Positions 1-64,000 of a stretch of 64,000 nt of DNA are shown here, piece after piece. The translations under genes and the position numbers were made by a program. The notes beneath the pieces are model-generated. The model was not told where the DNA came from. It saw only the letters and a list, made by a program, of their open reading frames with translations, and did not search any database. Origin of the DNA: Lachnospiraceae bacterium A4 (GTDB lineage Bacteria; Bacillota; Clostridia; Lachnospirales; Lachnospiraceae); assembly GCA_000403215.2 (NCBI GenBank), contig KE159529.1, positions 69,826 to 133,825 on the forward strand. The letters run 5' to 3'. Every line of letters begins with the position of its first letter. Position 1 is the first letter of the stretch.

Positions 1-277
1 CAGCAGAGAACCAGCGTTTTCGGATATCCTCTAATGACCATGAGGATGCCCTGAAAAAGTGAAGCATGGAATCATAGCAGCCCGGGGCAAGGGCAAGGTC
101 ACGAAGTATGGAAGTGACACCAAGCTTATCCGAACGGAGCATAAGCCCTGTGATGATGATCACAAACCAACGGAAAGCAGCTTTACGGGAAAAACAGGAT
201 TCAAAATGGCATAAAATCTTTTCAATAATATTTAACATAGTCGTATGGTCATCCGCCAGCAAGTATGATAAACTCAT
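1..277 (-). CDS. DDE transposase, N-terminal part (runs off the window)
   Basis: The reverse complement from 277 to the window edge is open and reads MSLSYLLADDHTTMLN, followed by a helix-rich stretch containing FRWFVIIITGLMLRSDKLG and APGCYDSMLHFFRASSWSLE. This resembles the N-terminal region of a DDE transposase common in Clostridia (recalled from family knowledge, not searched). The catalytic domain would lie beyond the edge. The start is the ATG at 277; a weak AAGAG lies upstream. It forms the left end of a cluster of mobile-element remnants. Confidence 0.55.
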   Translation of the reverse strand, partial: MSLSYLLADDHTTMLNIIEKILCHFESCFSRKAAFRWFVIIITGLMLRSDKLGVTSILRDLALAPGCYDSMLHFFRASSWSLEDIRKRWFSA

Positions 278-367
278 ATTTGAAATAACTCTTCTGGTGG
301 ATTTATCCTTTTTTATTTTGGCAACTTATAGGATACCATAAAACCATATGGAAGGGTTATTTTTTTA

Positions 368-613
368 TTGATAACTTACAACTCACAAGAATTAAAAGGA
401 TGGCTTCTAAAAAGTGCAAGTAAATATGTGTGCATAACTGAGGAATATAATAAAGAAATTACCCCAGAAATATTGGCTAGGTATTTAAATGCTTTAAAGC
501 TGTGGGAAGAGGAGGAAGATATGACAGAATTAGAAAGAATGTTGAAAGAAAGTGAAATAATGGAAAACGAATTTAGTTGTGCTCTTAGAGAATGTATAAT
601 GAATCTGTTATAA
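368..613 (+). CDS. Small acidic hypothetical protein (81 aa)
   Basis: This frame opens with TTG at 368, 10 bases after a GGAAGGG sequence, and encodes a lysine- and glutamate-rich, probably all-helical protein with no signal peptide or membrane segment. I recognise no family. It sits between two transposase remnants and is much more A+T-rich than the genes after 8.9 kb, so it may be cargo or a remnant. The non-ATG start and lack of homology knowledge make it uncertain. Confidence 0.35.
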   Translation: MITYNSQELKGWLLKSASKYVCITEEYNKEITPEILARYLNALKLWEEEEDMTELERMLKESEIMENEFSCALRECIMNLL

Positions 614-655
614 TTCCTGAATTTGTGAACCAAATGTCTAACACAGCTACCAGCT

Positions 656-1545
656 CCGCATAATGCGTATATCGGGACGGAAGGATATCTGCTTGCCTGC
701 GAGCTGCGGGAAGGGAAGTAGCACGGCCAGAAAGACATGCCCGCCTTTCTTACGAAATTGCTCCAGCTTGCGCGGCAGGTTACAAACCAGCCGCGCCTGT
801 TCTGTTTGGATTCCGGCATTGATTCTGTCGACAACATCGGGCTGTTTATGGAAGGATGTTTCTAGGGGATAGGGTGCGTTTCATCATCAAGCGCAACCGC
901 AGGAAAGAGTAGCAGCAGGAATGGCTGGACGAATTTCGGGATGTATATACGGACACCTGGACATCGCTCGAAGGGAAAAAGGAATACATCGGGTGGACGT
1001 TCCGGGATATTTCCTATTACATCCCGGATAGTTCATCCAAATCAGGACGAAAGCAGAAAACTGTGAGCATATGGATAATTTACGACATAACAGTGCGTGC
1101 CTGTGACCATGACGGGCGGTATTACATCATTCCCAAGATTGAATGCGACATGTACTTTGTCAATGTCGACTTCCGGGATGAGGAGATCATCGAGCTCTAC
1201 CACAGGCACGGTGAGATGGAGCAGTACCATAGCGAAATCAAAACGGATCTCGGTGCATAACAGCTTCCGTCCGGGAAATTCAAGACGAACGAGTTCGTGC
1301 TTGAACTCATCCAGCTCGCTTATAACATGCTGCGGATGTTGGGGCAGGCATCACTGCAGCTAGATGGTATCTCTATGAAAAGGTCTGTGAAACGCTGCAA
1401 GCTATGCATGGTATTGGAGCACATCATCATGACCCCGGCTGTTGTGACGAAGCATGCAAGAAAAACAGGCGTCTACCTTGGTCGGAGCAATCCATGGAGA
1501 AATGCGGTTGCCCAGCTGTGGGAAAAATTCCATAAGGCTGCCTAG
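656..1545 (+). pseudogene. IS1380-family transposase, broken
   Basis: Read across frames, the segment gives recognisable pieces of an IS1380-type DDE transposase: HNAYIGTEGYLLACELREGK, then a FCLDSGIDSVDNI block with an early catalytic Asp, then YYIIPKIECDMYFVNVDF, HRHGEMEQYHSEIKTDL with the late Glu, and LPSGKFKTNEFVLELIQLAY. It is interrupted by in-frame stops (for example TAG after ELREGK and TAA after SEIKTDLGA) and by at least one frameshift near 870, because the first half reads in frame 2 and the rest in frame 1. The N-terminal region before 656 is missing. It cannot make active transposase. About 450 bases of unassigned, A+T-rich DNA follow. Confidence 0.75.
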
Positions 1546-1944
1546 AAAATGGTTTTCTTTATGAGACACTGCGTTGTGTGTGGCATTTTCAAGATGCCCT
1601 TTTAAGATACGCTGCTTTTCTGAAGAATCAGAGTGAAATCTAATACTCAACAATTTCTGAAGATATGATGAGTTTCAACATATACTTATTACTTTGCAGG
1701 ATTGTTTCATATGTAGATGCGCAGGTAATGATAGAGCAAAAGGAAGTAGTGTCATAATATTTGGAAATTGTAGAAGCTGATTATGGTGTAGCCCAGCAAA
1801 CTAAAGTTCCTTTCTCCCGCACAAAAACGTCAAATTAAAATCTCAGATTTCAAATACTGTCTATAAAAGTGTGCTGCAGGAGGCGGCACATTTTCCTCTT
1901 GACCATCCCATGTCATTCCGATATAGTTTTTATGGAACAAAAAA

Positions 1945-1983
1945 AGAGAAAGAACAGCCCCTCCAACAGTTCGTTCTTTCTCT
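1945..1983 (-). terminator. Hairpin, terminator-like on the minus strand
   Basis: An 11-base perfect inverted repeat (AGAGAAAGAAC / GTTCTTTCTCT) has a 17-base loop. On the minus strand it is followed by a run of seven T (complement of AAAAAAA at about 1938-1944). No minus-strand gene ends here, so it may protect the neighbouring transposon gene from incoming transcription. The rest of 1546-2055 shows no gene. Confidence 0.4.
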
Positions 1984-2055
1984 CACATACCAGTGTGCCT
2001 GCCGTATACGGGATCATGTCCCACTTGTGAGGCTCCGGCACCACCGACATATACT

Positions 2056-2649
2056 ATGATAAGAGAAAACTCCCTGTTTTGCAAGCTAATCCGCATAAAA
2101 AGTTCATCAATAGCCCTCTTTGATTCCTTTATGAAGAGGTTCCACCCGGAATTACAGACCTGTCCCTGCTGTGGGGCCAGGGGTTCCTGCCGCATCCATG
2201 CTTATTACGGCCGTTCCCTGGTCGACTTTATAAGTGGTGTCCCTGTCCGCCACAGCCTCTGCATCATGCGCCTCATCTGTACCTGCGGCCATACCCATGC
2301 CATCCTCCCGGACTTCATCATCCCCTACTCTGGCTACGGCCTGTTCTTCATCCTCCGTGTCCTGGCGGAGTATTTCCTGCGCCTCTCCACAGTGGAGAAG
2401 CTCTGCGGGCGCTTCTCTATCACCCTTTCCCAGCTGCGCCGCTGGCTGGATCTTTTCCGGACGCAGAAGGAGGAGTGGCTCGGTGCCCTTTCCTCCATGG
2501 AGGCTTCCAGCCTTTCCTTCCTGAAAGCCCTGCTCACGCAGGCAGCCTATTCGGTTTTCGCCTCCGCCTTTGTCCGCCGTTTTACAAAGTCCTTCCTCCA
2601 GTCCCATAAAAATCCGGCGCCTTACTGCCAGCAGGTGTTCGGCCCATGA
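2056..2649 (+). CDS. DUF6431-type transposon-associated zinc protein
   Basis: The protein (about 197 aa from the ATG at 2056) matches my memory of the DUF6431 family, which accompanies DDE integrases in Clostridia insertion elements. Visible marks are a CPCCGARGSCRIHAYYGR zinc-ribbon-like block, a second pair CTCGHTHAILPDFIIPYS, and a FLRLSTVEKLCGRFSITLSQLRRWLDLF helix-turn-helix-like stretch. A longer reading from 1993 is possible, but family alignments as I recall them begin near MIRENSLF. The downstream partner begins at 2740 but is cut off after 19 codons, so the element is probably inactive. Its role in transposition is not established. Confidence 0.6.
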   Translation: MIRENSLFCKLIRIKSSSIALFDSFMKRFHPELQTCPCCGARGSCRIHAYYGRSLVDFISGVPVRHSLCIMRLICTCGHTHAILPDFIIPYSGYGLFFILRVLAEYFLRLSTVEKLCGRFSITLSQLRRWLDLFRTQKEEWLGALSSMEASSLSFLKALLTQAAYSVFASAFVRRFTKSFLQSHKNPAPYCQQVFGP

Positions 2650-2739
2650 ACTGTTTTCCTCCAACCACACGCCATGGGCATGGCTTTCCTCCCGTTTCTG
2701 CCCCATAATGGGGGAAAACCACTTAAGGAGGACATTTCT

Positions 2740-2799
2740 ATGGACAACAATCCAAAAAAACTTTCAGACTGCACTAGTCAACAAAACTTGGACACTTAA
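2740..2799 (+). pseudogene. First codons of a truncated DDE integrase
   Basis: A strong AGGAGG (2725-2730) precedes ATG 2740, and the frame reads MDNNPKKLSD before running into unrelated sequence and a TAA. DUF6431 genes are normally followed by a full integrase starting in this way (recalled). The break lies next to TAGTCAACAAAACTTGGACA, which looks like the end of another insertion sequence, and the IS200-type element begins just after. Only the leader of the gene remains. Confidence 0.4.
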
Positions 2800-2859
2800 A
2801 TGAAAAAGCTAATCCCCCAGCTATGCTGGGGCGAATAGAGTAAGCGGAAGCGTAGAGGA

Positions 2860-2926
2860 TGACAGAATAAAGCCTCCTATCGTATAATGAGAATGGTGTC
2901 GCAAGCCAAACTCAGAGATAGGAGGC
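2860..2926 (+). promoter_or_regulatory. tnpA promoter and RBS-hiding stem
   Basis: A perfect 10-base inverted repeat (GCCTCCTATC 2872-2881, GATAGGAGGC 2917-2926) places the AGGAGG ribosome site of tnpA inside a stem. A TATAAT box (2883-2888) lies 17 bases after TGACAG (2860-2865). In IS200 elements a leader stem that hides the RBS is a known brake on transposase translation, and this arrangement fits. Confidence 0.65.
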
Positions 2927-2932
2927 GTCCCA

Positions 2933-3364
2933 ATGGACAAGAAAAGTTTATCACATACTGCGTGGAAATGCCAGTATCATATTGTATTTATTCCAAAGTA
3001 TAGGAAGAAAAAGTTGTATGGTCAGGTACGAGCCGATGTACGAGACATTATAAAGACTCTGTGTAATTACAAAGGTGTGGAGATTATAGAAGGAGCAGTA
3101 TACATAGATCATGTGCATTTATGCGTCAGCATTCCACCGAAAATGAGTGTGTCGGAGTTCATGGGGTACCTGAAAGGGAAAAGTGCCCTGATGATATTTG
3201 ACAAGCATCCAGAATTGCAGAACAAGTGGAACAAGGCCTTTTGGGCCAGAGGATACTATGTTACTACAATAGGGAACGTAACGGAAGAGACGATCAAGAA
3301 ATACATTCAGGAGCAATATAAAGAATCGAAGGAAGAAGATGGAGCCGCTTTTGAGCGGCAGTAG
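2933..3364 (+). CDS. tnpA: IS200/IS605 family transposase TnpA
   Basis: This 143-aa HUH-type Y1 transposase cuts and rejoins single-stranded DNA at the element's hairpin ends. The opening AWKCQYHIVFIPKYRKKKL is typical of the family. The metal-binding HUH motif is DHVHL near residue 62, and the catalytic tyrosine is in EETIKKYIQEQ near residue 122. The length is normal for IS200, and the frame is intact, so the gene may be active. Translation is probably limited by the leader stem described separately. Confidence 0.92.
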   Translation: MDKKSLSHTAWKCQYHIVFIPKYRKKKLYGQVRADVRDIIKTLCNYKGVEIIEGAVYIDHVHLCVSIPPKMSVSEFMGYLKGKSALMIFDKHPELQNKWNKAFWARGYYVTTIGNVTEETIKKYIQEQYKESKEEDGAAFERQ

Positions 3365-3479
3365 GTAACAGATGCTTGCGATACCCGCCCTTCGGGCGTG
3401 CAGGTAATAGCCCTTATAGGGCCAATTCCAAACCCCCAGTTGAACTGGGGGTTGGTGACTTGCATGAAAAGGAGAATTT

Positions 3480-3662
3480 ATGAGCAGCGAGAAGATCACA
3501 GAGGACACTACCATCACGGCACCGGCTAAGGACGCTCCCGCACTGGTGAAGAAGATTGGACAGACTACCTACATTGTGCGGGTTCATTTCAGCAAGACCA
3601 GCAGGGAAACCATGAGCGACAAAATCAAACGTATGCTGAAAAATGAGATACAGCAGATGTGA
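3480..3662 (+). CDS. Transposon-encoded TnpW family protein
   Basis: This 60-aa protein has a disordered, Thr/Ala-rich start followed by LVKKIGQTTYIVRVHFSKTS and an amphipathic tail with KIKRMLKNEI. I recognise this as the TnpW family, small proteins carried by conjugative or mobilisable transposons of Clostridia; their function is unknown. AAAAGGAG lies just ahead of the ATG. It begins only a few bases after the IS200 right end, so the IS probably inserted next to it. It suggests that a larger mobile element once occupied this site. Confidence 0.7.
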   Translation: MSSEKITEDTTITAPAKDAPALVKKIGQTTYIVRVHFSKTSRETMSDKIKRMLKNEIQQM

Positions 3663-3740
3663 AAAAGCGATAACGGAAACAGGCCGGGATTCAGAAATGC
3701 GCTGGCTCCCGGCTTGTAAAATCAGGAGGTTTATGGTAGT

Positions 3741-4607
3741 ATGGAGATACGAAAACAGAAGGGAAAGCAGGTGGGAAGATTGACAGTGACGGAACAGATA
3801 GACCAGAAACATCAGGAAGATTTACAGAGGCTAAGAGGTTTTCGCCTGCTTGATGATGATTTCCTCACAAAGTGTTTTGAGGGAGATACGGCAAGCATAG
3901 AACTGGTATTGCAGATTGTACTGGAAAAGCCGGATCTAAAAGTGCTGGACGTTCGCACCCAGGTATTTGTGGAGAATTTGTTGAATCGTTCAGTAAGGTT
4001 TGATATTCTTGCTACTGACAGTACCGGTGCTAAAATAAATGTTGAAATCCAACGAGCCGATAAAGGAGCCGGGAGAAAAAGAGCAAGGTATAATTCCAGC
4101 ATGATGGACGCAACTCTTTTGAAGAAAGGTGATGATTTTGACAATCTTCCAGAAACATGGGTAGTGTTTATCACGGAAAATGACGTGATAGGAAAAGGGC
4201 TGCCGCTCTATCCGGTTGAGCGCTGCTTTTTAGGAACCGGAGAAAGATTTGAGGACGGTTCACATATACTGTATGTAAACGGCGCTTATCGTGGAGATAC
4301 ACCAATCGGAAAACTCATGCATGATTTTTCATGTACGAATGCGGCAGATATGTATTATACGACACTGGCAGACAGAGTTCGTTTTTTTAAGGAAAGTAAG
4401 GAGGGTATTTTAATCATGTGCAAAGTCATGGAGGATATGAGAAAAGAATCTTTACAAGAGGGTGTAAAAGAGGGCATAAAAGAAGGGGCAATAAATACTG
4501 CTAAAAGAATGTTGGCAGATGGAATGTTGACACTTGAAAAAATTGCGGAATATGCAGGACTCCCTCTTGACGAAGTAAAAAAATTGAAAGCAGAGCGGAC
4601 AGCATAA
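3741..4607 (+). CDS. Rpn-type PD-(D/E)XK nuclease / putative transposase
   Basis: The 288-aa protein belongs to the Rpn/PDDEXK_2 group (COG5464), recombination-promoting nucleases often misnamed transposases. The core is LDDDFLTKCFEGD (family start), then a nuclease core with VRFDILATDSTGAKINVEIQ, giving the Asp...Glu-x-Gln pattern of the active site, and RARYNSSMMD. The C-terminus has the typical QEGVKEGIKEGAINTAKRML repeat-like helix ending in an LTLEKIAEYAGLPLDEVKKL motif. It ends at a good terminator. It is a single gene between mobile remnants. Confidence 0.85.
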   Translation: MEIRKQKGKQVGRLTVTEQIDQKHQEDLQRLRGFRLLDDDFLTKCFEGDTASIELVLQIVLEKPDLKVLDVRTQVFVENLLNRSVRFDILATDSTGAKINVEIQRADKGAGRKRARYNSSMMDATLLKKGDDFDNLPETWVVFITENDVIGKGLPLYPVERCFLGTGERFEDGSHILYVNGAYRGDTPIGKLMHDFSCTNAADMYYTTLADRVRFFKESKEGILIMCKVMEDMRKESLQEGVKEGIKEGAINTAKRMLADGMLTLEKIAEYAGLPLDEVKKLKAERTA

Positions 4608-4618
4608 AACAAAACCGT

Positions 4619-4658
4619 AGGCCGGGAATCTAAAAACAGGTTCCGGCCTTATTTTTTT
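4619..4658 (+). terminator. Rho-independent terminator after the Rpn-type nuclease gene
   Basis: GGCCGGGAA pairs with TTCCGGCC (one bulged G) around a 12-base loop, followed by TTATTTTTTT. Confidence 0.8.
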
Positions 4659-4707
4659 GCCCTGAAATGTAAATTTTCTGTGAACTTGATTAAAAAGTCC
4701 TTTACAA

Positions 4708-5013
4708 AACGTCACTGGTGTTGTGCGGGCAGAACTTCTTCATGGAGCAGTATCAGCAAAGGATTTCGCAAACATTACAACAATGCTTGAGGCATTTGAT
4801 GAATTCAATTTGGCGATTTCTGACTGGCAGATTTTAGGCGACAATTTATATAATCTTCGAAAGAAAGGAATTTCCATACCTTTTTCAGATGCTATTATAG
4901 CAACAACTGCCATTAAGTATGGCATTCCAGTCTGGACAGGTGACAAACACTTCCTGCTGATACAAAGTGCGCTCACAGGATTAAATATTTATCAGACTCC
5001 TGACAGGTTATAA
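4708..5013 (+). pseudogene. VapC-like PIN toxin, N-terminus missing
   Basis: The reading NVTGVVRAELLHGAVSAKD through ISIPFSDAIIATTAIKYGIPVWTGDKHF is the middle and C-terminal part of a PIN-domain ribonuclease, with the conserved Glu of AELLHG, the Asp of SDAIIA and the Asp of TGDKHF. The first 40 or so residues with the leading catalytic Asp are gone. The frame is closed by TGA at 4687 and the only start is a GTG at 4723 without a ribosome site. No antitoxin gene is next to it. It is almost certainly inactive. Confidence 0.7.
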
Positions 5014-5058
5014 ATAAATCTATCATGCAATGTTTTCAGGATTTGGAGGAAATATGAG

Positions 5059-5520
5059 ATGGGAAGGCTAAAAGAACTGAGAAAATATGTGGATGGTGAA
5101 CTTAACAGGATGGACGATGCGGACGAGAGGAATTCGGCAATCGCACACCTTTACGGAGTTTCCTTTGCTGCCACGATGATAGCCAGAAAAAGGGGACTTG
5201 ATACTGAAATCACTTCTATGGCGGCGATGCTGCATGATCTTCATGCCTATAAGACTGGTTCTTATGACGAACATGGGCATAAAGGTGCAAAGCTTGCGAG
5301 GGAGATACTGGATGAACTGAAACTGACAGATGAAGCGGAGACGAAACTGATCTGTTCAGCCATATATCACCATAGTGACAAACTGATCACGGATACTTCA
5401 ATGGATGAGGTCCTGAAGGATGCGGATGTCATTCATCATTGCATGTATGACCTGTCAAAGACGGTAAAGGAAAAAGAACAGGCTCGGTTTGAGAAACTGC
5501 GCACTGAATTTGGCATATAA
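5059..5520 (+). CDS. HD-domain phosphohydrolase
   Basis: The 153-aa protein carries an HD metal-dependent hydrolase fold: HLYGVSFAATMIA (first His), MAAMLHDLHAY (the HD pair), AIYHHSD and KDADVIHH (the last Asp). Such single-domain proteins usually act on nucleotides or other phosphate esters; the substrate here cannot be told. GGAGG lies ahead of the ATG at 5059. The gene is intact between a broken toxin and a broken IS256 gene, so it may be accessory. Confidence 0.8.
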   Translation: MGRLKELRKYVDGELNRMDDADERNSAIAHLYGVSFAATMIARKRGLDTEITSMAAMLHDLHAYKTGSYDEHGHKGAKLAREILDELKLTDEAETKLICSAIYHHSDKLITDTSMDEVLKDADVIHHCMYDLSKTVKEKEQARFEKLRTEFGI

Positions 5521-5579
5521 ACTTTATGGCACGCATCGCCAGACGGGGAATAAACATGAGCCGAGGAGATCATGCAGCT

Positions 5580-5978
5580 GTTCGTGGTATACATGATGCG
5601 CCGGATGTCATCGGAAAACTGGAAGAAGGAACTGACATCCTCCCAGTTATTCTCCCAGCTGCTGATCGCATAGGGATACTTCTTCCCCCATTTTTCCCTG
5701 ACCTTCTCCAGCTCTGACAGGGCAGCCGTCTCACTGGGTGCATTGTATACAGACTTGAAATTGGAAGAAAACTGTTTCAAGTCATTGTAATTTACATATT
5801 TGAAGGAATTGCGCAGCATATGAATGACGCATCTCTGGATCTGTGCATCCAGTTCTGCTTCCATAAGCTCCTGGAGTATGTCTTTGAAACTGTCCCTGAG
5901 CAGGGTGTAGACATCGGCTGCACTGTGTAAGTTGTTATCTGCAATAATCTGTCGAATCTGTTCCTTTGCTGCTGGCAT
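5580..5978 (-). pseudogene. IS256-family transposase with internal deletion
   Basis: The N-terminal 45 residues (MPAAKEQIRQIIADNN to LMEAELDA) are typical of IS256 transposases. They are joined in frame to the C-terminal region starting IQRCVIHMLRNSFKYVNYND and going to the DDIRRIMYTTN motif. Roughly 200 residues with the first catalytic Asp residues are missing, and the extreme C-terminus after TTN is replaced. AAGGAGTATTTTT precedes the ATG. The outer end of the element, GGTAGTGTAAAAAAGTTTGT on the minus strand, is visible near 6052-6071. It cannot transpose on its own. Confidence 0.8.
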
Positions 5979-6175
5979 AAAAATACTCCTTTTCGATAAG
6001 AATTGTCATATACTAATTCTTACCCAAAAAGAGGTATTTTTTCCCATAGACACAAACTTTTTTACACTACCAAATTCAAGAGAAGAAATATCCTGCGTAA
6101 TCTGCATCACTTATTTTCCTACAATTCCTTATGATGTCGATATTTTGATTGCCAAGATTAAAGGCAAATAGCTGG

Positions 6176-6976
6176 TTATTGGAGCTGGGTTGGTAAGCTG
6201 CTTTTTTTCATCAGAAGCCTTTTGCGCATACACCAATAAACCAGTGCACCCGCGGGGAAAGCCACAACAAAATTCCGAATGCCTCCACTGTAAACCTTCA
6301 GGGCGGACATCACAAACAAATATATGCCTCCGCCCAGATGAAAGTTGTTCGGCGCGACTTTTATCTGTAAGCAGACAAAGACAAACGACGCTGCAAGCCA
6401 TGCCCCATACAATCGGGGGCGCTTTCGGAAAATGTCAATCACCGTCACAAGAATAAAAATATAAGACAGCACACAAAAAAACAGCACACTCCATTGAAGT
6501 ACAGAATTAGTTCTAAAAGTCGTAAAACCGCCGCTGATTAGTACGGGCGTGGTTCCAGCGGTGAGATGAAAGCCGTAGATTCCTTTGCCTTTATCATCAG
6601 AGCGGTAGTTGAGGTTCATCGTGTAGGAAGCATCAGCGGTATAGATATAGTACTGCGCCTGACAGGTGTATATTTTCCCAGAGCTGCCTGGATTTAAATT
6701 GCTATTGTAATGAATAGAAGTCAGTTTTAGCGTGTGTTCATCGCATTTGCGCCAAATCTCGCGAATCGTTTCATAAGAGTTGTCAAATTCCTCGCGGGTG
6801 ACAACATCAGGATACATGGATTCAAAAATTTGGTCGGCGTCGTCCTCGTTTAAAGCCGTAATGAGCTGCTCTGCTTCCTGCTCCATGTGCTCATTTTTCG
6901 GTAAGCTGGCACAGCCTGACAGGCAACAGCATGACAGAATAAAGAGAAACAGTGTAACAGCACTTGATTTTTTCAT
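6176..6976 (-). CDS. Lipoprotein with C-terminal membrane segments
   Basis: I chose the ATG at 6976 because GAGAGGG lies 8 bases upstream and the product then starts with a lipoprotein signal (MKKSSAVTLFLFILSC ending LSGC). Residues from about 30 to 140 look like a small NTF2-like or DUF4878-type domain (EQEAEQLITALNEDDADQIF), which often binds ligands at the cell surface. This is followed by three or four hydrophobic segments to the C-terminus. A lipid-anchored N-terminus combined with several membrane helices is unusual. The function is unknown. Confidence 0.65.
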   Translation of the reverse strand: MKKSSAVTLFLFILSCCCLSGCASLPKNEHMEQEAEQLITALNEDDADQIFESMYPDVVTREEFDNSYETIREIWRKCDEHTLKLTSIHYNSNLNPGSSGKIYTCQAQYYIYTADASYTMNLNYRSDDKGKGIYGFHLTAGTTPVLISGGFTTFRTNSVLQWSVLFFCVLSYIFILVTVIDIFRKRPRLYGAWLAASFVFVCLQIKVAPNNFHLGGGIYLFVMSALKVYSGGIRNFVVAFPAGALVYWCMRKRLLMKKSSLPTQLQ

Positions 6977-7017
6977 TGGAATAACCCTCTCCCACGAATG
7001 TTTATCATGATACAACA

Positions 7018-7593
7018 TCAAAACACTTTCTGAAGCTGATTTTGCCAGTAGCTGCTGTCAAAGTAATTTCCGCCGCGCTGTAAATTGTCAAATAGACACT
7101 CAAGCATGTCGTAAGACAATGCTGACGTATCGACAGACAGCTGCCTTCCGTCTTTTCCCATGACGGCAATGCCGTTCGTCCCTACATAGGCGGTGGTGTT
7201 CTCGTCGAGCTTCTGGATTGTGCCTGTCATTTCCGCAAACTTTTTTAGCCACGACTCGCCTGTTTTCTCGCACAACTGCTTTAGTTTCTCTGCGTCCTCC
7301 CCTGTCATATAAGGATGCTTTCCGTCCCTGACATACCATGAAATACCCGTTTCCTCATCTGTATAGCGGGGGTCTGACAATGCCCATTCTGACAAAGGTC
7401 TGCCTGCATACCATGTCTGCAAAAGCGCCTCTTTCTGCGGCGCGGCAGTCTGCTCCTTCTTTGCAGGCGTAGTTTCAGCCAAGTCCGCTGATGCTGTGTC
7501 CGCCAAAACCTGTGCAAAAGAAGCTGTCTTGTTTTTTGCGTGCTGCGGATAAACCGCCGCCCTGTTATAATAATTGTTTACTGCAATGTTCAT
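7018..7593 (-). CDS. Hypothetical protein (191 aa)
   Basis: The start chosen is ATG 7593 (MNIAVNNYYNRAAVYPQ), about 12 bases after GGAGG; a longer frame begins at 7659 without a good ribosome site. The first 60 residues are low-complexity, Ala/Thr/Lys-rich and probably disordered. The rest includes a short WALSDPRYTDEETGISWYVRDG region and a helical C-terminus. There is no signal peptide or membrane segment. I do not recognise a family. It ends 42 bases before the start of the downstream lipoprotein gene and may be co-transcribed with it. Confidence 0.6.
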   Translation of the reverse strand: MNIAVNNYYNRAAVYPQHAKNKTASFAQVLADTASADLAETTPAKKEQTAAPQKEALLQTWYAGRPLSEWALSDPRYTDEETGISWYVRDGKHPYMTGEDAEKLKQLCEKTGESWLKKFAEMTGTIQKLDENTTAYVGTNGIAVMGKDGRQLSVDTSALSYDMLECLFDNLQRGGNYFDSSYWQNQLQKVF

Positions 7594-7838
7594 TTGATTA
7601 CGTATCCTCCATTTTCCTGTAAAATCGTTTGTTTTTCTTCCTGATTTGCGTTCTGCCAAGACCCAGCCGCCTTCCCATCATATATACATTGATGCAAGGT
7701 GTGCGGCACAGATAAAAAAATCATCTTCTTGATATCAGGCATAAAAACTTTGAAAGTCTGTCACAGTTGTATATTATATCGGCAAAATTATTTGATTTTT
7801 CAGATAGATGGAACAAAATGACCATTTTTTTTGAGTTG

Positions 7839-8381
7839 TTACCGGTCAACAGTAAACAGCACGTATCTTTTTTCTGCCGCTGCCTTTTTCCAGAACTCGA
7901 GACTTTCCTGTAGATACGTCCATGCGTATTCAAAATCCTCGTCATATGGCGCAAAGCCGTAGTCCTCCTCGTCGATTTTGTCATAGCACTGGCGGCATTC
8001 CTCCTTGGTTCGTTTGGGAAGCGCCTCGGCGAGCCCGGCAACCTGCTGGGGCGTTTTTAAGATGATATATGCATCATCCTCCTCGTCGGGAATGAGAACC
8101 TCCCCGGAGGGGTCACGCTCAAGCCCATATACAAATTCACCGCCCAAAATCACGTTGCACAGCGGCGGGAACTTGTTTTCAAAGTTCAGGCTGCCGTCTG
8201 TCAGCATTCGGTGCATCGCGTCCCACGCCTGATCTAATTCGCACACGTATTCAGGATAATCATTCCAGAAATTCTCCTCAAGCTCGTTGTGCATGTAGTA
8301 AGCGCGCTGGGGTCTTTCTACGTTGAGAAAGGTTTCGAGTTCTTGTTCATTCAGTGCAAATAAAACAGCTAAACATCCCAT
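7839..8381 (-). CDS. DUF1877 (YfbM-like) family protein
   Basis: From ATG 8381, which has CGGAGG seven bases upstream, the 180-aa product starts MGCLAVLFALNEQELE. It contains LDQAWDAMHRMLTDGSLNF and NVILGGEFVY, all typical of the YfbM/DUF1877 family of small cytosolic proteins of unknown function. The longer frame to 8654 is rejected because its N-terminus is unlike the family. The region upstream (8400-8500) has imperfect AATAGTTTTGATCAATAG-like repeats and presumably the promoter. Confidence 0.85.
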   Translation of the reverse strand: MGCLAVLFALNEQELETFLNVERPQRAYYMHNELEENFWNDYPEYVCELDQAWDAMHRMLTDGSLNFENKFPPLCNVILGGEFVYGLERDPSGEVLIPDEEDDAYIILKTPQQVAGLAEALPKRTKEECRQCYDKIDEEDYGFAPYDEDFEYAWTYLQESLEFWKKAAAEKRYVLFTVDR

Positions 8382-8710
8382 AAGATTTACCTCCGATTGA
8401 TTGGATAAATTGGCTTGATAAATAGTTTTAACAAACTTAATAAGCAGGACTGATAAGCAGGTTCGATCAATAGTTTTGATCAATAGGCTTGCAGACAGTA
8501 TAGCATAAATTGATGCTGAATCAAATACTTCCACATAAAATTTAACCGCGTGCACGAAAGAAAATAAAAAATACAAAAAAGACAGATCTTGTGCATAGAA
8601 AAAACAGCTTGAAATCCCCCGGAATATATGATATAGTGATGAAAATGTAACCAAAGTTTACGCGTTACATACACTATACCAACAAACTCTTTGCACTGCA
8701 TCATACTACA

Positions 8711-8797
8711 GTACAAACTGAGCAGGCCGGGGCAGTGCCCTTGGAGCCGGGTCGCATTGCGACAGTGGATTTTGCACATCCGCGGGACAGTAGTTGC
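8711..8797 (+). ncRNA. NiCo (czcD) riboswitch aptamer
   Basis: The RNA between 8711 and 8797 follows the NiCo consensus as I recall it: ACTGAGCAGGC, a short GC stem, GAGCCGGG, a stem GTCGC-ATT-GCGAC (8751-8763), ACAG, a stem GTGGAT/ATCCGC (8765-8783), then GGGACAGT closing on the first strand. These purine-rich junctions hold Co(II)/Ni(II) in the known structure. It lies about 105 bases ahead of a cation efflux gene, which is where this class occurs. Some in vitro work has proposed Fe(II) sensing for the class, so the ligand in vivo is open. Confidence 0.88.
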
Positions 8798-8836
8798 TAA
8801 TACTGATACGTGGGTGTGTTTTTTTGTCCCGTTTTT
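8783..8836 (+). terminator. Riboswitch-controlled terminator
   Basis: CGGGACA (8783-8789) pairs with TGTCCCG (8825-8831), followed by TTTTT. The left arm is also the conserved GGGACAG of the aptamer. Metal-bound aptamer and terminator therefore exclude each other, so metal should switch transcription on. Confidence 0.8.
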
Positions 8837-8903
8837 CAGGCATATGGACACATTTTCAGTACTGGCGCAATACTGGAACTAATGTTTTGGAAAGGCGGGA
8901 TTT

Positions 8904-9794
8904 ATGATGAAATCTGTAAATGAATTTGAAAAAGTAGCGATGAATGTTTCCACAGTGAGCATTGTGGGAAATGTCCTGCTGTCCGCATTTAAGCTGCTTG
9001 CGGGGGTTCTTGCCTCCTCCGGGGCGATGGTCAGCGATGCGATACACTCTGCGTCGGACGTGATCAGTACGGTTGTGGTTATCATTGGAATCAGGCTCTC
9101 TGGGAAGGCATCGGACAAAGAACATCCCTATGGGCATGAGCGCATGGAGTGTGTGGCGGCAATCCTCCTTGCGACCATTCTGGCATTTACGGGATTGGGC
9201 ATTGGCTATACCGCCATCGCAAAAATATTATCGGGGAATTATGGAGATCTCACCGTGCCGGGCGTACTGGCGCTTGTGGCAGCGCTCGTGTCGATTGTGG
9301 TGAAGGAGGGCATGTACTGGTATACCAGAAGCCATGCGAAAAAAATCAGTTCAAGTGCACTGATGGCAGATGCATGGCATCACCGCTCGGACGCGCTCTC
9401 GTCGGTGGGCGCGCTGGTCGGCATTGCGGGGGCAAGGCTTGGCTATCCGGTTTGCGACGCGGTTGCCAGCCTGTGTATTTGCTTTTTTATAGAGAAGGCG
9501 GCGTATGATATTTTTAAGGATGCCATAGACAAGATGGTTGACAAGGCATGTGATGAGAACTTGGAGGACAGTCTGAAGCACTGCGCGCTGGAACAGGAGG
9601 GGGTGCTGGGTGTGGACCTTCTGCGCACGAGGGTTTTTGGCAACCGTGTCTATGTGGATATCGAGATCAGCGCAGATGGCGATGCCTCGCTTCGGGATGC
9701 GCACAAGATTGCGGAGCATGTGCATGACGCCATAGAGCAGAGCTTTTCCAGTGTAAAACATATTATGGTGCATGTAAATCCAGTGGATACTTGA
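8904..9794 (+). CDS. Cation diffusion facilitator, probably Ni/Co efflux
   Basis: This 296-aa inner-membrane antiporter of the CDF family exports divalent metals in exchange for protons. It has six predicted membrane helices, the DAIHSASD metal site in helix 2, the KEHPYGHERME loop, the DAWHHRSDALSS site in helix 5, and a C-terminal ferredoxin-like dimerisation domain from about residue 210 (GVLGVDLLRTRVFGNRVYVDIEI). The riboswitch upstream argues for Ni/Co rather than Zn. It is followed directly by its own terminator and is a single-gene unit. Confidence 0.92.
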   Translation: MMKSVNEFEKVAMNVSTVSIVGNVLLSAFKLLAGVLASSGAMVSDAIHSASDVISTVVVIIGIRLSGKASDKEHPYGHERMECVAAILLATILAFTGLGIGYTAIAKILSGNYGDLTVPGVLALVAALVSIVVKEGMYWYTRSHAKKISSSALMADAWHHRSDALSSVGALVGIAGARLGYPVCDAVASLCICFFIEKAAYDIFKDAIDKMVDKACDENLEDSLKHCALEQEGVLGVDLLRTRVFGNRVYVDIEISADGDASLRDAHKIAEHVHDAIEQSFSSVKHIMVHVNPVDT

Positions 9795-9811
9795 AAGGGT
9801 ATCCACTTTTT
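9782..9811 (+). terminator. Terminator overlapping the CDF stop codon
   Basis: AGTGGATAC (9782-9790) and GTATCCACT (9799-9807) form a perfect 9-base stem followed by a T run. The left arm lies in the last codons of the CDF gene. Confidence 0.85.
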
Positions 9812-9977
9812 ATGCGCAGACCGTCTATACTTTGTATCTGTCAAGGATATCTCAGCGACACATCTTTGCAGTATCATATATATGCATATTTCCTTATGCG
9901 GCTGTGTGCATAACTTTATGCTGAGCGGTCGGTCTTTTCGGCCGCCAGTATCATCCAGATGCTTGCTGAAGGAGTTA

Positions 9978-10004
9978 GATTGAAAAATCAGAGATTTTTC
10001 AATC
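9978..10004. repeat. Perfect 12-base inverted repeat in an intergenic region
   Basis: GATTGAAAAATC-AGA-GATTTTTCAATC is a perfect stem with a 3-base loop. It is followed by CGGCAAATTTGTGC and a GC-containing stretch before the response regulator gene. The downstream strand has no T run beyond the stem, so it is not a clear terminator. It may be a REP-like repeat or the leader of the regulator mRNA. The rest of 9812-10116 has no gene. Confidence 0.5.
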
Positions 10005-10116
10005 GGCAAATTTGTGCTGATGCCCAAATTCGCGAGCTGTCGGCAGCATGGAGGATTAGTGTGAAATATCACACGTATTATTTGTGCTGCTGCTTGGCGG
10101 CGGAATGGAGATTCAT

Positions 10117-10815
10117 ATGACATACCGAATCGTATTGATTGAGGACGACCCGCAGATTTGCGAGATTCTCACGGACTATCTGACCGCACAGACGGACAAT
10201 GCGTTTGTGGTGGATTGCGCCAATGACGGGGAAAAGGGTTTTGAGCGGATTGTGGCAGGACAGTATGACCTTGTGCTGCTGGATATTATGCTGCCGCACA
10301 TGGACGGATTTGCGCTGTGCAGGGAGATGCGCAGATTTAGTGATGCCCCGGTCATTTTTATCACGGCGCGGGGGCGGGAGGAGGACAAGCTGCGCGGATA
10401 TCATCTGGGCTGCGATGACTATCTGGTCAAGCCGTTTTCGCTGCCCATACTCCATGCAAAGATGCTGGCGCTCCTGCGGCGCGCGAAGGGCATGGTGCAG
10501 CAGCCGGTGCTGGCGGCGGGCGGGATTTTGCTGGAGCCAGAGCGGTACAGGGTGTGCTGCGATGGAGAGGAGAAGGACTTCTCGTACAAGGAGTATGAAC
10601 TGTTAAAATACTTGCTCGAGCACAAGGAGAAGGTCTGCACGCGGGAGGAACTGCTGACACAGATTTGGGGATATGATTTCGAGGGAAATGACAGGGTGGT
10701 GGATAATCATATCAAAAAAATACGCAAAAAGTTAGGCGCGCAGGGGCGGCAGATTCGGACCGTTTTCAGAAAAGGATACCAGTTGAAGGAGGATAAAAAG
10801 AATGATGAAAAATAA
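10117..10815 (+). CDS. OmpR-family response regulator
   Basis: The ATG at 10117 (MTYRIVLIEDDPQICEIL) follows TGGAG. The receiver domain has the acidic pair EDD, the phospho-acceptor Asp in LVLLDIMLPHMDGF and the Lys in LVKPFS. The C-terminal winged helix ends in VVDNHIKKIRKKLG and IRTVFRKGYQL. The kinase gene downstream overlaps its end by 14 bases, so the two form one translational unit. The kinase is truncated, so phosphorylation may come from elsewhere. Confidence 0.92.
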   Translation: MTYRIVLIEDDPQICEILTDYLTAQTDNAFVVDCANDGEKGFERIVAGQYDLVLLDIMLPHMDGFALCREMRRFSDAPVIFITARGREEDKLRGYHLGCDDYLVKPFSLPILHAKMLALLRRAKGMVQQPVLAAGGILLEPERYRVCCDGEEKDFSYKEYELLKYLLEHKEKVCTREELLTQIWGYDFEGNDRVVDNHIKKIRKKLGAQGRQIRTVFRKGYQLKEDKKNDEK

Positions 10816-11635
10816 TAGAAACAATAGGGACGAACATATGTTTTTAAAGATCTGGCTGCGGACAGGGCTTCCAATCCTGCTGATATCCGCCGCTGCATTG
10901 TTTTTAGTTGCAGGACTGCTTCTGAGTGCGGTGGAGATGCTCGGCGGCCAGCGGATCGGTCAAATCGGGACAGAGCTTGCGCTGATTCTGTCAAAGCAGG
11001 ATTTGACGGACAGGGCAGCAGCAGAAAACAATCTCAGGCTAGAAATATTTCATATGATCGGGATTTTGTTTGATGAGGACGGCAATGTGGCGGCAGAGAC
11101 GAAGCTGAGCGAGTATACCGGGGCGGACGAGGAGCGTCTGGCAAGCTATCAGATGCTGCGGGAGAGGCTTCTCGAGGAACGCACTGGAAAGCTTGTCAAG
11201 GGATTTTATCCATTTGGGGAGAATCACTGGTATGGGGAGCAGCGGATTCAGACACCGCAGGGAACTTATACGCTCTGTTATGCCGGCGTGACCTCGACAT
11301 GGGCTGGCTGGCGGGATAAACTGCTGATGGCAGGGGCAGGAATTTTTGCGCTGATGGCTTTATTGACAGTCGGTATTGCCCGAAGCTATTTTAAGATTTA
11401 CAAGAAACAGCAGGCAGTTGAGGAGAATTTCAGACAACAGGTCAACACACTTGCGCACCGTCTGAAAACACCGATGATGGTGATCTCAGGATACTCAGAA
11501 AACCTGCTTGCAGAAATCCAGACAGAAAAACGGGCACAGTACACGCAGAAGCTTCTGGAGAATGTCCATAAAATGAATGGGCTTGTGGAAGAAATGCTCG
11601 AGTACACAGCCAGAAGGCAGACAAATCTCCATTGA
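10802..11635 (+). pseudogene. Sensor histidine kinase lacking its ATPase domain
   Basis: The 277-aa frame has a membrane helix near residues 20-45, an extracytoplasmic sensor region, a second helix near 178-198, and a HisKA domain with the phospho-acceptor His in NTLAHRLKTPMMVISGYS. It stops right after LVEEMLEYTARR. The HATPase domain (about 110 residues) is absent, and only 86 bases separate the stop from the next start codon. Shifting frame near the stop gives LTESGCRVTV, which looks like the linker before an ATPase domain, so a frameshift plus deletion is likely. It cannot phosphorylate itself. Confidence 0.75.
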
Positions 11636-11721
11636 GGACGCATTCCACTTCTGAGCGCAACAAGGGTTTGACAGAATCGGGCTGTCGTGTTACGGTATAG
11701 GGGGTGAGATTGGAGGTCATA

Positions 11722-12594
11722 ATGGAATATAATAAAAAGGAAGGAATCGGTAAAAAATTTGTAGAGGGGCTTCTCGTAAGCGTTGTGATTATGGGGCTGT
11801 TTTTCCTGTTGCAGCTTTTGCTCGGCTCTGTGAGCGTGCTGGCGGCAGTGACAGCGTGTATCCTTCAGACAGACATGGATATTCAGGAGGCGCAGCGCGC
11901 CGCCATACAGATTTTCATGGACAGTAATTTCATGACGATGCTGACGGTGGTATCCACCTTTGCGATGGCTGTTTTCTCGGTGCCGGCGTACTGGCTGGTC
12001 TGGGGCAGGAGAAGGACAGCGCAGGACAAGCAGTATTTCAGGGAAAAGGTGCTGCGGGTCAGAACATTTTCCATGATTGTGATAGGCTGCGTGGGGCTGT
12101 ATTATCTGGCGCTTTTGATTGCGGCTGCCATCGCTGTGGCAAGCCCGGAGACGATGGAAACGTATAATGACATGATGGATACCGCGCTTGGCGGCAGTCA
12201 GCTTCTGGCGATGCTTGCGGCGGTGATCTTGGCGCCGGTCAATGAAGAGTGCATTATGAGAGGGTTGATTTTGAAGCATTTACAGCAGTATTTTTCGACG
12301 CCGGCGGTGATTCTGATACAGGCAGTCATGTTTGGCATTTTTCATGCAAACTGGGTGCAGGGGCTCTATGTGCTGCCGGTGGGCGCCGCGCTTGGCTATG
12401 TGGCGGTAAAGTGCTGCTCCGTGCTGCCATGTATTTTTATGCATTTATTATACAATTCGCTCTCATTTGTGGTGTTTATGCTTCCAGACTTTTGCCAGAC
12501 AGGTGTGTTTGCCATCGGTGCGGTGGTGGTGAGCGCGGCGGCTGTGTGGTACTTGGGAAAGACCGCGCACGCAGAGCAGGAGCAGACGGTTTAG
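11722..12594 (+). CDS. CPBP-family intramembrane metalloprotease
   Basis: The ATG at 11722 lies behind TTGGAGG. The roughly 290-aa product has about eight membrane helices and the CPBP (Abi, Rce1-like) signature: NEECIMRGLILKHL (EExxxR), FGIFHANWVQG (FxxxH) and HLLYNS. Family members cleave peptides in the membrane or protect against bacteriocins; the substrate here is unknown. It begins directly after the deletion scar in the kinase gene and is followed 25 bases later by a MATE transporter gene. Confidence 0.88.
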   Translation: MEYNKKEGIGKKFVEGLLVSVVIMGLFFLLQLLLGSVSVLAAVTACILQTDMDIQEAQRAAIQIFMDSNFMTMLTVVSTFAMAVFSVPAYWLVWGRRRTAQDKQYFREKVLRVRTFSMIVIGCVGLYYLALLIAAAIAVASPETMETYNDMMDTALGGSQLLAMLAAVILAPVNEECIMRGLILKHLQQYFSTPAVILIQAVMFGIFHANWVQGLYVLPVGAALGYVAVKCCSVLPCIFMHLLYNSLSFVVFMLPDFCQTGVFAIGAVVVSAAAVWYLGKTAHAEQEQTV

Positions 12595-12619
12595 GAAAAT
12601 GCGGCATGGAGGGATTCAT

Positions 12620-14008
12620 ATGGCAGTTAGTAAATCTGACAAGAGGACAGAACTTTTTGAAAGTGCAGCGATACCCAAGGCGGTCGCGTCACTTTGTGTT
12701 CCAACGATTATCAGCTCGCTGGTGATGGTGCTCTACAATCTGGCGGACACGTATTTTGTGGGCATGTTAAATGACCCTGTGCAGAACGCGGCAGTCACGC
12801 TCGCAGGGCCTGTGCTGCTCGCGTTCAACGCGGTCAACAACCTGTTTGGCGTGGGCAGCTCGAGCATGATGAGCCGGGCGCTTGGGCGCAAGGACTATGA
12901 CACGGTGCATCGAAGCTCTGCCTTTGGCTTTTACTGTGCGCTGGTGTGCGGCGTGTTCTTCTCGCTGCTGTGCACGGCGGGCAAGGCGCCGCTGCTGGTG
13001 CTTTTGGGCGCAGACGAAGTGACCTTGCAGGCGACATCGGAATACATGCGGTGGACAGTCACATGGGGCGCAGTGCCCGCGATTTTGAATGTGGTGCTGG
13101 CGTATATGGTGCGCTCGGAGGGCGCCGCGTTTCACGCTAGCGCCGGAACCATGAGCGGATGTCTTTTGAACATTGTGCTGGATCCCATTTTTATACTGCC
13201 GCAGGGGCTTGGTCTGGGCGCCGCAGGCGCGGGGCTTGCCACGTTTATCTCAAACTGTGTGGCGTGTACATATTTTTTTATATTGATATATAAAAAGCGA
13301 AACAGCACTTGTGTCTGCCTCCGCCCCTCGCAGTTTTGCCTAAAGGGGGCGATTGTGCTCGGCGTATGCGGTGTGGGGATCCCCGCCTCCATACAAAATC
13401 TGCTGAATGTGACAGGAATGACAATACTCAACAATTTTACGTCCGTGTTTGGCGCCGATGCGGTCGCGGCGATGGGAATCACACAGAAGATTTATATGGT
13501 GCCGATGTATGTCTGCATGGGCGTTTCGCAGGGCATCATGCCGCTGGTGAGTTATAATTATGCCAGTGGCAACCAGAAGCGCATGAAGTCGGCGATCGTG
13601 TTTGCAGGGGAGATCAGCATAGGTTTTATCACGGCGGCGGCAGTGTTTTTCTTCCTCGGCGCCGAGGGGGTGGTGCGGTTCTTTATGGACAATCCGCCGA
13701 TTATCAACTACGGAATCCGGTTTTTGCGGGGATTCTGTCTCGGATTGCCGTTTCTGTGTATGGATTTTCTTGCAGTCGGTGTTTTCCAGGCACTCGGTTT
13801 TGGGAAAAACGCGCTTATTTTTGCCATCATGAGAAAAATTGTGTTAGAGATACCAGCGCTGTATCTGCTAAACTATCTGTTTCCGCTGTACGGGCTTGCC
13901 TATGCGCAGTTTGTGGCGGAGTTTGTGCTTGCGATTGCGGCGGTGGCGGAGCTTTTGCTGATTTTTCGCAGGCTTGGCAGGAAACAGGAGTACGTTGAGG
14001 ATGTATAG
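12620..14008 (+). CDS. MATE-family efflux transporter
   Basis: The start at 12620 has GGAGGG at the right distance. The 462-aa protein has twelve predicted membrane helices and typical MATE stretches (VPTIISSLVMVLYNLADTYF near the start, GVGSSSMMSRALG, PASIQNLLNVTG and GVSQGIMPLVSYNYASG in the second half). It exports organic cations or drugs, driven by sodium or protons. It is closely packed between the CPBP and S1-protein genes. Confidence 0.9.
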   Translation: MAVSKSDKRTELFESAAIPKAVASLCVPTIISSLVMVLYNLADTYFVGMLNDPVQNAAVTLAGPVLLAFNAVNNLFGVGSSSMMSRALGRKDYDTVHRSSAFGFYCALVCGVFFSLLCTAGKAPLLVLLGADEVTLQATSEYMRWTVTWGAVPAILNVVLAYMVRSEGAAFHASAGTMSGCLLNIVLDPIFILPQGLGLGAAGAGLATFISNCVACTYFFILIYKKRNSTCVCLRPSQFCLKGAIVLGVCGVGIPASIQNLLNVTGMTILNNFTSVFGADAVAAMGITQKIYMVPMYVCMGVSQGIMPLVSYNYASGNQKRMKSAIVFAGEISIGFITAAAVFFFLGAEGVVRFFMDNPPIINYGIRFLRGFCLGLPFLCMDFLAVGVFQALGFGKNALIFAIMRKIVLEIPALYLLNYLFPLYGLAYAQFVAEFVLAIAAVAELLLIFRRLGRKQEYVEDV

Positions 14009-14028
14009 AATGTGGAGGATAGGATAAA

Positions 14029-14868
14029 ATGTTTGAATTAGGGAAAAAGCAGCCGCTGCTCATTGTGAAGGAGCTGGATTTTGGCGTATATCTGGGCGAG
14101 ACGCTAAATGCTGCCATCGAGGACAGGGTACTATTGCCCAAAAAGCAGGTGCCGCAGGGAAGCGGGCTGGGCGACAGCGTTGAGGTGTTTTTGTACAAGG
14201 ATTCCAAGGACCGGATTATCGCGACGACAAACACACCGCTTTTGAGCGTGGGCGAGGTGGGAAAACTCAGAGTCTCACAGGTGACAAAGATCGGCGCCTT
14301 TCTGGACTGGGGGCTTGAGAAGGATGTATTGCTTCCATATAAAGAACAGACCGCCAAGGTTCAGGAGGGCGATGAAGTGCTGGTGGTGATCTACGTTGAC
14401 AAGAGCAGCCGCCTGGCAGCTACGATGAAGGTGTACCGTTATCTGCAATGCGGCAGTGACTACCAGAAGGAGGATATCGTGCGGGGCACGGTCTATGAGC
14501 TTCGGCAGGATATGGGCGCTTTTGTGGCGGTGGACGACCGTTTTTCAGCGCTGATTCCGGCCCGGGAACTCTACGGCGAGATTAAAGTGGGCGATGTGGT
14601 GTCAGCCCGCGTGTCTGCGGTGAAGGAGGACGGCAAGCTGGATTTGAGCCTGCGCGAGAAGGCATATTTACAGATTGGAAAAGATGCGGACAAGCTCGTT
14701 GCGCTGATGGAGCAGCATGGCGGTGCGCTGCCCTTTACAGACAAGGCAGACCCAGAGCTGATTCGCGCTGAGACAGGCATGAGCAAAAATGAGTTTAAGC
14801 GGGCGGTTGGCAATCTGCTGAAAAATCAGAAGATTGTCATCAATTCTGATAAAATATGCCTAAAATAA
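14029..14868 (+). CDS. CvfB-like S1 RNA-binding protein
   Basis: The 279-aa protein has the CvfB/YitL layout: an N-terminal region, consecutive S1-type OB folds (LRVSQVTKIGAFLDWGLEKDVLLP near residues 80-105 and GTVYELRQDMGAFVAVDDRFSALIP near 156-180), and a C-terminal winged helix (GMSKNEFKRAVGNLLKNQKI). CvfB affects virulence-factor expression in Staphylococcus; the role here is inferred as RNA binding. It follows the MATE gene with a short gap and ends at a terminator. Confidence 0.88.
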   Translation: MFELGKKQPLLIVKELDFGVYLGETLNAAIEDRVLLPKKQVPQGSGLGDSVEVFLYKDSKDRIIATTNTPLLSVGEVGKLRVSQVTKIGAFLDWGLEKDVLLPYKEQTAKVQEGDEVLVVIYVDKSSRLAATMKVYRYLQCGSDYQKEDIVRGTVYELRQDMGAFVAVDDRFSALIPARELYGEIKVGDVVSARVSAVKEDGKLDLSLREKAYLQIGKDADKLVALMEQHGGALPFTDKADPELIRAETGMSKNEFKRAVGNLLKNQKIVINSDKICLK

Positions 14869-14873
14869 AAGAA

Positions 14874-14894
14874 AGCAGCCCCGAAGGGCTGTTT
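14874..14894. terminator. Bidirectional terminator between cvfB-like gene and yjfB-like gene
   Basis: CAGCCC-CGAA-GGGCTG is followed by TTT on the plus strand and by CTTTCTTTTATTTT on the minus strand. It serves both converging genes. Confidence 0.75.
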
Positions 14895-14913
14895 CCGCAC
14901 AGTATGTAGTCCA

Positions 14914-15105
14914 TTACACACTGATGTCAATATTGGCGCCAACGCCGGGATTGACAGAGAGCTCCATCGCGGAAGCGTCAAGCATCTCGGTCATCGCAGC
15001 GGAGACAGAATCTGCCTGCTCCATTGTTTTTGCCAGCATGGCAGTGCCAACGTCCGTCAGAAGATTTGACTGTGCCATACGCATTGAAAGACCCGGTATA
15101 TCCAT
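14914..15105 (-). CDS. YjfB-family putative motility protein
   Basis: The 63-aa product starts MDIPGLSMRMAQSNLLTDVG at ATG 15105, with GGAGGG six bases upstream, and ends VNPGVGANIDISV. Both ends match the short YjfB family (Bacillus YjfB ends in a similar SIDI motif). Members are often controlled with flagellar genes, but the molecular role is unknown. The 240-base divergent region upstream contains TTTCGG-TAGAAATTG-CCGAAA but no convincing sigma-D promoter. The gene hints that the organism is motile. Confidence 0.75.
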   Translation of the reverse strand: MDIPGLSMRMAQSNLLTDVGTAMLAKTMEQADSVSAAMTEMLDASAMELSVNPGVGANIDISV

Positions 15106-15346
15106 AAGCAACCCTCCATTCCTGCTTACTTTGTAGGAAAAAATAGAACCTACTACGATATGTATTTCGGTAGAAATTGCCGAAAGCTAAAGAGCAGGAA
15201 TAAATACATTTAAAAAATGCATAAAAAAGTTGTCATCAGCTATAGATTTATTTGTATAAATGTATTAAAATGAAAACAGAATGCGATGAAAAGGACGGAA
15301 CGAATCAGTCTTTTTTGTGGATAATGTATAAGAAGGAGAGTGGCAT

Positions 15347-16435
15347 ATGATTTCAAATCAGATTATGCAGAATACCATCGAGGGAATCAAGGCGATTGCA
15401 AGAGTAGAGCTTTTCGTGGCGGATATCGATGGTAAGTTGGTGGCTTCCACCAAAACGACCGGAAACAGTTTTGAAGGTTCTGTGATAGAGTTCGTAAAGT
15501 CAGCCGCAGACAGCCAAGAGATACAGGGATGCCAGTTCTTTAAAATCTATGACGACCAGCAGTTAGAGTATATTCTGATCGCCAACGATGCGGGGGAAAA
15601 TGCTTACATGGTGGGGAAGATGGCAGCCTTTCAATTGCAGAATCTGATGGTGGCATACAAGGAGCGTTTTGACAAGGACAACTTTATCAAAAATCTGTTG
15701 TTGGACAACCTTCTTTTGGTGGATATCTACAGCCGCTCGAAGAAGCTTCATATACAGACGGATGTGAAACGCGCCGTTTTGATTGTGGAGTCCCAGAATG
15801 GGAAGGACGCAAATATTTTAGAAAAAGTGCGTGAGAATTTCGGGCAGAATGGCAGGGATTTTGTGACCGCAGTCGATGAGAACAATGTGATTGTGGTCAA
15901 GGAGATTGCGGACACCGAGACAAACCGCGATATCGACAAGTATGCGCGGGCGATCGAGGACAGTCTGGTCAAGGACGGCATCAAGGAGGTGCATATTTCC
16001 TATGGCACGAATGTGAAGGAGATCAAGGAGGTCAGCCGCTCTTACAAGGAGGCGAAGATGGCGCTCGATGTGGGCAAGATTTTCTTTGCCGAGCGGGATA
16101 TCATCGCGTACAGTGAGCTTGGCATCGGGCGTCTGATTTACCAGCTGCCGATTCCCTTGTGCAAGATGTTTATCAAGGAAATCTTTGGCGGAAAGAGCCC
16201 CGATGATTTTGATGAGGAGACACTCACGACCATCAATAAATTTTTTGAAAATTCCCTGAATGTATCGGAGACCTCAAGACAGCTTTTTATTCACCGCAAC
16301 ACACTGGTTTACAGGCTGGATAAACTGCAAAAGAGCACTGGTCTTGATCTGAGGATTTTTGAGGATGCGATCACGTTCAAGATCGCGCTGATGGTGGTGC
16401 GGTATATGAAATATATGGAATCGTTTGAATATTAA
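15347..16435 (+). CDS. PucR/CdaR-type helix-turn-helix regulator
   Basis: The 362-aa protein starts at ATG 15347 behind AAGGAGAG. The N-terminal region (1-130) resembles a sugar-diacid or PAS-like sensor. The middle (about 140-265) is a GGDEF-like degenerate domain with EVHISYGTNVKEIKEVSRSYKEAKMAL, and the C-terminus is the HTH_30 domain (FFENSLNVSETSRQLFIHRNTLVYRLDKLQKSTGLDL). It is placed directly before ftsE in the same direction, 25 bases away, so it may be in or control the division operon. Confidence 0.88.
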   Translation: MISNQIMQNTIEGIKAIARVELFVADIDGKLVASTKTTGNSFEGSVIEFVKSAADSQEIQGCQFFKIYDDQQLEYILIANDAGENAYMVGKMAAFQLQNLMVAYKERFDKDNFIKNLLLDNLLLVDIYSRSKKLHIQTDVKRAVLIVESQNGKDANILEKVRENFGQNGRDFVTAVDENNVIVVKEIADTETNRDIDKYARAIEDSLVKDGIKEVHISYGTNVKEIKEVSRSYKEAKMALDVGKIFFAERDIIAYSELGIGRLIYQLPIPLCKMFIKEIFGGKSPDDFDEETLTTINKFFENSLNVSETSRQLFIHRNTLVYRLDKLQKSTGLDLRIFEDAITFKIALMVVRYMKYMESFEY

Positions 16436-16460
16436 TAATTTATAGGAGTGGATCGAAAAG

Positions 16461-17198
16461 TTGAAAACAACAGGAACAAGAAGGCGTTTGGGTGCTGGCA
16501 TCAGCGATAAGGCGATTGTGATGGAGCATGTGAGCAAGGCTTACACCGTGGGCGTACCGGCATTAAATGACGTAAATCTGCATATAAATAAAGGAGAATT
16601 TGTTTTTATCGTGGGCGACAGCGGATCAGGAAAATCGACATTGATCAAGCTGCTGCTGCGTGAGCTTCTGCCCACATCGGGAAAAATCATTGTCAATGGA
16701 ACCGATGTGGTGCGGCTCAAAAGACGCGCAATTCCAAAGTTCCGCAGGAGTCTGGGGGTGGTGTTTCAGGATTTCAGGCTCTTAAAGGACAGGAATGTAT
16801 ACGACAATGTTGCCTTTGCACAGCGCATTATCCAGATGCCAAACAGGGAGATTCGGAAAAATGTGCCGTCAATCTTATCGACGGTGGGGCTTGCGGGGAA
16901 GTACAAGGCAAGGCCCAAGCAGCTTTCCGGCGGGGAACAGCAGCGTGTGGCGCTCGCGCGGGCGCTTGTCAACAAACCGCAGATTCTGCTCGCAGACGAG
17001 CCGACAGGAAACTTAGACCCAAAAAACTCGTGGGATATCATGAACCTGTTAGAGAAAATAAACAACAATGGAACCACTGTTCTAGTAGTCACGCACAATC
17101 GTGAGATTGTCAATGCCATGCAGAAGCGTGTTATCACTATGAAGAAAGGCATCATCGTCAGTGATGAGGAAAAAGGTGGCTACATCGATGAGGATTAA
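16461..17198 (+). CDS. ftsE: Cell-division ATP-binding protein FtsE
   Basis: This ABC ATPase pairs with FtsX to drive peptidoglycan hydrolases at the septum. Walker A is GDSGSGKST, the signature is [15 protein letters not shown], Walker B is [12 protein letters not shown] and the switch His is in VVTHN. The frame opens at TTG 16461 with AGGAG 12 bases upstream; an internal ATG at 16521 would remove about 20 poorly conserved residues and cannot be excluded. It overlaps ftsX by 11 bases. Confidence 0.93.
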
Positions 17199-18084
17199 TA
17201 CATTATTTTACTGCATATGGCAGGGAATACGCAATATTTTTAAGAATAAATGGTTCACACTGGCATCTGTGGCGACAATCTCGGCATGTCTGTTTCTGTT
17301 TGGACTGTTTTATTCCATTTTGACAAATTTTCAGCACATGGTAAAGAACGCCGAGCAGGGGCTTTGTGTCAGCGCACTGCTTGAGGAGGGGCTCAGCGAT
17401 GACCGTGTGGCGGAAATCCGCAGCATGATTGTGCGCAGAACAGAGGTCAGCAATGTGGAGTATGTGTCCGCGGAGGAGACATGGGCGCAGTTTGTCGAGG
17501 AAAACAAGCTGGGAGACGTCAGCTTTTACACGGAAAATCCGCTGGAGGACTGCGCGCACTTTGACATTTATCTAAGTGACGTGTCCATGCAGACCGCGCT
17601 GGTAAACTATCTGGAATCTATCGAGGGCATCCGCAAGATCAACCAGTCATTTCTCACAGCGCAGGCGCTCACCGGCGTCAATGCCATTATTGGCTATGTC
17701 TCGATCGGCATTATTATCATTTTGTTTTTGGTCTCAATCTTTTTGATCAGCAATACGGTTGCCATTGGTATTTCTGTCAGAAAAGAAGAGATTCAGATTA
17801 TGAAGTATATTGGCGCGACGGACTTTTTTACCAGGGCGCCGTTTGTGATTGAAGGAATGGTAATCGGTGTGATTGGCTCCTTCGTTCCGCTGATTGCAGT
17901 TTTTTTTATCTATAATGAAGCGATGATGTATGTGGCAAAGCGTTTTCCGTCCTTGTCACAGCTTTTGGCGTTTCTGCCAGTGGAGACTGTATTTACGAAT
18001 CTAGTACCCGTGTGTATCGGGCTGGGCGTGGGCATCGGTTTTATCGGAAGTTTTACGACAGTAAGAAAGCACCTGAGCGTGTGA
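17188..18084 (+). CDS. ftsX: Cell-division protein FtsX
   Basis: From ATG 17188 ([20 protein letters not shown]) the roughly 298-aa protein has a first membrane helix at about 21-45, a large extracytoplasmic loop to about 165, and three further helices. This is the FtsX topology, in which the loop contacts a wall hydrolase. The start overlaps the ftsE stop. The next gene, an M23 hydrolase with a coiled coil, is the likely partner. Confidence 0.92.
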   Translation: MRINTLFYCIWQGIRNIFKNKWFTLASVATISACLFLFGLFYSILTNFQHMVKNAEQGLCVSALLEEGLSDDRVAEIRSMIVRRTEVSNVEYVSAEETWAQFVEENKLGDVSFYTENPLEDCAHFDIYLSDVSMQTALVNYLESIEGIRKINQSFLTAQALTGVNAIIGYVSIGIIIILFLVSIFLISNTVAIGISVRKEEIQIMKYIGATDFFTRAPFVIEGMVIGVIGSFVPLIAVFFIYNEAMMYVAKRFPSLSQLLAFLPVETVFTNLVPVCIGLGVGIGFIGSFTTVRKHLSV

Positions 18085-18143
18085 TAAAAGTGCGGCATGA
18101 GAGCAGCATGGAAATACAGCATTAATTAGAAAGGGCAGGTTTT

Positions 18144-19397
18144 ATGCAGAGAAGGCACTGTGGATATAATAGATATAAGAAAGTGGCATTTTTGATGGCG
18201 GTGGGACTCTTCGCAGCAACAATGTCTGTGGGAACACCGTCGTTTGTCAGCCGGGCGGACAATATATCAGATCTCAAAAAGAGCATTGAACAGAAGCAGC
18301 AGGAGATCAAGAACGCACAAAACCAGAAAAAGCAGCTGCAGTCAGGAATGACCGATGTCCAGTCCATCATCAGCGATCTCGAGCAGTCCAAGAAGAACCT
18401 TGCGGCATATGTGACACAGCTCGACGGCAATCTCGCGGAGGTTCAGGCCAAAATCTCAGAAATCAAGGAGATGATTACACAGAAGGAGTCGGAGATTACA
18501 CAGACGATGGAAGAGCTGGACGCGGCGGTGGCAAGAGAGGAAACCCAGTATCAGGGTATGAAGGTGCGCATCAAGAACATGTATGAGCGCGGTGATTACT
18601 TTTACTTCGAGGCAATCCTCAACGCGCGGTCGTTCGGCGATATGCTGAACCGTGTAGACTACGTGGAGAAGGTATCAGAATCAGACAAACGCATGTTTGA
18701 AGAATACCGTGCGACGCGGGAATATGTCGAGGTATGCAAGGCGCAGCTAGAGTCCGAGCAAGAGCTTTTGGAGGAGGCGAAACGCAATGTCGAGGCGGAG
18801 GAGGCATCCTTGGAGAGTCTCATCACACAAAAGCAGGCAGATATCAAGGCATACGAGACAGACATTCACAACAGAGAGCAGCTTTTGCGGGAGTATGAGG
18901 CGGAGATTGCGGCTCAGAATGCCGAGATCAAAGAGCTTGAGGAGATTTCCAAGACCTTGCAGAAACAGCTTGAGGAGGCAAATGGAAAGAAGAAAACCTA
19001 CGACGGCGGCATGTTTGCGTGGCCGGCGCCCTCCTATACGAGAATTTCTGATGACTATGGCGAGCGTATGCATCCGACGTTAAATGTGAAGAAGTTTCAC
19101 AATGGACTGGACTTAGCAGCGCCGGGCGGTTCTCCGATTCTGGCGGCGTATAGCGGGACGGTGGTTGCCGCCGCTTACAGCAGCACGATGGGAAATTATA
19201 TCATGCTGTACCACGGTGATAACTTATATACGATCTATATGCATGCATCAAAACTGTATGTCTCACAGGGGGCGGAGGTCACGAAGGGACAAAAGATTGC
19301 CGCAGTTGGCACGACAGGGAGGTCTACTGGAAACCATCTGCACTTTGGCGTGAGACTCAACGGCAATTACGTAAATCCGTGGAATTATCTGAAATAA
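18144..19397 (+). CDS. EnvC/PcsB-like murein hydrolase (M23 peptidase) with coiled coil
   Basis: The 417-aa secreted protein has a signal peptide (about residues 1-38, ending near SRADN) and a long coiled coil from about 40 to 285 (ISDLKKSIEQKQQEIKNAQ). A C-terminal LytM/M23 domain carries the zinc ligands HNGLD, the YMHAS motif and HLHFGVR. In EnvC and PcsB the coiled coil docks on FtsX, so this is the presumed target of the FtsEX just upstream. The M23 ligands are all present, so direct peptidase activity is likely, unlike EnvC, which only activates amidases. Confidence 0.9.
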   Translation: MQRRHCGYNRYKKVAFLMAVGLFAATMSVGTPSFVSRADNISDLKKSIEQKQQEIKNAQNQKKQLQSGMTDVQSIISDLEQSKKNLAAYVTQLDGNLAEVQAKISEIKEMITQKESEITQTMEELDAAVAREETQYQGMKVRIKNMYERGDYFYFEAILNARSFGDMLNRVDYVEKVSESDKRMFEEYRATREYVEVCKAQLESEQELLEEAKRNVEAEEASLESLITQKQADIKAYETDIHNREQLLREYEAEIAAQNAEIKELEEISKTLQKQLEEANGKKKTYDGGMFAWPAPSYTRISDDYGERMHPTLNVKKFHNGLDLAAPGGSPILAAYSGTVVAAAYSSTMGNYIMLYHGDNLYTIYMHASKLYVSQGAEVTKGQKIAAVGTTGRSTGNHLHFGVRLNGNYVNPWNYLK

Positions 19398-19442
19398 CAG
19401 GAATAAGTCTTCAGCAAAAACTGTAAATAAAGAGGTTATAGA

Positions 19443-20669
19443 ATGCAAAACCAAACAAATAAGTCAACGACCAAATATTATATTCTGGGCATTGTCACGG
19501 GAATTTTGGCAGCGGTCGCAATCACACTTGGCATTGCAGGCATCGTGCGGTTTATCCATGTACTTGTGCCGCTGAGCCAGGGAAATGCGATGGCAGGTTC
19601 ACACATAACAGATGGAAACGTGGAGAAGAAGCTCGCACTCCTAGAGGACACCATACAGAAATATTTCTGGAAGGATGTCGAGGAGGAACAACTGGAGGAC
19701 GGACTTTACAGAGGGCTGCTTCGTTCGCTGGAGGACCCGTACAGCGTCTATTATACAAATGATGAGCTGGTTGCGTTACAGCAGCAGACAGAAGGCATAT
19801 ATTATGGAATCGGCGCCTATATTCAGGATGGAGATACCGGGTATGTGCAGATCAGCGGCGTGATCAAGAATACGCCTGCTGAGACAAGCGGTCTGATGAA
19901 GGGAGATTACATTTATAAAGTCAACGGCGAGGATATGCAGGGCAGGGACAAAGCCTATGTCGTGAGTAAGATCAAAGGGGAAGAACACACTTATGTGACA
20001 CTCACGGTCATTCGGGAAAATGAATCCGCACCGCTGGATATAGATGTAGAGCGCAGAAAAATTGAAAGTCCGACGGTAGAGTACGAGATGCTTGAGAACG
20101 GTATGGCATATATCCAGTTGATCGAATTTGACCTCGTGACAACCGGGCAGTTTGAGGCTGCCTATGAGCAGGCACAGACAGAGGGCATGAAGGGGCTGAT
20201 CATTGACCTGCGGGGCAATCCGGGCGGAAACCTGTCTACAGTCTGTGATATCGCGCGGATGCTTCTCCCCAAGGGGCTGATTGTCTATACAGAGGATAAA
20301 TACGGAAAGCGCGAGGAATATACCTGTAAGGGTGAGAATGCCATTCAAGTGCCGCTTGTCGTGCTCACGGACGGACTCAGCGCGAGCGCGTCTGAGATTC
20401 TTGCAGGGGCAGTGAAGGATTACCAGATTGGCACGCTTGTAGGGACGACGACGTTCGGCAAGGGGATTGTCCAGAAAGTAATCAATCTGTCAGATGGTTC
20501 GGCAGTCAAACTTACGGTGAGCAGTTATTTTACACCAAACGGAAATAATATTCATGGGATTGGTATTGAGCCTGATGTGGAAGTCGAGTTTGATGCAGAG
20601 CTCTATAAGAATGGTACAGACAATCAGTTGGAAAAGGCAAAAGAAGTGCTGGCTGAGATGATGCACTGA
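19443..20669 (+). CDS. S41-family C-terminal processing peptidase
   Basis: The 408-aa protein has one N-terminal membrane helix (about 14-40), a PDZ domain (YVQISGVIKNTPAETSGLMKGDYIYKVNGED), and the S41 catalytic core. That core includes IDLRGNPGGNL, the nucleophile Ser in TDGLSASASEILAGAVKD and the Lys in TTFGKGIVQ. Its active site faces outside. The position after the M23 gene, followed by a terminator, makes it the last gene of the ftsEX unit; it may trim envelope proteins. Confidence 0.92.
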   Translation: MQNQTNKSTTKYYILGIVTGILAAVAITLGIAGIVRFIHVLVPLSQGNAMAGSHITDGNVEKKLALLEDTIQKYFWKDVEEEQLEDGLYRGLLRSLEDPYSVYYTNDELVALQQQTEGIYYGIGAYIQDGDTGYVQISGVIKNTPAETSGLMKGDYIYKVNGEDMQGRDKAYVVSKIKGEEHTYVTLTVIRENESAPLDIDVERRKIESPTVEYEMLENGMAYIQLIEFDLVTTGQFEAAYEQAQTEGMKGLIIDLRGNPGGNLSTVCDIARMLLPKGLIVYTEDKYGKREEYTCKGENAIQVPLVVLTDGLSASASEILAGAVKDYQIGTLVGTTTFGKGIVQKVINLSDGSAVKLTVSSYFTPNGNNIHGIGIEPDVEVEFDAELYKNGTDNQLEKAKEVLAEMMH

Positions 20670-20679
20670 TAAGGAGGAT

Positions 20680-20715
20680 ACCCCCCGGAAGTAGCTTTTA
20701 CTTTTGGGGGGTTTT
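20680..20715 (+). terminator. Terminator after the S41 peptidase gene
   Basis: CCCCCC pairs with GGGGGG, extended by AAGTA/TACTT inside the stem, and is followed by TTTT. Confidence 0.85.
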
Positions 20716-20772
20716 ATGCACATGGTCTGAATAGCGTTATTGAGAAGAGAGAAAAAGCGGAGGTAAGAAGAG

Positions 20773-23061
20773 ATGAAGAGAGCAGTTACGGTGGGGCTGT
20801 TGGCGAGCGGCATTACAGATAATTTCAGCATTATGGTGTGCAGGGGGGCGATGAAGGCTGCCCGCGAAATGGGGGTAAAGCTGGTTATTTTCCCCGGAAA
20901 ATATCTGGACAGGGATCTCACGGCAAGGAAGGAAATCTTATACGAGTATCAGTACAATACGCTTTTTTCCTATGCGCAGGCAGCACGGCTGGACGCGGTC
21001 CTGATTATGGCGGACAGCATTGGCTGCTATGCGCAGGCAGACCGCATCAAACAGTTTATACAGCAGTACAGCAAACTTCCGTGCGTTCTGGTCGCCTCAA
21101 AGCTGGAGGGATATGTCAGCGTAAATTATGATAATTACAATGGAATCAGCGAGGCGATGAATTACATGATTCGCGAGCTTGGCATGCGGAAAATCGGAAT
21201 GGTAGGCGGCCCGGAGGGTAATACGGACGCCAAAGAGCGCAAAAATACGTTTATCCGCGTGCTGGAAGAAAATCAAATGCCGTTCGATGAGAACTGTTAC
21301 ATAGAAGGGACGCTGTCAAGGTACTCGGGCGGGATTTTTGATACGTTTATAGAAAAGAATCCAGACATACAAGGGATATTCTGTGTCAATGACGACACGG
21401 CAATCGGTCTCTATGAGGCGTTGAAGCAGCATGGAAGAACGCCGGGCAGGGACGTCAGAATCTTTGGCTATGACAACATGCTTGCCTCTGCCAAGATAGA
21501 GCCGCCGCTTGCCTCTGTCTGGGCAGACCCTACCCGGCTGGGGGAGAAGGCGCTGAACACGGCGCTGCGGCTCATAGAGGGCGAGCAGGTCGAAGATCAG
21601 GTGCTGTCCACAAAGTTTATCAAGAGGGATTCTCTGGGCACGATCAAGAAAAAAGATGTCTTGCAGTCTGACAGGTGGCTTGACAGGGGCAGTATTGACA
21701 AGTATTTCAATGATATTTTCTACCGCGGCAATCTCTCGGACCTGAGAGCCCCCTACAGAGCATTTATGAACTGTGTGATGGATTTGTATGAGTCAGAGAC
21801 AGTGACACAGGAACAGATCACAGGACAAAGAAATGAACTGGTGCGGACATTTGATGCATTCGTCGGCACTGGCGCGATGGAGTATGCCGACATGGAGAAT
21901 TTCCTGACGCATATAGAACATATACACCGTGCTTTCCAGCAAAAGGGCAAGAAAGGCGATGAGCTTGAAGATGTGTTTGCTGTCATTTACCGCAGGACGG
22001 TGATGGCGGTCGAGCAGCACTTGGGCAGAATCTCAGAAGCAAGAGAGGATGAGCAGTATGTGATGAAGCTGTTTGTGCGGGATATCATGCAGTTTGAGAA
22101 GGGAAATGACCAGAGCTACGCAGTGCTGTTAGAGCATTTAGGCTGGCTGGATATTCAGAATGCGTACATTTATGTATTCAGGAAGCCTGTCATGCATCTC
22201 GAGCATGAGGAGTTGGAAATACCAGACAAACTGTACCTGAAGGCGGTGCGCAGTGCGGGTGTGGTGACAAGTGTTCTCGGCGCGCAGCAGCAGCGGTCCA
22301 CAGACGAGCTTTTCCGCGACAGCCAGACGGGGCAGGGGACTTCCTCACTTGTCGTGCTGCCGCTGTTTTCCAATGAGATGCTGTACGGTATCCTGCTCTG
22401 CGATATGACAGAAAAGCTGTTTGAGAATGGGGAGTTTCTGGTGAATCAGATGGGAGCAGCCATCAGGATGCTCGAGCTTCTAAAATCCAATGAGCAGATT
22501 CAGCGGCAGCTTGAGGAGAGCCTCATCACGCTCAAGGAAAATAACATTGTCCTTGATACCCTTTCGAAATCAGATGCGCTCACAGGCATCATGAACCGCC
22601 GCGGTTTTTATCATTCGGGGGAGGCGCTTCTTGAGAGGAATAAACAGGCAGGCGGGAGAACGCTGGTCGCGTACATCGATATGAACAATCTCAAGATTAT
22701 CAATGACAGATATGGCCATGACGAGGGCGATTTTTCAATCAAATTAATCAGTGACCTGCTCACGGAGACGGCGGGCAGCACAGGGCTTGTCGGCAGAGTC
22801 GGCGGAGACGAGTTTGCATTGGTTATGCCGGCGCTGCCTTCGGGGGAAGCCGCCGCGGGCGAGAAAGCGTTTGTCGAGCGGATTTATAAGCGGTTTGGAC
22901 AGTACAATGAAGGCAGTGCGAAAGTCTATAATATTACAGTGTCTGTGGGCACCTGCATGGTGGAGGCAGGCGATGCGCTGACGCTTAAAGAGGCGATGAC
23001 ACTCGCCGACGGGAGACTGTATGAGGAGAAGCAGAACCGGGTGAAGAGTGTGGCGAAGTAG
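20773..23061 (+). CDS. LacI-fold sugar-sensor protein fused to a GGDEF domain
   Basis: Residues 1-290 are a type-1 periplasmic-binding/LacI C-terminal domain (TVGLLASGITDNFSIMVCRG, KIGMVGGPEGNTDAKERKNTF, GIFCVNDDTAIGLYEAL, GYDNM). There is no DNA-binding helix-turn-helix ahead of it and no signal peptide or membrane helix. A linker of about 300 residues, with a GAF-like part near 440-570, leads to a GGDEF domain with RVGGDEFALV near residue 677 and DALTGIMNRRGF. The active-site sequence is intact, so it probably makes cyclic di-GMP in the cytoplasm in response to a bound sugar. Confidence 0.88.
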   Translation: MKRAVTVGLLASGITDNFSIMVCRGAMKAAREMGVKLVIFPGKYLDRDLTARKEILYEYQYNTLFSYAQAARLDAVLIMADSIGCYAQADRIKQFIQQYSKLPCVLVASKLEGYVSVNYDNYNGISEAMNYMIRELGMRKIGMVGGPEGNTDAKERKNTFIRVLEENQMPFDENCYIEGTLSRYSGGIFDTFIEKNPDIQGIFCVNDDTAIGLYEALKQHGRTPGRDVRIFGYDNMLASAKIEPPLASVWADPTRLGEKALNTALRLIEGEQVEDQVLSTKFIKRDSLGTIKKKDVLQSDRWLDRGSIDKYFNDIFYRGNLSDLRAPYRAFMNCVMDLYESETVTQEQITGQRNELVRTFDAFVGTGAMEYADMENFLTHIEHIHRAFQQKGKKGDELEDVFAVIYRRTVMAVEQHLGRISEAREDEQYVMKLFVRDIMQFEKGNDQSYAVLLEHLGWLDIQNAYIYVFRKPVMHLEHEELEIPDKLYLKAVRSAGVVTSVLGAQQQRSTDELFRDSQTGQGTSSLVVLPLFSNEMLYGILLCDMTEKLFENGEFLVNQMGAAIRMLELLKSNEQIQRQLEESLITLKENNIVLDTLSKSDALTGIMNRRGFYHSGEALLERNKQAGGRTLVAYIDMNNLKIINDRYGHDEGDFSIKLISDLLTETAGSTGLVGRVGGDEFALVMPALPSGEAAAGEKAFVERIYKRFGQYNEGSAKVYNITVSVGTCMVEAGDALTLKEAMTLADGRLYEEKQNRVKSVAK

Positions 23062-23082
23062 AGCAGGAAAGGGGACTTTGAC

Positions 23083-25293
23083 ATGAAACAAAAATTAGAC
23101 AGAACTTTGGGCATGTACTCTGCGCTGATGATTAGTATTGGCACGATGATTGGATCGGCGATTTTTGTGCTGGCGGGCACGAGTTATGCCACGGCGGGGC
23201 CCGGCGCGTCGCTTGCAATCTTTCTGGCAGGCATCGCGGCAGTTTTTACCGGCCTGTCGTTTGCAGAGCTGGTGACGGTTATCCCCAAGGCGGGCGGCGG
23301 CTATGTGTATGTGAAGGAGGCGACGGGAAACAACATTATCGGCTTTATCTGCGGCTGGGGATTCTGGCTGGGATATGCGATGTCGTGCGGTCTGTTTGCA
23401 CTGGGGTTTGGAAATTTTATCAACTATATTTTTCCGTTTATTCCACAGATGGCAGCGGCATATCTGCTTGTGGTGTATGTCATGTTCACGAATATTAAGG
23501 GAACAAAAAGCTCTGGAACCTTGCAGAATGTCATAACGACTATGCTGGTTGCGCTGTTGGCGCTCTATGTGGTAGTCGGCATCTTTCATCTGGACATGGA
23601 CAATCAGACGCCCTATACGCCGCAGGGAATGCAGGGTGTCTTTAATGCGATGGGATTTCTCTATATGACGTATATCGGCTATGGACTGATCACGACAGCC
23701 AGCGAGGAGGTCATTGAGCCGGAAAAGACGATTCCCAAAGCGATTTTGATCTCCATTGCGGCGGTGATTGTGATTAAGACGTCGGTGTTTTTTATTGGCT
23801 GCGGGATTCTGCCGTGGCAGCAGCTTGTGCCGGAGGTCACAAGCACGCCAATGATTGACACCGCAGCACAGATTGGCGGGGCAGTTGGAGGATATCTGTT
23901 TGCGTTTGCCGGCATACTGGCGACGCTCTCCTCAATTAATACGGCGGTTATGGCGTCCTCCAGGACTTCCTTTGCGATGGCGAGAGACCAGCGTCTGCCA
24001 AGTTTGTTCAAGGCCATCAACCGCTCGACCAAGACGCCGGTGTTTTCCATCGTAGTATCCTCGATAATTGTGTTTATCGCGGTGTCGATTCGGGATTTAG
24101 AGCATATCTCCACTGTGACGAGCATTTTTTCGCTGACGGGCTACAGTCTTGTCAATGTGGCACTGATTCTCTTTCGCCAGAAGAAACCAGAACTTGAGCG
24201 CAAATTCCGCGTGCCGCTGTATCCGCTCACACCGATACTTGGCATTGGAATGAATCTGTTTCTGATCGTAAATCTGGCGGTGTCTGACCGTCCGGCATTG
24301 ATTATCGCGGTCTCCGTGATTGGGGCGGGTGTTTTGTACTATTACCTTATCATGCCAAAGTTGAAATATGCATCAAAGGGAATTTCAATCGTCGATGTGC
24401 CGGAGATTAAGGAGCAGAAGAAGGAGAACAGAAAAAATGAGATTATTATTCCGGTTGCAAACCCCAATACGGCGGAGGGGCTTTTGAATTTTGGAAGAAC
24501 GATCGCGCTGTCTGAGGAGAGTACCACCGTGGTGCCTGTGAAGGTCAATGTGTTTCCTGACAATCTCCTTACCATCGCAGACTATGATGTCATGATGCAG
24601 TCGATGGGCGTACAGGACAGTGTTGTTCAGATGCTCAAGGAATACGAGGCGGAGCCATGTATGAGACCTGTGCTGATCAATTCAAGAGATGCGTTTCATG
24701 CGATTATGTCCGTGGTCAAAAAGGAGAAGAATCCGCTGGTGATTATGGGCTGGCATGGCTCTGGCCTTGCAAAGTACATGCACGGCAACATTACATACAG
24801 AATGCTTCAGGAGGCGCCAGCGGACGTCGGCGTGCTGCGGATACATGACCAGCAGCAGACGTTTCAAAACATTTTGTTTCCTTATGGGGGCGGAAAGTAC
24901 TCCAAGATGACAGCGAAAGTCGTCAACCGCATTGCCAATGCATACGGCGCGAGGATTACGCTGCTGAATGTGGTCGATCACGAGGAGGATGTGGAGGATA
25001 CCAGAGTGTATCTGGATAAATCGGCGGCAAAGTTTGACCAGCCCACAGAGATCAAGGTATGCAGCGGCGATTTAATCGAGCGGGTAGTAGCGTACTCGAA
25101 GCAGTATGACTTGATCATTATGGGTGCGTCGCTTGACTGGGGAATCCAGGAGGTTGTAACTGGGTTCCGGACAGACAAAATCATGGAACAGGCGGCGTGC
25201 TCGGTACTGATTATCAAGAGTTATGATATTTTCTTGCAGCGGACAAAGGTGAGGGGGTTGATTCACAAGACACGCAAGGCGATTCACCAATAA
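23083..25293 (+). CDS. APC-family amino-acid permease with C-terminal universal-stress domains
   Basis: The 736-aa protein has about twelve membrane helices in the first 430 residues, with the APC start SALMISIGTMIGSAIFVLAG and AELVTVIPKAGGGYVYVKEA. Two USP-like domains follow (KNEIIIPVANPNTAEGLLNF and QNILFPYGGGKYSKMTAKVV, ending in DLIIMGASLDWG). USP domains fused to carriers are thought to sense nucleotides. The substrate is not clear from the sequence. It follows the GGDEF gene after 21 bases and ends at a strong terminator. Confidence 0.88.
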   Translation: MKQKLDRTLGMYSALMISIGTMIGSAIFVLAGTSYATAGPGASLAIFLAGIAAVFTGLSFAELVTVIPKAGGGYVYVKEATGNNIIGFICGWGFWLGYAMSCGLFALGFGNFINYIFPFIPQMAAAYLLVVYVMFTNIKGTKSSGTLQNVITTMLVALLALYVVVGIFHLDMDNQTPYTPQGMQGVFNAMGFLYMTYIGYGLITTASEEVIEPEKTIPKAILISIAAVIVIKTSVFFIGCGILPWQQLVPEVTSTPMIDTAAQIGGAVGGYLFAFAGILATLSSINTAVMASSRTSFAMARDQRLPSLFKAINRSTKTPVFSIVVSSIIVFIAVSIRDLEHISTVTSIFSLTGYSLVNVALILFRQKKPELERKFRVPLYPLTPILGIGMNLFLIVNLAVSDRPALIIAVSVIGAGVLYYYLIMPKLKYASKGISIVDVPEIKEQKKENRKNEIIIPVANPNTAEGLLNFGRTIALSEESTTVVPVKVNVFPDNLLTIADYDVMMQSMGVQDSVVQMLKEYEAEPCMRPVLINSRDAFHAIMSVVKKEKNPLVIMGWHGSGLAKYMHGNITYRMLQEAPADVGVLRIHDQQQTFQNILFPYGGGKYSKMTAKVVNRIANAYGARITLLNVVDHEEDVEDTRVYLDKSAAKFDQPTEIKVCSGDLIERVVAYSKQYDLIIMGASLDWGIQEVVTGFRTDKIMEQAACSVLIIKSYDIFLQRTKVRGLIHKTRKAIHQ

Positions 25294-25307
25294 GGTACAT
25301 CGTATAA

Positions 25308-25353
25308 AAAACTGATGTAAAGCAGGGGCAGTGCCTGTTTTACATCAGTTTTT
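25308..25353. terminator. Bidirectional terminator between converging genes
   Basis: A 13-base perfect stem (AAACTGATGTAAA / TTTACATCAGTTT) is flanked by A and T runs, so it works on both strands. Its right arm covers the last codons of the minus-strand regulator gene. Confidence 0.88.
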
Positions 25354-25578
25354 CTGTTCTGGCGGATAAAATACCAGCAAATCCTGTATTTCACAGTCTA
25401 ATGCAGTACAGAGTTTGCACAGGACAGATACGTCCAGCCGCGTTACAGTATTGGTACAATAGTTGTCTATCTGTTTCCAATTCATCTCTGCTTTGTGAGA
25501 CAGTTTATTTTTATTCAGCCCTTTCTTTTGTAACAAATCATTTAATTTGATTTCTAAATGTCCATATTCATTATCCAA
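25345..25578 (-). CDS. XRE-type helix-turn-helix regulator (77 aa)
   Basis: A single Cro/C1-type domain, close to the HTH_26 family: LNDLLQKKGLNKNKLSHKAEMNWKQIDNY, then SVLCKLCTALDCEIQDLLVFYP. There is no effector domain. It is divergent from a small gene at 25824, and the A+T-rich region between them carries a promoter for that gene, so it may regulate it and itself. Confidence 0.85.
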   Translation of the reverse strand: MDNEYGHLEIKLNDLLQKKGLNKNKLSHKAEMNWKQIDNYCTNTVTRLDVSVLCKLCTALDCEIQDLLVFYPPEQKN

Positions 25579-25678
25579 GATACTTCTCCCTAAATTTTTT
25601 GTCAGATTTCCCCTTTTTTATTTTATCAAATTTTTACGCCTTTGTCGATATGTGTCGAACAGTGTAGCTCGATTTTTC

Positions 25679-25707
25679 TTGTTTTCTTGCAGAAAACTTG
25701 TTATAGT
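25679..25707 (+). promoter_or_regulatory. Sigma-A promoter
   Basis: TTGTTT (25679-25684) and TATAGT (25702-25707) are 17 bases apart. It faces the small gene at 25824 and would give a leader of about 110 bases. The region between 25579 and 25823 holds no gene. Confidence 0.55.
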
Positions 25708-25823
25708 GTAGTAAGAATAGATAAAATGTAATATATTGTTAAATACACAAACTTATATTCAAAATATCTGTTCTGCACAACAATACTACAATATATGATT
25801 TTGTCGAATTTTAAAAGGAGAAA

Positions 25824-26030
25824 ATGATGAAACTGGAATTTTTTAAAGACAAGATGTTTGAACTTTTAAATGATGCGGATACGATCAGTATCAAAGACAT
25901 CGAGACAAATGACAAAGAGGGCACTTTTCTGGTGAGCACACAGGATGGGAGCGTCTTTGAGGTCAGATGCCGTCAGGTCAAGGCGCCGCTTGGGGATACA
26001 AGGCTCTTCTGGCGGGTCAATGTATATTAA
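25824..26030 (+). CDS. Small hypothetical protein (68 aa)
   Basis: The ATG at 25824 follows AAAAGGAG. The product (MMKLEFFKDKMFELLNDADTISIKDIETNDKEG...) is acidic, apparently a small alpha-beta protein ending RLFWRVNVY. It has no signal peptide or membrane segment, and I know no function. It lies between a divergent XRE regulator and the chromate transporter pair. Confidence 0.65.
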   Translation: MMKLEFFKDKMFELLNDADTISIKDIETNDKEGTFLVSTQDGSVFEVRCRQVKAPLGDTRLFWRVNVY

Positions 26031-26057
26031 AGATACATATTTTCACGACGACTTCAC

Positions 26058-26073
26058 ATACTAAATTTAGTAT
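26058..26073. promoter_or_regulatory. 16-base perfect palindrome, candidate operator
   Basis: ATACTAAATTTAGTAT lies 40 bases ahead of the first chromate transporter gene. A related half-conserved copy, ATACTGAATTTAG, lies at 27345-27357 just ahead of the 2-oxoacid oxidoreductase genes. Confidence 0.5.
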
Positions 26074-26112
26074 ATTTTAAAAAGCTTTATGGAATGAAAA
26101 CGTGGAGGAATC

Positions 26113-26685
26113 ATGAAAAAAGATTATAGTAAATTATGGACCTTGTTCAAGTCCATGTTTGTGCTGAGTGCCTGCACCTTTGGCGGCGGCTTCGTCATTG
26201 TCTCCCTGATGAAAAAAAGATATGTCGAGGAGCTTGGGTGGCTGGAGGAGGACGAAATGCTCGATGTGACGGCGATCACGCAGTCCGCGCCGGGACCGCT
26301 GCCCGTCAATGCCTCTGTCATCATCGGGTATCGTATGGCTGGAATTATCGGCGCACTGACAGCAATTCTTGGAACCATTCTGCCGCCGATGGTTATTATC
26401 TCAGTCATCTCTGTATTTTATGAACAGTTTCGCACCAATCCTTATATTGCCACAGCGCTTGAAGTGATGCGTGCCGGCGTTGCGGCGGTAATCTTTGATG
26501 TCGTCATCAATCTGGCGGGAAATGTGGTGAAGACAAAGCGTATTTTATATATCGCAATGATGGTGACAGCGTTTGTGGCAACGTATATTCTCGATGTCAG
26601 CGCGATGATCATTATTTTTGTCTGTCTTGGAATCGGTCTGATTGATTTATTTTTCACACTTCGTAAGAAAGGAAAAAAGATATAA
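26113..26685 (+). CDS. Chromate transporter, short-chain subunit 1
   Basis: The 190-aa membrane protein is one half of a two-gene CHR transporter. It has the family motifs FGGGFVIVSLMKKRYVEELGWL, ITQSAPGPLPVNASVIIGYRMAG and ILGTILPPMVIIS, with about six membrane helices. Short CHR proteins work in pairs of opposite topology and export chromate or carry related anions; in anaerobes the natural substrate is uncertain. The second subunit gene follows after 31 bases. Confidence 0.9.
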   Translation: MKKDYSKLWTLFKSMFVLSACTFGGGFVIVSLMKKRYVEELGWLEEDEMLDVTAITQSAPGPLPVNASVIIGYRMAGIIGALTAILGTILPPMVIISVISVFYEQFRTNPYIATALEVMRAGVAAVIFDVVINLAGNVVKTKRILYIAMMVTAFVATYILDVSAMIIIFVCLGIGLIDLFFTLRKKGKKI

Positions 26686-26716
26686 AAATAAAATTAGGAA
26701 AGGATAGGTTTCAGAA

Positions 26717-27292
26717 ATGCTGCTGTTAAAATTATTTTTTGCGTTTATGCAGGTTGGCTTGTTCAGTGTCGGCGGGGGGTATGCGGCGATTCCCTTGATT
26801 CAGGAGCAGATTGTAAATATTCATAAACTTATGACGATGGAGGAGTTTACGGATTTGATCACGGTCGCAGAGATGACGCCGGGACCGATTTCGATTAATT
26901 CGGCAACGTTTGTGGGAATGCGCATTGCCGGGATTCCCGGGGTGTTAATCTGCACGGTGGGGTGCATTATTCCATCGTTTTGCATCTGTCTGACACTGGC
27001 GCATTTTTATTATAAATACCGCACCGTGAGCGGCGTGCAGGTGGTGCTCGGCTCGCTGAGGCCTGCGGTCGTGGCGCTGATTGCCTCGGCAGGCGCGTCG
27101 ATTCTGATGCTTGGCTTGTTTCAGGCAGAGCTGGGGGATATCATACTGCGCGAGGTCCGTGTGGTCGAGCTGGTGATTTTTGTTCTCTCGCTGGTGATTC
27201 TCAGGAAATTCAAAGTCAGCGCCATCACGATTATCTTGGGAAGCGGTGTTGTGGGAACCGCAGTCTATACCCTGATGGGCGCAGTGGGCTGA
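26717..27292 (+). CDS. Chromate transporter, short-chain subunit 2
   Basis: The 191-aa partner of the preceding gene has GLFSVGGGYAAIPLIQEQI, LITVAEMTPGPISINSATFVG and CTVGCIIPSFCICLTLAHF. The first motif and the TPGP loop are the same as in subunit 1, which shows the internal duplication of the family kept as two genes. The 2-oxoacid oxidoreductase genes start 78 bases later in the same direction. Confidence 0.9.
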   Translation: MLLLKLFFAFMQVGLFSVGGGYAAIPLIQEQIVNIHKLMTMEEFTDLITVAEMTPGPISINSATFVGMRIAGIPGVLICTVGCIIPSFCICLTLAHFYYKYRTVSGVQVVLGSLRPAVVALIASAGASILMLGLFQAELGDIILREVRVVELVIFVLSLVILRKFKVSAITIILGSGVVGTAVYTLMGAVG

Positions 27293-27370
27293 GAACGGAC
27301 ACCACAATTTTGACTGCCATGTATAAATTCCGCCGAAAAATTCCATACTGAATTTAGAGGAGGAACAGCC

Positions 27371-28483
27371 ATGACAGGGAGTATCAATCAGATTTTTAAT
27401 CAAAAGGTTTACTATGAAATCCGTTTGGAGAGTATTGGCGGGCTGGGCGCAAATTTGTGCGGAAAAATGATCGGAGAACTGGCGGTGAGATATCTGAATC
27501 TCAACAGTGCAGGTTTTTCTAGTTACGGTTCCGAGAAAACTGGAACCCCCGTGAAGGGGTATATCCGTTTTTGCCCCCCGGAGCAGGAGATTCGGGTACA
27601 CTCGCCCGTCGTCAGCCCCGATCTGCTCGTCATATTTCATCAGGCGCTGATGCGCGATGAGAATACATGGAAGGGGTGCGGCAGACAGACGCAGGTCATC
27701 ATCGCATCGGACCACGGGCAGGAGGAAATGATGGGAAATTTGCCGGAAGCCATCGGGGACTGCTATGTGGTTGACGCCAGACAGATTGCAATGGAGACAA
27801 AATCAAGAATCAATGTAATCATGCTTGGCGCCATGGCAAAAGTGATGGGCTTTGTCAGTCAGGAGAGTGCCAGACAGATTTGCAGGGACAGCCTTGGCAG
27901 AAAATATCCGGCAGCGCTTGAGGGCAACTTAAAGGGGATTGACCGGGGCTATGATGAAGTGCGGCAGCTCTCCAAGGCGGAGATTGCCCTGTTTAAGAGC
28001 AGGCTTGAGAAGGAAAATGTGCCGTCCGGCACGGGCAGCGCGCAGGAGTGGGGCTATGTGACAGCGCCGATAGGCGGCGTGAATCCGCGGTTTGGCAGCA
28101 CTGTGACAGCAGACTTGTCTCCCTCGCGGCAGGGATATATTCCGGTCTTTATCAAAGAGCGCTGTATCAACTGCGGGCTGTGTGATTCCACTTGTCCAGA
28201 TATGGTGTTCCAGTTTGCCGAGGGCGAGTTCAAGGGCAGGAAAATGATGGTCAACAGGGGGCTTGACTACTATCACTGCAAGGGCTGTATGCGCTGTGTG
28301 GACGTGTGCCCTGTCAATGCACTGGTGCGCGGCACCGAGGCAGAGCACGCCGATAAGCAGTATTTTCTGCCAAATCAGGATATGCTGCGCGCGCCGGATT
28401 ATTATGTGAAAACCGGACCAGACGGATATATTACCTCGGAATCGTACTTGACAGAAAAAAGGATAGAAGGGGGAGAGGTCTAA
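27371..28483 (+). CDS. 2-oxoacid:ferredoxin oxidoreductase, fused gamma and delta subunits
   Basis: Residues 1-195 form the gamma domain (IRLESIGGLGANLCGKMIGEL, SSYGSEKTGTPVKGYIRF). Residues from about 250 form the delta ferredoxin domain with two 4Fe-4S sites, CINCGLCDSTCPD and CKGCMRCVDVCPV. The enzyme oxidatively decarboxylates a 2-oxoacid with CoA and passes electrons to ferredoxin. The stop overlaps the ATG of the next gene by one base, so the two polypeptides are made together. The substrate (pyruvate, 2-oxoisovalerate or other) cannot be decided by eye. Confidence 0.88.
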   Translation: MTGSINQIFNQKVYYEIRLESIGGLGANLCGKMIGELAVRYLNLNSAGFSSYGSEKTGTPVKGYIRFCPPEQEIRVHSPVVSPDLLVIFHQALMRDENTWKGCGRQTQVIIASDHGQEEMMGNLPEAIGDCYVVDARQIAMETKSRINVIMLGAMAKVMGFVSQESARQICRDSLGRKYPAALEGNLKGIDRGYDEVRQLSKAEIALFKSRLEKENVPSGTGSAQEWGYVTAPIGGVNPRFGSTVTADLSPSRQGYIPVFIKERCINCGLCDSTCPDMVFQFAEGEFKGRKMMVNRGLDYYHCKGCMRCVDVCPVNALVRGTEAEHADKQYFLPNQDMLRAPDYYVKTGPDGYITSESYLTEKRIEGGEV

Positions 28484-30717
28484 TGGAAAAGCAAGTAACC
28501 GAGTACGCAGGCGGCAATGAGATTGCGGCAATTGCAATCAAACAAATCGGATATGATCTGATGGGATATTATCCGATTACGCCCTCCACCCAGATTGCTG
28601 AAAATCTTGATGATATGCGCGCCAAAGGCGAGACAGATCTCATCATGATTGCCGCGGAGGGCGAGCACAGCGCGGCGGGCATCTGCTATGGCGCGGCGGT
28701 CGGCGGCGGCAGGGTCATCAATGCCACCAGCGCCAACGGCCTGCTGTATGCCCTAGAGCAGTTTCCAGTCCAGTCGGGCACCCGTTATCCGATGGTGATG
28801 AATGTGGCATGCAGGACAGTCTCTGGCCCTTTGTCGATTAAGGGGGACCACAGTGACATTATGTATTTATTAAACGCGGGATGGCCGATTTTGTTTGCGC
28901 ATACGGTCCAGCAGGTGTATGATTTTAATATCATTGCACTGCGGCTCGCAGAGCAGGTGCGGCTGCCAGTGGTGGTTGCGTATGACGGGTTTTTTACAAG
29001 CCACCAGAAACGGCGCTGCCTGCGGTTTGAGAAGGACGAGGCGGTGCGGCAGTTTATCGGGCCGAAAAAAGACCCCTATCCATTTCTGGATTTGTCAAAC
29101 CCCATCACGGTGGGCTCTTATATGAATGAACCGGATTTGATGAATAACCGCTACCAGCTTCATCTTGCCATGCAGCAGGCAGACGAGGCGCTGCCAAAGC
29201 TGTTTGCCGAGTATGGTGCGCTCTCTGGCAGGGAGTACGGCAAGGTGGAAGGGTATCAATGCGAGGAGGCGCAGGAGTTGTTAGTGCTTTTGGGGTCCTC
29301 GTATGAGACGGCGAAGGAGGGCGTGGACAGCCTGCGCAAAAACGGGAGAAAAGCGGGGATTGTGACGCTGAATGTCCTGCGGCCCTTTCCGGAAAAGGCG
29401 TTGTATGACGCCTGTGCGTCGGCGGCTTCTGTTATGATTGCAGACAGGCAGGACAGCTATGGGGCAGGAGGCGGCAACCTCTCGCTGGAGGTCCGCGCCA
29501 TGATGCAGAAGTTTGGCGGCAGGGCAAAACTCAAAAGCCGTGTCTATGGACTGGGCGGCAAGGATTTCTTTGCGGAGGATGTGGAGAAGCTGCTGGACAT
29601 TGCTGCGGATTCAAAGGCGCCGGATTTTGACTACTATGGCGTGACACCGGGTACCGTGCAGGAGACGATGGACAAAGGTCCGTTCTTTGCCCCAATGACA
29701 GCAGAGAGGACGAATATTGGCGCGACGCAGCTTCAGCGGGATGCGGCGGGAGAGGTACAGGTGAAGGGCGGCAGCCTGAATGCGACGGCTGCCATGCCAA
29801 AACGTCTGGCACCCGGCCATGGCGCGTGTCCCGGCTGCGGGATTCCTGTCAACCTCAACCTGCTCTCAAGGGCAATCGAGGACCCTGTCGTATTTCTGTT
29901 TCAGACAGGCTGCGGCATGATTGTCACAACACCGTATCCGCGCACAAGCTTTAAGGCGCCCTATCTGCACAACCTGTTTCAAAATGGCGCTGCCACACTC
30001 AGCGGTTTGGCAGAAATCTGCTACAGGAAACAAAAAAAGGGCGAGCTTCCGCAGGGAGACCTTATTTTTATCATGGTCAGCGGGGACGGCGGCATGGATA
30101 TCGGCATGAGCTCGGCGCTCGGAACGGCGCTCAGAGGCCATCGGCTGCTGATTTTTGAGTATGACAATGGCGGCTATATGAATACCGGGTATCAGTTGTC
30201 TTACTCGACGCCCAAGGGTGCGAGAAGCTCGACATCGCACGTTGGTGCAAAGCAGTACGGAAAGACCTTTTTCCACAAAGACATGCCCCGCATCATGGCG
30301 GCGACGGGGATTCCTTATATCGCGACCGCGGCAGAGTCCAACCCGACAGACTTTATCAAGAAGGCGGCAAAGGCAGCGTACTATGCCAAGACAGAGGGGA
30401 CTGCCTATCTCAAAGCTTTGTCGGCGTGTCCGCTGAATTGGAATGACAATCCGTCAACGGAGAGGAAGGTCATCGAGGCAGGCGTGAACTGCTGCTATTT
30501 CCCGCTGTATGAGATTGAGCAGGGAAAAACGCGCCTAAGCTATGAGCCGGACGCAGCAGGCAGGAAAATTCCTGTCGCGGAGTGGCTTGCGATGATGGGA
30601 CGCACCAAACATCTGTGTGGCGACGCCTATCAGGAGGTTGTTGAGAGCTTGCAGCAGGAGGTAGACAGAAGATACCAGCGGCTCAAAAATGAGGCGGGCT
30701 TGGTGAAGACAGTATAG
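28483..30717 (+). CDS. 2-oxoacid:ferredoxin oxidoreductase, fused alpha and beta subunits
   Basis: The 744-aa protein joins an alpha subunit (GYYPITPSTQIAENLDDM, MIAAEGEHSAAGICYGAAVG, residues 1-375) to a TPP-binding beta subunit (from about 440). The beta part has GACPGCGIPVNLNLL, GDGGMDIGMSSALGTALRGH and EYDNGGYMNTGYQ as the TPP and Mg site. Separate alpha and beta genes are usual, as in archaea-type POR and VOR; here four subunits are packed into two chains. A superoxide reductase gene follows 49 bases downstream. Confidence 0.88.
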   Translation: MEKQVTEYAGGNEIAAIAIKQIGYDLMGYYPITPSTQIAENLDDMRAKGETDLIMIAAEGEHSAAGICYGAAVGGGRVINATSANGLLYALEQFPVQSGTRYPMVMNVACRTVSGPLSIKGDHSDIMYLLNAGWPILFAHTVQQVYDFNIIALRLAEQVRLPVVVAYDGFFTSHQKRRCLRFEKDEAVRQFIGPKKDPYPFLDLSNPITVGSYMNEPDLMNNRYQLHLAMQQADEALPKLFAEYGALSGREYGKVEGYQCEEAQELLVLLGSSYETAKEGVDSLRKNGRKAGIVTLNVLRPFPEKALYDACASAASVMIADRQDSYGAGGGNLSLEVRAMMQKFGGRAKLKSRVYGLGGKDFFAEDVEKLLDIAADSKAPDFDYYGVTPGTVQETMDKGPFFAPMTAERTNIGATQLQRDAAGEVQVKGGSLNATAAMPKRLAPGHGACPGCGIPVNLNLLSRAIEDPVVFLFQTGCGMIVTTPYPRTSFKAPYLHNLFQNGAATLSGLAEICYRKQKKGELPQGDLIFIMVSGDGGMDIGMSSALGTALRGHRLLIFEYDNGGYMNTGYQLSYSTPKGARSSTSHVGAKQYGKTFFHKDMPRIMAATGIPYIATAAESNPTDFIKKAAKAAYYAKTEGTAYLKALSACPLNWNDNPSTERKVIEAGVNCCYFPLYEIEQGKTRLSYEPDAAGRKIPVAEWLAMMGRTKHLCGDAYQEVVESLQQEVDRRYQRLKNEAGLVKTV

Positions 30718-30766
30718 AGCGGCTGGATTTGAATGGAATAAAGTAGAATGAAAAGGAGAATAAAAA

Positions 30767-31129
30767 ATGGACAAGAGCGTATTTGTAAAAAGTAACGAGG
30801 CGGTACTCTATCTGGTGTCTGGCAAAAAGGACGCGCTGAATTTACCAGTACTCGACAGCACGGCATCGGAGGGCGCCGGTGAGAAACATCTTCCAGTCGT
30901 GACGTGCAGCGGAAAAAATATTACGGTGAAAGTCGGCAGTGTGGCGCACCCCATGTCGGACGAGCACAGCATCGACTGGATTTTCCTGGAGACAAAGAAG
31001 GGCGGCCAGTTTGTGAAGCTCTCCCCGCAGGAGGAGCCAGTGGCGCATTTTGTGCTGGCAGAGCAGGACGAGGCGTGCGCCGCGTATGCATACTGCAACC
31101 TTCACGGCTTCTGGAAAACAGAAATATAA
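30767..31129 (+). CDS. Superoxide reductase (desulfoferrodoxin-like)
   Basis: This 120-aa protein reduces superoxide to peroxide without making oxygen, a defence of anaerobes. The iron ligands are visible: GEKHLPVV, VAHPMSDEHSIDW and CNLHGFW. The N-terminal desulforedoxin-type iron-sulfur domain has lost its Cys residues (FVKSNEAVLYLVSGKKD), so only the catalytic iron site remains, as in class III enzymes. The neighbouring oxidoreductase is oxygen-sensitive, which makes the pairing sensible. Confidence 0.88.
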   Translation: MDKSVFVKSNEAVLYLVSGKKDALNLPVLDSTASEGAGEKHLPVVTCSGKNITVKVGSVAHPMSDEHSIDWIFLETKKGGQFVKLSPQEEPVAHFVLAEQDEACAAYAYCNLHGFWKTEI

Positions 31130-31153
31130 AAAGGATACAGTGAGGATAAAACG

Positions 31154-32503
31154 ATGGCACAGAATGCAAAAGAAAACTTGATTACCCAGCCGCCGGCGCG
31201 CAGTTTGTTCTTCTTTGCGCTGCCGATGATTATAGGGAATTTATTTCAACAGTTTTATAATATGGCAGATTCCATTATTGTTGGCAATCTGGTGGGAGAG
31301 GATGCGCTTGCGGCAGTGGGGGCATCTTATTCCTTTACGACGGTATTTATCATGATTGCGATCGGGGGAGGCATTGGCGCGTCTGTGCTGGCAAGCCAGT
31401 ACCTTGGCGCGGGACACTATAAAGAGATGAAAAGCTCGGTGTACACATTTTTGATCACGTTTGCGGTGTTTAGCACACTGCTGGCGGTGCTCGGGTTTTT
31501 TATCAATCCGACGGTACTGCGCTTGTTAAAAACGCCGGAAAATATTCTGCCGGAGGCCGTAGAATACCTTCAGATATATTTTGTGGGGCTGCCGTTCATG
31601 TTTATGTACAATATTTTGTCTGCGGACTTTAACGCGCTTGGCAGGTCCAAGATTCCACTGTTTTTATTAATTTTTTCTTCTATATTAAATATTGTGCTGG
31701 ATTTTTGGATGGTAGGCGGTCTGGGCATGGGTGTTTCCGGTGCGGCGGCTGCGACGGTGATTGCGCAGGGGCTTGCGGCGGTCATTTCTTTTTGCATATT
31801 GATGTGGCTGCTCTCAAGCTACCCGGCAGAGGGCAGGACTGCGTGGTTTCGCAGGGATATGTTTGCCACTGGGGTGAAAATCGCTGTGCCCTCCATCGTG
31901 CAACAGTCGATTGTGAGCATCGGTATGTTGTTAACTCAGTCTGCGGTCAACCAGTTTGGATCGTCGGCACTCGCAGGCTACTCGGCAGGAATGCGGCTGG
32001 AATCGCTCTGCATCGTGCCGATGATTGCAACGGGCAATGCGATGTCCACCTTTACCGCGCAGAATCTCGGCGCGGGGAAATCAGAGCGTGTGCATCAGGG
32101 CTATCATGCAGCGTATGGCATCATTATCGCTTTTGGCGTGGTTTTAATACTGGTTTCACAGCTTTTCTACCGTCCAGTGCTGGCGGTCTTTGTCGAGCAG
32201 GGAGAGTCGGCAGTGGCGTTTGAGACGGGGACTTCCTATTTTCGCTTTATCGGACTGTTTTTCTCTATTCTGGGTTTTAAGGCAATCACGGACGGGATTC
32301 TGAGGGGCGCAGGGGACATCAAAGTATACATGCTCGCCAATCTGATCAACTTGGCAATCCGCGTCGCGGTGGCGCAGCTTTGCTCGCCTGTGTGGGGGAT
32401 TCAGCTGATTTGGTATGCAGTCCCGATGGGGTGGACTGCGAATTATCTGATTTCGTACTGCTGGTACCGGACAGGGAACTGGAAGAAGCGGAGGCTGGTG
32501 TAG
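31154..32503 (+). CDS. MATE-family efflux transporter (second copy)
   Basis: The 449-aa protein has twelve predicted membrane helices and starts QPPARSLFFFALPMIIGNLFQQFYNMADSIIVG. It has VPSIVQQSIVSIGMLLTQSAVNQFG in the second half. It resembles the DinF/NorM-like MATE group and is not a close copy of the pump at 12.6 kb. It is the last gene of the redox block, 24 bases after the superoxide reductase. Substrate unknown. Confidence 0.9.
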   Translation: MAQNAKENLITQPPARSLFFFALPMIIGNLFQQFYNMADSIIVGNLVGEDALAAVGASYSFTTVFIMIAIGGGIGASVLASQYLGAGHYKEMKSSVYTFLITFAVFSTLLAVLGFFINPTVLRLLKTPENILPEAVEYLQIYFVGLPFMFMYNILSADFNALGRSKIPLFLLIFSSILNIVLDFWMVGGLGMGVSGAAAATVIAQGLAAVISFCILMWLLSSYPAEGRTAWFRRDMFATGVKIAVPSIVQQSIVSIGMLLTQSAVNQFGSSALAGYSAGMRLESLCIVPMIATGNAMSTFTAQNLGAGKSERVHQGYHAAYGIIIAFGVVLILVSQLFYRPVLAVFVEQGESAVAFETGTSYFRFIGLFFSILGFKAITDGILRGAGDIKVYMLANLINLAIRVAVAQLCSPVWGIQLIWYAVPMGWTANYLISYCWYRTGNWKKRRLV

Positions 32504-32590
32504 AGAATATCAGCAAATCCTTTATTTACAGACGCCTGATATAATGCTAGAATGATGTTAAGAACCGCACTGCAAACAGGAGGAGGCGCT

Positions 32591-33328
32591 ATGAGAAAAA
32601 TCTTGAACTTTATGGTGTTGGCAGTCCTGCTTCCGGCGCTGCTGACCGCCACGGTATTATTAACATATCTGCACTTTTTTGCACCGGGGGACAAGAATCT
32701 CTCCGGGAGGTGGACCGCATCGCTTGACATGACAGATCAGGCGGCGGTTACAGCGATTGGCTGGCTGCAGGATATCGAGGGGATTGATATCGAAGGGATT
32801 GCTGCTTCTATGCAGGAGATGGAGAACGCGGTACAGGATTTCACCGTTGAAGTGACGATAACTTTTGAGGAGACCGCCCGGTCAGAAGGGATTTTTGAGG
32901 CTTGTGTGATACCAGAGAGCTATGAGACCTGCAAGCAGGCTGCCTATGAGGCATTTGCCGCAATGTTCCGTGAAGCTGTTTCAAAGAGGCTGCATATGGC
33001 AGGCTATGATGGCAGCACAGACCAAGAGGCTGTCGAAGCGCTTGTGGTGGAGACGTTTGGAATGTCCACAGTTTCTTATCTGATGACCAGCGTGCCAGAG
33101 CTGCTGCCTTCTTTGGAGGAGTTACAGGCGCAGTATGATGGCAGCGGTACATACCAAGCCGCAGAAGGGATTCTGACAAGGCAGTTTGACGGGCGCGGGG
33201 CGGCTGCAAAAGTAGAGCATTATATCCGCAAAGATGCCAGCCTGATATTGACCGGGGAGGAGAATGCAGCGCCGCAGGGCTATTTTGGCAGACAATATCC
33301 AGTCATTTATACTTTACAGACAGAATAA
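32591..33328 (+). CDS. Membrane-anchored hypothetical protein
   Basis: ATG 32591 has AGGAGG just ahead, giving a 245-aa product. A single hydrophobic segment at about 6-28 anchors it or is cleaved. The remainder is an acidic extracytoplasmic domain (GRWTASLDMTDQAAVTAIGWLQ...VEVTITFEE) rich in helices and ending in a FGRQYPVIYTLQT strand. I recognise no family. It is followed closely by a D,D-carboxypeptidase, so an envelope role is possible. Confidence 0.65.
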   Translation: MRKILNFMVLAVLLPALLTATVLLTYLHFFAPGDKNLSGRWTASLDMTDQAAVTAIGWLQDIEGIDIEGIAASMQEMENAVQDFTVEVTITFEETARSEGIFEACVIPESYETCKQAAYEAFAAMFREAVSKRLHMAGYDGSTDQEAVEALVVETFGMSTVSYLMTSVPELLPSLEELQAQYDGSGTYQAAEGILTRQFDGRGAAAKVEHYIRKDASLILTGEENAAPQGYFGRQYPVIYTLQTE

Positions 33329-33365
33329 TAAAAACAGAATAAAAAATGATAAAGAAGGAGTTAGA

Positions 33366-34808
33366 ATGAAAAATTATCTGCAGAAAATCAGTTCTTTTAT
33401 CATGAGTGTCGTGCTGGTGTGCGCCCTTGTGCCGTTTCAGGCAGCGGCAAGCTACGAGATTCCCGGAAGCTGTTACGTACAGACGGACACCAGCGCCGCA
33501 GGTACGGTAAAAACTTTAGACTACGCCTACGCGAATAACACCTATCTGTCTCTCCGAGATGTGGCCATGATACTCAGGGATACAGACAAAATGTTTTCGC
33601 TTGAAATTACAAAGAATGCCGTTTCGATGAAGCTGGGAGATGCCTACATACCCGTGGGGTCGGAGAATGCGCCGTGGGAGAGCAGCGAAAATCCTGATCT
33701 TGCGCTGCGCCGCAATGAATTTCAGGTAAACGGGCAGAAGGTGTTTTACTATACGATGCTCTATGCGCTGTCCGCAGGCGGTTATGACTGCTTTATCATG
33801 GCGGCAGATCTGGCGATGCTTCTGGATGTGGAAATGGTGGTGCCAAGTACAGGAGGTATCCAGATTCTTACGCAGACCCCTTTTGGCATTGCGCCTGCTG
33901 TGTTGGAACAGGCAGGTTATTTTTATGGCGTCAACAGTGTGCTGGTGGGAGATGCCACCACAGGGGAGATTTACTACCAGTATCAGTCGGACGCCGCGTA
34001 TCCGATTGCCAGCACATCGAAGCTGATGACATGCCTTTTGACGATGGAGGCTATCGCGGCAGGACAGATTTCTGAGGACCAAGTTGTCTTAGTCTCGGAG
34101 GCGGCTGAGGCACTGTCTGTTTCGGCGGACGGCGTGATTCCGCTTGAGGCAGGGCAGCAGATTACAGTGCATGAGCTTTTGACAGGGGCGCTGCTGCCCT
34201 CTAGCAACGAGTGTGCGCTGAGTCTGGCTGAGACGATTGACGGCTCGGAGGAAGCGTTTGTCCAGCGCATGAACCAGAAGGCGCTGGAGCTGGGGCTTTC
34301 GCAGGCTGTCTTTTACAACAGCCATGGTCTGCCTGCCTTCACGAAAGACCCCGTGCCGGCAAAGCGCCAGAACCGCATGAGTGCGGGGGATATGTTTCAG
34401 ATGGTGTCTTATCTTTTGACGGTTTATCCGCAGATTAAGGAGATTACGTCGCAGCAGGAGGCGACGCTGCCTTCCTTAAATCTTGAGGTGCGCAACTCGA
34501 ATCCGCTGCTGCGCAATATGCCCCAAGTTACCGGGTTAAAAACCGGGACGACCAACAAATCCGGCGCTTGCCTCGTCACGTCCCTTGCCGCGGACGACGG
34601 GGTGATAACGCATGACTTGGTGGTAGTGGTGCTGGGGACGGAGGATTCCATCGAGAGAGGACGCGTATCTGGACTGCTGGCCCGGTATGCCTTGCAGGCT
34701 TTTTCGTCCGGCGCGGAGGTATCTGTCACTGAAACCGTATCAAGACCATTGCCGACACATGCCGGTGCGGCGGTGGACTGGCTTCTGCAAGCCGCCAAAA
34801 AGCGGTGA
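33366..34808 (+). CDS. D-alanyl-D-alanine carboxypeptidase (S11) with N-terminal accessory domain
   Basis: The start is ATG 33366 behind AGAAGGAG. A signal peptide (about 1-28, VPFQAAAS) leads to a region of about 150 residues like the copper-amine-oxidase-N/stalk domain (YLSLRDVAMILRDTDKMFSLEI). The S11 penicillin-binding domain follows, with SxxK in ASTSKLMTCLL, SxN in SSNECALSLAE and KTG in LKTGTTNKSG. It trims the terminal D-Ala of the wall stem peptide. The N-terminal domain is not part of PBP5 proper, and the usual C-terminal amphipathic anchor is not obvious. Confidence 0.88.
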   Translation: MKNYLQKISSFIMSVVLVCALVPFQAAASYEIPGSCYVQTDTSAAGTVKTLDYAYANNTYLSLRDVAMILRDTDKMFSLEITKNAVSMKLGDAYIPVGSENAPWESSENPDLALRRNEFQVNGQKVFYYTMLYALSAGGYDCFIMAADLAMLLDVEMVVPSTGGIQILTQTPFGIAPAVLEQAGYFYGVNSVLVGDATTGEIYYQYQSDAAYPIASTSKLMTCLLTMEAIAAGQISEDQVVLVSEAAEALSVSADGVIPLEAGQQITVHELLTGALLPSSNECALSLAETIDGSEEAFVQRMNQKALELGLSQAVFYNSHGLPAFTKDPVPAKRQNRMSAGDMFQMVSYLLTVYPQIKEITSQQEATLPSLNLEVRNSNPLLRNMPQVTGLKTGTTNKSGACLVTSLAADDGVITHDLVVVVLGTEDSIERGRVSGLLARYALQAFSSGAEVSVTETVSRPLPTHAGAAVDWLLQAAKKR

Positions 34809-34853
34809 GGGACTGTTGGAAATAGAGGAATTATAGATTGGAGAAATAAGAGA

Positions 34854-35780
34854 ATGGAAGAAATATTATCTAAAATAGAAGAAAACGTCTCAAAGGTGAT
34901 GATCGGAAAAACAAAAGTGACAAAACTTCTTCTGGCGTCGCTTGCGGCTGGCGGGCACGTCTTGCTCGAGGATGTGCCGGGCACGGGCAAGACAGTGCTT
35001 GCGCGGGCGCTGGCAAAGTCGATGGGCTGTGCGTTTCACCGTGTGCAGTTTACGCCGGATCTGCTGCCGAGCGATGTGACAGGACTGTCATTTTTTAATC
35101 AGGAGAAAGGGGCTTTTACCTTCAAGGAGGGACCGGTTTTTACCAATATTTTGCTGGCAGATGAGATTAACCGCGCGACGCCGCGGACACAGTCAAGTCT
35201 GTTAGAGTGCATGGCGGAGGGGCAGGTGACAGTGGACGGGGAGACAAGGACGCTCGCCGCGCCGTTTTTTGTCATCGCAACGCAGAATCCCGTGGAGACA
35301 ATCGGATGTTTTCCACTGCCGGAGGCACAGCTTGACCGTTTTATCATGAAAATTCCAATGGGCGCTTTGAGTGCGCCGGAGGAACGCCGGATGCTTGACC
35401 GTTTTATCAATGCAGAACCGCTTGCAGAGCTTGACGCGGTGTGCAGTGCGGAGGAGATTCAAAGGCTGCAGGCTGCGTGCCGCGAGGTCTATGTGCATGA
35501 GGAGCTGCGCGAATATCTCGTGAAGCTTGTACAGGCGACACGGAAAAACAGATCGGGCGTCAGCCCGCGTGGAACGCTTGCGCTGCTGCGCGCTGTGCAG
35601 GGGTATGCGCTGGTGCAGGGGCGTACCTATGTGGTGCCGGAGGATTTTAAGGAGATTGCGCACTATGTCCTGTGCCACCGTCTGATTGGCGAGTATGACG
35701 ACGCGCAGAAAGCCGCTGCGGTGACGGGAATCCTGAGTCAAATTGAAGTGCCTACGGAAGATTGGAAAGCGAAGAGATGA
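34854..35780 (+). CDS. MoxR-family AAA+ ATPase
   Basis: The 308-aa protein has Walker A (EDVPGTGKTVLARAL), LLPSDVTGLSFFN, Walker B (NILLADEINRATPRTQSSLLECM) and the MoxR AAA lid domain. MoxR ATPases act as chaperones for the DUF58 protein encoded next and for von Willebrand-type partners. Its stop overlaps the DUF58 start (ATGA), a normal feature of the cluster. Confidence 0.93.
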   Translation: MEEILSKIEENVSKVMIGKTKVTKLLLASLAAGGHVLLEDVPGTGKTVLARALAKSMGCAFHRVQFTPDLLPSDVTGLSFFNQEKGAFTFKEGPVFTNILLADEINRATPRTQSSLLECMAEGQVTVDGETRTLAAPFFVIATQNPVETIGCFPLPEAQLDRFIMKIPMGALSAPEERRMLDRFINAEPLAELDAVCSAEEIQRLQAACREVYVHEELREYLVKLVQATRKNRSGVSPRGTLALLRAVQGYALVQGRTYVVPEDFKEIAHYVLCHRLIGEYDDAQKAAAVTGILSQIEVPTEDWKAKR

Positions 35781-36913
35781 TCATCATTTTATTGTTGGGA
35801 ATACTGGCTGTCAGTGCCTTGTGGGAAATCTGCTACAAGCACAGATGGTCTAAAGAAATTACAGTGAAGCTGTGGTTTGAGACAGATGCCGTCTATGCAG
35901 GGCAGCAGACAAGGCTTTACGAGGTGATAGAAAATAGAAAGGCAATGCCGGTTCCGGTTCTTGAGGTGGGCTTTCACACGAGGAAGGAACTTGTTTTTGT
36001 AGATGTGGACAACACGAATGTCAGTGATTACTGCTACAAAAGGGATGTGTTCTCCGTGCTTGGCAGACAGAAGATTACGCGTGAGCTGCCGGTTCGTTGC
36101 ACCAAGCGCGGAAAGTACATTGCAAGTGATGCGGACATTATGACACATACACTCTTGTTCCGCAGACGCTACAGTAAGGGAATTGGCACAGAGGCAGTCC
36201 TCTATGTGTATCCTAAAATGACACAGGTGTCAGAAATCATGACCGTCTGCGAGTCAATGCTTGGAACGCTGCAGTGTGCGAAACGGCTCTATGAGGACCC
36301 GTTTGCATTCCGCTCGATTCGGGACTATACGATGGACGACCCGATGAAGAGCATCAACTGGAAGGCGAGTGCCCGCACAGGCGCCCTGATGGTCAATACG
36401 TTTGACTCTGTCCGATCGCAGAAGGCAATGATTTTTCTGGATGTCGAGGACAGGGGCATACTCCGTTATGAGGATTTGGTGGAGGAGAGCATCGCGCTGG
36501 CGGCGACGCTGATGCGCCGTCTGCTCAGGCAGCACATAGAAGTAGGGTTTGTCTACAATGGGGACAGCAGGCAAGTCTTTCTGCCCGAAAATAACAAGCG
36601 AAATCTGATTATCTTTGAACGGATGCTCGCAGAGTATGACAAAGAGCAGGACACGGAGTCATTTGCCCGGCTCCTTCAGCGGCTGTTTGCAGATGATTTT
36701 GCCAAAAAACCGCTCTCCCCGGATACGCTGTGCCTGTTTATCACAAAAAATCTAAATGAGCCGCTTTTTGAGCAAATACGGGCATCTGCCGGCGAGCATC
36801 AGACGCTGATTGTGGCGCCCGTCTACCGCGGAGAAAAAGCAGCTTGGAGCAGCGCCGCCGTCAAAAGCAGGGAGAATATCCAAATCCTGGTAAAAGAGGT
36901 GGGAAGAGAATGA
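35777..36913 (+). CDS. DUF58 protein
   Basis: From ATG 35777, which overlaps the MoxR stop, the 378-aa product has a short membrane segment (IIILLLGILAVSALW), a beta-rich middle part, and the DUF58 core: FAFRSIRDYTMDDPMKSINWKASARTG followed by a von Willebrand-A-like region with MIFLDVED. It is thought to work with MoxR in assembly or stress responses. The third gene of the cluster starts in its stop codon (ATGA). Confidence 0.9.
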   Translation: MIIILLLGILAVSALWEICYKHRWSKEITVKLWFETDAVYAGQQTRLYEVIENRKAMPVPVLEVGFHTRKELVFVDVDNTNVSDYCYKRDVFSVLGRQKITRELPVRCTKRGKYIASDADIMTHTLLFRRRYSKGIGTEAVLYVYPKMTQVSEIMTVCESMLGTLQCAKRLYEDPFAFRSIRDYTMDDPMKSINWKASARTGALMVNTFDSVRSQKAMIFLDVEDRGILRYEDLVEESIALAATLMRRLLRQHIEVGFVYNGDSRQVFLPENNKRNLIIFERMLAEYDKEQDTESFARLLQRLFADDFAKKPLSPDTLCLFITKNLNEPLFEQIRASAGEHQTLIVAPVYRGEKAAWSSAAVKSRENIQILVKEVGRE

Positions 36914-38148
36914 ATCTAAACAAAAGTTTGAAAGTGATGGAATATATCCATGCGACGCTTCATTTTGCGGTCCTGCTTCCGCTGGTCTATGCGGTCGCGG
37001 ATTTGTCGGATCCCGCAGGGACAGGCGTGTTTTATCTAAAGTGTCTGGTGATAGCAGCGTCTGTTGTGCTGACGGATTTTGCCGTGAAGCGTACCAAAAA
37101 CTTTTTTACATATTTTTTGTGCTGTGCCTTGCTATTTGCCGGACTGGCGGGCGGCATGAGGATTTTCTTTTATGACAGTGCGGCAGCGGGGAAGCTGGCA
37201 TTGGCACAGCGCTGTTATTTTGGCGGGATTTTGGTGGAGACACTCCTTCTTGCCGGGATGCGCTTTTACAACCGCGTGAAGGAGGCAGCGCGTGAGCGGG
37301 AGGACCCGCTTGCCGGCAGCGAACCGGGAATGCTGAACAGTCCGGCGCTCTCGCATGTGTGGTATTTTGTCGTGTTTTATCTGCTGGGACTCTGCACCGA
37401 CTCGAAAATGCTGTGCGATATCACGTTTGGCAGCACGATGGTCTATACATTTGTGGCGCTTGCCCACGAGCACCTTTGCGCGGTGAGACATTATCTTGAC
37501 CTGAATAAGCGCACGAAGGGAATCTCGCGCAGGCGTCTTTACGGAATCAGTCTTTCTATGCTGCTGCTGTTTGCTGTGCTGCTGCTGGCAGGTATGATGC
37601 CGTCAGTCTTTCTGAGCCAGCAGCGCAAATACACGGATTTTCGGGACTGGTTTGGTGAAGTGCCGCTTGCGCCCTTCGAATACGAGGGACTCGGCGGCTT
37701 CGAGACGCCAATACAAGGAGGCGGCATGATGGAGCTGCTTGGCGGCGGTGAGCCTGCGCCTGAGCCGTCAGTGCTGGTGAATGTGATATTTGGAAGCATT
37801 GGCACAGCCTGTATGCTTGCTCTATGCTGCGGAATCGTGCTGTTCATCAGGCAGGTGCTGAGAGATTTTCGAAACGGGCAGGACGAAAATGGCGATGTGA
37901 TCGAAGAAATCAAGGACGAGCTGGCATATAAGGAGGAAGCTTTATATAAGAAGGGACACCGCCGTATGGAGAGCGAGGCGGAGCGCATCCGCCGCAGATA
38001 CCGCAAAATGATACGAAAACACCGCAAAGACCGCCCCGCACCCTATGAATCACCTGCAGAAATCGAAGCCTGCGCCGGATTGTCTGACGATGAAGACATG
38101 CAGCGGCTTCATGTGGAATATGAGGCAGTGCGCTATGGAAAAATGTAG
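36910..38148 (+). CDS. Membrane protein with DUF4129-like tail, TgpA-like without transglutaminase core
   Basis: The 412-aa product from ATG 36910 has about five membrane helices in the first 210 residues, an extracytoplasmic loop with GGGMMELLGGGEPAPEPSV, another helix near 300, and a cytoplasmic basic tail. The tail (MESEAERIRRRYRKMIRKH and ending DMQRLHVEYEAVRYGKM) resembles DUF4129. In MoxR-DUF58 clusters the third gene usually encodes a TgpA-type transglutaminase with this tail, but the Cys-His-Asp core is not visible here. It may be an assembly or scaffold variant. Confidence 0.7.
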   Translation: MNLNKSLKVMEYIHATLHFAVLLPLVYAVADLSDPAGTGVFYLKCLVIAASVVLTDFAVKRTKNFFTYFLCCALLFAGLAGGMRIFFYDSAAAGKLALAQRCYFGGILVETLLLAGMRFYNRVKEAAREREDPLAGSEPGMLNSPALSHVWYFVVFYLLGLCTDSKMLCDITFGSTMVYTFVALAHEHLCAVRHYLDLNKRTKGISRRRLYGISLSMLLLFAVLLLAGMMPSVFLSQQRKYTDFRDWFGEVPLAPFEYEGLGGFETPIQGGGMMELLGGGEPAPEPSVLVNVIFGSIGTACMLALCCGIVLFIRQVLRDFRNGQDENGDVIEEIKDELAYKEEALYKKGHRRMESEAERIRRRYRKMIRKHRKDRPAPYESPAEIEACAGLSDDEDMQRLHVEYEAVRYGKM

Positions 38149-38175
38149 AAATGAGAAGAATATTGACAGAACGGC

Positions 38176-38204
38176 TTGCGCAAAGCGTGAAATTAGATTA
38201 TGAT
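38176..38204 (+). promoter_or_regulatory. Candidate promoter of the Rep_3 gene
   Basis: TTGCGC (38176-38181) and TATGAT (38199-38204) lie 17 bases apart, with the gene starting 62 bases downstream. The -35 box is weak, so this is tentative. Confidence 0.35.
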
Positions 38205-38265
38205 GTAACTATTGACCCTGCGGAAATGAAGTGTATTTGAGATTGGTTGCGAAAGAGGTTATAGA

Positions 38266-39354
38266 ATGAATCGTAAGAAAAAAAGAGGCGGCACTGAAGT
38301 CGCATTTCGCCCACAGACCATAATAGAGGCAAGATATGATCTGGACAGGCGGCAGAATGACATTCTCGATATTCTGCTTGGGATTGTTGGCGAGGGAGAT
38401 GACACGGAGGAAAACACACGCTATGAGATTAATATCGGAGATGTAAAGCACCTCTATAATCTTCAGGACGAGTCCAACGCGTACAGCTATCTCCAAAAAG
38501 CAGTGAAAAAATTTGAGGGGCTTGGTTTCCGTCTGAAGGAGGACGAGGGGACAGACATTTACTATCCATGGTTTAGCAAGATCAAATATCAGAAAAAGCG
38601 CGGAGACGAGAACCGCAGTAAAATTGTGCTGGACCTCCACCCGGAAGTCAAGGAAATGATCATGTCTGCCAAGCAGGGGGCATATTATAGAATCGAGTAT
38701 CCGCTCAATCTCACCAAAAAATATTCAAAGCGGCTCTACTATCTGCTAAAGGATAAGGAGACGTTCAACGGCGGAGTCTTTGTGATATCCTTTGACGAGC
38801 TTAGAAAGATGATGAAGATTCCGGAGTCTTACGCGAACGGGAATGTAAAACGTGAAATTCTTGATAAGCCTTATGAGGAGATTAACGGCAACACAGATAT
38901 TTCCTTTGAATATGAGCTGATTAGCGAGAAGCTGCCAAGCGGGCAGCATGGCATCAGCGCAGTGCGGTTTAAAGTAAAGCGGGTCAAGCGCAACAGCACA
39001 ATCGTTGAGTATGAGACGATTGAGGAAAATGGGGAGACGGTGTCAACCACCGAGGACGAGCAGGAGATTATTGATCTGTTTGACTGTAGTATCAAGGAGG
39101 CAAGAGATATACTGCGTACTGCAAAGGCAAATGACCGCACCCATGAACAACTGATCGAAATATTATCGTACACATTGAAAAAGCAGGTGGAAAACAAAGT
39201 CGGCTATGCACTTACCATCCTGAAAAACGGATACAATGAGCCGACAAAGCTGGGGGGCAGGCAGAACGGTTCTGCATGGAACAACAAAGATCTAGATACA
39301 GCGTACGCCCAGATGAATTTTGAGGATCTCGAGAAACAGTTGTTATCCAACTAA
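38266..39354 (+). CDS. Rep_3-family replication initiator-like protein
   Basis: The 362-aa protein starts at ATG 38266 behind AAAGAGG. It has the two winged-helix layout of plasmid RepA/RepB/RepE initiators: KHLYNLQDESNAYSYLQKAVKKFEGLGFRL in the first domain and YPLNLTKKYSKRLYYLLKDK...VISFDELRKMMKIPESY in the second. The C-terminal 100 residues are acidic and unlike the plasmid proteins I know. No iteron repeats were noticed next to it. Such genes on chromosomes occur in some Lachnospiraceae; the function there is unknown. Confidence 0.8.
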   Translation: MNRKKKRGGTEVAFRPQTIIEARYDLDRRQNDILDILLGIVGEGDDTEENTRYEINIGDVKHLYNLQDESNAYSYLQKAVKKFEGLGFRLKEDEGTDIYYPWFSKIKYQKKRGDENRSKIVLDLHPEVKEMIMSAKQGAYYRIEYPLNLTKKYSKRLYYLLKDKETFNGGVFVISFDELRKMMKIPESYANGNVKREILDKPYEEINGNTDISFEYELISEKLPSGQHGISAVRFKVKRVKRNSTIVEYETIEENGETVSTTEDEQEIIDLFDCSIKEARDILRTAKANDRTHEQLIEILSYTLKKQVENKVGYALTILKNGYNEPTKLGGRQNGSAWNNKDLDTAYAQMNFEDLEKQLLSN

Positions 39355-39417
39355 ACTTTTGCTGATTTATAATATCAGTTCTTTCAGATTTTTATTCGGA
39401 TATTTATTCAGATCAAA

Positions 39418-40104
39418 GTGAGGGAAAAAGTGGAACGCATACAGGCAGTGAATATCATAAGCGCATATGGAAAAAAACGTGTACTCTGCGGCGTGAACCT
39501 CTCGGCAGAAGCCGGACAGTGTGTCGGCATTGTGGGAACAAACGGCTGCGGAAAGTCCACGCTCCTCAACATTCTCTCCGGTCTGCGAAAGGCGGACAGC
39601 GGGGAAATTTATTTTGATGGAAACAAGGCACAGGGCAGACAGCCTTTTATACAGTATGTGGGGTATGTTCCGCAGGAAAACAACCTGATTCCGGAGCTGA
39701 GCGTGATGGATAATCTGCGCCTGTGGTACAGCGATACCGGCGCGCTGAGGCAGTCCATCGAGCAAGGCTTTTTAAATATGCTCGGAATCGGCAGCATGTG
39801 CCGCATGAATGCAGGAAAGCTGTCCGGCGGCATGAAAAAGCGTGTCAGCATCGGATGCGCGCTGGCGGGCAATCCGCCGGTATTAATCTTGGATGAGCCA
39901 GATGCCGCGCTTGACCTGCCGGGCAAAGCGGAGATCAGAAGGTATCTTGGCATGTATAAACAGATGGGCGGGACGATTCTCATCGCCACGCACGACGAGG
40001 CGGACTTGGCGCTGTGTGACCGGATTTATGCGCTGAACCGAGGCGCGGGCACAGAACTTGACCGTTCTCTGCGCGGGGAGGCGCTGCTGCGCGCGATCTG
40101 CTGA
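39418..40104 (+). CDS. ABC transporter ATP-binding protein
   Basis: The 228-aa ATPase has Walker A (GTNGCGKST), the Q-loop in YVPQENNLIPELSV, the signature LSGGMKKRVSIGCAL, Walker B (VLILDEPDAALD) and the switch His in IATHDEAD. The start is a GTG at 39418; a second GTG at 39430 behind TGAGGG is equally plausible. It forms a set with the two membrane-protein genes that follow. Confidence 0.88.
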   Translation: MREKVERIQAVNIISAYGKKRVLCGVNLSAEAGQCVGIVGTNGCGKSTLLNILSGLRKADSGEIYFDGNKAQGRQPFIQYVGYVPQENNLIPELSVMDNLRLWYSDTGALRQSIEQGFLNMLGIGSMCRMNAGKLSGGMKKRVSIGCALAGNPPVLILDEPDAALDLPGKAEIRRYLGMYKQMGGTILIATHDEADLALCDRIYALNRGAGTELDRSLRGEALLRAIC

Positions 40105-40167
40105 TAAAGTGAAGGATATAGAGAGCGATTGACTTTGGATTATTTTAGATAAGAGGAGTATAGACAA

Positions 40168-41991
40168 GTGGAAGAAAATAAAGAAGTGATGAATATAGAA
40201 CAAGCGGGCAGCGGCGGAATGCTGTACGGCACAGAGCCGCAGCCGCAGGAGGAATTGCACGGCATCTCTGCGGCGTACAGTACAGAGATGCAGGCGCAGC
40301 CATCAGAACTGCCGCAGCCGATACCTGTACAACAGCCAATTGCACCACAGCAGCAGCCAGCGCCTCCATTCAATCCCGGCTGGTCTGGGCAGCCGCCACA
40401 GCAAGGCTCGTATTACCAGCAGGGCAGCGGCCAGCCAATGAACAATCCGCCAATGGGGTTTGGCCCGGTGCAGACCCCGCCGCCGGTGCAGGGGGCACCT
40501 GTGCCCAGGCAAAAAAAGCGCAGGACAGGGCTGATCGCTGGCGTCCTTTGCGCGGCGGCTGTGGCTATCTTTATTGTGGTTGGCGTCCTGCTGTCGAAGG
40601 CACTCTTTGGGGGCGGCGGGGCAAAAGCCCAGTTGGCGAAGGGATTTGCGAATATGGCAATGGAGACGGCGGCATACCGCAGCGCAGTGGCAGAGGATCT
40701 CGGACTGGCATCCCTCAACAAGATGAAGGCAGAGCACCCAGTACATACCAACATGGATCTGTCCTTTACCGACCCAAACGCAGCGGGCAGCTTCAACAGT
40801 ATGGACATTGAGATTGATGCAGTCTCGGATTATAAGAAAAAGATGGGCGAGTATGCGGTGAGCGCGGGCACCTATGGGATTGATATGAGTATAGGAAACA
40901 TTGTTGCCGCGGACAATACACTGTATATTACCGTGCCCATTGTTTTCAAGGACAAAATTTACAGTATTGATCTGTCAAATCTTGGAAAGGACTTTAACAA
41001 TTCAGCATGGTCTGAGCTGCTCGGTGAAAAACTTCCGGAGGACTATGCACTCACGCTGTTTGAAAGTCCCAGCACAGCGGCAAATATCAAGGATGCCGGA
41101 ACGGACAGCGAATTGTACAAGATTATGAGCAAGCATGGCAGAACCATTACAAATGCCATGACAGTTGAAAAGCTCAAGGGCATGAAAGAGGAAGTTACTG
41201 CGCATAGCGGTGTGCGGCTCACTGTAGACAAAGAGGCATACAATAAGGCGTCACAGGGAATGCGCGATGATATTCTCGCGAGTGATTTCTACGAGGAAGC
41301 CAAAAAGGGCTATCAGAATATATATGGCATCAGATATGGCGAGGATATGGACAGGATAATTGAATATATGTTCGATATACGCTTTGAGCAGGATTTATTG
41401 CTGGATTTTTATTTTGATAAAAAGGGACGCATTATCAATATTTCGACGCCAGAGGACGTGTCTGTCTCGGGCGAGTATTCGGGTGTGGACTCGGTTGCAG
41501 TCGATATTGATTTTTCAGGCAGTGAGCGTGCGCTGGATCTCATTGATGGCGGCGTGTACTTGCAGGCTGGTGAGGAGATTATTTTCATGGGAATCTCAAG
41601 AGATGCAGAGATCACAGACGAGTATTACTCGGAAGATCTGACCTTCAGCATTCAGCGGGATGACAGCGACGAAGAGATTGTCTGCTGGTTTACAAACCTG
41701 TGGGGATATGAGGACCATACTTTTGACCTGCAAATGGGGCTGAAGGCGGTCGATGAGCTAATCGGATTTCGGGCAGACGGCTCTTTTGTGGACATTGTAA
41801 AAGAGAAAGGCTGCACAGTTGAGCTTGACCATGCAGCAGTTTTTTCGGAAGAGGAGGATTTGCTGCTGATGACAGGCTCGATCACGACGGAACAGACACA
41901 AAACAAGATTGAAGTGCCAGAAAATGCTGAGAATTTACTTGAAATGACCTCCAAGGACATTCAGGAATTATTCTATGACACGCTGTTTTAA
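40168..41991 (+). CDS. Single-pass envelope protein with Pro/Gln-rich cytoplasmic tail
   Basis: The frame opens at GTG 40168 behind GAGGAG. Residues 1-115 are low-complexity, rich in Gln and Pro (PQPIPVQQPIAPQQQPAPPF), like the cytoplasmic leaders of other Firmicute envelope proteins. A basic stretch RQKKRR precedes one membrane helix at about 118-141, and a 460-residue extracytoplasmic part follows. No enzymatic motif was recognised. The permease gene starts inside its last codons, so the products are probably partners of the ABC system. Confidence 0.75.
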   Translation: MEENKEVMNIEQAGSGGMLYGTEPQPQEELHGISAAYSTEMQAQPSELPQPIPVQQPIAPQQQPAPPFNPGWSGQPPQQGSYYQQGSGQPMNNPPMGFGPVQTPPPVQGAPVPRQKKRRTGLIAGVLCAAAVAIFIVVGVLLSKALFGGGGAKAQLAKGFANMAMETAAYRSAVAEDLGLASLNKMKAEHPVHTNMDLSFTDPNAAGSFNSMDIEIDAVSDYKKKMGEYAVSAGTYGIDMSIGNIVAADNTLYITVPIVFKDKIYSIDLSNLGKDFNNSAWSELLGEKLPEDYALTLFESPSTAANIKDAGTDSELYKIMSKHGRTITNAMTVEKLKGMKEEVTAHSGVRLTVDKEAYNKASQGMRDDILASDFYEEAKKGYQNIYGIRYGEDMDRIIEYMFDIRFEQDLLLDFYFDKKGRIINISTPEDVSVSGEYSGVDSVAVDIDFSGSERALDLIDGGVYLQAGEEIIFMGISRDAEITDEYYSEDLTFSIQRDDSDEEIVCWFTNLWGYEDHTFDLQMGLKAVDELIGFRADGSFVDIVKEKGCTVELDHAAVFSEEEDLLLMTGSITTEQTQNKIEVPENAENLLEMTSKDIQELFYDTLF

Positions 41992-44110
41992 ATATATGAA
42001 TCAAAATAAAAATCAAAATAAAAATCAAAATTGGTTACAAATGGAATACAAAAGGGCGGCAGTCATGCTGCCCTTGATTTTAAAGCGGGCAGGTATCCTT
42101 GCAGCCGTGTGTTTCGCGGCAGCAGGCATGCTTGCTTTTTGTGCAGGCGTCATGCAGCAAGGGCGCGGGGAGGCGAAGCTCAAAGTTGGCTATACGGCGC
42201 CTTCAAACCAGCTCACGGATTTGGCAGTTTCGTATGTGCAGAGTATGGAATCCGTGCAGAGCATCTGTAGTCTGGAGGCAGTGTCGGCGTCAGAGGGCAG
42301 ACAGCGTCTGGAAAATGGAGAGCTTTCTGCATGGATTGTTCTTCCAGACGATGTGATCAATGAAATTCTGTCGGGCAGCAATGTGCCTGCCACACTGTAC
42401 TTGCGGGAAGATGCAGGCAGTGCCGGCGGAGTGGAGACAGCGGGCAGCATACTTTTTGAAGAGCTTGCCACGGCGGGAATGGGAATGCTTGGCACCGCAC
42501 AGGCTGAAATCTATGCAGCAGCAGATATTTTCAAGGAGCTGGCGCCGCAGGCAGCCACAGAGCAGCTTTTGCAGACAGTGTACGATGCAGTCAATAATTT
42601 TAACCTGCGGACCGTCGCAGGGCGGGAGAAGGTATTTCGTACAAAAACGCTTTCTGTGACGGGAAATGATACGATTGCTGTCTATTATGCAAGTGCAGTG
42701 CTGACCGTCTATTTATTGCTGGCAGGACTCTTTTTTGGGGAGTACTGCAGGCGGAGCGGCATGCAGCAGGTGATGGCGGCTGCGCGTTTGGGCGTGGGGT
42801 ATATGCAGCAGCTTGGCGCCAGATGCCAGGCGGGTATTTGGCTGCTGTTTGTTGTATTGCTGCTGCCTTGTCTGGTGCTTTGGGTTCCGCAGGTTCATGC
42901 GGTGCTCACAGTGAAAGTAACCATGCAAGGTGTGATTTTGCTGCTTTTCCTTCTTGTCTGTGTGATCGTGTATGATATGATGGTGTACCAGTTGGTTGAG
43001 AAGCGGGAGTCTGCACTGGTGGTGTTAGGGGTGCTTGCTGTATTACAAGCATATCTGTCTGGCTGCATCATTCCGTCTGTGCTGCTGCCTGAGGCTGTTC
43101 AGGCTGTGGGCAGAGTGCTTCCGGCAGCGATGATCAAAGAGGGGCTTACGGTCTGGTTTACAGGGGAAACGCGGGCGTTTTATGAGACTGCGCTGGGACT
43201 TTGGCTATGGGGAGCGGCATTTTTTCTGGTCACAGCGCTGTCCATGTATGCCCAAGTGCGCAGAACGGCGTCTGGCCTTCCAGATAAACGAAAACAAACA
43301 CAAATCCGTGTTCCCTCGCTTGGCATGGTGCTGCTGCGCCGCCTTCTGCACAGGAAAAGCATGTGGATTAGTCTGGTGGCAGTCGCGGTGCTGTCAGGGG
43401 GAATTATCCATGCTGAGCGGCATTCAGAGACACAGATTCGGGCAGCTGTCTGTGATGAAGCAGGGACATTTTGGACACTGCTTGACGCATATGACGGCAT
43501 AGTACAGTTTGAATTGTACGAGAGTGATGAGGCAGTCCAGCGCGCAGTGCAGAAGGGCGATGCAGAATGCGGCTATGTCTTTCCGGAAACGCTTGCTGCA
43601 AATCTGGCTGCCGGGCGTGCAAACCGGGAGGTTCTGGTCTATCAGGGCGCAGATGCGGTGGCGGTGCCCGTGGTGAATGAAATTTTGTTCGAGCGTATTT
43701 TCCGTCAGGCCTCGCTGGCATGGTTTGAGGCGTATTTATTGCAGCACAGTATGATAAAAGAAGCTGGCATCAGTGCGGAGCGTCTGCATACGCAGGTGTC
43801 GGAATGTGTCTATGGAGCGCTTTCGGCAGGCACGACATTCCGGTTTGAAATTCAGCGGCTGAATGCGGCAGACGAAGCCGCGCCAGACAACCGCTCGACA
43901 TATCCGGTCTATGGCGTTGCGGCTTTTGCTGTGCTTCTGTGCGCGTTGCAGGGCTTGGCGCAGGTGGTTTCTGATCTTAGAGGGCAGCGTTTTTACAGGC
44001 AGAACAGGCTTGCAGTGTCTGCGGTCACAGTTTTGCTGCCAGTGGTGCTGGGCGTGCTGTGTGCCGTGGTGATGGCGGTGTCTGCGTATTTGCTCCGGCG
44101 GGGGAATTAG
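41975..44110 (+). CDS. ABC-2-type permease (711 aa)
   Basis: The start ATG 41975, behind AGGAAT, overlaps the preceding gene by 17 bases; the next ATG is at 41996. After an Asn/Lys-rich tail (NQNKNQNKNQN) come a membrane helix (about 40-57), an extracytoplasmic domain to about 225, and a group of about six helices (225-430). Then come a second helix, a second outside domain (about 490-620) and two to three C-terminal helices. The layout is of two ABC-2/YhgE-like halves, the second shortened. It should pair with the ATPase at 39418. Cargo unknown. Confidence 0.75.
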   Translation: MTRCFKYMNQNKNQNKNQNWLQMEYKRAAVMLPLILKRAGILAAVCFAAAGMLAFCAGVMQQGRGEAKLKVGYTAPSNQLTDLAVSYVQSMESVQSICSLEAVSASEGRQRLENGELSAWIVLPDDVINEILSGSNVPATLYLREDAGSAGGVETAGSILFEELATAGMGMLGTAQAEIYAAADIFKELAPQAATEQLLQTVYDAVNNFNLRTVAGREKVFRTKTLSVTGNDTIAVYYASAVLTVYLLLAGLFFGEYCRRSGMQQVMAAARLGVGYMQQLGARCQAGIWLLFVVLLLPCLVLWVPQVHAVLTVKVTMQGVILLLFLLVCVIVYDMMVYQLVEKRESALVVLGVLAVLQAYLSGCIIPSVLLPEAVQAVGRVLPAAMIKEGLTVWFTGETRAFYETALGLWLWGAAFFLVTALSMYAQVRRTASGLPDKRKQTQIRVPSLGMVLLRRLLHRKSMWISLVAVAVLSGGIIHAERHSETQIRAAVCDEAGTFWTLLDAYDGIVQFELYESDEAVQRAVQKGDAECGYVFPETLAANLAAGRANREVLVYQGADAVAVPVVNEILFERIFRQASLAWFEAYLLQHSMIKEAGISAERLHTQVSECVYGALSAGTTFRFEIQRLNAADEAAPDNRSTYPVYGVAAFAVLLCALQGLAQVVSDLRGQRFYRQNRLAVSAVTVLLPVVLGVLCAVVMAVSAYLLRRGN

Positions 44111-44127
44111 TATCTGATAATTCTTTT

Positions 44128-44162
44128 ATGGCAGCAGTGAGTAAGAAGAAAACTGCTGCCAT
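44128..44162. repeat. Hairpin between converging genes
   Basis: ATGGCAGCAGT and ACTGCTGCCAT form a perfect 11-base stem. No U run follows on either strand, so it is a weak candidate terminator at best. Confidence 0.5.
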
Positions 44163-44200
44163 GAAGGAGAAGCTGGCAGCAGCTCAGGGGAATACAGATC

Positions 44201-44755
44201 TTAGATACCAAGGTCAAGGCTTGAGAAGTTAATGTACAAGTCATCAAAGATTCCAGCCTTGATCGTATCAGTAAAAGAGTATGCCTTCATGACAAATTGC
44301 CCAGACGCCATGTTATATACAAGGACTTGACTGCTTTGATCGTCAACAATCCAGTATTCGCGGACATGGGCTTCGTGGTACAGGTTCAGTTTTGTGATGT
44401 AATCATGACTGGGATTGGATGGGGAGGCAATTTCAATAATCCAGTCCGGCGCACCAACGCAGCCGCGTGATGTAAGTTTGTCCGTGTCGCATATGACAGA
44501 GATATCCGGTTCAAGTACCGTATCCTTTTTATCGTTGAGCTGTACGCCGAACGGGGCAGTGTAGACACGGCATTTACCGCCCTTTGACTTGATATAGCTT
44601 GTTATGGCAAAGTCTAATTCATGTGATATATCTTGATGCAGGCGGCTAGGAGACGCCATATAGACGATCTGCCCTTCAATCAGTTCTGCGCGGATATCAT
44701 CAGGCATGTTGTAAAAGTCCTCAACAGTGTAATATTTTTCTTGTGGCAATGGCAT
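44201..44755 (-). CDS. Uma2-family (DUF820) PD-(D/E)XK nuclease
   Basis: The 184-aa product from ATG 44755 (behind AAAGGAAG) has the Uma2/DUF820 pattern: YTVEDFYNMPDDIRAELIEGQIVYMASPS, then VLEPDISVICD and GAPDWIIEIASPSN, giving the Asp and Glu-x-Ala/Lys-like nuclease core, and REYWIVDDQ. These proteins are widespread, often in cyanobacteria and Clostridia, and their biological role is unsettled. It lies alone between the ABC system and the Fe-S operon, transcribed divergently from the latter. Confidence 0.88.
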   Translation of the reverse strand: MPLPQEKYYTVEDFYNMPDDIRAELIEGQIVYMASPSRLHQDISHELDFAITSYIKSKGGKCRVYTAPFGVQLNDKKDTVLEPDISVICDTDKLTSRGCVGAPDWIIEIASPSNPSHDYITKLNLYHEAHVREYWIVDDQSSQVLVYNMASGQFVMKAYSFTDTIKAGIFDDLYINFSSLDLGI

Positions 44756-44887
44756 TATATTCACTTCCTTTCAGGATACAGTTTTTCTTTTTGAGGAGAA
44801 TACGCATAAAATGGTATGATTTTATTTATCTCCTTATGTTTTGAAGTATATCACAATATCAATAAAAATACAGTAATTTTTAGTTAC

Positions 44888-44940
44888 AATTCACACCCAC
44901 GCCAGTTTTTATTGGCATATAAGCTATTGAGGTGTGAATT
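44888..44940. repeat. Inverted repeat with nested hairpin in a divergent region
   Basis: AATTCACACC (44888-44897) pairs with GGTGTGAATT (44931-44940), and inside it GCCA-GTTTTTAT-TGGC forms a second stem. No gene overlaps it. Its role is unknown; it lies about 115 bases ahead of the iscR-like promoter. The rest of 44756-45055 is A+T-rich with no gene. Confidence 0.5.
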
Positions 44941-45055
44941 ATAACAGATTTTGCACACAAAATGCTAAAGTGCAAGCATTTTGGCGCATGATTCCCACTA
45001 CTTTGGCGGACGTCTGAACAGTAACGTGAGATAACAATAATATCAACTAAACCTA

Positions 45056-45084
45056 TTGACTTCCTAGGAAATAGATGCTATATA
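45056..45084 (+). promoter_or_regulatory. Promoter of the Rrf2-nifS-iscU operon with palindrome
   Basis: TTGACT (45056-45061) and TATATA (45079-45084) are 17 bases apart. The spacer begins with the perfect palindrome TTCCTAGGAA (45061-45070), a possible operator for the Rrf2-type regulator encoded next. The RBS AAAGGAGGG follows at 45102-45110. Confidence 0.7.
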
Positions 45085-45116
45085 TAATAATATAGTCAGA
45101 CAAAAGGAGGGTGTAT

Positions 45117-45545
45117 ATGACCATATCGACAAAGGGAAGATACGCTTTGCGAATCATGCTGGATCTTGCGGGGCACCCCGGCGAGACCGTGAAGCTCAAG
45201 GAGATCGCTTCGAGACAGGGAATCTCGGAGAAATATATGGAGCAGATTATCGCAGTGCTGAACAAGGCTGGCTGTGTGCGAAGCACCCGCGGCGCACAGG
45301 GCGGCTACCAGCTCGTGAAGGCGCCCGCAGAATACACAGTCGGCATGATTCTCAGAATGACCGAAGGTTCTCTTGCGCCTGTAGAATGCCTTGCTGAGAA
45401 TGCACTTTCCTGCGAGCGGGAAGCCAGATGTGCCACGGTGGAGATTTACCGCCGCATCTATGAGGCAGTGAACCATGTGATAGATACGACAACATTACAG
45501 GAGCTCCTCGAAATCGAGCAGGAGAAAACAGAGTTGATTCAATAA
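45117..45545 (+). CDS. Rrf2/IscR-family iron-sulfur regulator
   Basis: ATG 45117 lies seven bases after AGGAGG. The 142-aa protein has an N-terminal winged helix (TISTKGRYALRIMLDLA, LKEIASRQGISEKYMEQIIAVL, STRGAQGGYQL) and the three-Cys cluster region VECLAENALSCEREARCAT used by IscR to hold a [2Fe-2S] cluster. It should sense Fe-S status and control the nifS-iscU genes that follow, probably through the palindrome in the promoter. Confidence 0.9.
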   Translation: MTISTKGRYALRIMLDLAGHPGETVKLKEIASRQGISEKYMEQIIAVLNKAGCVRSTRGAQGGYQLVKAPAEYTVGMILRMTEGSLAPVECLAENALSCEREARCATVEIYRRIYEAVNHVIDTTTLQELLEIEQEKTELIQ

Positions 45546-45559
45546 AGGAGGAAGAAAAA

Positions 45560-46756
45560 ATGATTTATCTTGACAATGCGGCGACAACCCGCGTCTCGGA
45601 GGAGGTATTCGAGGCAATGAAGCCGTATTTTTGTGAACAATATGCCAATCCATCATCCATATACAGCTTTGCAGGCAGCGCCGCAAAGGCAGTGGACGAG
45701 GCGCGCAGGCAGTCCGCGGCGCTCATCGGTGCACAGCCCAATGAGATTTATTTTACAGCGGGAGGCAGTGAGTCTGACAACTGGGCAGTCAAGGCGGCAG
45801 CGGAGGCGTCGGCAGCAAAGGGCAGGCACCTGATTACTTCCGCGATTGAACACCATGCGGTGCTGCATGCTTTTCAAGATCTGGAAAAACATGGCTATGA
45901 GGTGACATATGTTCAGGTGGGGGAGGACGGCATCGTAAAGCTCGATGAGCTGGAGGCAGCCATCAGACCGGACACGACACTCATTTCGATTATGGCGGCA
46001 AATAATGAAATCGGCACGATACAGCCCTTACAGGAAATCGGTGCGCTTGCGAAGAAAAACGGCATTCTTTTTCACACAGATGCTGTGCAGGCATACGGCC
46101 ATATCCCGCTTGATGTCGATGCACTCCACATCGATTTGCTGAGTGTCAGCGGCCATAAATTCCACGGGCCCAAGGGCATCGGATTTTTATATATTCGAAA
46201 AGGAGTTCGTATGGGGCCGTTGATTCATGGCGGGGCACAAGAGCGCGCACGCCGCGCCGGCACACATAACACGCCGGGCATTGTAGGGCTTGGCGCAGCG
46301 GCAGTGCGCGCCGCTGCACAGATGGAGGAGACCATCGAAAAAGAGACAAAACTGCGGGATTATCTGATTCAGAGAGTGCTGGCGGAAATCCCATACAGCA
46401 GGTTAAACGGTCATCCATCTAAGCGGCTGCCCAATAATGCAAATTTCTGTTTCCGCTTTATTGAGGGGGAATCCCTGCTGATTTTGTTAGATCAGAAAGG
46501 CATCTGTGCGTCGTCCGGCTCTGCGTGCACATCGGGTTCTCTTGACCCGTCTCATGTGCTGCTTGCCATCGGACTGCCGCATGAGATCGCACATGGTTCC
46601 CTTCGTCTGACACTCTCGGAAGAGACGACGCGGGAGGACATTGATGCCGCTGTCGAGGCGATCAAGAGCATCGTAGAGCGTCTGCGCGGCATGTCGCCAT
46701 TGTATGAGGATTTTGTCAAGGCGCAGAGAGATTCCAAGAGACGATTTTTTGAATAG
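45560..46756 (+). CDS. nifS: Cysteine desulfurase (NifS/IscS type)
   Basis: The 398-aa PLP enzyme takes sulfur from cysteine for Fe-S cluster and tRNA thiolation. It starts MIYLDNAATTRVSEEV behind AAAGGAGG, and the PLP Lys is in SVSGHKFHGPKG. The mobile catalytic Cys lies in CASSGSACTSGSLDPSHVL, the form seen in group I enzymes. The C-terminus is complete. It is followed after 15 bases by the scaffold gene. Confidence 0.93.
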   Translation: MIYLDNAATTRVSEEVFEAMKPYFCEQYANPSSIYSFAGSAAKAVDEARRQSAALIGAQPNEIYFTAGGSESDNWAVKAAAEASAAKGRHLITSAIEHHAVLHAFQDLEKHGYEVTYVQVGEDGIVKLDELEAAIRPDTTLISIMAANNEIGTIQPLQEIGALAKKNGILFHTDAVQAYGHIPLDVDALHIDLLSVSGHKFHGPKGIGFLYIRKGVRMGPLIHGGAQERARRAGTHNTPGIVGLGAAAVRAAAQMEETIEKETKLRDYLIQRVLAEIPYSRLNGHPSKRLPNNANFCFRFIEGESLLILLDQKGICASSGSACTSGSLDPSHVLLAIGLPHEIAHGSLRLTLSEETTREDIDAAVEAIKSIVERLRGMSPLYEDFVKAQRDSKRRFFE

Positions 46757-46771
46757 GAGGATAGAGACACA

Positions 46772-47206
46772 ATGTACAGTGAGAAGGTGATGGACCATTT
46801 CAACAATCCGCGCAATGTGGGCGAGCTTGAGCAGCCAAGCGGTGTGGGCACTGTCGGCAATGCAAAGTGCGGGGATATCATGCGAATGTATCTTGATATT
46901 GATGAAAACGGTGTGATTCAGGAAGCGAAATTCAAGACCTTTGGCTGCGGCGCTGCCGTGGCGACAAGCAGCATGGCGACAGAACTGGTAAAAGGAAAGA
47001 CTGTCCAGCAGGCGCTTGAAGTGACAAACAAGGCAGTAATGGAGGCGCTCGACGGACTGCCGCCTGCCAAGGTGCACTGCTCCCTGCTCGCAGAGGAGGC
47101 AATCCATGCGGCATTGTGGGATTACGCGGAAAAAAATAATCTGACCATCGAAGGCTTGGAAAAGCCGGTGGAGGACATCGAGGAAAAAAGGGGACAAATG
47201 ACATGA
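46772..47206 (+). CDS. iscU: Fe-S cluster scaffold IscU/NifU N-terminal type
   Basis: The 144-aa protein has the three scaffold Cys: NAKCGDIMRM, FKTFGCGAAVATS and AKVHCSLLAEEA, with the Asp after the first. It opens MYSEKVMDHFNNPRNVG. It assembles clusters with the cysteine desulfurase encoded upstream. Its stop overlaps the next start by four bases (ATGA), which couples it to a metallophosphoesterase. Confidence 0.93.
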   Translation: MYSEKVMDHFNNPRNVGELEQPSGVGTVGNAKCGDIMRMYLDIDENGVIQEAKFKTFGCGAAVATSSMATELVKGKTVQQALEVTNKAVMEALDGLPPAKVHCSLLAEEAIHAALWDYAEKNNLTIEGLEKPVEDIEEKRGQMT

Positions 47207-48591
47207 ATCGGCAGCTTTTAGAGGCGCAGGAGGGTGTGCGGTTGTCCATCTGCACCGGAATGCTGGAGTATGGTCATCCGGACAGGATGACCACCCTTCA
47301 TTTTTACCGGGCAATGCCGGGCAGCCAGCTTTTGCTGCTCGACACAGAATATGAGTTTGCAGTGGCAGTCTACACGCTCGAGCGTGACAACACATATATC
47401 TACACCTATGCATATCAGGAAAACCAGAGCTGGGCAGCCTTCGACAGCACGGTTCCGCCTAATGAATATCACAGCGACTGCTATACCTTTGCGCGGGAAT
47501 GCTATTTCAGGGTAAATCTGCGCAGACGTGACAACAGAAGGCTTGACAGCGCAGAGGCAGCACATATCAATGACATTCTGCGCTGGAACCCGCAGCCAGC
47601 CGCAGCCAACATACAGGCAGAGGACAGTACTCAGAACCAAGCGGGCGAGATTTTACGAAAACCAGCGTTTCAGCAGGAAATAGAGGATACCGCAGCGAAA
47701 CTTTATGCGGCGAAAAAGAAGGGAGGCACCTATGCGTTCCTTCTTTTGACGGATTCGCATTATGTCGTGAACGGCACATGGGAGGACACCTTTGACTGTA
47801 TCAGGGAAGTAGACAGGCGCGCGCCCTTTGACGGGGTGATACACTTGGGCGATCTGACAGACGGCATGGTCAGCCGGCGCGTCAATTATGATTATGTGCA
47901 GACAGTCAAACAGGATTTATTTTCACTGCAAAAGCCGCTCTATCTGGTGATGGGCAATCACGATACGAATTATTTTATGAGTAATCCAGAGCGGTTTACA
48001 AAGGAGGAGCAGTATTGGCTGTACCAGAGTGACTGCTGCGACAATGTTGTGCGGGAAGGACATGCGCTGTATTATTACCGGGATTTTGAGGATATGCGCG
48101 TGCGGGCGCTCTTTCTGCATTCTTTTGACGAGTGCGAGGAGAAGCGGTACGGCTTTTCGGAGGAGGAAGTATTATGGTTACAAAGGACGCTGAAAACGGT
48201 TCCCAAAACATACCGCGTGCTGGTCTTTTCCCATGTGCCGCCTCTTCCAGAGATTCATTATTGGAGTAAGGATATCCGAAATGGCGGGAAAATGGTTGAC
48301 GTGTTGGAGGAGTATGTGCGGCAGGATGCGGCGCACTGTGTACTGGGCTGGATTCACGGGCATAATCATGCAGACCAGATTTACAGCGGGAGATTATTTC
48401 CGATTGTGTCACTGGGCTGTACGAAAATCGAGGATTTCAAGGACAAAAAACCAGATCACGCCGTGACGTATGACCGTGTACTCGGCGACGTGTCACAGGA
48501 GTTGTGGACTGTGATGCTGGTGCAGCAGGACAGCACGAAGGTGGAGTTGATTCGGTTTGGCGCGGGTGAGGATAGGTGCATTGGCATATAA
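47203..48591 (+). CDS. Metallophosphoesterase with N-terminal extension
   Basis: The 462-aa protein has a calcineurin-like core from about residue 175: LLTDSHYV, VIHLGDLTDG, VMGNHDTNYF, VFSHVPPLP and IHGHNHADQ. These are the two-metal site ligands. The first 150 residues are a beta-rich domain of unknown kind (YEFAVAVYTLERDNTYIYTY). The substrate is not known. It is translationally coupled to iscU, and the fusion enzyme at 48620 follows after 28 bases. Confidence 0.85.
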   Translation: MNRQLLEAQEGVRLSICTGMLEYGHPDRMTTLHFYRAMPGSQLLLLDTEYEFAVAVYTLERDNTYIYTYAYQENQSWAAFDSTVPPNEYHSDCYTFARECYFRVNLRRRDNRRLDSAEAAHINDILRWNPQPAAANIQAEDSTQNQAGEILRKPAFQQEIEDTAAKLYAAKKKGGTYAFLLLTDSHYVVNGTWEDTFDCIREVDRRAPFDGVIHLGDLTDGMVSRRVNYDYVQTVKQDLFSLQKPLYLVMGNHDTNYFMSNPERFTKEEQYWLYQSDCCDNVVREGHALYYYRDFEDMRVRALFLHSFDECEEKRYGFSEEEVLWLQRTLKTVPKTYRVLVFSHVPPLPEIHYWSKDIRNGGKMVDVLEEYVRQDAAHCVLGWIHGHNHADQIYSGRLFPIVSLGCTKIEDFKDKKPDHAVTYDRVLGDVSQELWTVMLVQQDSTKVELIRFGAGEDRCIGI

Positions 48592-48619
48592 TATTTTTAT
48601 TGGAAAATAGGGGGAGAAT

Positions 48620-50785
48620 ATGGCAGAGCTATCTACAATATATGCAAAAAATAAAGAGATTGATCTGACAGCAGTGTCTGAGACAGACAAGGCAGTACAT
48701 CAGTATGTCTTTTCGGAAAATAAGAATATACAGAAGGAGGGGCGTTTTCCAGTGTATCTTGCGCTCAGCGAGCTGCGCCGGGGGCTCTTTAACTGGTACG
48801 ACTTTGGCAGTGATGCGGGAATCCTTGAGATTGGCGGCGGTTACGGCGCGCTGACAGGACTGTTCTGCGAGCGTGCTGCCGAGGTTGTCGTGACAGAGCG
48901 GTCGCTGTATCGAGCGCAGATTATGCAAAAGCGGTATGAGGACAGGGACAACCTGTCTATTTATGTTGGGGATATCTTGGATATGGCTTTTGAGAAAAAA
49001 TTTGACTATATTATATTGACAGGAATCTTAGAGCGCGCCGGAAAGGGTTCGTTTGACAAAGAGCCTTATGCATCCTATCTGCGGTCGCTTCAGCAGTTTC
49101 TCAAACCGGGAGGAATCCTCCTTGCGGCAGTGGACAACCGCTATGGGCTGCGCTATTTTGCCGGCATGAAAAATATTCATACAGGAAAGGTGTTTGACAG
49201 CATCCGCAAGTATCCAGAGGGAAACCGGGGGGCGCATTCCTTTACGCGCAGGGAGATTGACGATATCTGGGAGCAGGCGGGGTTTGACGCCACAAAAGTA
49301 TACTATCCATTGCCGGATTACAGACTTCCCCAGTTGATTTACACCGATGCATATCTGCCGGAGAACAACCTGCGAGAGCGGCTGATTCCCTATTATCCAG
49401 ATCATGTATCAGTGCTTTTTAATGAGAATCTTCTGTATGATGATCTGGTGGCAAATGAGGTGTTCCCATTTTTTGCAAACTCATTTCTTGTGGAGGCGGT
49501 GTATCAGGCTTCGGGCAGCAAAGAGGCTGCGGCAGGCGCTCTTGGCAAGGTGGTCTATGCCGCGGTGTCAACAGACCGCGGTGAGGAGAGGAGTTTTGCG
49601 ACTGTGATTTACGAGAATGACACCGTGGCAAAGCTTCCTTTATATAAAGAAGGAACACAAAGTATACAGCGCTTGGCAGCACATGTACAGGACCTTGCAG
49701 CGCATGGGCTGGACGTTGTGCCGCAGACAGTCAAAAACGGAAGCATCACCATGCCGCGCGTGCATCTGCCGATGCTTTCTAACTATATTAAGGAAATTAT
49801 TGCGCAGAAGCCAGAGCAGGTTCAGGAGATTGTCGAAAAGCTGTGGCAGAATATCCTTCGTTCCTCGGAGGAGGTCGATGCTTCGAAAAATATGCTGTTG
49901 ACACAGGATACCAGACATCTGCCGTGGGGCCCCATATTACAGAAGGTGTATATAGAGTTGATTCCGCTGAACTGCTTTTACCAGAATGGCGGATTTGTCT
50001 ATTTTGATCAGGAGTTTGTGCGTGAAAACTATCCTGCAAAGTATGCGCTGTTTCGCGCGGTGCACTATATTTATTGTTTTACAGAGCGCGCAGAGCAGTA
50101 TATTCCGCTTGGGTATTTTCTGGAAAAATACGAGCTGGGTGCACTTTGGCGGATTTTCAGGCAGGAGGAGGACCGCTTTTTGAGTGCGGTGCGCAGGCAT
50201 GAGGCGCACAAGGCATTCTACGGCTGGGCATATCCTGATGGCGCGCGAATGCAGCGCAATGTGGATAGGCTTAACAGCGCGGCGCCGTCTGTGAAAGTGT
50301 TTCAGATGGAGGCGCCGCAGAAGGAGGACAGCGCCGAGCGTCCGGCAGATGCCGCCGCAGGCGCCAAGCCATACCATATTGGGTATGTGCCGGGTGTCTT
50401 TGACTTGTTTCATGTGGGGCATTTGAATCTGATCAGGCGCTCTAAGCAGCGGTGCGAACATCTGATAGTGGGCGTCTTGACTGATGAGTTGGTAGAGCAT
50501 TTCAAGCACAAAAGGCCGCATATTCCTTATGAGCAGCGTGCGGCGGTCGTGGCGGCGATTCGCGAGGTCGATGAGGTGGTGGCGGTAGATTTTCACAACA
50601 CGAAGAAAATTGACGCGTGGAACCTGTATCATTTCGACTGCCATTTCTCCGGAAATGACCACGGGCCGGACTGGGACAGAGATTTGGCACAACTGCGCGC
50701 AGTCGGCTCTAATATGGAATTTTTCGAGTACACGCAGGGGATTAGCTCGACACAGATTAAAAAGCAGTTGGGAACGCAGCCGTAA
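48620..50785 (+). CDS. SAM methyltransferase fused to cytidylyltransferase-like domain (721 aa)
   Basis: Residues about 45-200 are a class-I methyltransferase (ILEIGGGYGALTGLFCERA, the SAM loop; YIILTGILERAG; FLKPGGILLAAVDNRYGLRY). Residues about 230-570 are an alpha-rich part without a known motif. Residues about 583-721 are a nucleotidyltransferase of the TagD/CCT type, with GYVPGVFDLFHVGHLNLIRR holding the HxGH motif and EYTQGISSTQIKKQL as the late signature. TagD and CCT make CDP-glycerol or CDP-choline. The combination suggests modification of a lipid or polymer head group, but this is inference. Confidence 0.8.
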   Translation: MAELSTIYAKNKEIDLTAVSETDKAVHQYVFSENKNIQKEGRFPVYLALSELRRGLFNWYDFGSDAGILEIGGGYGALTGLFCERAAEVVVTERSLYRAQIMQKRYEDRDNLSIYVGDILDMAFEKKFDYIILTGILERAGKGSFDKEPYASYLRSLQQFLKPGGILLAAVDNRYGLRYFAGMKNIHTGKVFDSIRKYPEGNRGAHSFTRREIDDIWEQAGFDATKVYYPLPDYRLPQLIYTDAYLPENNLRERLIPYYPDHVSVLFNENLLYDDLVANEVFPFFANSFLVEAVYQASGSKEAAAGALGKVVYAAVSTDRGEERSFATVIYENDTVAKLPLYKEGTQSIQRLAAHVQDLAAHGLDVVPQTVKNGSITMPRVHLPMLSNYIKEIIAQKPEQVQEIVEKLWQNILRSSEEVDASKNMLLTQDTRHLPWGPILQKVYIELIPLNCFYQNGGFVYFDQEFVRENYPAKYALFRAVHYIYCFTERAEQYIPLGYFLEKYELGALWRIFRQEEDRFLSAVRRHEAHKAFYGWAYPDGARMQRNVDRLNSAAPSVKVFQMEAPQKEDSAERPADAAAGAKPYHIGYVPGVFDLFHVGHLNLIRRSKQRCEHLIVGVLTDELVEHFKHKRPHIPYEQRAAVVAAIREVDEVVAVDFHNTKKIDAWNLYHFDCHFSGNDHGPDWDRDLAQLRAVGSNMEFFEYTQGISSTQIKKQLGTQP

Positions 50786-50823
50786 GAAAGCACATAAATT
50801 CCACAAGTTTTGCATAAAATTTA

Positions 50824-50860
50824 TTGATAAGTTCAACAAAGTGCACTATACTATAGTATA
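50824..50860 (+). promoter_or_regulatory. Strong promoter with a 14-base palindrome over the -10 box
   Basis: TTGATA (50824-50829) and TATACT (50847-50852) are 17 bases apart. The -10 is part of TATACTATAGTATA (50847-50860), a perfect palindrome that could be an operator. The RBS GAGGAGG lies just ahead of the ATG at 50903. Confidence 0.7.
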
Positions 50861-50902
50861 TGAAAATACATCAGATATCAATTATGACGAGGAGGAAAAG
50901 CG

Positions 50903-53473
50903 ATGAAGTATGTAATTTTAGGCGGCGTGGCGGCGGGCACCAAAGCCGCGGCGAAGCTAAAGCGCTTGGACAGGCAGGCGGAGGTGGTTATCTTTACGAA
51001 AAGCACAGATATCTCCTACGCGGGCTGTGGTCTGCCATACTATATTGGCGGCGACATTGCCACCAGAGACGAGCTGATTGTCAATTCGCCGGAAAAGTAT
51101 GCAGGGCTTACGGGGGCGCAGGTGCAGACAGGCTGTGAGGCCGTCGGCATAGACAGCAGCGCGAAGCAGGTGTCCATACGCCGCACAGACGGCAGCAGTT
51201 TTACAGAAAATTATGACAAGCTGATTATTGCGACCGGGGCAGCGCCCTTTGTGCCGCCGGTGGACGGCGTGGGACTGGCTGGGGCATTCTGCGTGCGCAC
51301 ACCAGATGATGCCGTGGCAATCCGCGCTTACGCGGAGGTGAACAACTGCCGCCGTGCGGTGGTGTGCGGCGCTGGTTTTATCGGGCTTGAGGTGGCGGAG
51401 AACCTCGCTGCGATGAAGCTGGACGTGACCGTGATCGACGCCGCGCCGCAGATTATGCCAAATGCCTTTGACGCGGACATGGCTGGATATGCCAAACGCC
51501 AGCTCAAGGCGGGCGGAATGCGTGTACTGACCTCTGTGAGTCTCAGGGGAATCAACGGAGGAGACCACGTGGAGAGTGTCACCACCGACGGGGGCACGCT
51601 GCAAGCAGAGCTCGTCATTCTTGCGATCGGTGTGCGGCCGGCAACCGCATTTTTGAAGGATTCAGGGATTGAGATGTTCAAGGACACGATTCTGGTGGAC
51701 GAGGAAATGCGGACAAACCTCGCAGACATCTATGCGGTGGGGGACTGTGCGATGGTCAAAAATGCGCTGACCGGCAAACCGCAGTGGTCTGCAATGGGCT
51801 CGACAGCCAACCTTGCCGCCCGCGCAATGGCAAAGAAGCTGCATAATCAGGGCAATGGCTATGGCGGCTGTCTGGGGACTGGTGTTGTGCGTCTGCTGCC
51901 CACGCTCAATGGCGGCAGGACAGGTCTGACGCACGAGCAGGCAGAAGCGGCTGGGCTGGAGGCGACATCTGTTGTCTGTGTGCTGGATGACAAAGCGCAT
52001 TACTATCCCGGCGCCTCCTCCTTTATCGTCAAGCTTACCGCAGAGACAAAGAGCCGCAGACTGCTCGGCATACAGGTGCTTGGCGCAGGGGCGGTTGACA
52101 AGATGGTGGACATCGCAGTGACAGGAATTTATCAGGGAATGAAGCTGGATGATTTTGACACGATGGATTTTGCCTATGCGCCGCCGTTCTCCACCGCAAT
52201 CCATCCGTTTGTCACGGCATGCTACATACTGGAAAACAAGCTGGACGGCGTGCTTGAGAGCATGAGCCCGTCAGAGTACGCTTCGGGTGCGGCGAAGGAG
52301 TACACCGTATTGGACGCCCTGCCAGCGGCAACAATTCCAAATGCAAAATGGGTGAATCTCTCCAAAGTGACAGCGCCGATCGAGGGGCTGGACAAAGATG
52401 CAAAGCTGCTGCTTGTGTGCGCAAAGGGCAAGCGGGGATACTTTTTACAGAACCGCCTGAAAGCGCTTGGCTACACAAACACCCTTGTCTTGGAGGGCGG
52501 CATCACCTTCAACGATGTTCGGGTGCCGCGAAATGGCAGAAAGCTCTCACCGGAGGACATCAAGCGCGTGAAGGGGCTTGGCTGCCTGCAGGATAAGCGC
52601 TATGACGATATCTTCAATGTGCGTGTTATCACGAGAAACGGCAAGATTACGGCGGACGAGCAGAAAAAAATTGCCGAGGCGGCGGAAAAGTTTGGCACAG
52701 GCGAGGTGACGATGACCACGCGTCTGACACTGGAAATCCAAGGCGTGCCGTATGACAGCATTGATGATGTGCGCGCATTTCTGGCAGAGGCAGGGTTGGA
52801 GACCGGCGGCACCGGCTCTAAAGTGCGTCCTGTGGTTTCCTGCAAGGGGACGACTTGCCAGTATGGTCTGATTGACACGTTTGATCTCTCACAGAAGCTG
52901 CATGACCTGTATTACGAGGGCTATCATGATGTCTCCCTGCCGCACAAGTTCAAGATTGCAGTCGGCGGCTGTCCGAATAACTGTGTGAAACCGGATTTGA
53001 ACGATCTTGGCATCGTCGGACAGCGCGTGCCGGAGATTGATTTATCGAAGTGCCGCGGCTGCAGTGTGTGTCAGGTGGAGAAGGGATGCCCGATTCATGT
53101 CGCGCAGATGCAGGAGGGAAAGATACAGATTGACGCGGAGGCGTGCAACCACTGTGGACGCTGTGTCAACAAGTGCCCGTTTGGCGCAGTAAATGAGTCC
53201 GCAGCCGGTTATCGGATTTACATCGGCGGCCGCTGGGGCAAGAAGGTGGCACAGGGACATATGCTCGACAAGCTGTTTACCTCGGAGGAGGAAGTGATTG
53301 ATCTGGTAGAGCGCGCGATCTTATTTTTCCGCGACGAGGGAAATTCCGGGGAGCGCTTTGCGGACACCATCGACCGGCTGGGATTTGACTATGTGCAGGA
53401 AAAACTGTTACATCATGCGATTGACCGCGAGGCGGTTTTGAAGAAAAACGTCGTAGGCGGGGCAACGTGTTAG
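50903..53473 (+). CDS. CoA-disulfide reductase / rhodanese / siroheme / ferredoxin fusion (856 aa)
   Basis: Residues 1-445 are a class of FAD/NAD(P) reductase with GGVAAG, the single redox Cys in YAGCGLPYY (residue 42), a second GAGFIGLEVAENL site and AVGDCA, as in CoA-disulfide and polysulfide reductases. Residues 455-545 form a rhodanese with its Cys in LLVCAKGKRGYF. From about 605 there is a sulfite/nitrite-reductase-like part with VSCKGTTCQYG and GGCPNNC, the four Cys that hold a 4Fe-4S next to siroheme. Two ferredoxin sites follow, CRGCSVCQVEKGCP and CNHCGRCVNKCP. It probably reduces a sulfur species. Confidence 0.85.
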   Translation: MKYVILGGVAAGTKAAAKLKRLDRQAEVVIFTKSTDISYAGCGLPYYIGGDIATRDELIVNSPEKYAGLTGAQVQTGCEAVGIDSSAKQVSIRRTDGSSFTENYDKLIIATGAAPFVPPVDGVGLAGAFCVRTPDDAVAIRAYAEVNNCRRAVVCGAGFIGLEVAENLAAMKLDVTVIDAAPQIMPNAFDADMAGYAKRQLKAGGMRVLTSVSLRGINGGDHVESVTTDGGTLQAELVILAIGVRPATAFLKDSGIEMFKDTILVDEEMRTNLADIYAVGDCAMVKNALTGKPQWSAMGSTANLAARAMAKKLHNQGNGYGGCLGTGVVRLLPTLNGGRTGLTHEQAEAAGLEATSVVCVLDDKAHYYPGASSFIVKLTAETKSRRLLGIQVLGAGAVDKMVDIAVTGIYQGMKLDDFDTMDFAYAPPFSTAIHPFVTACYILENKLDGVLESMSPSEYASGAAKEYTVLDALPAATIPNAKWVNLSKVTAPIEGLDKDAKLLLVCAKGKRGYFLQNRLKALGYTNTLVLEGGITFNDVRVPRNGRKLSPEDIKRVKGLGCLQDKRYDDIFNVRVITRNGKITADEQKKIAEAAEKFGTGEVTMTTRLTLEIQGVPYDSIDDVRAFLAEAGLETGGTGSKVRPVVSCKGTTCQYGLIDTFDLSQKLHDLYYEGYHDVSLPHKFKIAVGGCPNNCVKPDLNDLGIVGQRVPEIDLSKCRGCSVCQVEKGCPIHVAQMQEGKIQIDAEACNHCGRCVNKCPFGAVNESAAGYRIYIGGRWGKKVAQGHMLDKLFTSEEEVIDLVERAILFFRDEGNSGERFADTIDRLGFDYVQEKLLHHAIDREAVLKKNVVGGATC

Positions 53474-53508
53474 GAATATAGAAGTATAAGAAAAGGAGGG
53501 CAACAACA

Positions 53509-54750
53509 ATGGCCAAGAAAAGAAACATCATCGTAGGACAATCAGGAGGACCGACATCGGTCATCAATTCCAGTCTGGCAGGCGTGTACAAGACCGCGAA
53601 GGAGAGAGGTTTTCACAAGGTGTACGGAATGCTCCACGGCATTCAGGGATTTCTCGATGAGCAGTATGTGGATTTGTCCACACAGATTCATTCGGATATG
53701 GATATTGAACTGCTAAAGCGCACACCGTCGGCATTTTTGGGCTCATGCCGTTTTAAACTTCCCGATATTCACGAAAACCCGGATATTTATGACAAGATTT
53801 TCAATATACTGGACAAACTGGATATCGAGACCTTTATCTATATCGGCGGCAACGACTCCATGGATACCATCAAGAAGCTGTCAGACTATGCAATCCTGAA
53901 AGGCTATACGCAGAAGTTTCTGGGTGTGCCCAAGACGATCGACAATGACCTTGCACTGACAGACCACACGCCCGGCTTTGGAAGCGCCGCAAAATATATC
54001 GCGGCGTCAACCAAGGAAGTGATTCGTGACGCGCTGGGACTGACCTACCAAAAGACGATGATCACCGTGATCGAGGTCATGGGGCGCAACGCAGGATGGC
54101 TCACCGGCGCAACCGCACTGGCAAAGACGGAGGAGTGCGACGGACCGGATTTGATTTACCTGCCGGAGATTCCGTTTGACATTGATAAATTCCTCAAAAA
54201 AGTACAGGATTTATTGAAAAAGAAAGAGTCTATCATCATCGCAGTCTCAGAGGGCATCAAGCTTGCTGACGGCAGATATGTCTGTGAGCTGTCCGGCGGC
54301 GCCGATTATGTGGATGCGTTTGGCCATAAGCAATTGCAGGGAACAGCGGCTTATCTGGCGGGTTATCTTGGCGCTGAGATTGGCTGCAAGACGCGCAGTA
54401 TTGAGTTTTCGACACTGCAAAGAAGTGCGTCGCACATGGCGTCGCGCGTCGATGTCAACGAGGCATTTATGGTCGGCGGTGCTGCGGTGAAGGCAGCCGA
54501 CGAGGGCGATACAGGGAAGATGGTGGTCATTGACCGCGTGTCCGACGACCCTTACATGAGCGCTGCGGGCATCTATGATGTACATCGCATTGCCAACAAT
54601 GAGAAGGTCGTTCCGAGAAACTGGGTAAACAGAGAAGGCAACTATGTGACCGATGAGTTTATCAATTACATCGAGCCGCTGATTCAAGGGGATTATCAGC
54701 CGTTTATGGTCAATGGTCTGCCGCAGCATCTGGTTCTGCGCAAGAAATAA
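53509..54750 (+). CDS. pfp: Phosphofructokinase, PPi-dependent type
   Basis: The 413-aa enzyme starts at ATG 53509 behind AGGAGGG. It has GQSGGPTSVINSSLAGV for phosphate binding, YIGGNDSMDTI in place of the GGDGS of ATP enzymes, and PKTIDNDL with the catalytic Asp. The long form with MGRNAGWLTG matches PPi-type enzymes, which make glycolysis reversible and save ATP in anaerobes. The Asn in GGNDS is unlike the GGDDS of typical PPi enzymes, so the phosphoryl donor should be measured rather than assumed. Confidence 0.85.
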   Translation: MAKKRNIIVGQSGGPTSVINSSLAGVYKTAKERGFHKVYGMLHGIQGFLDEQYVDLSTQIHSDMDIELLKRTPSAFLGSCRFKLPDIHENPDIYDKIFNILDKLDIETFIYIGGNDSMDTIKKLSDYAILKGYTQKFLGVPKTIDNDLALTDHTPGFGSAAKYIAASTKEVIRDALGLTYQKTMITVIEVMGRNAGWLTGATALAKTEECDGPDLIYLPEIPFDIDKFLKKVQDLLKKKESIIIAVSEGIKLADGRYVCELSGGADYVDAFGHKQLQGTAAYLAGYLGAEIGCKTRSIEFSTLQRSASHMASRVDVNEAFMVGGAAVKAADEGDTGKMVVIDRVSDDPYMSAAGIYDVHRIANNEKVVPRNWVNREGNYVTDEFINYIEPLIQGDYQPFMVNGLPQHLVLRKK

Positions 54751-54783
54751 AAAAAGCTTAGAAAAAGACTAGGAGGCACTTTG

Positions 54784-55620
54784 ATGTTTCAGATCATAGA
54801 CGGAAAGAAAATTTCGCAGGAAATTAAGGACGAGCTAAAAGAAAAAGTATCAGCGCTCAAAACACAGGGAAAAACAATCTGTCTGGCAGTGATACAAGTG
54901 GGCAGCGACCCGGCGTCTAGCGTGTACGTCGGCAACAAGAAAAAGGCGTGTGCCTACATTGGCATTGAATCGTTATCTTATGAGCTGACGGAGGAGACGA
55001 CGGAGCAGGAGTTGTTAGACCTTGTGAAAAAGCTGAATGCCGACGATGCCGTGAATGGCATTTTAGTACAGCTCCCATTGCCCAAGCAGATTGATGAACA
55101 GAAGGTCATTCAGACCATTGCGCCGGAGAAGGACGTCGATGGATTTCATGAGAAAAGTGTGGGGGCGCTCTGCGTGGGCAGCAGGGGCTTTGTGTCGTGC
55201 ACGCCGCTTGGCATTATCCAGCTTCTAAAGCGCTCTCAAATTGAAATCGCAGGAAAACACTGTGTCGTGATTGGGCGCAGCAACATTGTAGGAAAACCGA
55301 TGGCGCTTTTATTGCTGCGGGAAAATGGCACTGTCACCGTCTGCCATTCACGCACACAGAATCTCAAGGAACTCACAAAGCAGGCGGATATTCTGGTCGT
55401 GGCAGTCGGAAAGCCGAAGTTTGTAGATGACTCTTATGTAAAAGAAGGCGCTGTTGTCATTGATGTCGGGATTCACCGTGATGCGCAGAACAAACTCTGC
55501 GGCGATGTTGATTACGAGAAGGTAGCACCGCACACCAGTGCGATCACGCCGGTTCCGGGCGGGGTGGGTCCGATGACCATTGCGATGCTGATGTACAACT
55601 GTGTTTCTTCTATTGAATAA
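54784..55620 (+). CDS. folD: Methylene-THF dehydrogenase / methenyl-THF cyclohydrolase FolD
   Basis: From ATG 54784 behind AGGAGG, the 278-aa bifunctional enzyme has the substrate site SVYVGNKKKACAYIGI, the cyclohydrolase Lys in that stretch, VQLPLPKQID, the NADP site VIGRSNIVGKPMALLLL and the end motif TPVPGGVGPMTIAMLM. It interconverts one-carbon folates. It lies between pfp and rarA with short gaps. Confidence 0.95.
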   Translation: MFQIIDGKKISQEIKDELKEKVSALKTQGKTICLAVIQVGSDPASSVYVGNKKKACAYIGIESLSYELTEETTEQELLDLVKKLNADDAVNGILVQLPLPKQIDEQKVIQTIAPEKDVDGFHEKSVGALCVGSRGFVSCTPLGIIQLLKRSQIEIAGKHCVVIGRSNIVGKPMALLLLRENGTVTVCHSRTQNLKELTKQADILVVAVGKPKFVDDSYVKEGAVVIDVGIHRDAQNKLCGDVDYEKVAPHTSAITPVPGGVGPMTIAMLMYNCVSSIE

Positions 55621-55638
55621 GTTGGATTTGAATCAATT

Positions 55639-56976
55639 ATGGAACAGATGACGTTATTTGACAGGGAGCAGCCGCAGCCGCTTGCGGCGCGGCTGCGTCC
55701 TCAGTCTTTGGAAGAATATGCGGGGCAGACGCATCTGCTCGGCAAAGGGAAAGTACTGCGCCGTTTAATTGAGAGCGATCAAGTCTCCTCCATGATATTC
55801 TGGGGGCCGCCGGGGGTAGGCAAGACCACGCTGGCGCGGATTATTGCAGGCAGGACGAAATCTGCCTTTATTGATTTCTCAGCAGTTACGAGCGGAATCA
55901 AAGAAATCCGCACAGTGATGGAGCAGGCAGAGCAGAACCGCCGTTTTGGCGAGCGGACAATCGTGTTCGTGGACGAGATTCATCGGTTTAACAAGGCACA
56001 GCAGGACGCTTTTCTGCCGTTTGTGGAGAAGGGCAGCATTATATTGATTGGCGCGACGACAGAGAATCCGTCGTTTGAGATTAACAGCGCGCTCTTGTCG
56101 CGCTGCAAGGTGTTTGTGCTTCATGCGCTCACCGAGGACGAGCTGACGATGCTGCTGTCGCGTGCGCTCACGGATTGCAGGGGCTTTGGTATGCAGCAGG
56201 TGTGTATTTCCGATGAGATGCTTCATGCGATCGCAAACTTTGCCAATGGCGATGCGAGAACGGCGCTATCAACGCTCGAAATGGTTGTTTTGAACGGCGA
56301 GCTTGACGAAAACGGGGCAGTCACAGTCACCGAGGAGACGTTAGAACAGTGCACTGCCAAGAAGTCCTTACTGTATGATAAAAAGGGAGAGGAGCACTAC
56401 AATCTGATCTCCGCGCTGCACAAATCCATGCGCAATTCGGACCCGGACGCTGCGGTGTACTGGCTTGCCCGAATGCTCGAAGCCGGCGAAGACCCGCTCT
56501 ATGTGGCGAGGCGCGTGACGCGTTTTGCGAGTGAGGACGTGGGGCTTGCGGACCCGCAGGCGCTCTCAATTGCCGTGGCGGCATATCAGGCATGTCATTT
56601 CATCGGTATGCCGGAGTGCAGTGTGCACTTGACACAGGCGGTCGTCTACATGTCGCTGGCGCCGAAGTCCAACGCACTCTACATGGCATATGAACATGCA
56701 AAGCTCGACGCCGCAGAGCAGCTTGCCGAACCAGTGCCGCTCGTGATACGCAATGCTGTCACGGAACTGATGGGCGCGCTGGACTACGGAAAAGGATATC
56801 AGTACGCCCATGACACAGAGGAGAAGATCGCGCATATGCAGTGTCTGCCAGATTCTTTGCTGGACAGACAGTACTATCAGCCAACCACACAGGGGCAGGA
56901 GGCTGCGTACAAGAAGCGGCTAGAGCAGATTAAGGACTGGCGGACACAAGTTCGCACGCCCGGAAAAGGTGATTGA
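55639..56976 (+). CDS. rarA: Replication-associated recombination protein RarA (MgsA)
   Basis: The 445-aa AAA+ protein has LRPQSLEEYAGQ, Walker A (WGPPGVGKTTLARI), Walker B (IVFVDEIHRFNKAQQDAFLP), sensor 1 (LIGATTENPSFEIN) and the C-terminal tetramerisation region with HKSMRNSDPDAAVYWLARML. It acts at stalled replication forks. Its last 47 bases overlap the converging dihydrouridine synthase gene. Confidence 0.95.
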   Translation: MEQMTLFDREQPQPLAARLRPQSLEEYAGQTHLLGKGKVLRRLIESDQVSSMIFWGPPGVGKTTLARIIAGRTKSAFIDFSAVTSGIKEIRTVMEQAEQNRRFGERTIVFVDEIHRFNKAQQDAFLPFVEKGSIILIGATTENPSFEINSALLSRCKVFVLHALTEDELTMLLSRALTDCRGFGMQQVCISDEMLHAIANFANGDARTALSTLEMVVLNGELDENGAVTVTEETLEQCTAKKSLLYDKKGEEHYNLISALHKSMRNSDPDAAVYWLARMLEAGEDPLYVARRVTRFASEDVGLADPQALSIAVAAYQACHFIGMPECSVHLTQAVVYMSLAPKSNALYMAYEHAKLDAAEQLAEPVPLVIRNAVTELMGALDYGKGYQYAHDTEEKIAHMQCLPDSLLDRQYYQPTTQGQEAAYKKRLEQIKDWRTQVRTPGKGD

Positions 56977-57967
56977 CCGCAATCTTATAGTCTGTGTAAT
57001 TAGATGCCTTGCGGATTTTCTTTAAGTGTTTGTCAGCGGAGGCAAAGCACGCGATCAGGTATGTCCACAAATCCTTCATCTTGAAAAGGGTGGGCGTCTC
57101 TCCCGGCATCTGGGCGGCATAACCCTCAAAGATTTCATCGTGAAAGGCTTTGAGGGTTTCTTTGCGAAGCGCTTCGGACACAGCACCTACAGCATCGTCT
57201 GGCGGTAGACTTGGCTGCTGGGGTGCTTGGTGCGATTGTAGACCGATCGCTGTATCAATCGTTGATTGTGTCATGCGCCGGATTTGTGCGGGCAGCGCCG
57301 GATTTTTGAGAATACCGCGCCCGATCATCATGCAGTCCGTCTGCGGCAGCCTGTCCAGCAGGGCTTCACAGCTTTTTACTGAAATAATATCTCCATTGTA
57401 GCACAGCGGAAACTTGGGCGGTGCCGCCAAAGCGGCTTCAAAGGCTTCTGCGTGCGGTTTGTATTGATAAAATTCTTTTTGCAGGCGAGGGTGGATAATC
57501 AGCTCATCTATTGGATATTTTTGGTATATTTCAAGAATGCGCGCCCACTCTTCGATGGATTCGATGCCAATCCGTGTCTTGATGGAAATTTTCACAGGAG
57601 ACTTCTCATATATTTCATATAAAAAGCAATCCAGCGCATCGGGCACACTCAAAAACCCTGCGCCGCGCTTTCTGGCAGCGACAGTGCCAGATGGACAGCC
57701 GAGGTTGAGATTCACGGTCTGATAGCCGTATTCGGCAATTTTCCCCGCAATCAATAAAAATTCGTCCGCGCGGTTTGTCAGAATCTGCGGCACGACATTC
57801 AGATTTTGATTGTGCTCGGGCAGGATTTCGTTCAACTCCCGCCGGTTCAGCTTTTTGCTGGCGATAAACGGCGTGAAGTACTTGTCGATGCCGCCGAAGT
57901 AATGATAGTAAGCCGTTCTGTAAATATAGGTAGTGATCCCCTCCATAGGGGCTAGGTAAAGTTTCAT
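56930..57967 (-). CDS. tRNA dihydrouridine synthase
   Basis: The 345-aa flavoenzyme reduces uridines in the tRNA D-loop. It starts MKLYLAPMEGITTYIYRTAY (behind GGGGA) and has the catalytic Cys in VNLNLGCPSGTV, KISIKTRIGI and MMIGRGILKNPAL for FMN binding. The 3' end lies antisense to the last 16 codons of rarA. The final 70 residues after QIRRMTQSTIDTAIGLQSHQ are less conserved. Confidence 0.92.
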   Translation of the reverse strand: MKLYLAPMEGITTYIYRTAYYHYFGGIDKYFTPFIASKKLNRRELNEILPEHNQNLNVVPQILTNRADEFLLIAGKIAEYGYQTVNLNLGCPSGTVAARKRGAGFLSVPDALDCFLYEIYEKSPVKISIKTRIGIESIEEWARILEIYQKYPIDELIIHPRLQKEFYQYKPHAEAFEAALAAPPKFPLCYNGDIISVKSCEALLDRLPQTDCMMIGRGILKNPALPAQIRRMTQSTIDTAIGLQSHQAPQQPSLPPDDAVGAVSEALRKETLKAFHDEIFEGYAAQMPGETPTLFKMKDLWTYLIACFASADKHLKKIRKASNYTDYKIAVNHLFRACELVSASP

Positions 57968-58196
57968 AATAATTCCCCGTTCTTGTTCTTCTCACATGAT
58001 GCGAATCGAAATCATGATTTTTGGGCTGCTATGCCTCATTATAACGTATAGGAATGGATTGTCAACTTTTAATCTGTTTTTAATCGAAACAGTATTTTTG
58101 ATTAATTTTGATTGTTTATAGTAATATCATCAACAGTGAGCAGCAGCACAAAGACACTGGTTAAAGAACATAAACATTCAAAAAGGAGAGAAAAAA

Positions 58197-58736
58197 ATGG
58201 ATAATTTTGAAAAGGTAGAAAAATTAAGAGAACATGCAAACGTGACATATGAGGAGGCAAAGCAGGCACTCGAGAACAGCAATTGGGATATCCTCGACGC
58301 GATGATCTACTTGGAGCAGGCCGGAAAAGTACATGGGCCAGAGCAGTCAAGCTACACGACACAGACCGAGAAAGTAAAGATTGAGGTGGATGAGAAGGAG
58401 TGCAAATCAACCTTTTCTGACAAACTGAAACGGTTCGGGGACTGGTGTCTTGGGCTGATCGAAAAAGGCAACAACAACAGCTTCTGCGTGGAGCGTGACA
58501 ACAAGGAAATTTTCCGTATGCCGATTACCCTATTGGTAGTGCTGCTGATCTTCTCATTCTGGGTGATTGTTCCGCTGCTGGTGGTCGGATTGTTCTTTGA
58601 TATGAGATATCAGTTTTGCGGACCGGATGTGAGAAGCGTGGACATTGATATCAACAGGGCGATGGACAGTGCGGCAGAAGCGGCGGAGAGCATCAAGAAT
58701 GAGTTTGGCGGCACAGTAAAGGACGAGGAGAACTAA
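58197..58736 (+). CDS. DUF4342 protein with N-terminal UBA-like domain
   Basis: The 179-aa protein starts at ATG 58197 behind AAAGGAG. Residues 1-45 form a UBA/nascent-chain-like helix bundle (LREHANVTYEEAKQALENSNWDILDAM). Residues 75-145 are DUF4342 with a hydrophobic hairpin (ITLLVVLLIFSFWVIVPLLVVGLFF). The tail is acidic. It is found in Firmicutes with unknown function, possibly a membrane-associated regulator. It precedes a two-component pair with a 119-base gap. Confidence 0.82.
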   Translation: MDNFEKVEKLREHANVTYEEAKQALENSNWDILDAMIYLEQAGKVHGPEQSSYTTQTEKVKIEVDEKECKSTFSDKLKRFGDWCLGLIEKGNNNSFCVERDNKEIFRMPITLLVVLLIFSFWVIVPLLVVGLFFDMRYQFCGPDVRSVDIDINRAMDSAAEAAESIKNEFGGTVKDEEN

Positions 58737-58855
58737 TATTATTTGCACAGGAAACGGGCTGACTATTACGGATAGTCAGTCTTTCGTGCATTTTTATGCA
58801 CACGGACGTTTGGCGCGCGTGCACGCAGCAGTCCCAAGGAAAAAAGGAGGAAGAG

Positions 58856-59539
58856 ATGGCAATTACAGTTTTGATCGTGGAGGATGAGGAGAAGATTGGG
58901 CGTTTTCTGGAGCTGGAGCTTTTGCATGAGGGCTACGAGGTCATGAAGGCGGTCAATGGCAGAGAGGGGCTTGAGAAGGCGCTGAGCGGCAAGGCGGATT
59001 TGGTGGTGCTCGATGTGATGCTGCCTGCGCTAAATGGATTTGAGGTGCTTCGGCGCCTGCGCAAAAATTCTGACATACCTGTCATTATGCTCACGGCGCG
59101 CGATGAGGTGATGGATAAAGTTGCCGGCCTTGACGGCGGTGCAGATGACTACATGACAAAACCGTTTGCCATCGAGGAGTTGCTTGCACGTATCCGCTTA
59201 GTGCTCAAAAAGCGCGGCGGCGCGCCCAGTGCAGACAAAAACCAGCTTGGTATCGGAAAGCTCTGTATGGATGTGCAGCGCTATGAGGTCAGCTATGACG
59301 GGCAGCAGGTCGAGCTGACGCACCGGGAGTTTGAACTGCTGCGCGTGTTACTGGAGAATAAAAATATTGTGATTTCGAGAGATACGCTTCTTGAAAAGGT
59401 GTGCGGATATGACTATATGGGCGAGACGAATATCATCGACGTGTATGTCCGGTATCTTCGGAGTAAAATAGATGATGTGTATCAAGTGAAGATTATCCAG
59501 ACCGTGCGAGGTGTGGGATATTGTATCAAAGACGAATAA
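58856..59539 (+). CDS. OmpR-family response regulator
   Basis: ATG 58856 is preceded by AAAGGAGG; the longer frame from 58796 has no ribosome site. The receiver has EDEEKIGRFL, the acceptor Asp in VVLDVMLPALNGF and KPFAIEELLARI. The winged helix ends in IDVYVRYLRSKID and TVRGVGYCIKDE. It pairs with the complete kinase downstream, in contrast to the pair at 10.1 kb. Confidence 0.94.
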   Translation: MAITVLIVEDEEKIGRFLELELLHEGYEVMKAVNGREGLEKALSGKADLVVLDVMLPALNGFEVLRRLRKNSDIPVIMLTARDEVMDKVAGLDGGADDYMTKPFAIEELLARIRLVLKKRGGAPSADKNQLGIGKLCMDVQRYEVSYDGQQVELTHREFELLRVLLENKNIVISRDTLLEKVCGYDYMGETNIIDVYVRYLRSKIDDVYQVKIIQTVRGVGYCIKDE

Positions 59540-59592
59540 CATAAGAAAGTCTTGATTCGTAAGCCCGCCGAAGTGGGCAGATGGGAGTGGGC

Positions 59593-60870
59593 ATGAAAGA
59601 AAAGAAGAAAAAAAGACCGTTTGATACCGTGCGGGTGACTTCCATAGCCAGAAAGATTAATCTGAATTATATGGGGCGTTTGTTTATGACCTATATCACA
59701 ACAGATGTGCTTGTGTTTGTACTGCTCGCAGGGATTTTTATCGTGGGTATGGATTTGCAGATGGCAGGGAACTTTTCCTTTCGTTATACGAGAGAATTTT
59801 CGTATAAGATAGATTTTTGGAAGGCGCTCTATACAGTGTCGGACGGCTCAGGGCAAGTATTGTATCAGATTCCGGCTGGCGTGTGGCTTAATTTGCTGCG
59901 CATGGGCGGTGTGATTCTCATTGCGGCGCAGCTTCTTGATCTGATTATGATGGCGTTTTCCGGGACGGGGCAGGTGCGCAGGGAACTGCGGCCGCTGAAT
60001 CAGATTGCAGCGCGGGCGCAGGAGCTCAGCGAGATAGCGTTTGATGAGACGAAGTATCACAATCTGGAAGATGCGATCTCCAATCTCAAGGTGGAGGCTA
60101 TGGAAAATGGTATCCACATGCACGACAAGGATTTGCAGGGCATCGAGACAGCCCTGAATGGTCTGCTAGAGCGCATTCGCGCCTCCTACAAGCAGCAAAC
60201 GCAGTTTGTGTCGGACGCCTCCCATGAGCTGCGCACCCCGATTGCCGTGATACAAGGATACGTCAACATGCTCGATCGATGGGGGAAAAAGGACACGGCA
60301 ATCCTTGAAGAATCCATCGAGGCGATCAAAAATGAATCCAACCATATGCAGAAGTTAGTGGAGCAGCTTTTGTTTCTGGCGCGCGGGGACTCTAACCGGC
60401 AAAACCTTGACATGAAGAAGCACGAGCTAAACAGTATCATGCGTGAGGTCTACGAGGAATCACTCATGATCGACGAAAAGCACCGATACCGCTTTGAGGA
60501 GACAGAGACTGTCGAGGTGTACGGGGACAGCGATATGCTAAAACAGTCTGCAAGAATCCTGATTGACAATGCGGCAAAGTACACCAAACAGGGGGAGGAG
60601 ATTCTGCTCCGCGTGGGCGCATGGAAAGACGGCTCGCCGTTTTATGGGATACAGGACAACGGAATCGGCATGTCGCAGGAGGACGTCACGCACGCCTTTG
60701 ACCGCTTTTACAGGGCGGACAGCGTGCGAAACAGCAAGACAGGCGGCACCGGACTTGGACTGTCAATCGCCAAGTGGATTGTGGATAAACATCAGGGGTA
60801 TTATGACATCGTGAGCCGCGAGGGGCTGGGGACACGGTTTAGTGTGGTGTTTCCTCAAGCTGTGCAATGA
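59593..60870 (+). CDS. Sensor histidine kinase
   Basis: The start chosen is ATG 59593 behind GGGAG. Two membrane helices (about 33-57 and 100-125) flank an outside loop. The HisKA domain has FVSDASHELRTPIAVIQGYV, the N box is LIDNAAKYT, and the ATP site has DNGIGMSQED, FDRFYRADSVRNSKTGGTGLGLSIAKW. All domains are present, unlike the kinase at 10.8 kb. The signal is unknown. The 3' end is followed by A+T-rich DNA. Confidence 0.94.
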   Translation: MKEKKKKRPFDTVRVTSIARKINLNYMGRLFMTYITTDVLVFVLLAGIFIVGMDLQMAGNFSFRYTREFSYKIDFWKALYTVSDGSGQVLYQIPAGVWLNLLRMGGVILIAAQLLDLIMMAFSGTGQVRRELRPLNQIAARAQELSEIAFDETKYHNLEDAISNLKVEAMENGIHMHDKDLQGIETALNGLLERIRASYKQQTQFVSDASHELRTPIAVIQGYVNMLDRWGKKDTAILEESIEAIKNESNHMQKLVEQLLFLARGDSNRQNLDMKKHELNSIMREVYEESLMIDEKHRYRFEETETVEVYGDSDMLKQSARILIDNAAKYTKQGEEILLRVGAWKDGSPFYGIQDNGIGMSQEDVTHAFDRFYRADSVRNSKTGGTGLGLSIAKWIVDKHQGYYDIVSREGLGTRFSVVFPQAVQ

Positions 60871-60949
60871 TCGTCAATGATATTCTGTTAATCAAACCTA
60901 TTGCCGGATCAACCTCATCGATTGTGCTGAAACGTCCAACAGAAATAAA

Positions 60950-60996
60950 AACTTTCCCTTGTAACCTGCACATAAGGGCAAAAACAAGGGAAAGTT
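60950..60996 (-). terminator. Terminator of the Dabb gene
   Basis: A perfect 13-base stem (AACTTTCCCTTGT / ACAAGGGAAAGTT) is followed on the minus strand by TTTTTATTT. It ends transcription of the minus-strand gene at 61033 and may also act on the kinase mRNA. Confidence 0.8.
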
Positions 60997-61032
60997 ATTG
61001 AAAAAGCGTATAAACTGGAATTTTTAGCTAAA

Positions 61033-61323
61033 TCAAATTTCATAATCAATACAAGCTCTATCAATTCTAATGGAAGATACAAATTCTCCAAATTCCATGT
61101 GCTGTTGTGATTTTTGGTACTCCTCTAATGTTTCTACTGTATCGAAGTCAAAAATTAAAGCAACATCATAATTGGAAACTGGTGTTCTTTCCGCATTTCT
61201 AACTATATTAAATTGTTTTATTATCTCTAATTCTCTTAACTTTTCAGCTCTTTCAAAAAATTCAATAATATTCTTTTCTCTATTATCCTCTTTTAATGTA
61301 AACATACATATATGCTTTATCAT
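61033..61323 (-). CDS. Dabb (stress-responsive A/B-barrel) domain protein
   Basis: The 96-aa product starts MIKHICMFTLKED behind GGAGG and has the Dabb pattern: an N-terminal HICMFTLK strand, FNIVRNAERTPVSNYDVALIFDFD in the middle and IRIDRACIDYEI at the end. Such small barrels form dimers. The function here is unknown. Confidence 0.85.
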   Translation of the reverse strand: MIKHICMFTLKEDNREKNIIEFFERAEKLRELEIIKQFNIVRNAERTPVSNYDVALIFDFDTVETLEEYQKSQQHMEFGEFVSSIRIDRACIDYEI

Positions 61324-61398
61324 AGTATTCCCGCCTCCAAATGTCGATTTTGTTGGTTACAAGTATAGCACATCGCCCCACCGAAAACAACGCGCATT

Positions 61399-61779
61399 CT
61401 ATTCTTTATGATAATACTTTTTTAGGCGCTGTATCCCCTCTGTTAAGTCATTGATGGTTGGGTGCGTTATGACTGAAATTCTTGCAGTTTTATCAGCAGG
61501 TTTATTACCGACTGTAAATCTTTCGGCGCCATATACTTGTACACCTGCTTGTAACGCGTAGATTTCAAAACTTTTTCCTGTGAAGTAATCGGGTAAGAGT
61601 AAATACTGGATTTGGCAAGTAAGTTTACTTTCAACGATGTAACCGTTTCGCATTTCATTTACAATTTGATTGCAGTATAATATTTCCGTTTTGCGTTCTT
61701 TCATAATCTCATCAGCAGTACCATTTATGATTAAATCCGCAGATATTGTGGCAAGTAACGCTGGATTTGAGATATTCAT
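61399..61779 (-). pseudogene. MocR-type aminotransferase regulator, C-terminal fragment
   Basis: The reading MNISNPALLATISADLIING through YGAERFTVGNKPADKTARISV to LTEGIQRLKKYYHKE is the C-terminal quarter of a class-I aminotransferase-like domain, as in GntR/MocR regulators (recalled from family patterns). The first 350 or so residues are missing. The open frame continues to 61911 only because it reads antisense through a neighbouring acetyltransferase remnant. No ribosome site precedes 61779. Confidence 0.6.
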
Positions 61780-61784
61780 GCGAT

Positions 61785-61937
61785 ACAATGCAGCGGCTTG
61801 AAGAAGAAATATCTGCGAAACATAATGTAGCGATACTGGACGCTTCACTTTGTGCTGCCTGCTTTTATGAACATAAGGGATATAAGACTGTTTCACATAA
61901 GGAAGTTTCAACCGACAATGGTTTTTATTTGGTGTAG
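61785..61937 (+). pseudogene. GNAT acetyltransferase, C-terminal fragment
   Basis: The reading LEEEISAKHNVAILDASLCAACFYEHKGYKTVSHKE is the end of a GNAT fold (the beta-strand, FYEHKGYK motif and tail). The N-terminal two thirds with the acetyl-CoA site are gone. It meets the MocR fragment back-to-back at about 61780, so both lost their 5' halves in one event. Confidence 0.65.
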
Positions 61938-61947
61938 AGCATCAAGC

Positions 61948-61980
61948 GCGGCAAACGGCGAAGTGGAAGCCGTTTGCCGC
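61948..61980. repeat. Perfect 12-base inverted repeat at the asnB 3' end
   Basis: GCGGCAAACGGC and GCCGTTTGCCGC are perfect, with a 9-base loop. No T run follows on either strand. It lies 29 bases beyond the stop codon of asnB and may stabilise its mRNA end. Confidence 0.6.
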
Positions 61981-62008
61981 TGGTCACTGTGCCGTCCGCT
62001 GAAAGTAG

Positions 62009-63862
62009 TTACAGCAGCAACGCCACATCATATTTTTTCAGCCAGTAATTCACCTGCAAGAGATATGCCAGCAACTGCGGACCTGCCATAAGCTGCCCGT
62101 AGAAGGGTCTGCCATAGTCGGAGGGCTGGCTGATATAGTCGAGCACTTTGCTCATGTCGATCAATTCGCGCAGCGGTGCGCGCGTGTCGGAAAGCGTCTC
62201 GATGATTGCGGTGCGCAGCAGATTTTCGTAGGCGGGGTCATATGTCTTGGGGTAGGGACTCTTGCGCCGGTACAGGACTTCACCCGGCAGCAGTCCGTCC
62301 GCGGCGGCGCGCAGCAGCCCTTTGACGACACCGTCCTTGCATTTCATAGACCACGGTACATTCCAGAGATATTCCACGATGCGGTGGTCTGCGAATGGGA
62401 CGCGCGCCTCCAGACCTGCGTGCATACTCGTGCGGTCCATGCGGTCGAGAAGGGTCTGCATAAACCATTTGAGATTCAAATAAGAGATTTCCCGTCTGCG
62501 TGTTTCTTCTTTATTTTCCCCGTCCAGCACAGGAACTTCGGAGATGGTTTTGGCGTATGCGGCGTGCGCGTATTCTTCTAGTGGCAGCAGTTCGAGCACG
62601 CTGTCTTTCAAGAGCATGGTGCGCGGCGAGAAGTCCATCGACCACGGGAAAGTGTCGGCGTCAAAGCATTCTTTCTTGTGAAACCACGGATAACCGCCGA
62701 AAATTTCGTCCGCGCACTCGCCGGTCAGGGTTACTTTATGATTGGCGGCAACCCGCTTGCAGAAGTAGAGCATGGAGGCCTCGACATCCGCCATGCATGG
62801 CAGGTCTCTGGCGTCCACCGCCTCAAACAGATAGTCGTACAAATCGGCGTTGGCACATTCAAGATACTGGTGGTTTGTGTGGCAGTAGGCAATCATTTGA
62901 TCTACCCAAGGTCTGTCCTGAGAGGGCTGGAATGCGTTTGCCTTGAAGTTTTTGTCGTTGTCCTTGAAGTCAAAGGAGTATGTATCGAGCTTCTTTCCCT
63001 GCTTTCGAAGCTCGCTGCTGCATACCGCTGTGACAAGACTGCTGTCCACACCGCCCGACAGGAAGGTACAGACAGGCACATCGGAGAGCATCTGCATTTT
63101 GATGGCGTCTGTGACCAGATAGCGGGTTTTCTCGACTGTCTGTTGCCAGTCCTCCTCGTGTGGATGGCTCTCAAGCTTCCAGTAGCATGTCGTGGCGTAA
63201 TCAGAGCCGTAATATTCCAGATAATGTCCCGGCAGCAGCTCATCTATATTTTTGAAAACACCCTTTCCGTAAGTCTTTGCAGGGCCAAGACCGAAAATCT
63301 CACAGAGTCCGTCGCGGTCTGCCTGCGCCTTAAATTCAGGATAGCACAGGATTCCTTTCAGCTCTGAGGAAAAGATGAGGGTGTTGCGAAAGTGGGTGTA
63401 AAACAAAGGCTTTACACCGAGTCTGTCGCGAAACAGGTACAGTCGCTGTCTTGTTTCGTCAAATATGGCAAAGGCAAAGATACCGTTTAGGCGTGTCACA
63501 TAGGAAGTGCCGTGGAGAAGATACCCCATCAGAATCACTTCTGTATCGCAGGTTGTTTCAAAGACAATGTCCTCCTGTTCGAGTTCCCGGCGGAGTGCGG
63601 GCATGTTGTAAATCTCACCGTTGTAGGCGATGACTGCACGCTGGTTTCCGAGCTGCCTTGCCATGGGCTGTTTCCCGCACGCGAGGTCCAGAATGGACAG
63701 GCGGGTGTGGGAGAGCCCGCAGTTTCTTGACAGATACAGTCCGTTTTCGTCAGGCCCGCGGTGGTGCTGGCAGGTATTTATCGTTTGCAGCGTGGAAAAC
63801 CATCTTGCGGATTCCTCCTTATAGTTGAAATGAAAGCTGCTAAAGCCTGCGATTCCACACAT
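62009..63862 (-). CDS. asnB: Asparagine synthase (glutamine-hydrolysing) AsnB
   Basis: The 617-aa enzyme amidates aspartate with ATP and glutamine. The N-terminal Ntn domain starts MCGIAGFSSF, so Cys2 becomes the nucleophile, with NTCQHHRGPDENG, RLSILDLACGKQPM and AYNGEIYN. The synthetase domain has the PP-loop FLSGGVDSSLVTAV and LTGECADEIFGGYPW. AAAGGA precedes the ATG. The C-terminus is complete. Confidence 0.95.
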   Translation of the reverse strand: MCGIAGFSSFHFNYKEESARWFSTLQTINTCQHHRGPDENGLYLSRNCGLSHTRLSILDLACGKQPMARQLGNQRAVIAYNGEIYNMPALRRELEQEDIVFETTCDTEVILMGYLLHGTSYVTRLNGIFAFAIFDETRQRLYLFRDRLGVKPLFYTHFRNTLIFSSELKGILCYPEFKAQADRDGLCEIFGLGPAKTYGKGVFKNIDELLPGHYLEYYGSDYATTCYWKLESHPHEEDWQQTVEKTRYLVTDAIKMQMLSDVPVCTFLSGGVDSSLVTAVCSSELRKQGKKLDTYSFDFKDNDKNFKANAFQPSQDRPWVDQMIAYCHTNHQYLECANADLYDYLFEAVDARDLPCMADVEASMLYFCKRVAANHKVTLTGECADEIFGGYPWFHKKECFDADTFPWSMDFSPRTMLLKDSVLELLPLEEYAHAAYAKTISEVPVLDGENKEETRRREISYLNLKWFMQTLLDRMDRTSMHAGLEARVPFADHRIVEYLWNVPWSMKCKDGVVKGLLRAAADGLLPGEVLYRRKSPYPKTYDPAYENLLRTAIIETLSDTRAPLRELIDMSKVLDYISQPSDYGRPFYGQLMAGPQLLAYLLQVNYWLKKYDVALLL

Positions 63863-63905
63863 TTTATGAAAGTCCTTTCCAATTTATTATCACTTTCCAT
63901 CTATT

Positions 63906-64000
63906 TCAGTCAAGATAATCCTTGAGGATTGGCTGGTACTGCTTGTGCTCTAGTGCCATTTCCAAGGTCGGGAGCAGCAGCTCGACATGCGCGACCAGAG
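63906..64000 (-). CDS. Unknown protein, C-terminal end (runs off the window)
   Basis: The minus strand from the right edge reads LVAHVELLLPTLEMALEHKQ and ends at TGA (63906-63908). Only about 30 residues are visible, too few for a family. The frame is upstream of asnB, 43 bases away, and may share its transcript. Confidence 0.4.
   Translation of the reverse strand, partial: LVAHVELLLPTLEMALEHKQYQPILKDYLD

Follow-up and report, generated by a model that had tools for sequence, protein, structure and literature searches.

Fsr, the F420-dependent sulfite reductase (7np8), and the group III Dsr-LP proteins place a flavin module in front of a single S/NiR repeat that carries an inserted two-cluster ferredoxin and four sulfite-binding Arg/Lys residues. 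Each Fsr chain holds one repeat, and siroheme is bound in the homodimer; according to PMC10229431, aSir and Fsr form sulfide in a direct reaction, with no released or carried intermediates, and Fsr does not use thiosulfate. AsrC, from the anaerobic sulfite reductase AsrABC, is classed with the same Fsr-like single-repeat kind (PMC3448663). CoA-persulfide and NADH-dependent persulfide reductases (8a56, 6pfz, 3ict and 3nt6) combine an FAD/NAD module, a redox cysteine and a C-terminal rhodanese domain. The assimilatory nitrite reductase NirB is a single chain in which a flavoprotein is followed by NIR_SIR_ferr and NIR_SIR domains. DsrC bears C-terminal cysteines. It accepts a sulfur intermediate from the DsrAB siroheme (PMC10229431).

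Persulfide reductase and sulfite reductase modules share one reading frame

In a 64,000-nucleotide stretch of the Lachnospiraceae bacterium A4 genome (the window), we analysed an 856-aa ORF on the forward strand (50903..53473), which is one uninterrupted frame from an ATG at 50903 to a stop at 53471-53473. Based on the ORF, Pfam and full-length relatives, the gene is a fusion of a CoADR-rhodanese flavoprotein with an Fsr/AsrC-type sulfite reductase module. The FAD/NAD(P)-binding module (aa 1-289, 50903..51769; Pyr_redox_2, 4.5e-59) contains the redox Cys42 in SYAGCGLP (51026..51028), and is followed by a pyridine nucleotide-disulfide dimerisation domain (aa 338-433, 51914..52201; Pyr_redox_dim, 1.1e-12) and a rhodanese domain (aa 455-534, 52265..52504; Pfam Rhodanese, 7e-7) with Cys506 in CAKGKRGY (52418..52420). 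Next come a sulfite reductase ferredoxin-like half domain with R574 and R607 (aa 569-630, 52607..52792; NIR_SIR_ferr, 6.6e-14) and a siroheme/4Fe-4S domain (aa 638-835, 52814..53407; NIR_SIR, 8.6e-31), in which CKGTTC...CPNNC supplies the cluster ligands C647, C652, C690 and C694, and R642, K682 and K684 belong to the sulfite site. A 2x[4Fe-4S] ferredoxin is inserted at aa 716-763 (53048..53191; Fer4_7, 2e-6; Fer4_6, 3e-9); its motifs begin at C717 and C748, and all Fer4 models fall within aa 711-763. The chain ends in GGATC (53456..53470), with Cys856 as the last residue. The five modules, intact cysteines, cluster ligands and two ferredoxin motifs named in the original prediction are all found in the translation, in agreement with Pfam. 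A chance string of motifs is ruled out by Pfam, the matches to solved structures and the full-length relatives. The conserved terminal GGATC was absent from that prediction.

Upstream of the gene lies a promoter-like site, TTGATA-17-TATACT (50824..50852, forward strand), with 10/12 consensus matches. Sites scoring at least 9 occur five times in the window (1.4 expected), and by eye both hexamers also stand upstream of the gene in L060-L065. A regulatory palindrome at the -10 region, TATACTATAGTATA, was considered and rejected, being absent by eye upstream in 15 relatives.

The N-terminal half has persulfide reductases as its nearest solved relatives (8a56, 6pfz and 3ict): in a sequence search, aa 2-525 matched the CoA-persulfide reductase 8a56 at 1.5e-93, and fold alignments with 8a56, 6pfz, 3ict and 3nt6 gave 29-35 percent identity. 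The SxxxCGLP redox cysteine (Cys42) and the active-site cysteine of the C-terminal rhodanese (Cys506) are present in 37/37 rows of alignment A2. Scores for CoA-disulfide reductase were below the NCBIfam equivalog cut-offs (TIGR03385, 356.1 bits against 578.8; NF007123, 363.2 against 458). These data support a putative function of the CoA-persulfide-reductase type for this half, to which the fusion, in contrast to the known enzymes, adds ∼310 residues with siroheme and 4Fe-4S sites in the same chain.

For the C-terminal half, Fsr 7np8 was the closest match by sequence (4.2e-41; 2.9e-40 for aa 565-833 in a search with the fusion) and by predicted fold (5.9e-21, TM 0.73 by query length; model mean pLDDT 81.3), with DsrAB next. 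A persulfide-reductase half and an Fsr-type half were thereby borne out, with 8a56/6pfz and 7np8 as the respective matches. Like Fsr and group III Dsr-LP, this half has a single S/NiR repeat with an inserted two-cluster ferredoxin. The sulfite-binding residues of MjFsr, Arg355, Arg423, Lys460 and Lys462, and the assimilatory mark Arg388 (PMC10229431) align with R574, R642, K682, K684 and R607, which are invariant in all three alignments (A1, 25 rows; A2, 37 rows; A4, 41 rows). At the siroheme cluster the fusion has CX4C-Xn-CX3C where Fsr has CX5C-Xn-CX3C, a motif shortened by one residue; both CX4C and CX5C are seen among solo relatives. The N-terminus is of the CoADR type, whereas Fsr has an F420H2 oxidase. 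The Fsr alignment reaches only to about residue 833, which leaves the tail and its terminal cysteine unmatched in Fsr. Confidence of the full-chain model is under 50 at 648-652 (cluster loop) and 854-856 (tail), and the C-terminal model is of low confidence at its residues 92-105 and 308-310, so the position of Cys856 is not given by the models.

The fusion also differs from the other single-repeat and one-chain systems. In place of AsrA and AsrB it has CoADR-rhodanese; the AsrC model scored below its cut-off (TIGR02912, 111.1 bits against 324.1), and neither AsrA nor AsrB was among six neighbouring genes scanned with NCBIfam. Compared with NirB, it has two 4Fe-4S clusters and a rhodanese, and no BFD 2Fe-2S among Pfam hits with E of 0.001 or less.

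The terminal cysteine co-occurs with the CoADR-rhodanese partner

A scan of named genomes fetched 80 loci, of which 79 were counted (L106 left out); 76 were full-length fusions and three were cut by a contig edge. The same two halves also occur as adjacent genes. Among the matches from a search of 150 genomes, ten genomes had a fusion (in G021, one presumed across a contig break), 14 an adjacent pair and seven a solo module of the subfamily. Five adjacent pairs (L019-L022 and L027) were considered as hidden fusions and rejected because stops lie between both genes. Among the best 5000 plasmid records, no place covered 80 percent of the protein, and the 20 matches listed had 29.6-35.1 percent identity.

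The chain end GGA[T/S/K]C was found in 98/98 modules with a CoADR-rhodanese partner and in 0/22 without one, counting rows with identical last 120 residues once and leaving out L019 (cut at the tail), L106 and L160; L021 and L027 counted as pairs, as a CoADR-rhodanese frame adjoins both. Within A2, terminal Cys856 is invariant (37/37), as are Cys42 and Cys506. On the tree, tail and partner each change four times and agree in 3/3 independent pairs, a number with which significance is out of reach. The four changes of the fused state are an overcount, with L094 labelled a pair there though it is a fusion; its rhodanese cysteine is present.

A proposed route from NADH to sulfide

Together with the siroheme-gene context described below, the modules, intact ligands and tail-partner co-occurrence lead us to a probable reading of the protein as a siroheme sulfite reductase that is driven by NADH and tied to persulfide chemistry via its terminal cysteine, with siroheme or a precursor often imported. 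NADH, rather than NADPH, would reduce the FAD of the CoADR module, and electrons would then pass through the two inserted 4Fe-4S clusters to the siroheme-4Fe-4S centre, where sulfite would be reduced to sulfide. Cys42, Cys506 and Cys856 may form a persulfide path working with this site, with Cys856 as a mobile arm that could ferry sulfur or reducing equivalents between Cys42/Cys506 and the siroheme. An arm would not be required for sulfite reduction itself, since aSir and Fsr are reported to form sulfide with no released or carried intermediates. The likeness to the DsrC arm is one of mechanism only, the fusion having a single terminal cysteine on the enzyme's own chain. Electron flow to persulfide sulfur from NAD(P)H or ferredoxin had been put forward as a possibility; delivery from NAD(P)H to a sulfur species is retained in our proposal, whereas the inserted clusters, by analogy with Fsr, appear to be an internal relay rather than a place where an external ferredoxin would dock. 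Counting against our proposal are CX4C in place of CX5C, the single-electron transfer that would be needed from the CoADR FAD to a 4Fe-4S cluster, and the many hosts without HemC or HemB (see below).

The gene neighbourhood speaks for sulfite as the substrate in our proposal: of 107 loci (some fetched twice), 36 have a LysR gene at most 9 kb away, next upstream and divergent in 24 of the 36. The one LysR neighbour scanned scored best, below the cut-off, with YeiE, which binds sulfite (PMC12880088).

In a rival reading, which we consider unlikely, the protein would reduce thiosulfate (or polythionate) completely. The rhodanese would take the sulfane sulfur of thiosulfate and free sulfite, the CoADR module would reduce the persulfide and the siroheme module the sulfite, so that one chain would turn thiosulfate into two sulfides. 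No module would then be idle, and the invariant Cys42, Cys506 and Cys856 would each have work to do; PMC5573963 lists a rhodanese-like protein that may take part in respiratory thiosulfate reduction. The resemblance of the scanned LysR neighbour to a sulfite sensor counts against this reading. So does Fsr, which is described as not using thiosulfate (PMC10229431), though it has no rhodanese.

It is more doubtful still that the fusion is a plain NADH sulfite reductase, in which CoADR-rhodanese serves as electron input only, like the flavin modules of NirB, Fsr and AsrB, with a structural role for the rhodanese and tail. The flavoprotein does precede NIR_SIR as in NirB (TIGR02374, 246.2 bits, below the cut-off of 578.35), and Fsr employs its flavin module as electron input (PMC10229431). 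However, invariant redox, rhodanese and terminal cysteines would be unexpected in a mere diaphorase.

Siroheme binding and a candidate route of supply

The original prediction had questioned whether siroheme is bound at all, seeing only half a sulfite reductase. That doubt is unsupported: a single repeat suffices in Fsr, whose homodimer holds siroheme, no sulfite-site residue varies in the three alignments, and siroheme-synthesis genes or a transporter lie nearby. Among the 107 loci, genes near the fusion or module encode CbiK (8), SirC (9), CobA-HemD (7), HemB (6) and HemL (6), and a FecBCDE-type ABC transporter often lies 3′ of the gene. The transporter seems to act as a stand-in for the siroheme-synthesis genes, and this genomic context supports putative siroheme binding by the fusion.

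It is very improbable that the protein works without siroheme, as a persulfide reductase to which an iron-sulfur part is appended. In favour of this reading, HemC is absent in 31 and HemB in 34 of 50 host genomes tested, the A4 genome lacks both and G051 lacks HemC. Against it, none of the sulfite-site or cluster residues varies across the 37 A2 rows, HemC-less hosts included, and a strong FecB-type match occurs in 29/33 genomes without HemC versus 0/19 with it, although 23 of these 29 had either entered the profile or been chosen for an adjacent FecB.

Strong matches were defined as E<1e-60, a cut chosen after a gap was seen (1.1e-62 to 2.1e-25). Of 150 family genomes, 71 encode a NIR_SIR protein, and every one of these has CobA or a strong FecB match; strong FecB matches occur in 0/79 of those without NIR_SIR. 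Six genomes have weaker matches below the cut (G016, G018, G047, G054, G110 and G143; 2.1e-25 to 6.0e-21), with NIR_SIR only in G110; at a cut of 1e-20, FecB is found in 15/71 genomes with NIR_SIR versus 5/79 without (p 0.009). Four HemC-less genomes also lack a strong FecB (G186, G193, G194 and G196). Trees of transporter against HemC gave two to four informative independent pairs, none opposed and too few for significance. The A4 genome has CysG and a FecBCDE-type transporter, and its FecB, encoded at C15:20256-21275, scored below the NCBIfam cut-offs for the heme-binding protein IsdE (89.8 bits against 298.65) and the vitamin B12-binding protein BtuF (46.2 against 234). Ordinary iron, heme or B12 uptake may be the transporter's role instead, but would leave unexplained both the absence of strong matches from the 79 genomes without NIR_SIR and the occurrence of the transporter beside three kinds of sulfite reductase.

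These patterns suggest that many host bacteria, probably including A4, import siroheme or a precursor through the putative transporter instead of making siroheme. We regard as evenly balanced the fuller proposal that a dedicated FecBCDE imports siroheme or its eight-carboxylate precursors (uroporphyrinogen III, precorrin-2 or sirohydrochlorin) where the cofactor cannot be made from scratch, while the fusion links the siroheme with persulfide chemistry through its cysteine arm and perhaps cleaves thiosulfate. Among the papers listed by searches of an open-licence library, titles and abstract openings named neither a siroheme uptake transporter nor the fusion.

If our proposal is true, an Fsr/AsrC-type sulfite reductase would draw NADH-linked power from a module built on persulfide chemistry, and the family would be a source of sulfide that surveys limited to dsrAB or asrABC would miss. 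The terminal cysteine offers a simple test case for a siroheme enzyme carrying its own DsrC-like arm, and the FecBCDE-type transporter gives siroheme uptake a candidate at the level of genes. Import of siroheme by auxotrophs that own a siroheme reductase would make it a shared cofactor, like B12.

The fusion protein and its genomic setting

The 856 amino acids of the fusion protein are encoded in a single open frame (ORF 50903-53473), in which Pfam places a pyridine nucleotide-disulfide reductase (aa 1-433), a rhodanese (aa 455-534) and a sulfite-reductase repeat (aa 569-835) with an inserted two-cluster ferredoxin (within aa 711-763). The best solved relative of the N-terminal half is the CoA-persulfide reductase 8a56 (1.5e-93 over residues 2-525), followed by 6pfz (3.9e-83), an entry with the title NAD-dependent persulfide reductase from A. 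fulgidus and a chain labelled NADH oxidase NoxA-3. The predicted fold (mean pLDDT 85.7) agrees (Foldseek 2.0e-57 to 8a56), and both Cys42 and the rhodanese Cys506 are invariant in a 37-row alignment (A2). As its NCBIfam scores lie below the CoA-disulfide reductase cut-offs, the N-terminal half is placed, by sequence, near that family and not inside it.

A promoter-like TTGATA-17-TATACT ends 50 bases 5′ of the fusion ATG and was noted by eye also in L060-L065, which are close relatives; the fusion gene may therefore be transcribed alone. The perfect palindrome TATACTATAGTATA (50847-50860) covers the -10 region; it is one of 5 perfect 14-mer palindromes within the 64 kb and was not found in 15 relatives. 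Just 5′ of the fusion gene lies a methyltransferase-cytidylyltransferase gene (721-aa ORF, 48620-50785; SAM methyltransferase at residues 63-225, cytidylyltransferase-like at 589-715) and, farther 5′, Rrf2-IscS-IscU (IscS and IscU at 45111-47206). In L060-L065, IscS and IscU (in most, Rrf2 too) are directly upstream of the fusion. The window also encodes a Rep3-type plasmid replication initiator (38266-39354; Rep3_N 2.1e-19) on a 210 kb contig that holds chromosome-like genes too, and this region is possibly an integrated plasmid or element.

The sulfite-reductase half resembles Fsr

The C-terminal half matched Fsr 7np8 at 4.2e-41, and a model of residues 547-856 had Fsr as its top fold match (5.9e-21, TM 0.73 by query length), followed by DsrAB and then the aSir and NirA types. 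In MjFsr, sulfite is described as held by Arg355, Arg423, Lys460 and Lys462, and Arg388 as a trait of assimilatory enzymes (PMC10229431). By alignment these correspond to R574, R642, K682, K684 and R607 here, all invariant in alignments A1 (25 rows), A2 (37) and A4 (41). The original prediction had questioned whether siroheme is bound, since half of a sulfite reductase seemed to be missing. Fsr is itself described as a homodimer whose chains each carry one repeat, with a two-cluster ferredoxin inserted, and in which the second chain supplies half of the electron relay (PMC10229431); together with the conserved sulfite-binding residues, this removes the ‘missing half’ as an argument against siroheme. 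The siroheme-cluster motif is CX4C in the fusion protein, whereas Fsr has CX5C; both spacings occur in solo relatives, i.e. sulfite-reductase modules without a CoADR-rhodanese partner. One solo module (L030, 1063-2421) has ~140 additional N-terminal residues with Cys/Gly motifs, by eye presumably like a GCxxG-type domain.

A terminal cysteine tail accompanies the CoADR-rhodanese half

The fusion protein ends in GGATC. Among distinct rows, GGA[TSK]C closed 98/98 modules with a CoADR-rhodanese partner (81 fused, 13 adjacent pairs, including L021 and L027, which a CoADR-rhodanese frame adjoins, and 4 that are cut N-terminally and still have the rhodanese in frame) and 0/22 without one (7 from the same subfamily and 15 from one that looks assimilatory). 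The module at L028 clusters with fused proteins on the tree, yet lacks both partner and tail. Partner and tail each changed 4 times on the tree and agreed in 3/3 independent pairs, too few for significance. Given this confinement to partnered modules, the tail is most likely an arm for sulfur or electrons that cooperates with the CoADR-rhodanese half; DsrC offers a precedent for the function alone. Predicted models leave the position of the tail unplaced. The tail-less solo module at L039 (4317-6091) adjoins a membrane protein that we take, by eye, to have the look of a TauE/SafE exporter.

Distribution of the fusion

Among the matches listed for 150 genomes of the family, 10 had the fusion (G021 inferred over a contig break), 14 had the two halves as adjacent genes and 7 had a same-subfamily solo module. 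A scan of named genomes gave at least 594 encoding stretches, of which the best 80 were taken. The titles of these 80 include Lachnospiraceae, Oscillospiraceae, Holdemania, Atopobiaceae, Collinsella, one Spirochaetales MAG and others, and the C-terminal part has its best matches among named records in Lachnospiraceae, at 89-90 percent identity; 79 of the 80 were readable, as 76 full-length fusions and 3 ending at a contig edge. Pairs branch outside fusions on the tree with modest support, which suggests that the fusion is the derived state.

Possibly sulfite-linked neighbours

Neighbourhoods were surveyed at 107 anchored loci, some being the same stretch fetched twice (e.g. L042 and L143); here and in the FecB contexts, neighbour names were carried over by BLAST from a small number of profiled examples. 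A LysR gene lay within 9 kb in 36/107 loci and was the next gene upstream, divergent, in 24 of these. The one example scanned scored highest against YeiE (196 bits, cut-off 480), which is described as a sulfite-binding regulator that controls yeiH in sulfite resistance (PMC12880088). YeiH-like genes were near 4/107 loci; one scanned example was above the Pfam and below the NCBIfam cut-off. At L145, L206, L208 and L209, assimilatory-type sulfite-reductase genes lie amid genes that by eye resemble TusA, ThiF/MoeB and JAMM sulfur-carrier genes, with FecB close by in the last three.

Siroheme supply and a candidate importer

Near the 107 loci we found genes for CbiK (8), SirC (9), CobA-HemD (7), HemB (6) and HemL (6), and for FecB (24) and FecCD (19) of a FecBCDE-type ABC transporter, a candidate importer of siroheme or a precursor. 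From the 80 named loci, 50 were picked, 22 with a downstream FecB and 28 without. In six-frame profile searches of these genomes, which are of unstated completeness and include some small MAGs, CobA was above cut-off in 2/22 hosts with downstream FecB versus 23/28 without, HemB was found in 0/22 versus 16/28 and HemC in 0/22 versus 19/28; CbiK was above cut-off in 29/50. A FecB profile (A5, 17 rows) run over the 50 hosts, the window's own genome and G051 gave strong matches (E<1e-60) in 29/33 genomes without HemC and 0/19 with it (Fisher 1.2e-10, ignoring kinship), a result partly built in, as 17 of the 29 are profile rows and 6 more were selected for adjacent FecB. The informative part of this link is the comparison of genomes lacking both HemC and an adjacent FecB (6/10; the own genome, G172, G173, G189, G191 and G192) with those having HemC (0/19; p 0.0004). 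The other four of these ten, the fusion hosts G186, G193, G194 and G196 (loci L082, L102, L108 and L126), had no CobA above cut-off, no HemB, no HemC and no strong FecB.

The 150 family genomes, including the own genome, form a more independent test, because among them G051 alone contributes its FecB to the profile. NIR_SIR was found in 71, CobA above cut-off in 69, SirC above cut-off in 71 and FecB (E<1e-60) in 14. All 14 strong FecB genomes had NIR_SIR, versus 0 strong FecB among the 79 genomes without it (p 1.3e-5 with G051, 2.8e-5 excluding it). The 71 NIR_SIR genomes comprised 57 with CobA only, 5 with both, 9 with FecB only and 0 with neither. The link was weaker at a laxer cut of 1e-20 (15/71 versus 5/79).

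FecB adjoins a CysG-like gene in G008, G074 (CysG above cut-off) and G122, CbiK in G077 and, with all three above cut-offs, asrA-asrB-asrC in G072, with look-alikes in G069 and G071. Twice in G135 it either adjoins a sulfite reductase gene of assimilatory type or is separated from one by a single small gene; it is 3′ of the fusion in G051 and ~7.5 kb from a NIR_SIR gene in G062. None of these siroheme or sulfite-reductase neighbours was seen around FecB in G000 (the own genome), G020 or G149. From its neighbours across the family genomes, the FecB transporter accompanies siroheme reductases of three kinds. At L211, L212 and L216, FecB-FecCD-FecE directly adjoin asrA-asrB-asrC, the L212 Asr proteins being above NCBIfam cut-offs. 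Outside the 150-genome set, G189 has CbiK-FecB-FecCD-FecE. The FecB residues R262, K273 and K362 (L089 numbering) are each kept in 22/22 sequences. They are compatible with binding of an eight-carboxylate tetrapyrrole, but are no proof of it, because siderophore-binding proteins likewise use basic residues.

The own genome (97.65 percent complete) has one copy of the fusion and, on another contig, FecB, FecCD and FecE together. Its CysG is above cut-off (411.4 versus 400 bits; L142, 9423-10823), and profile searches, which within the 150 family genomes covered HemB and HemC in this genome and G051 only, found neither protein here. Thus, if siroheme is made in this organism, a precursor such as uroporphyrinogen III would have to come from outside. 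Hosts with CbiK only would need sirohydrochlorin, and hosts with neither would need siroheme. Judged from gene content, a transporter that takes up eight-carboxylate tetrapyrroles would suit every one of these host types.
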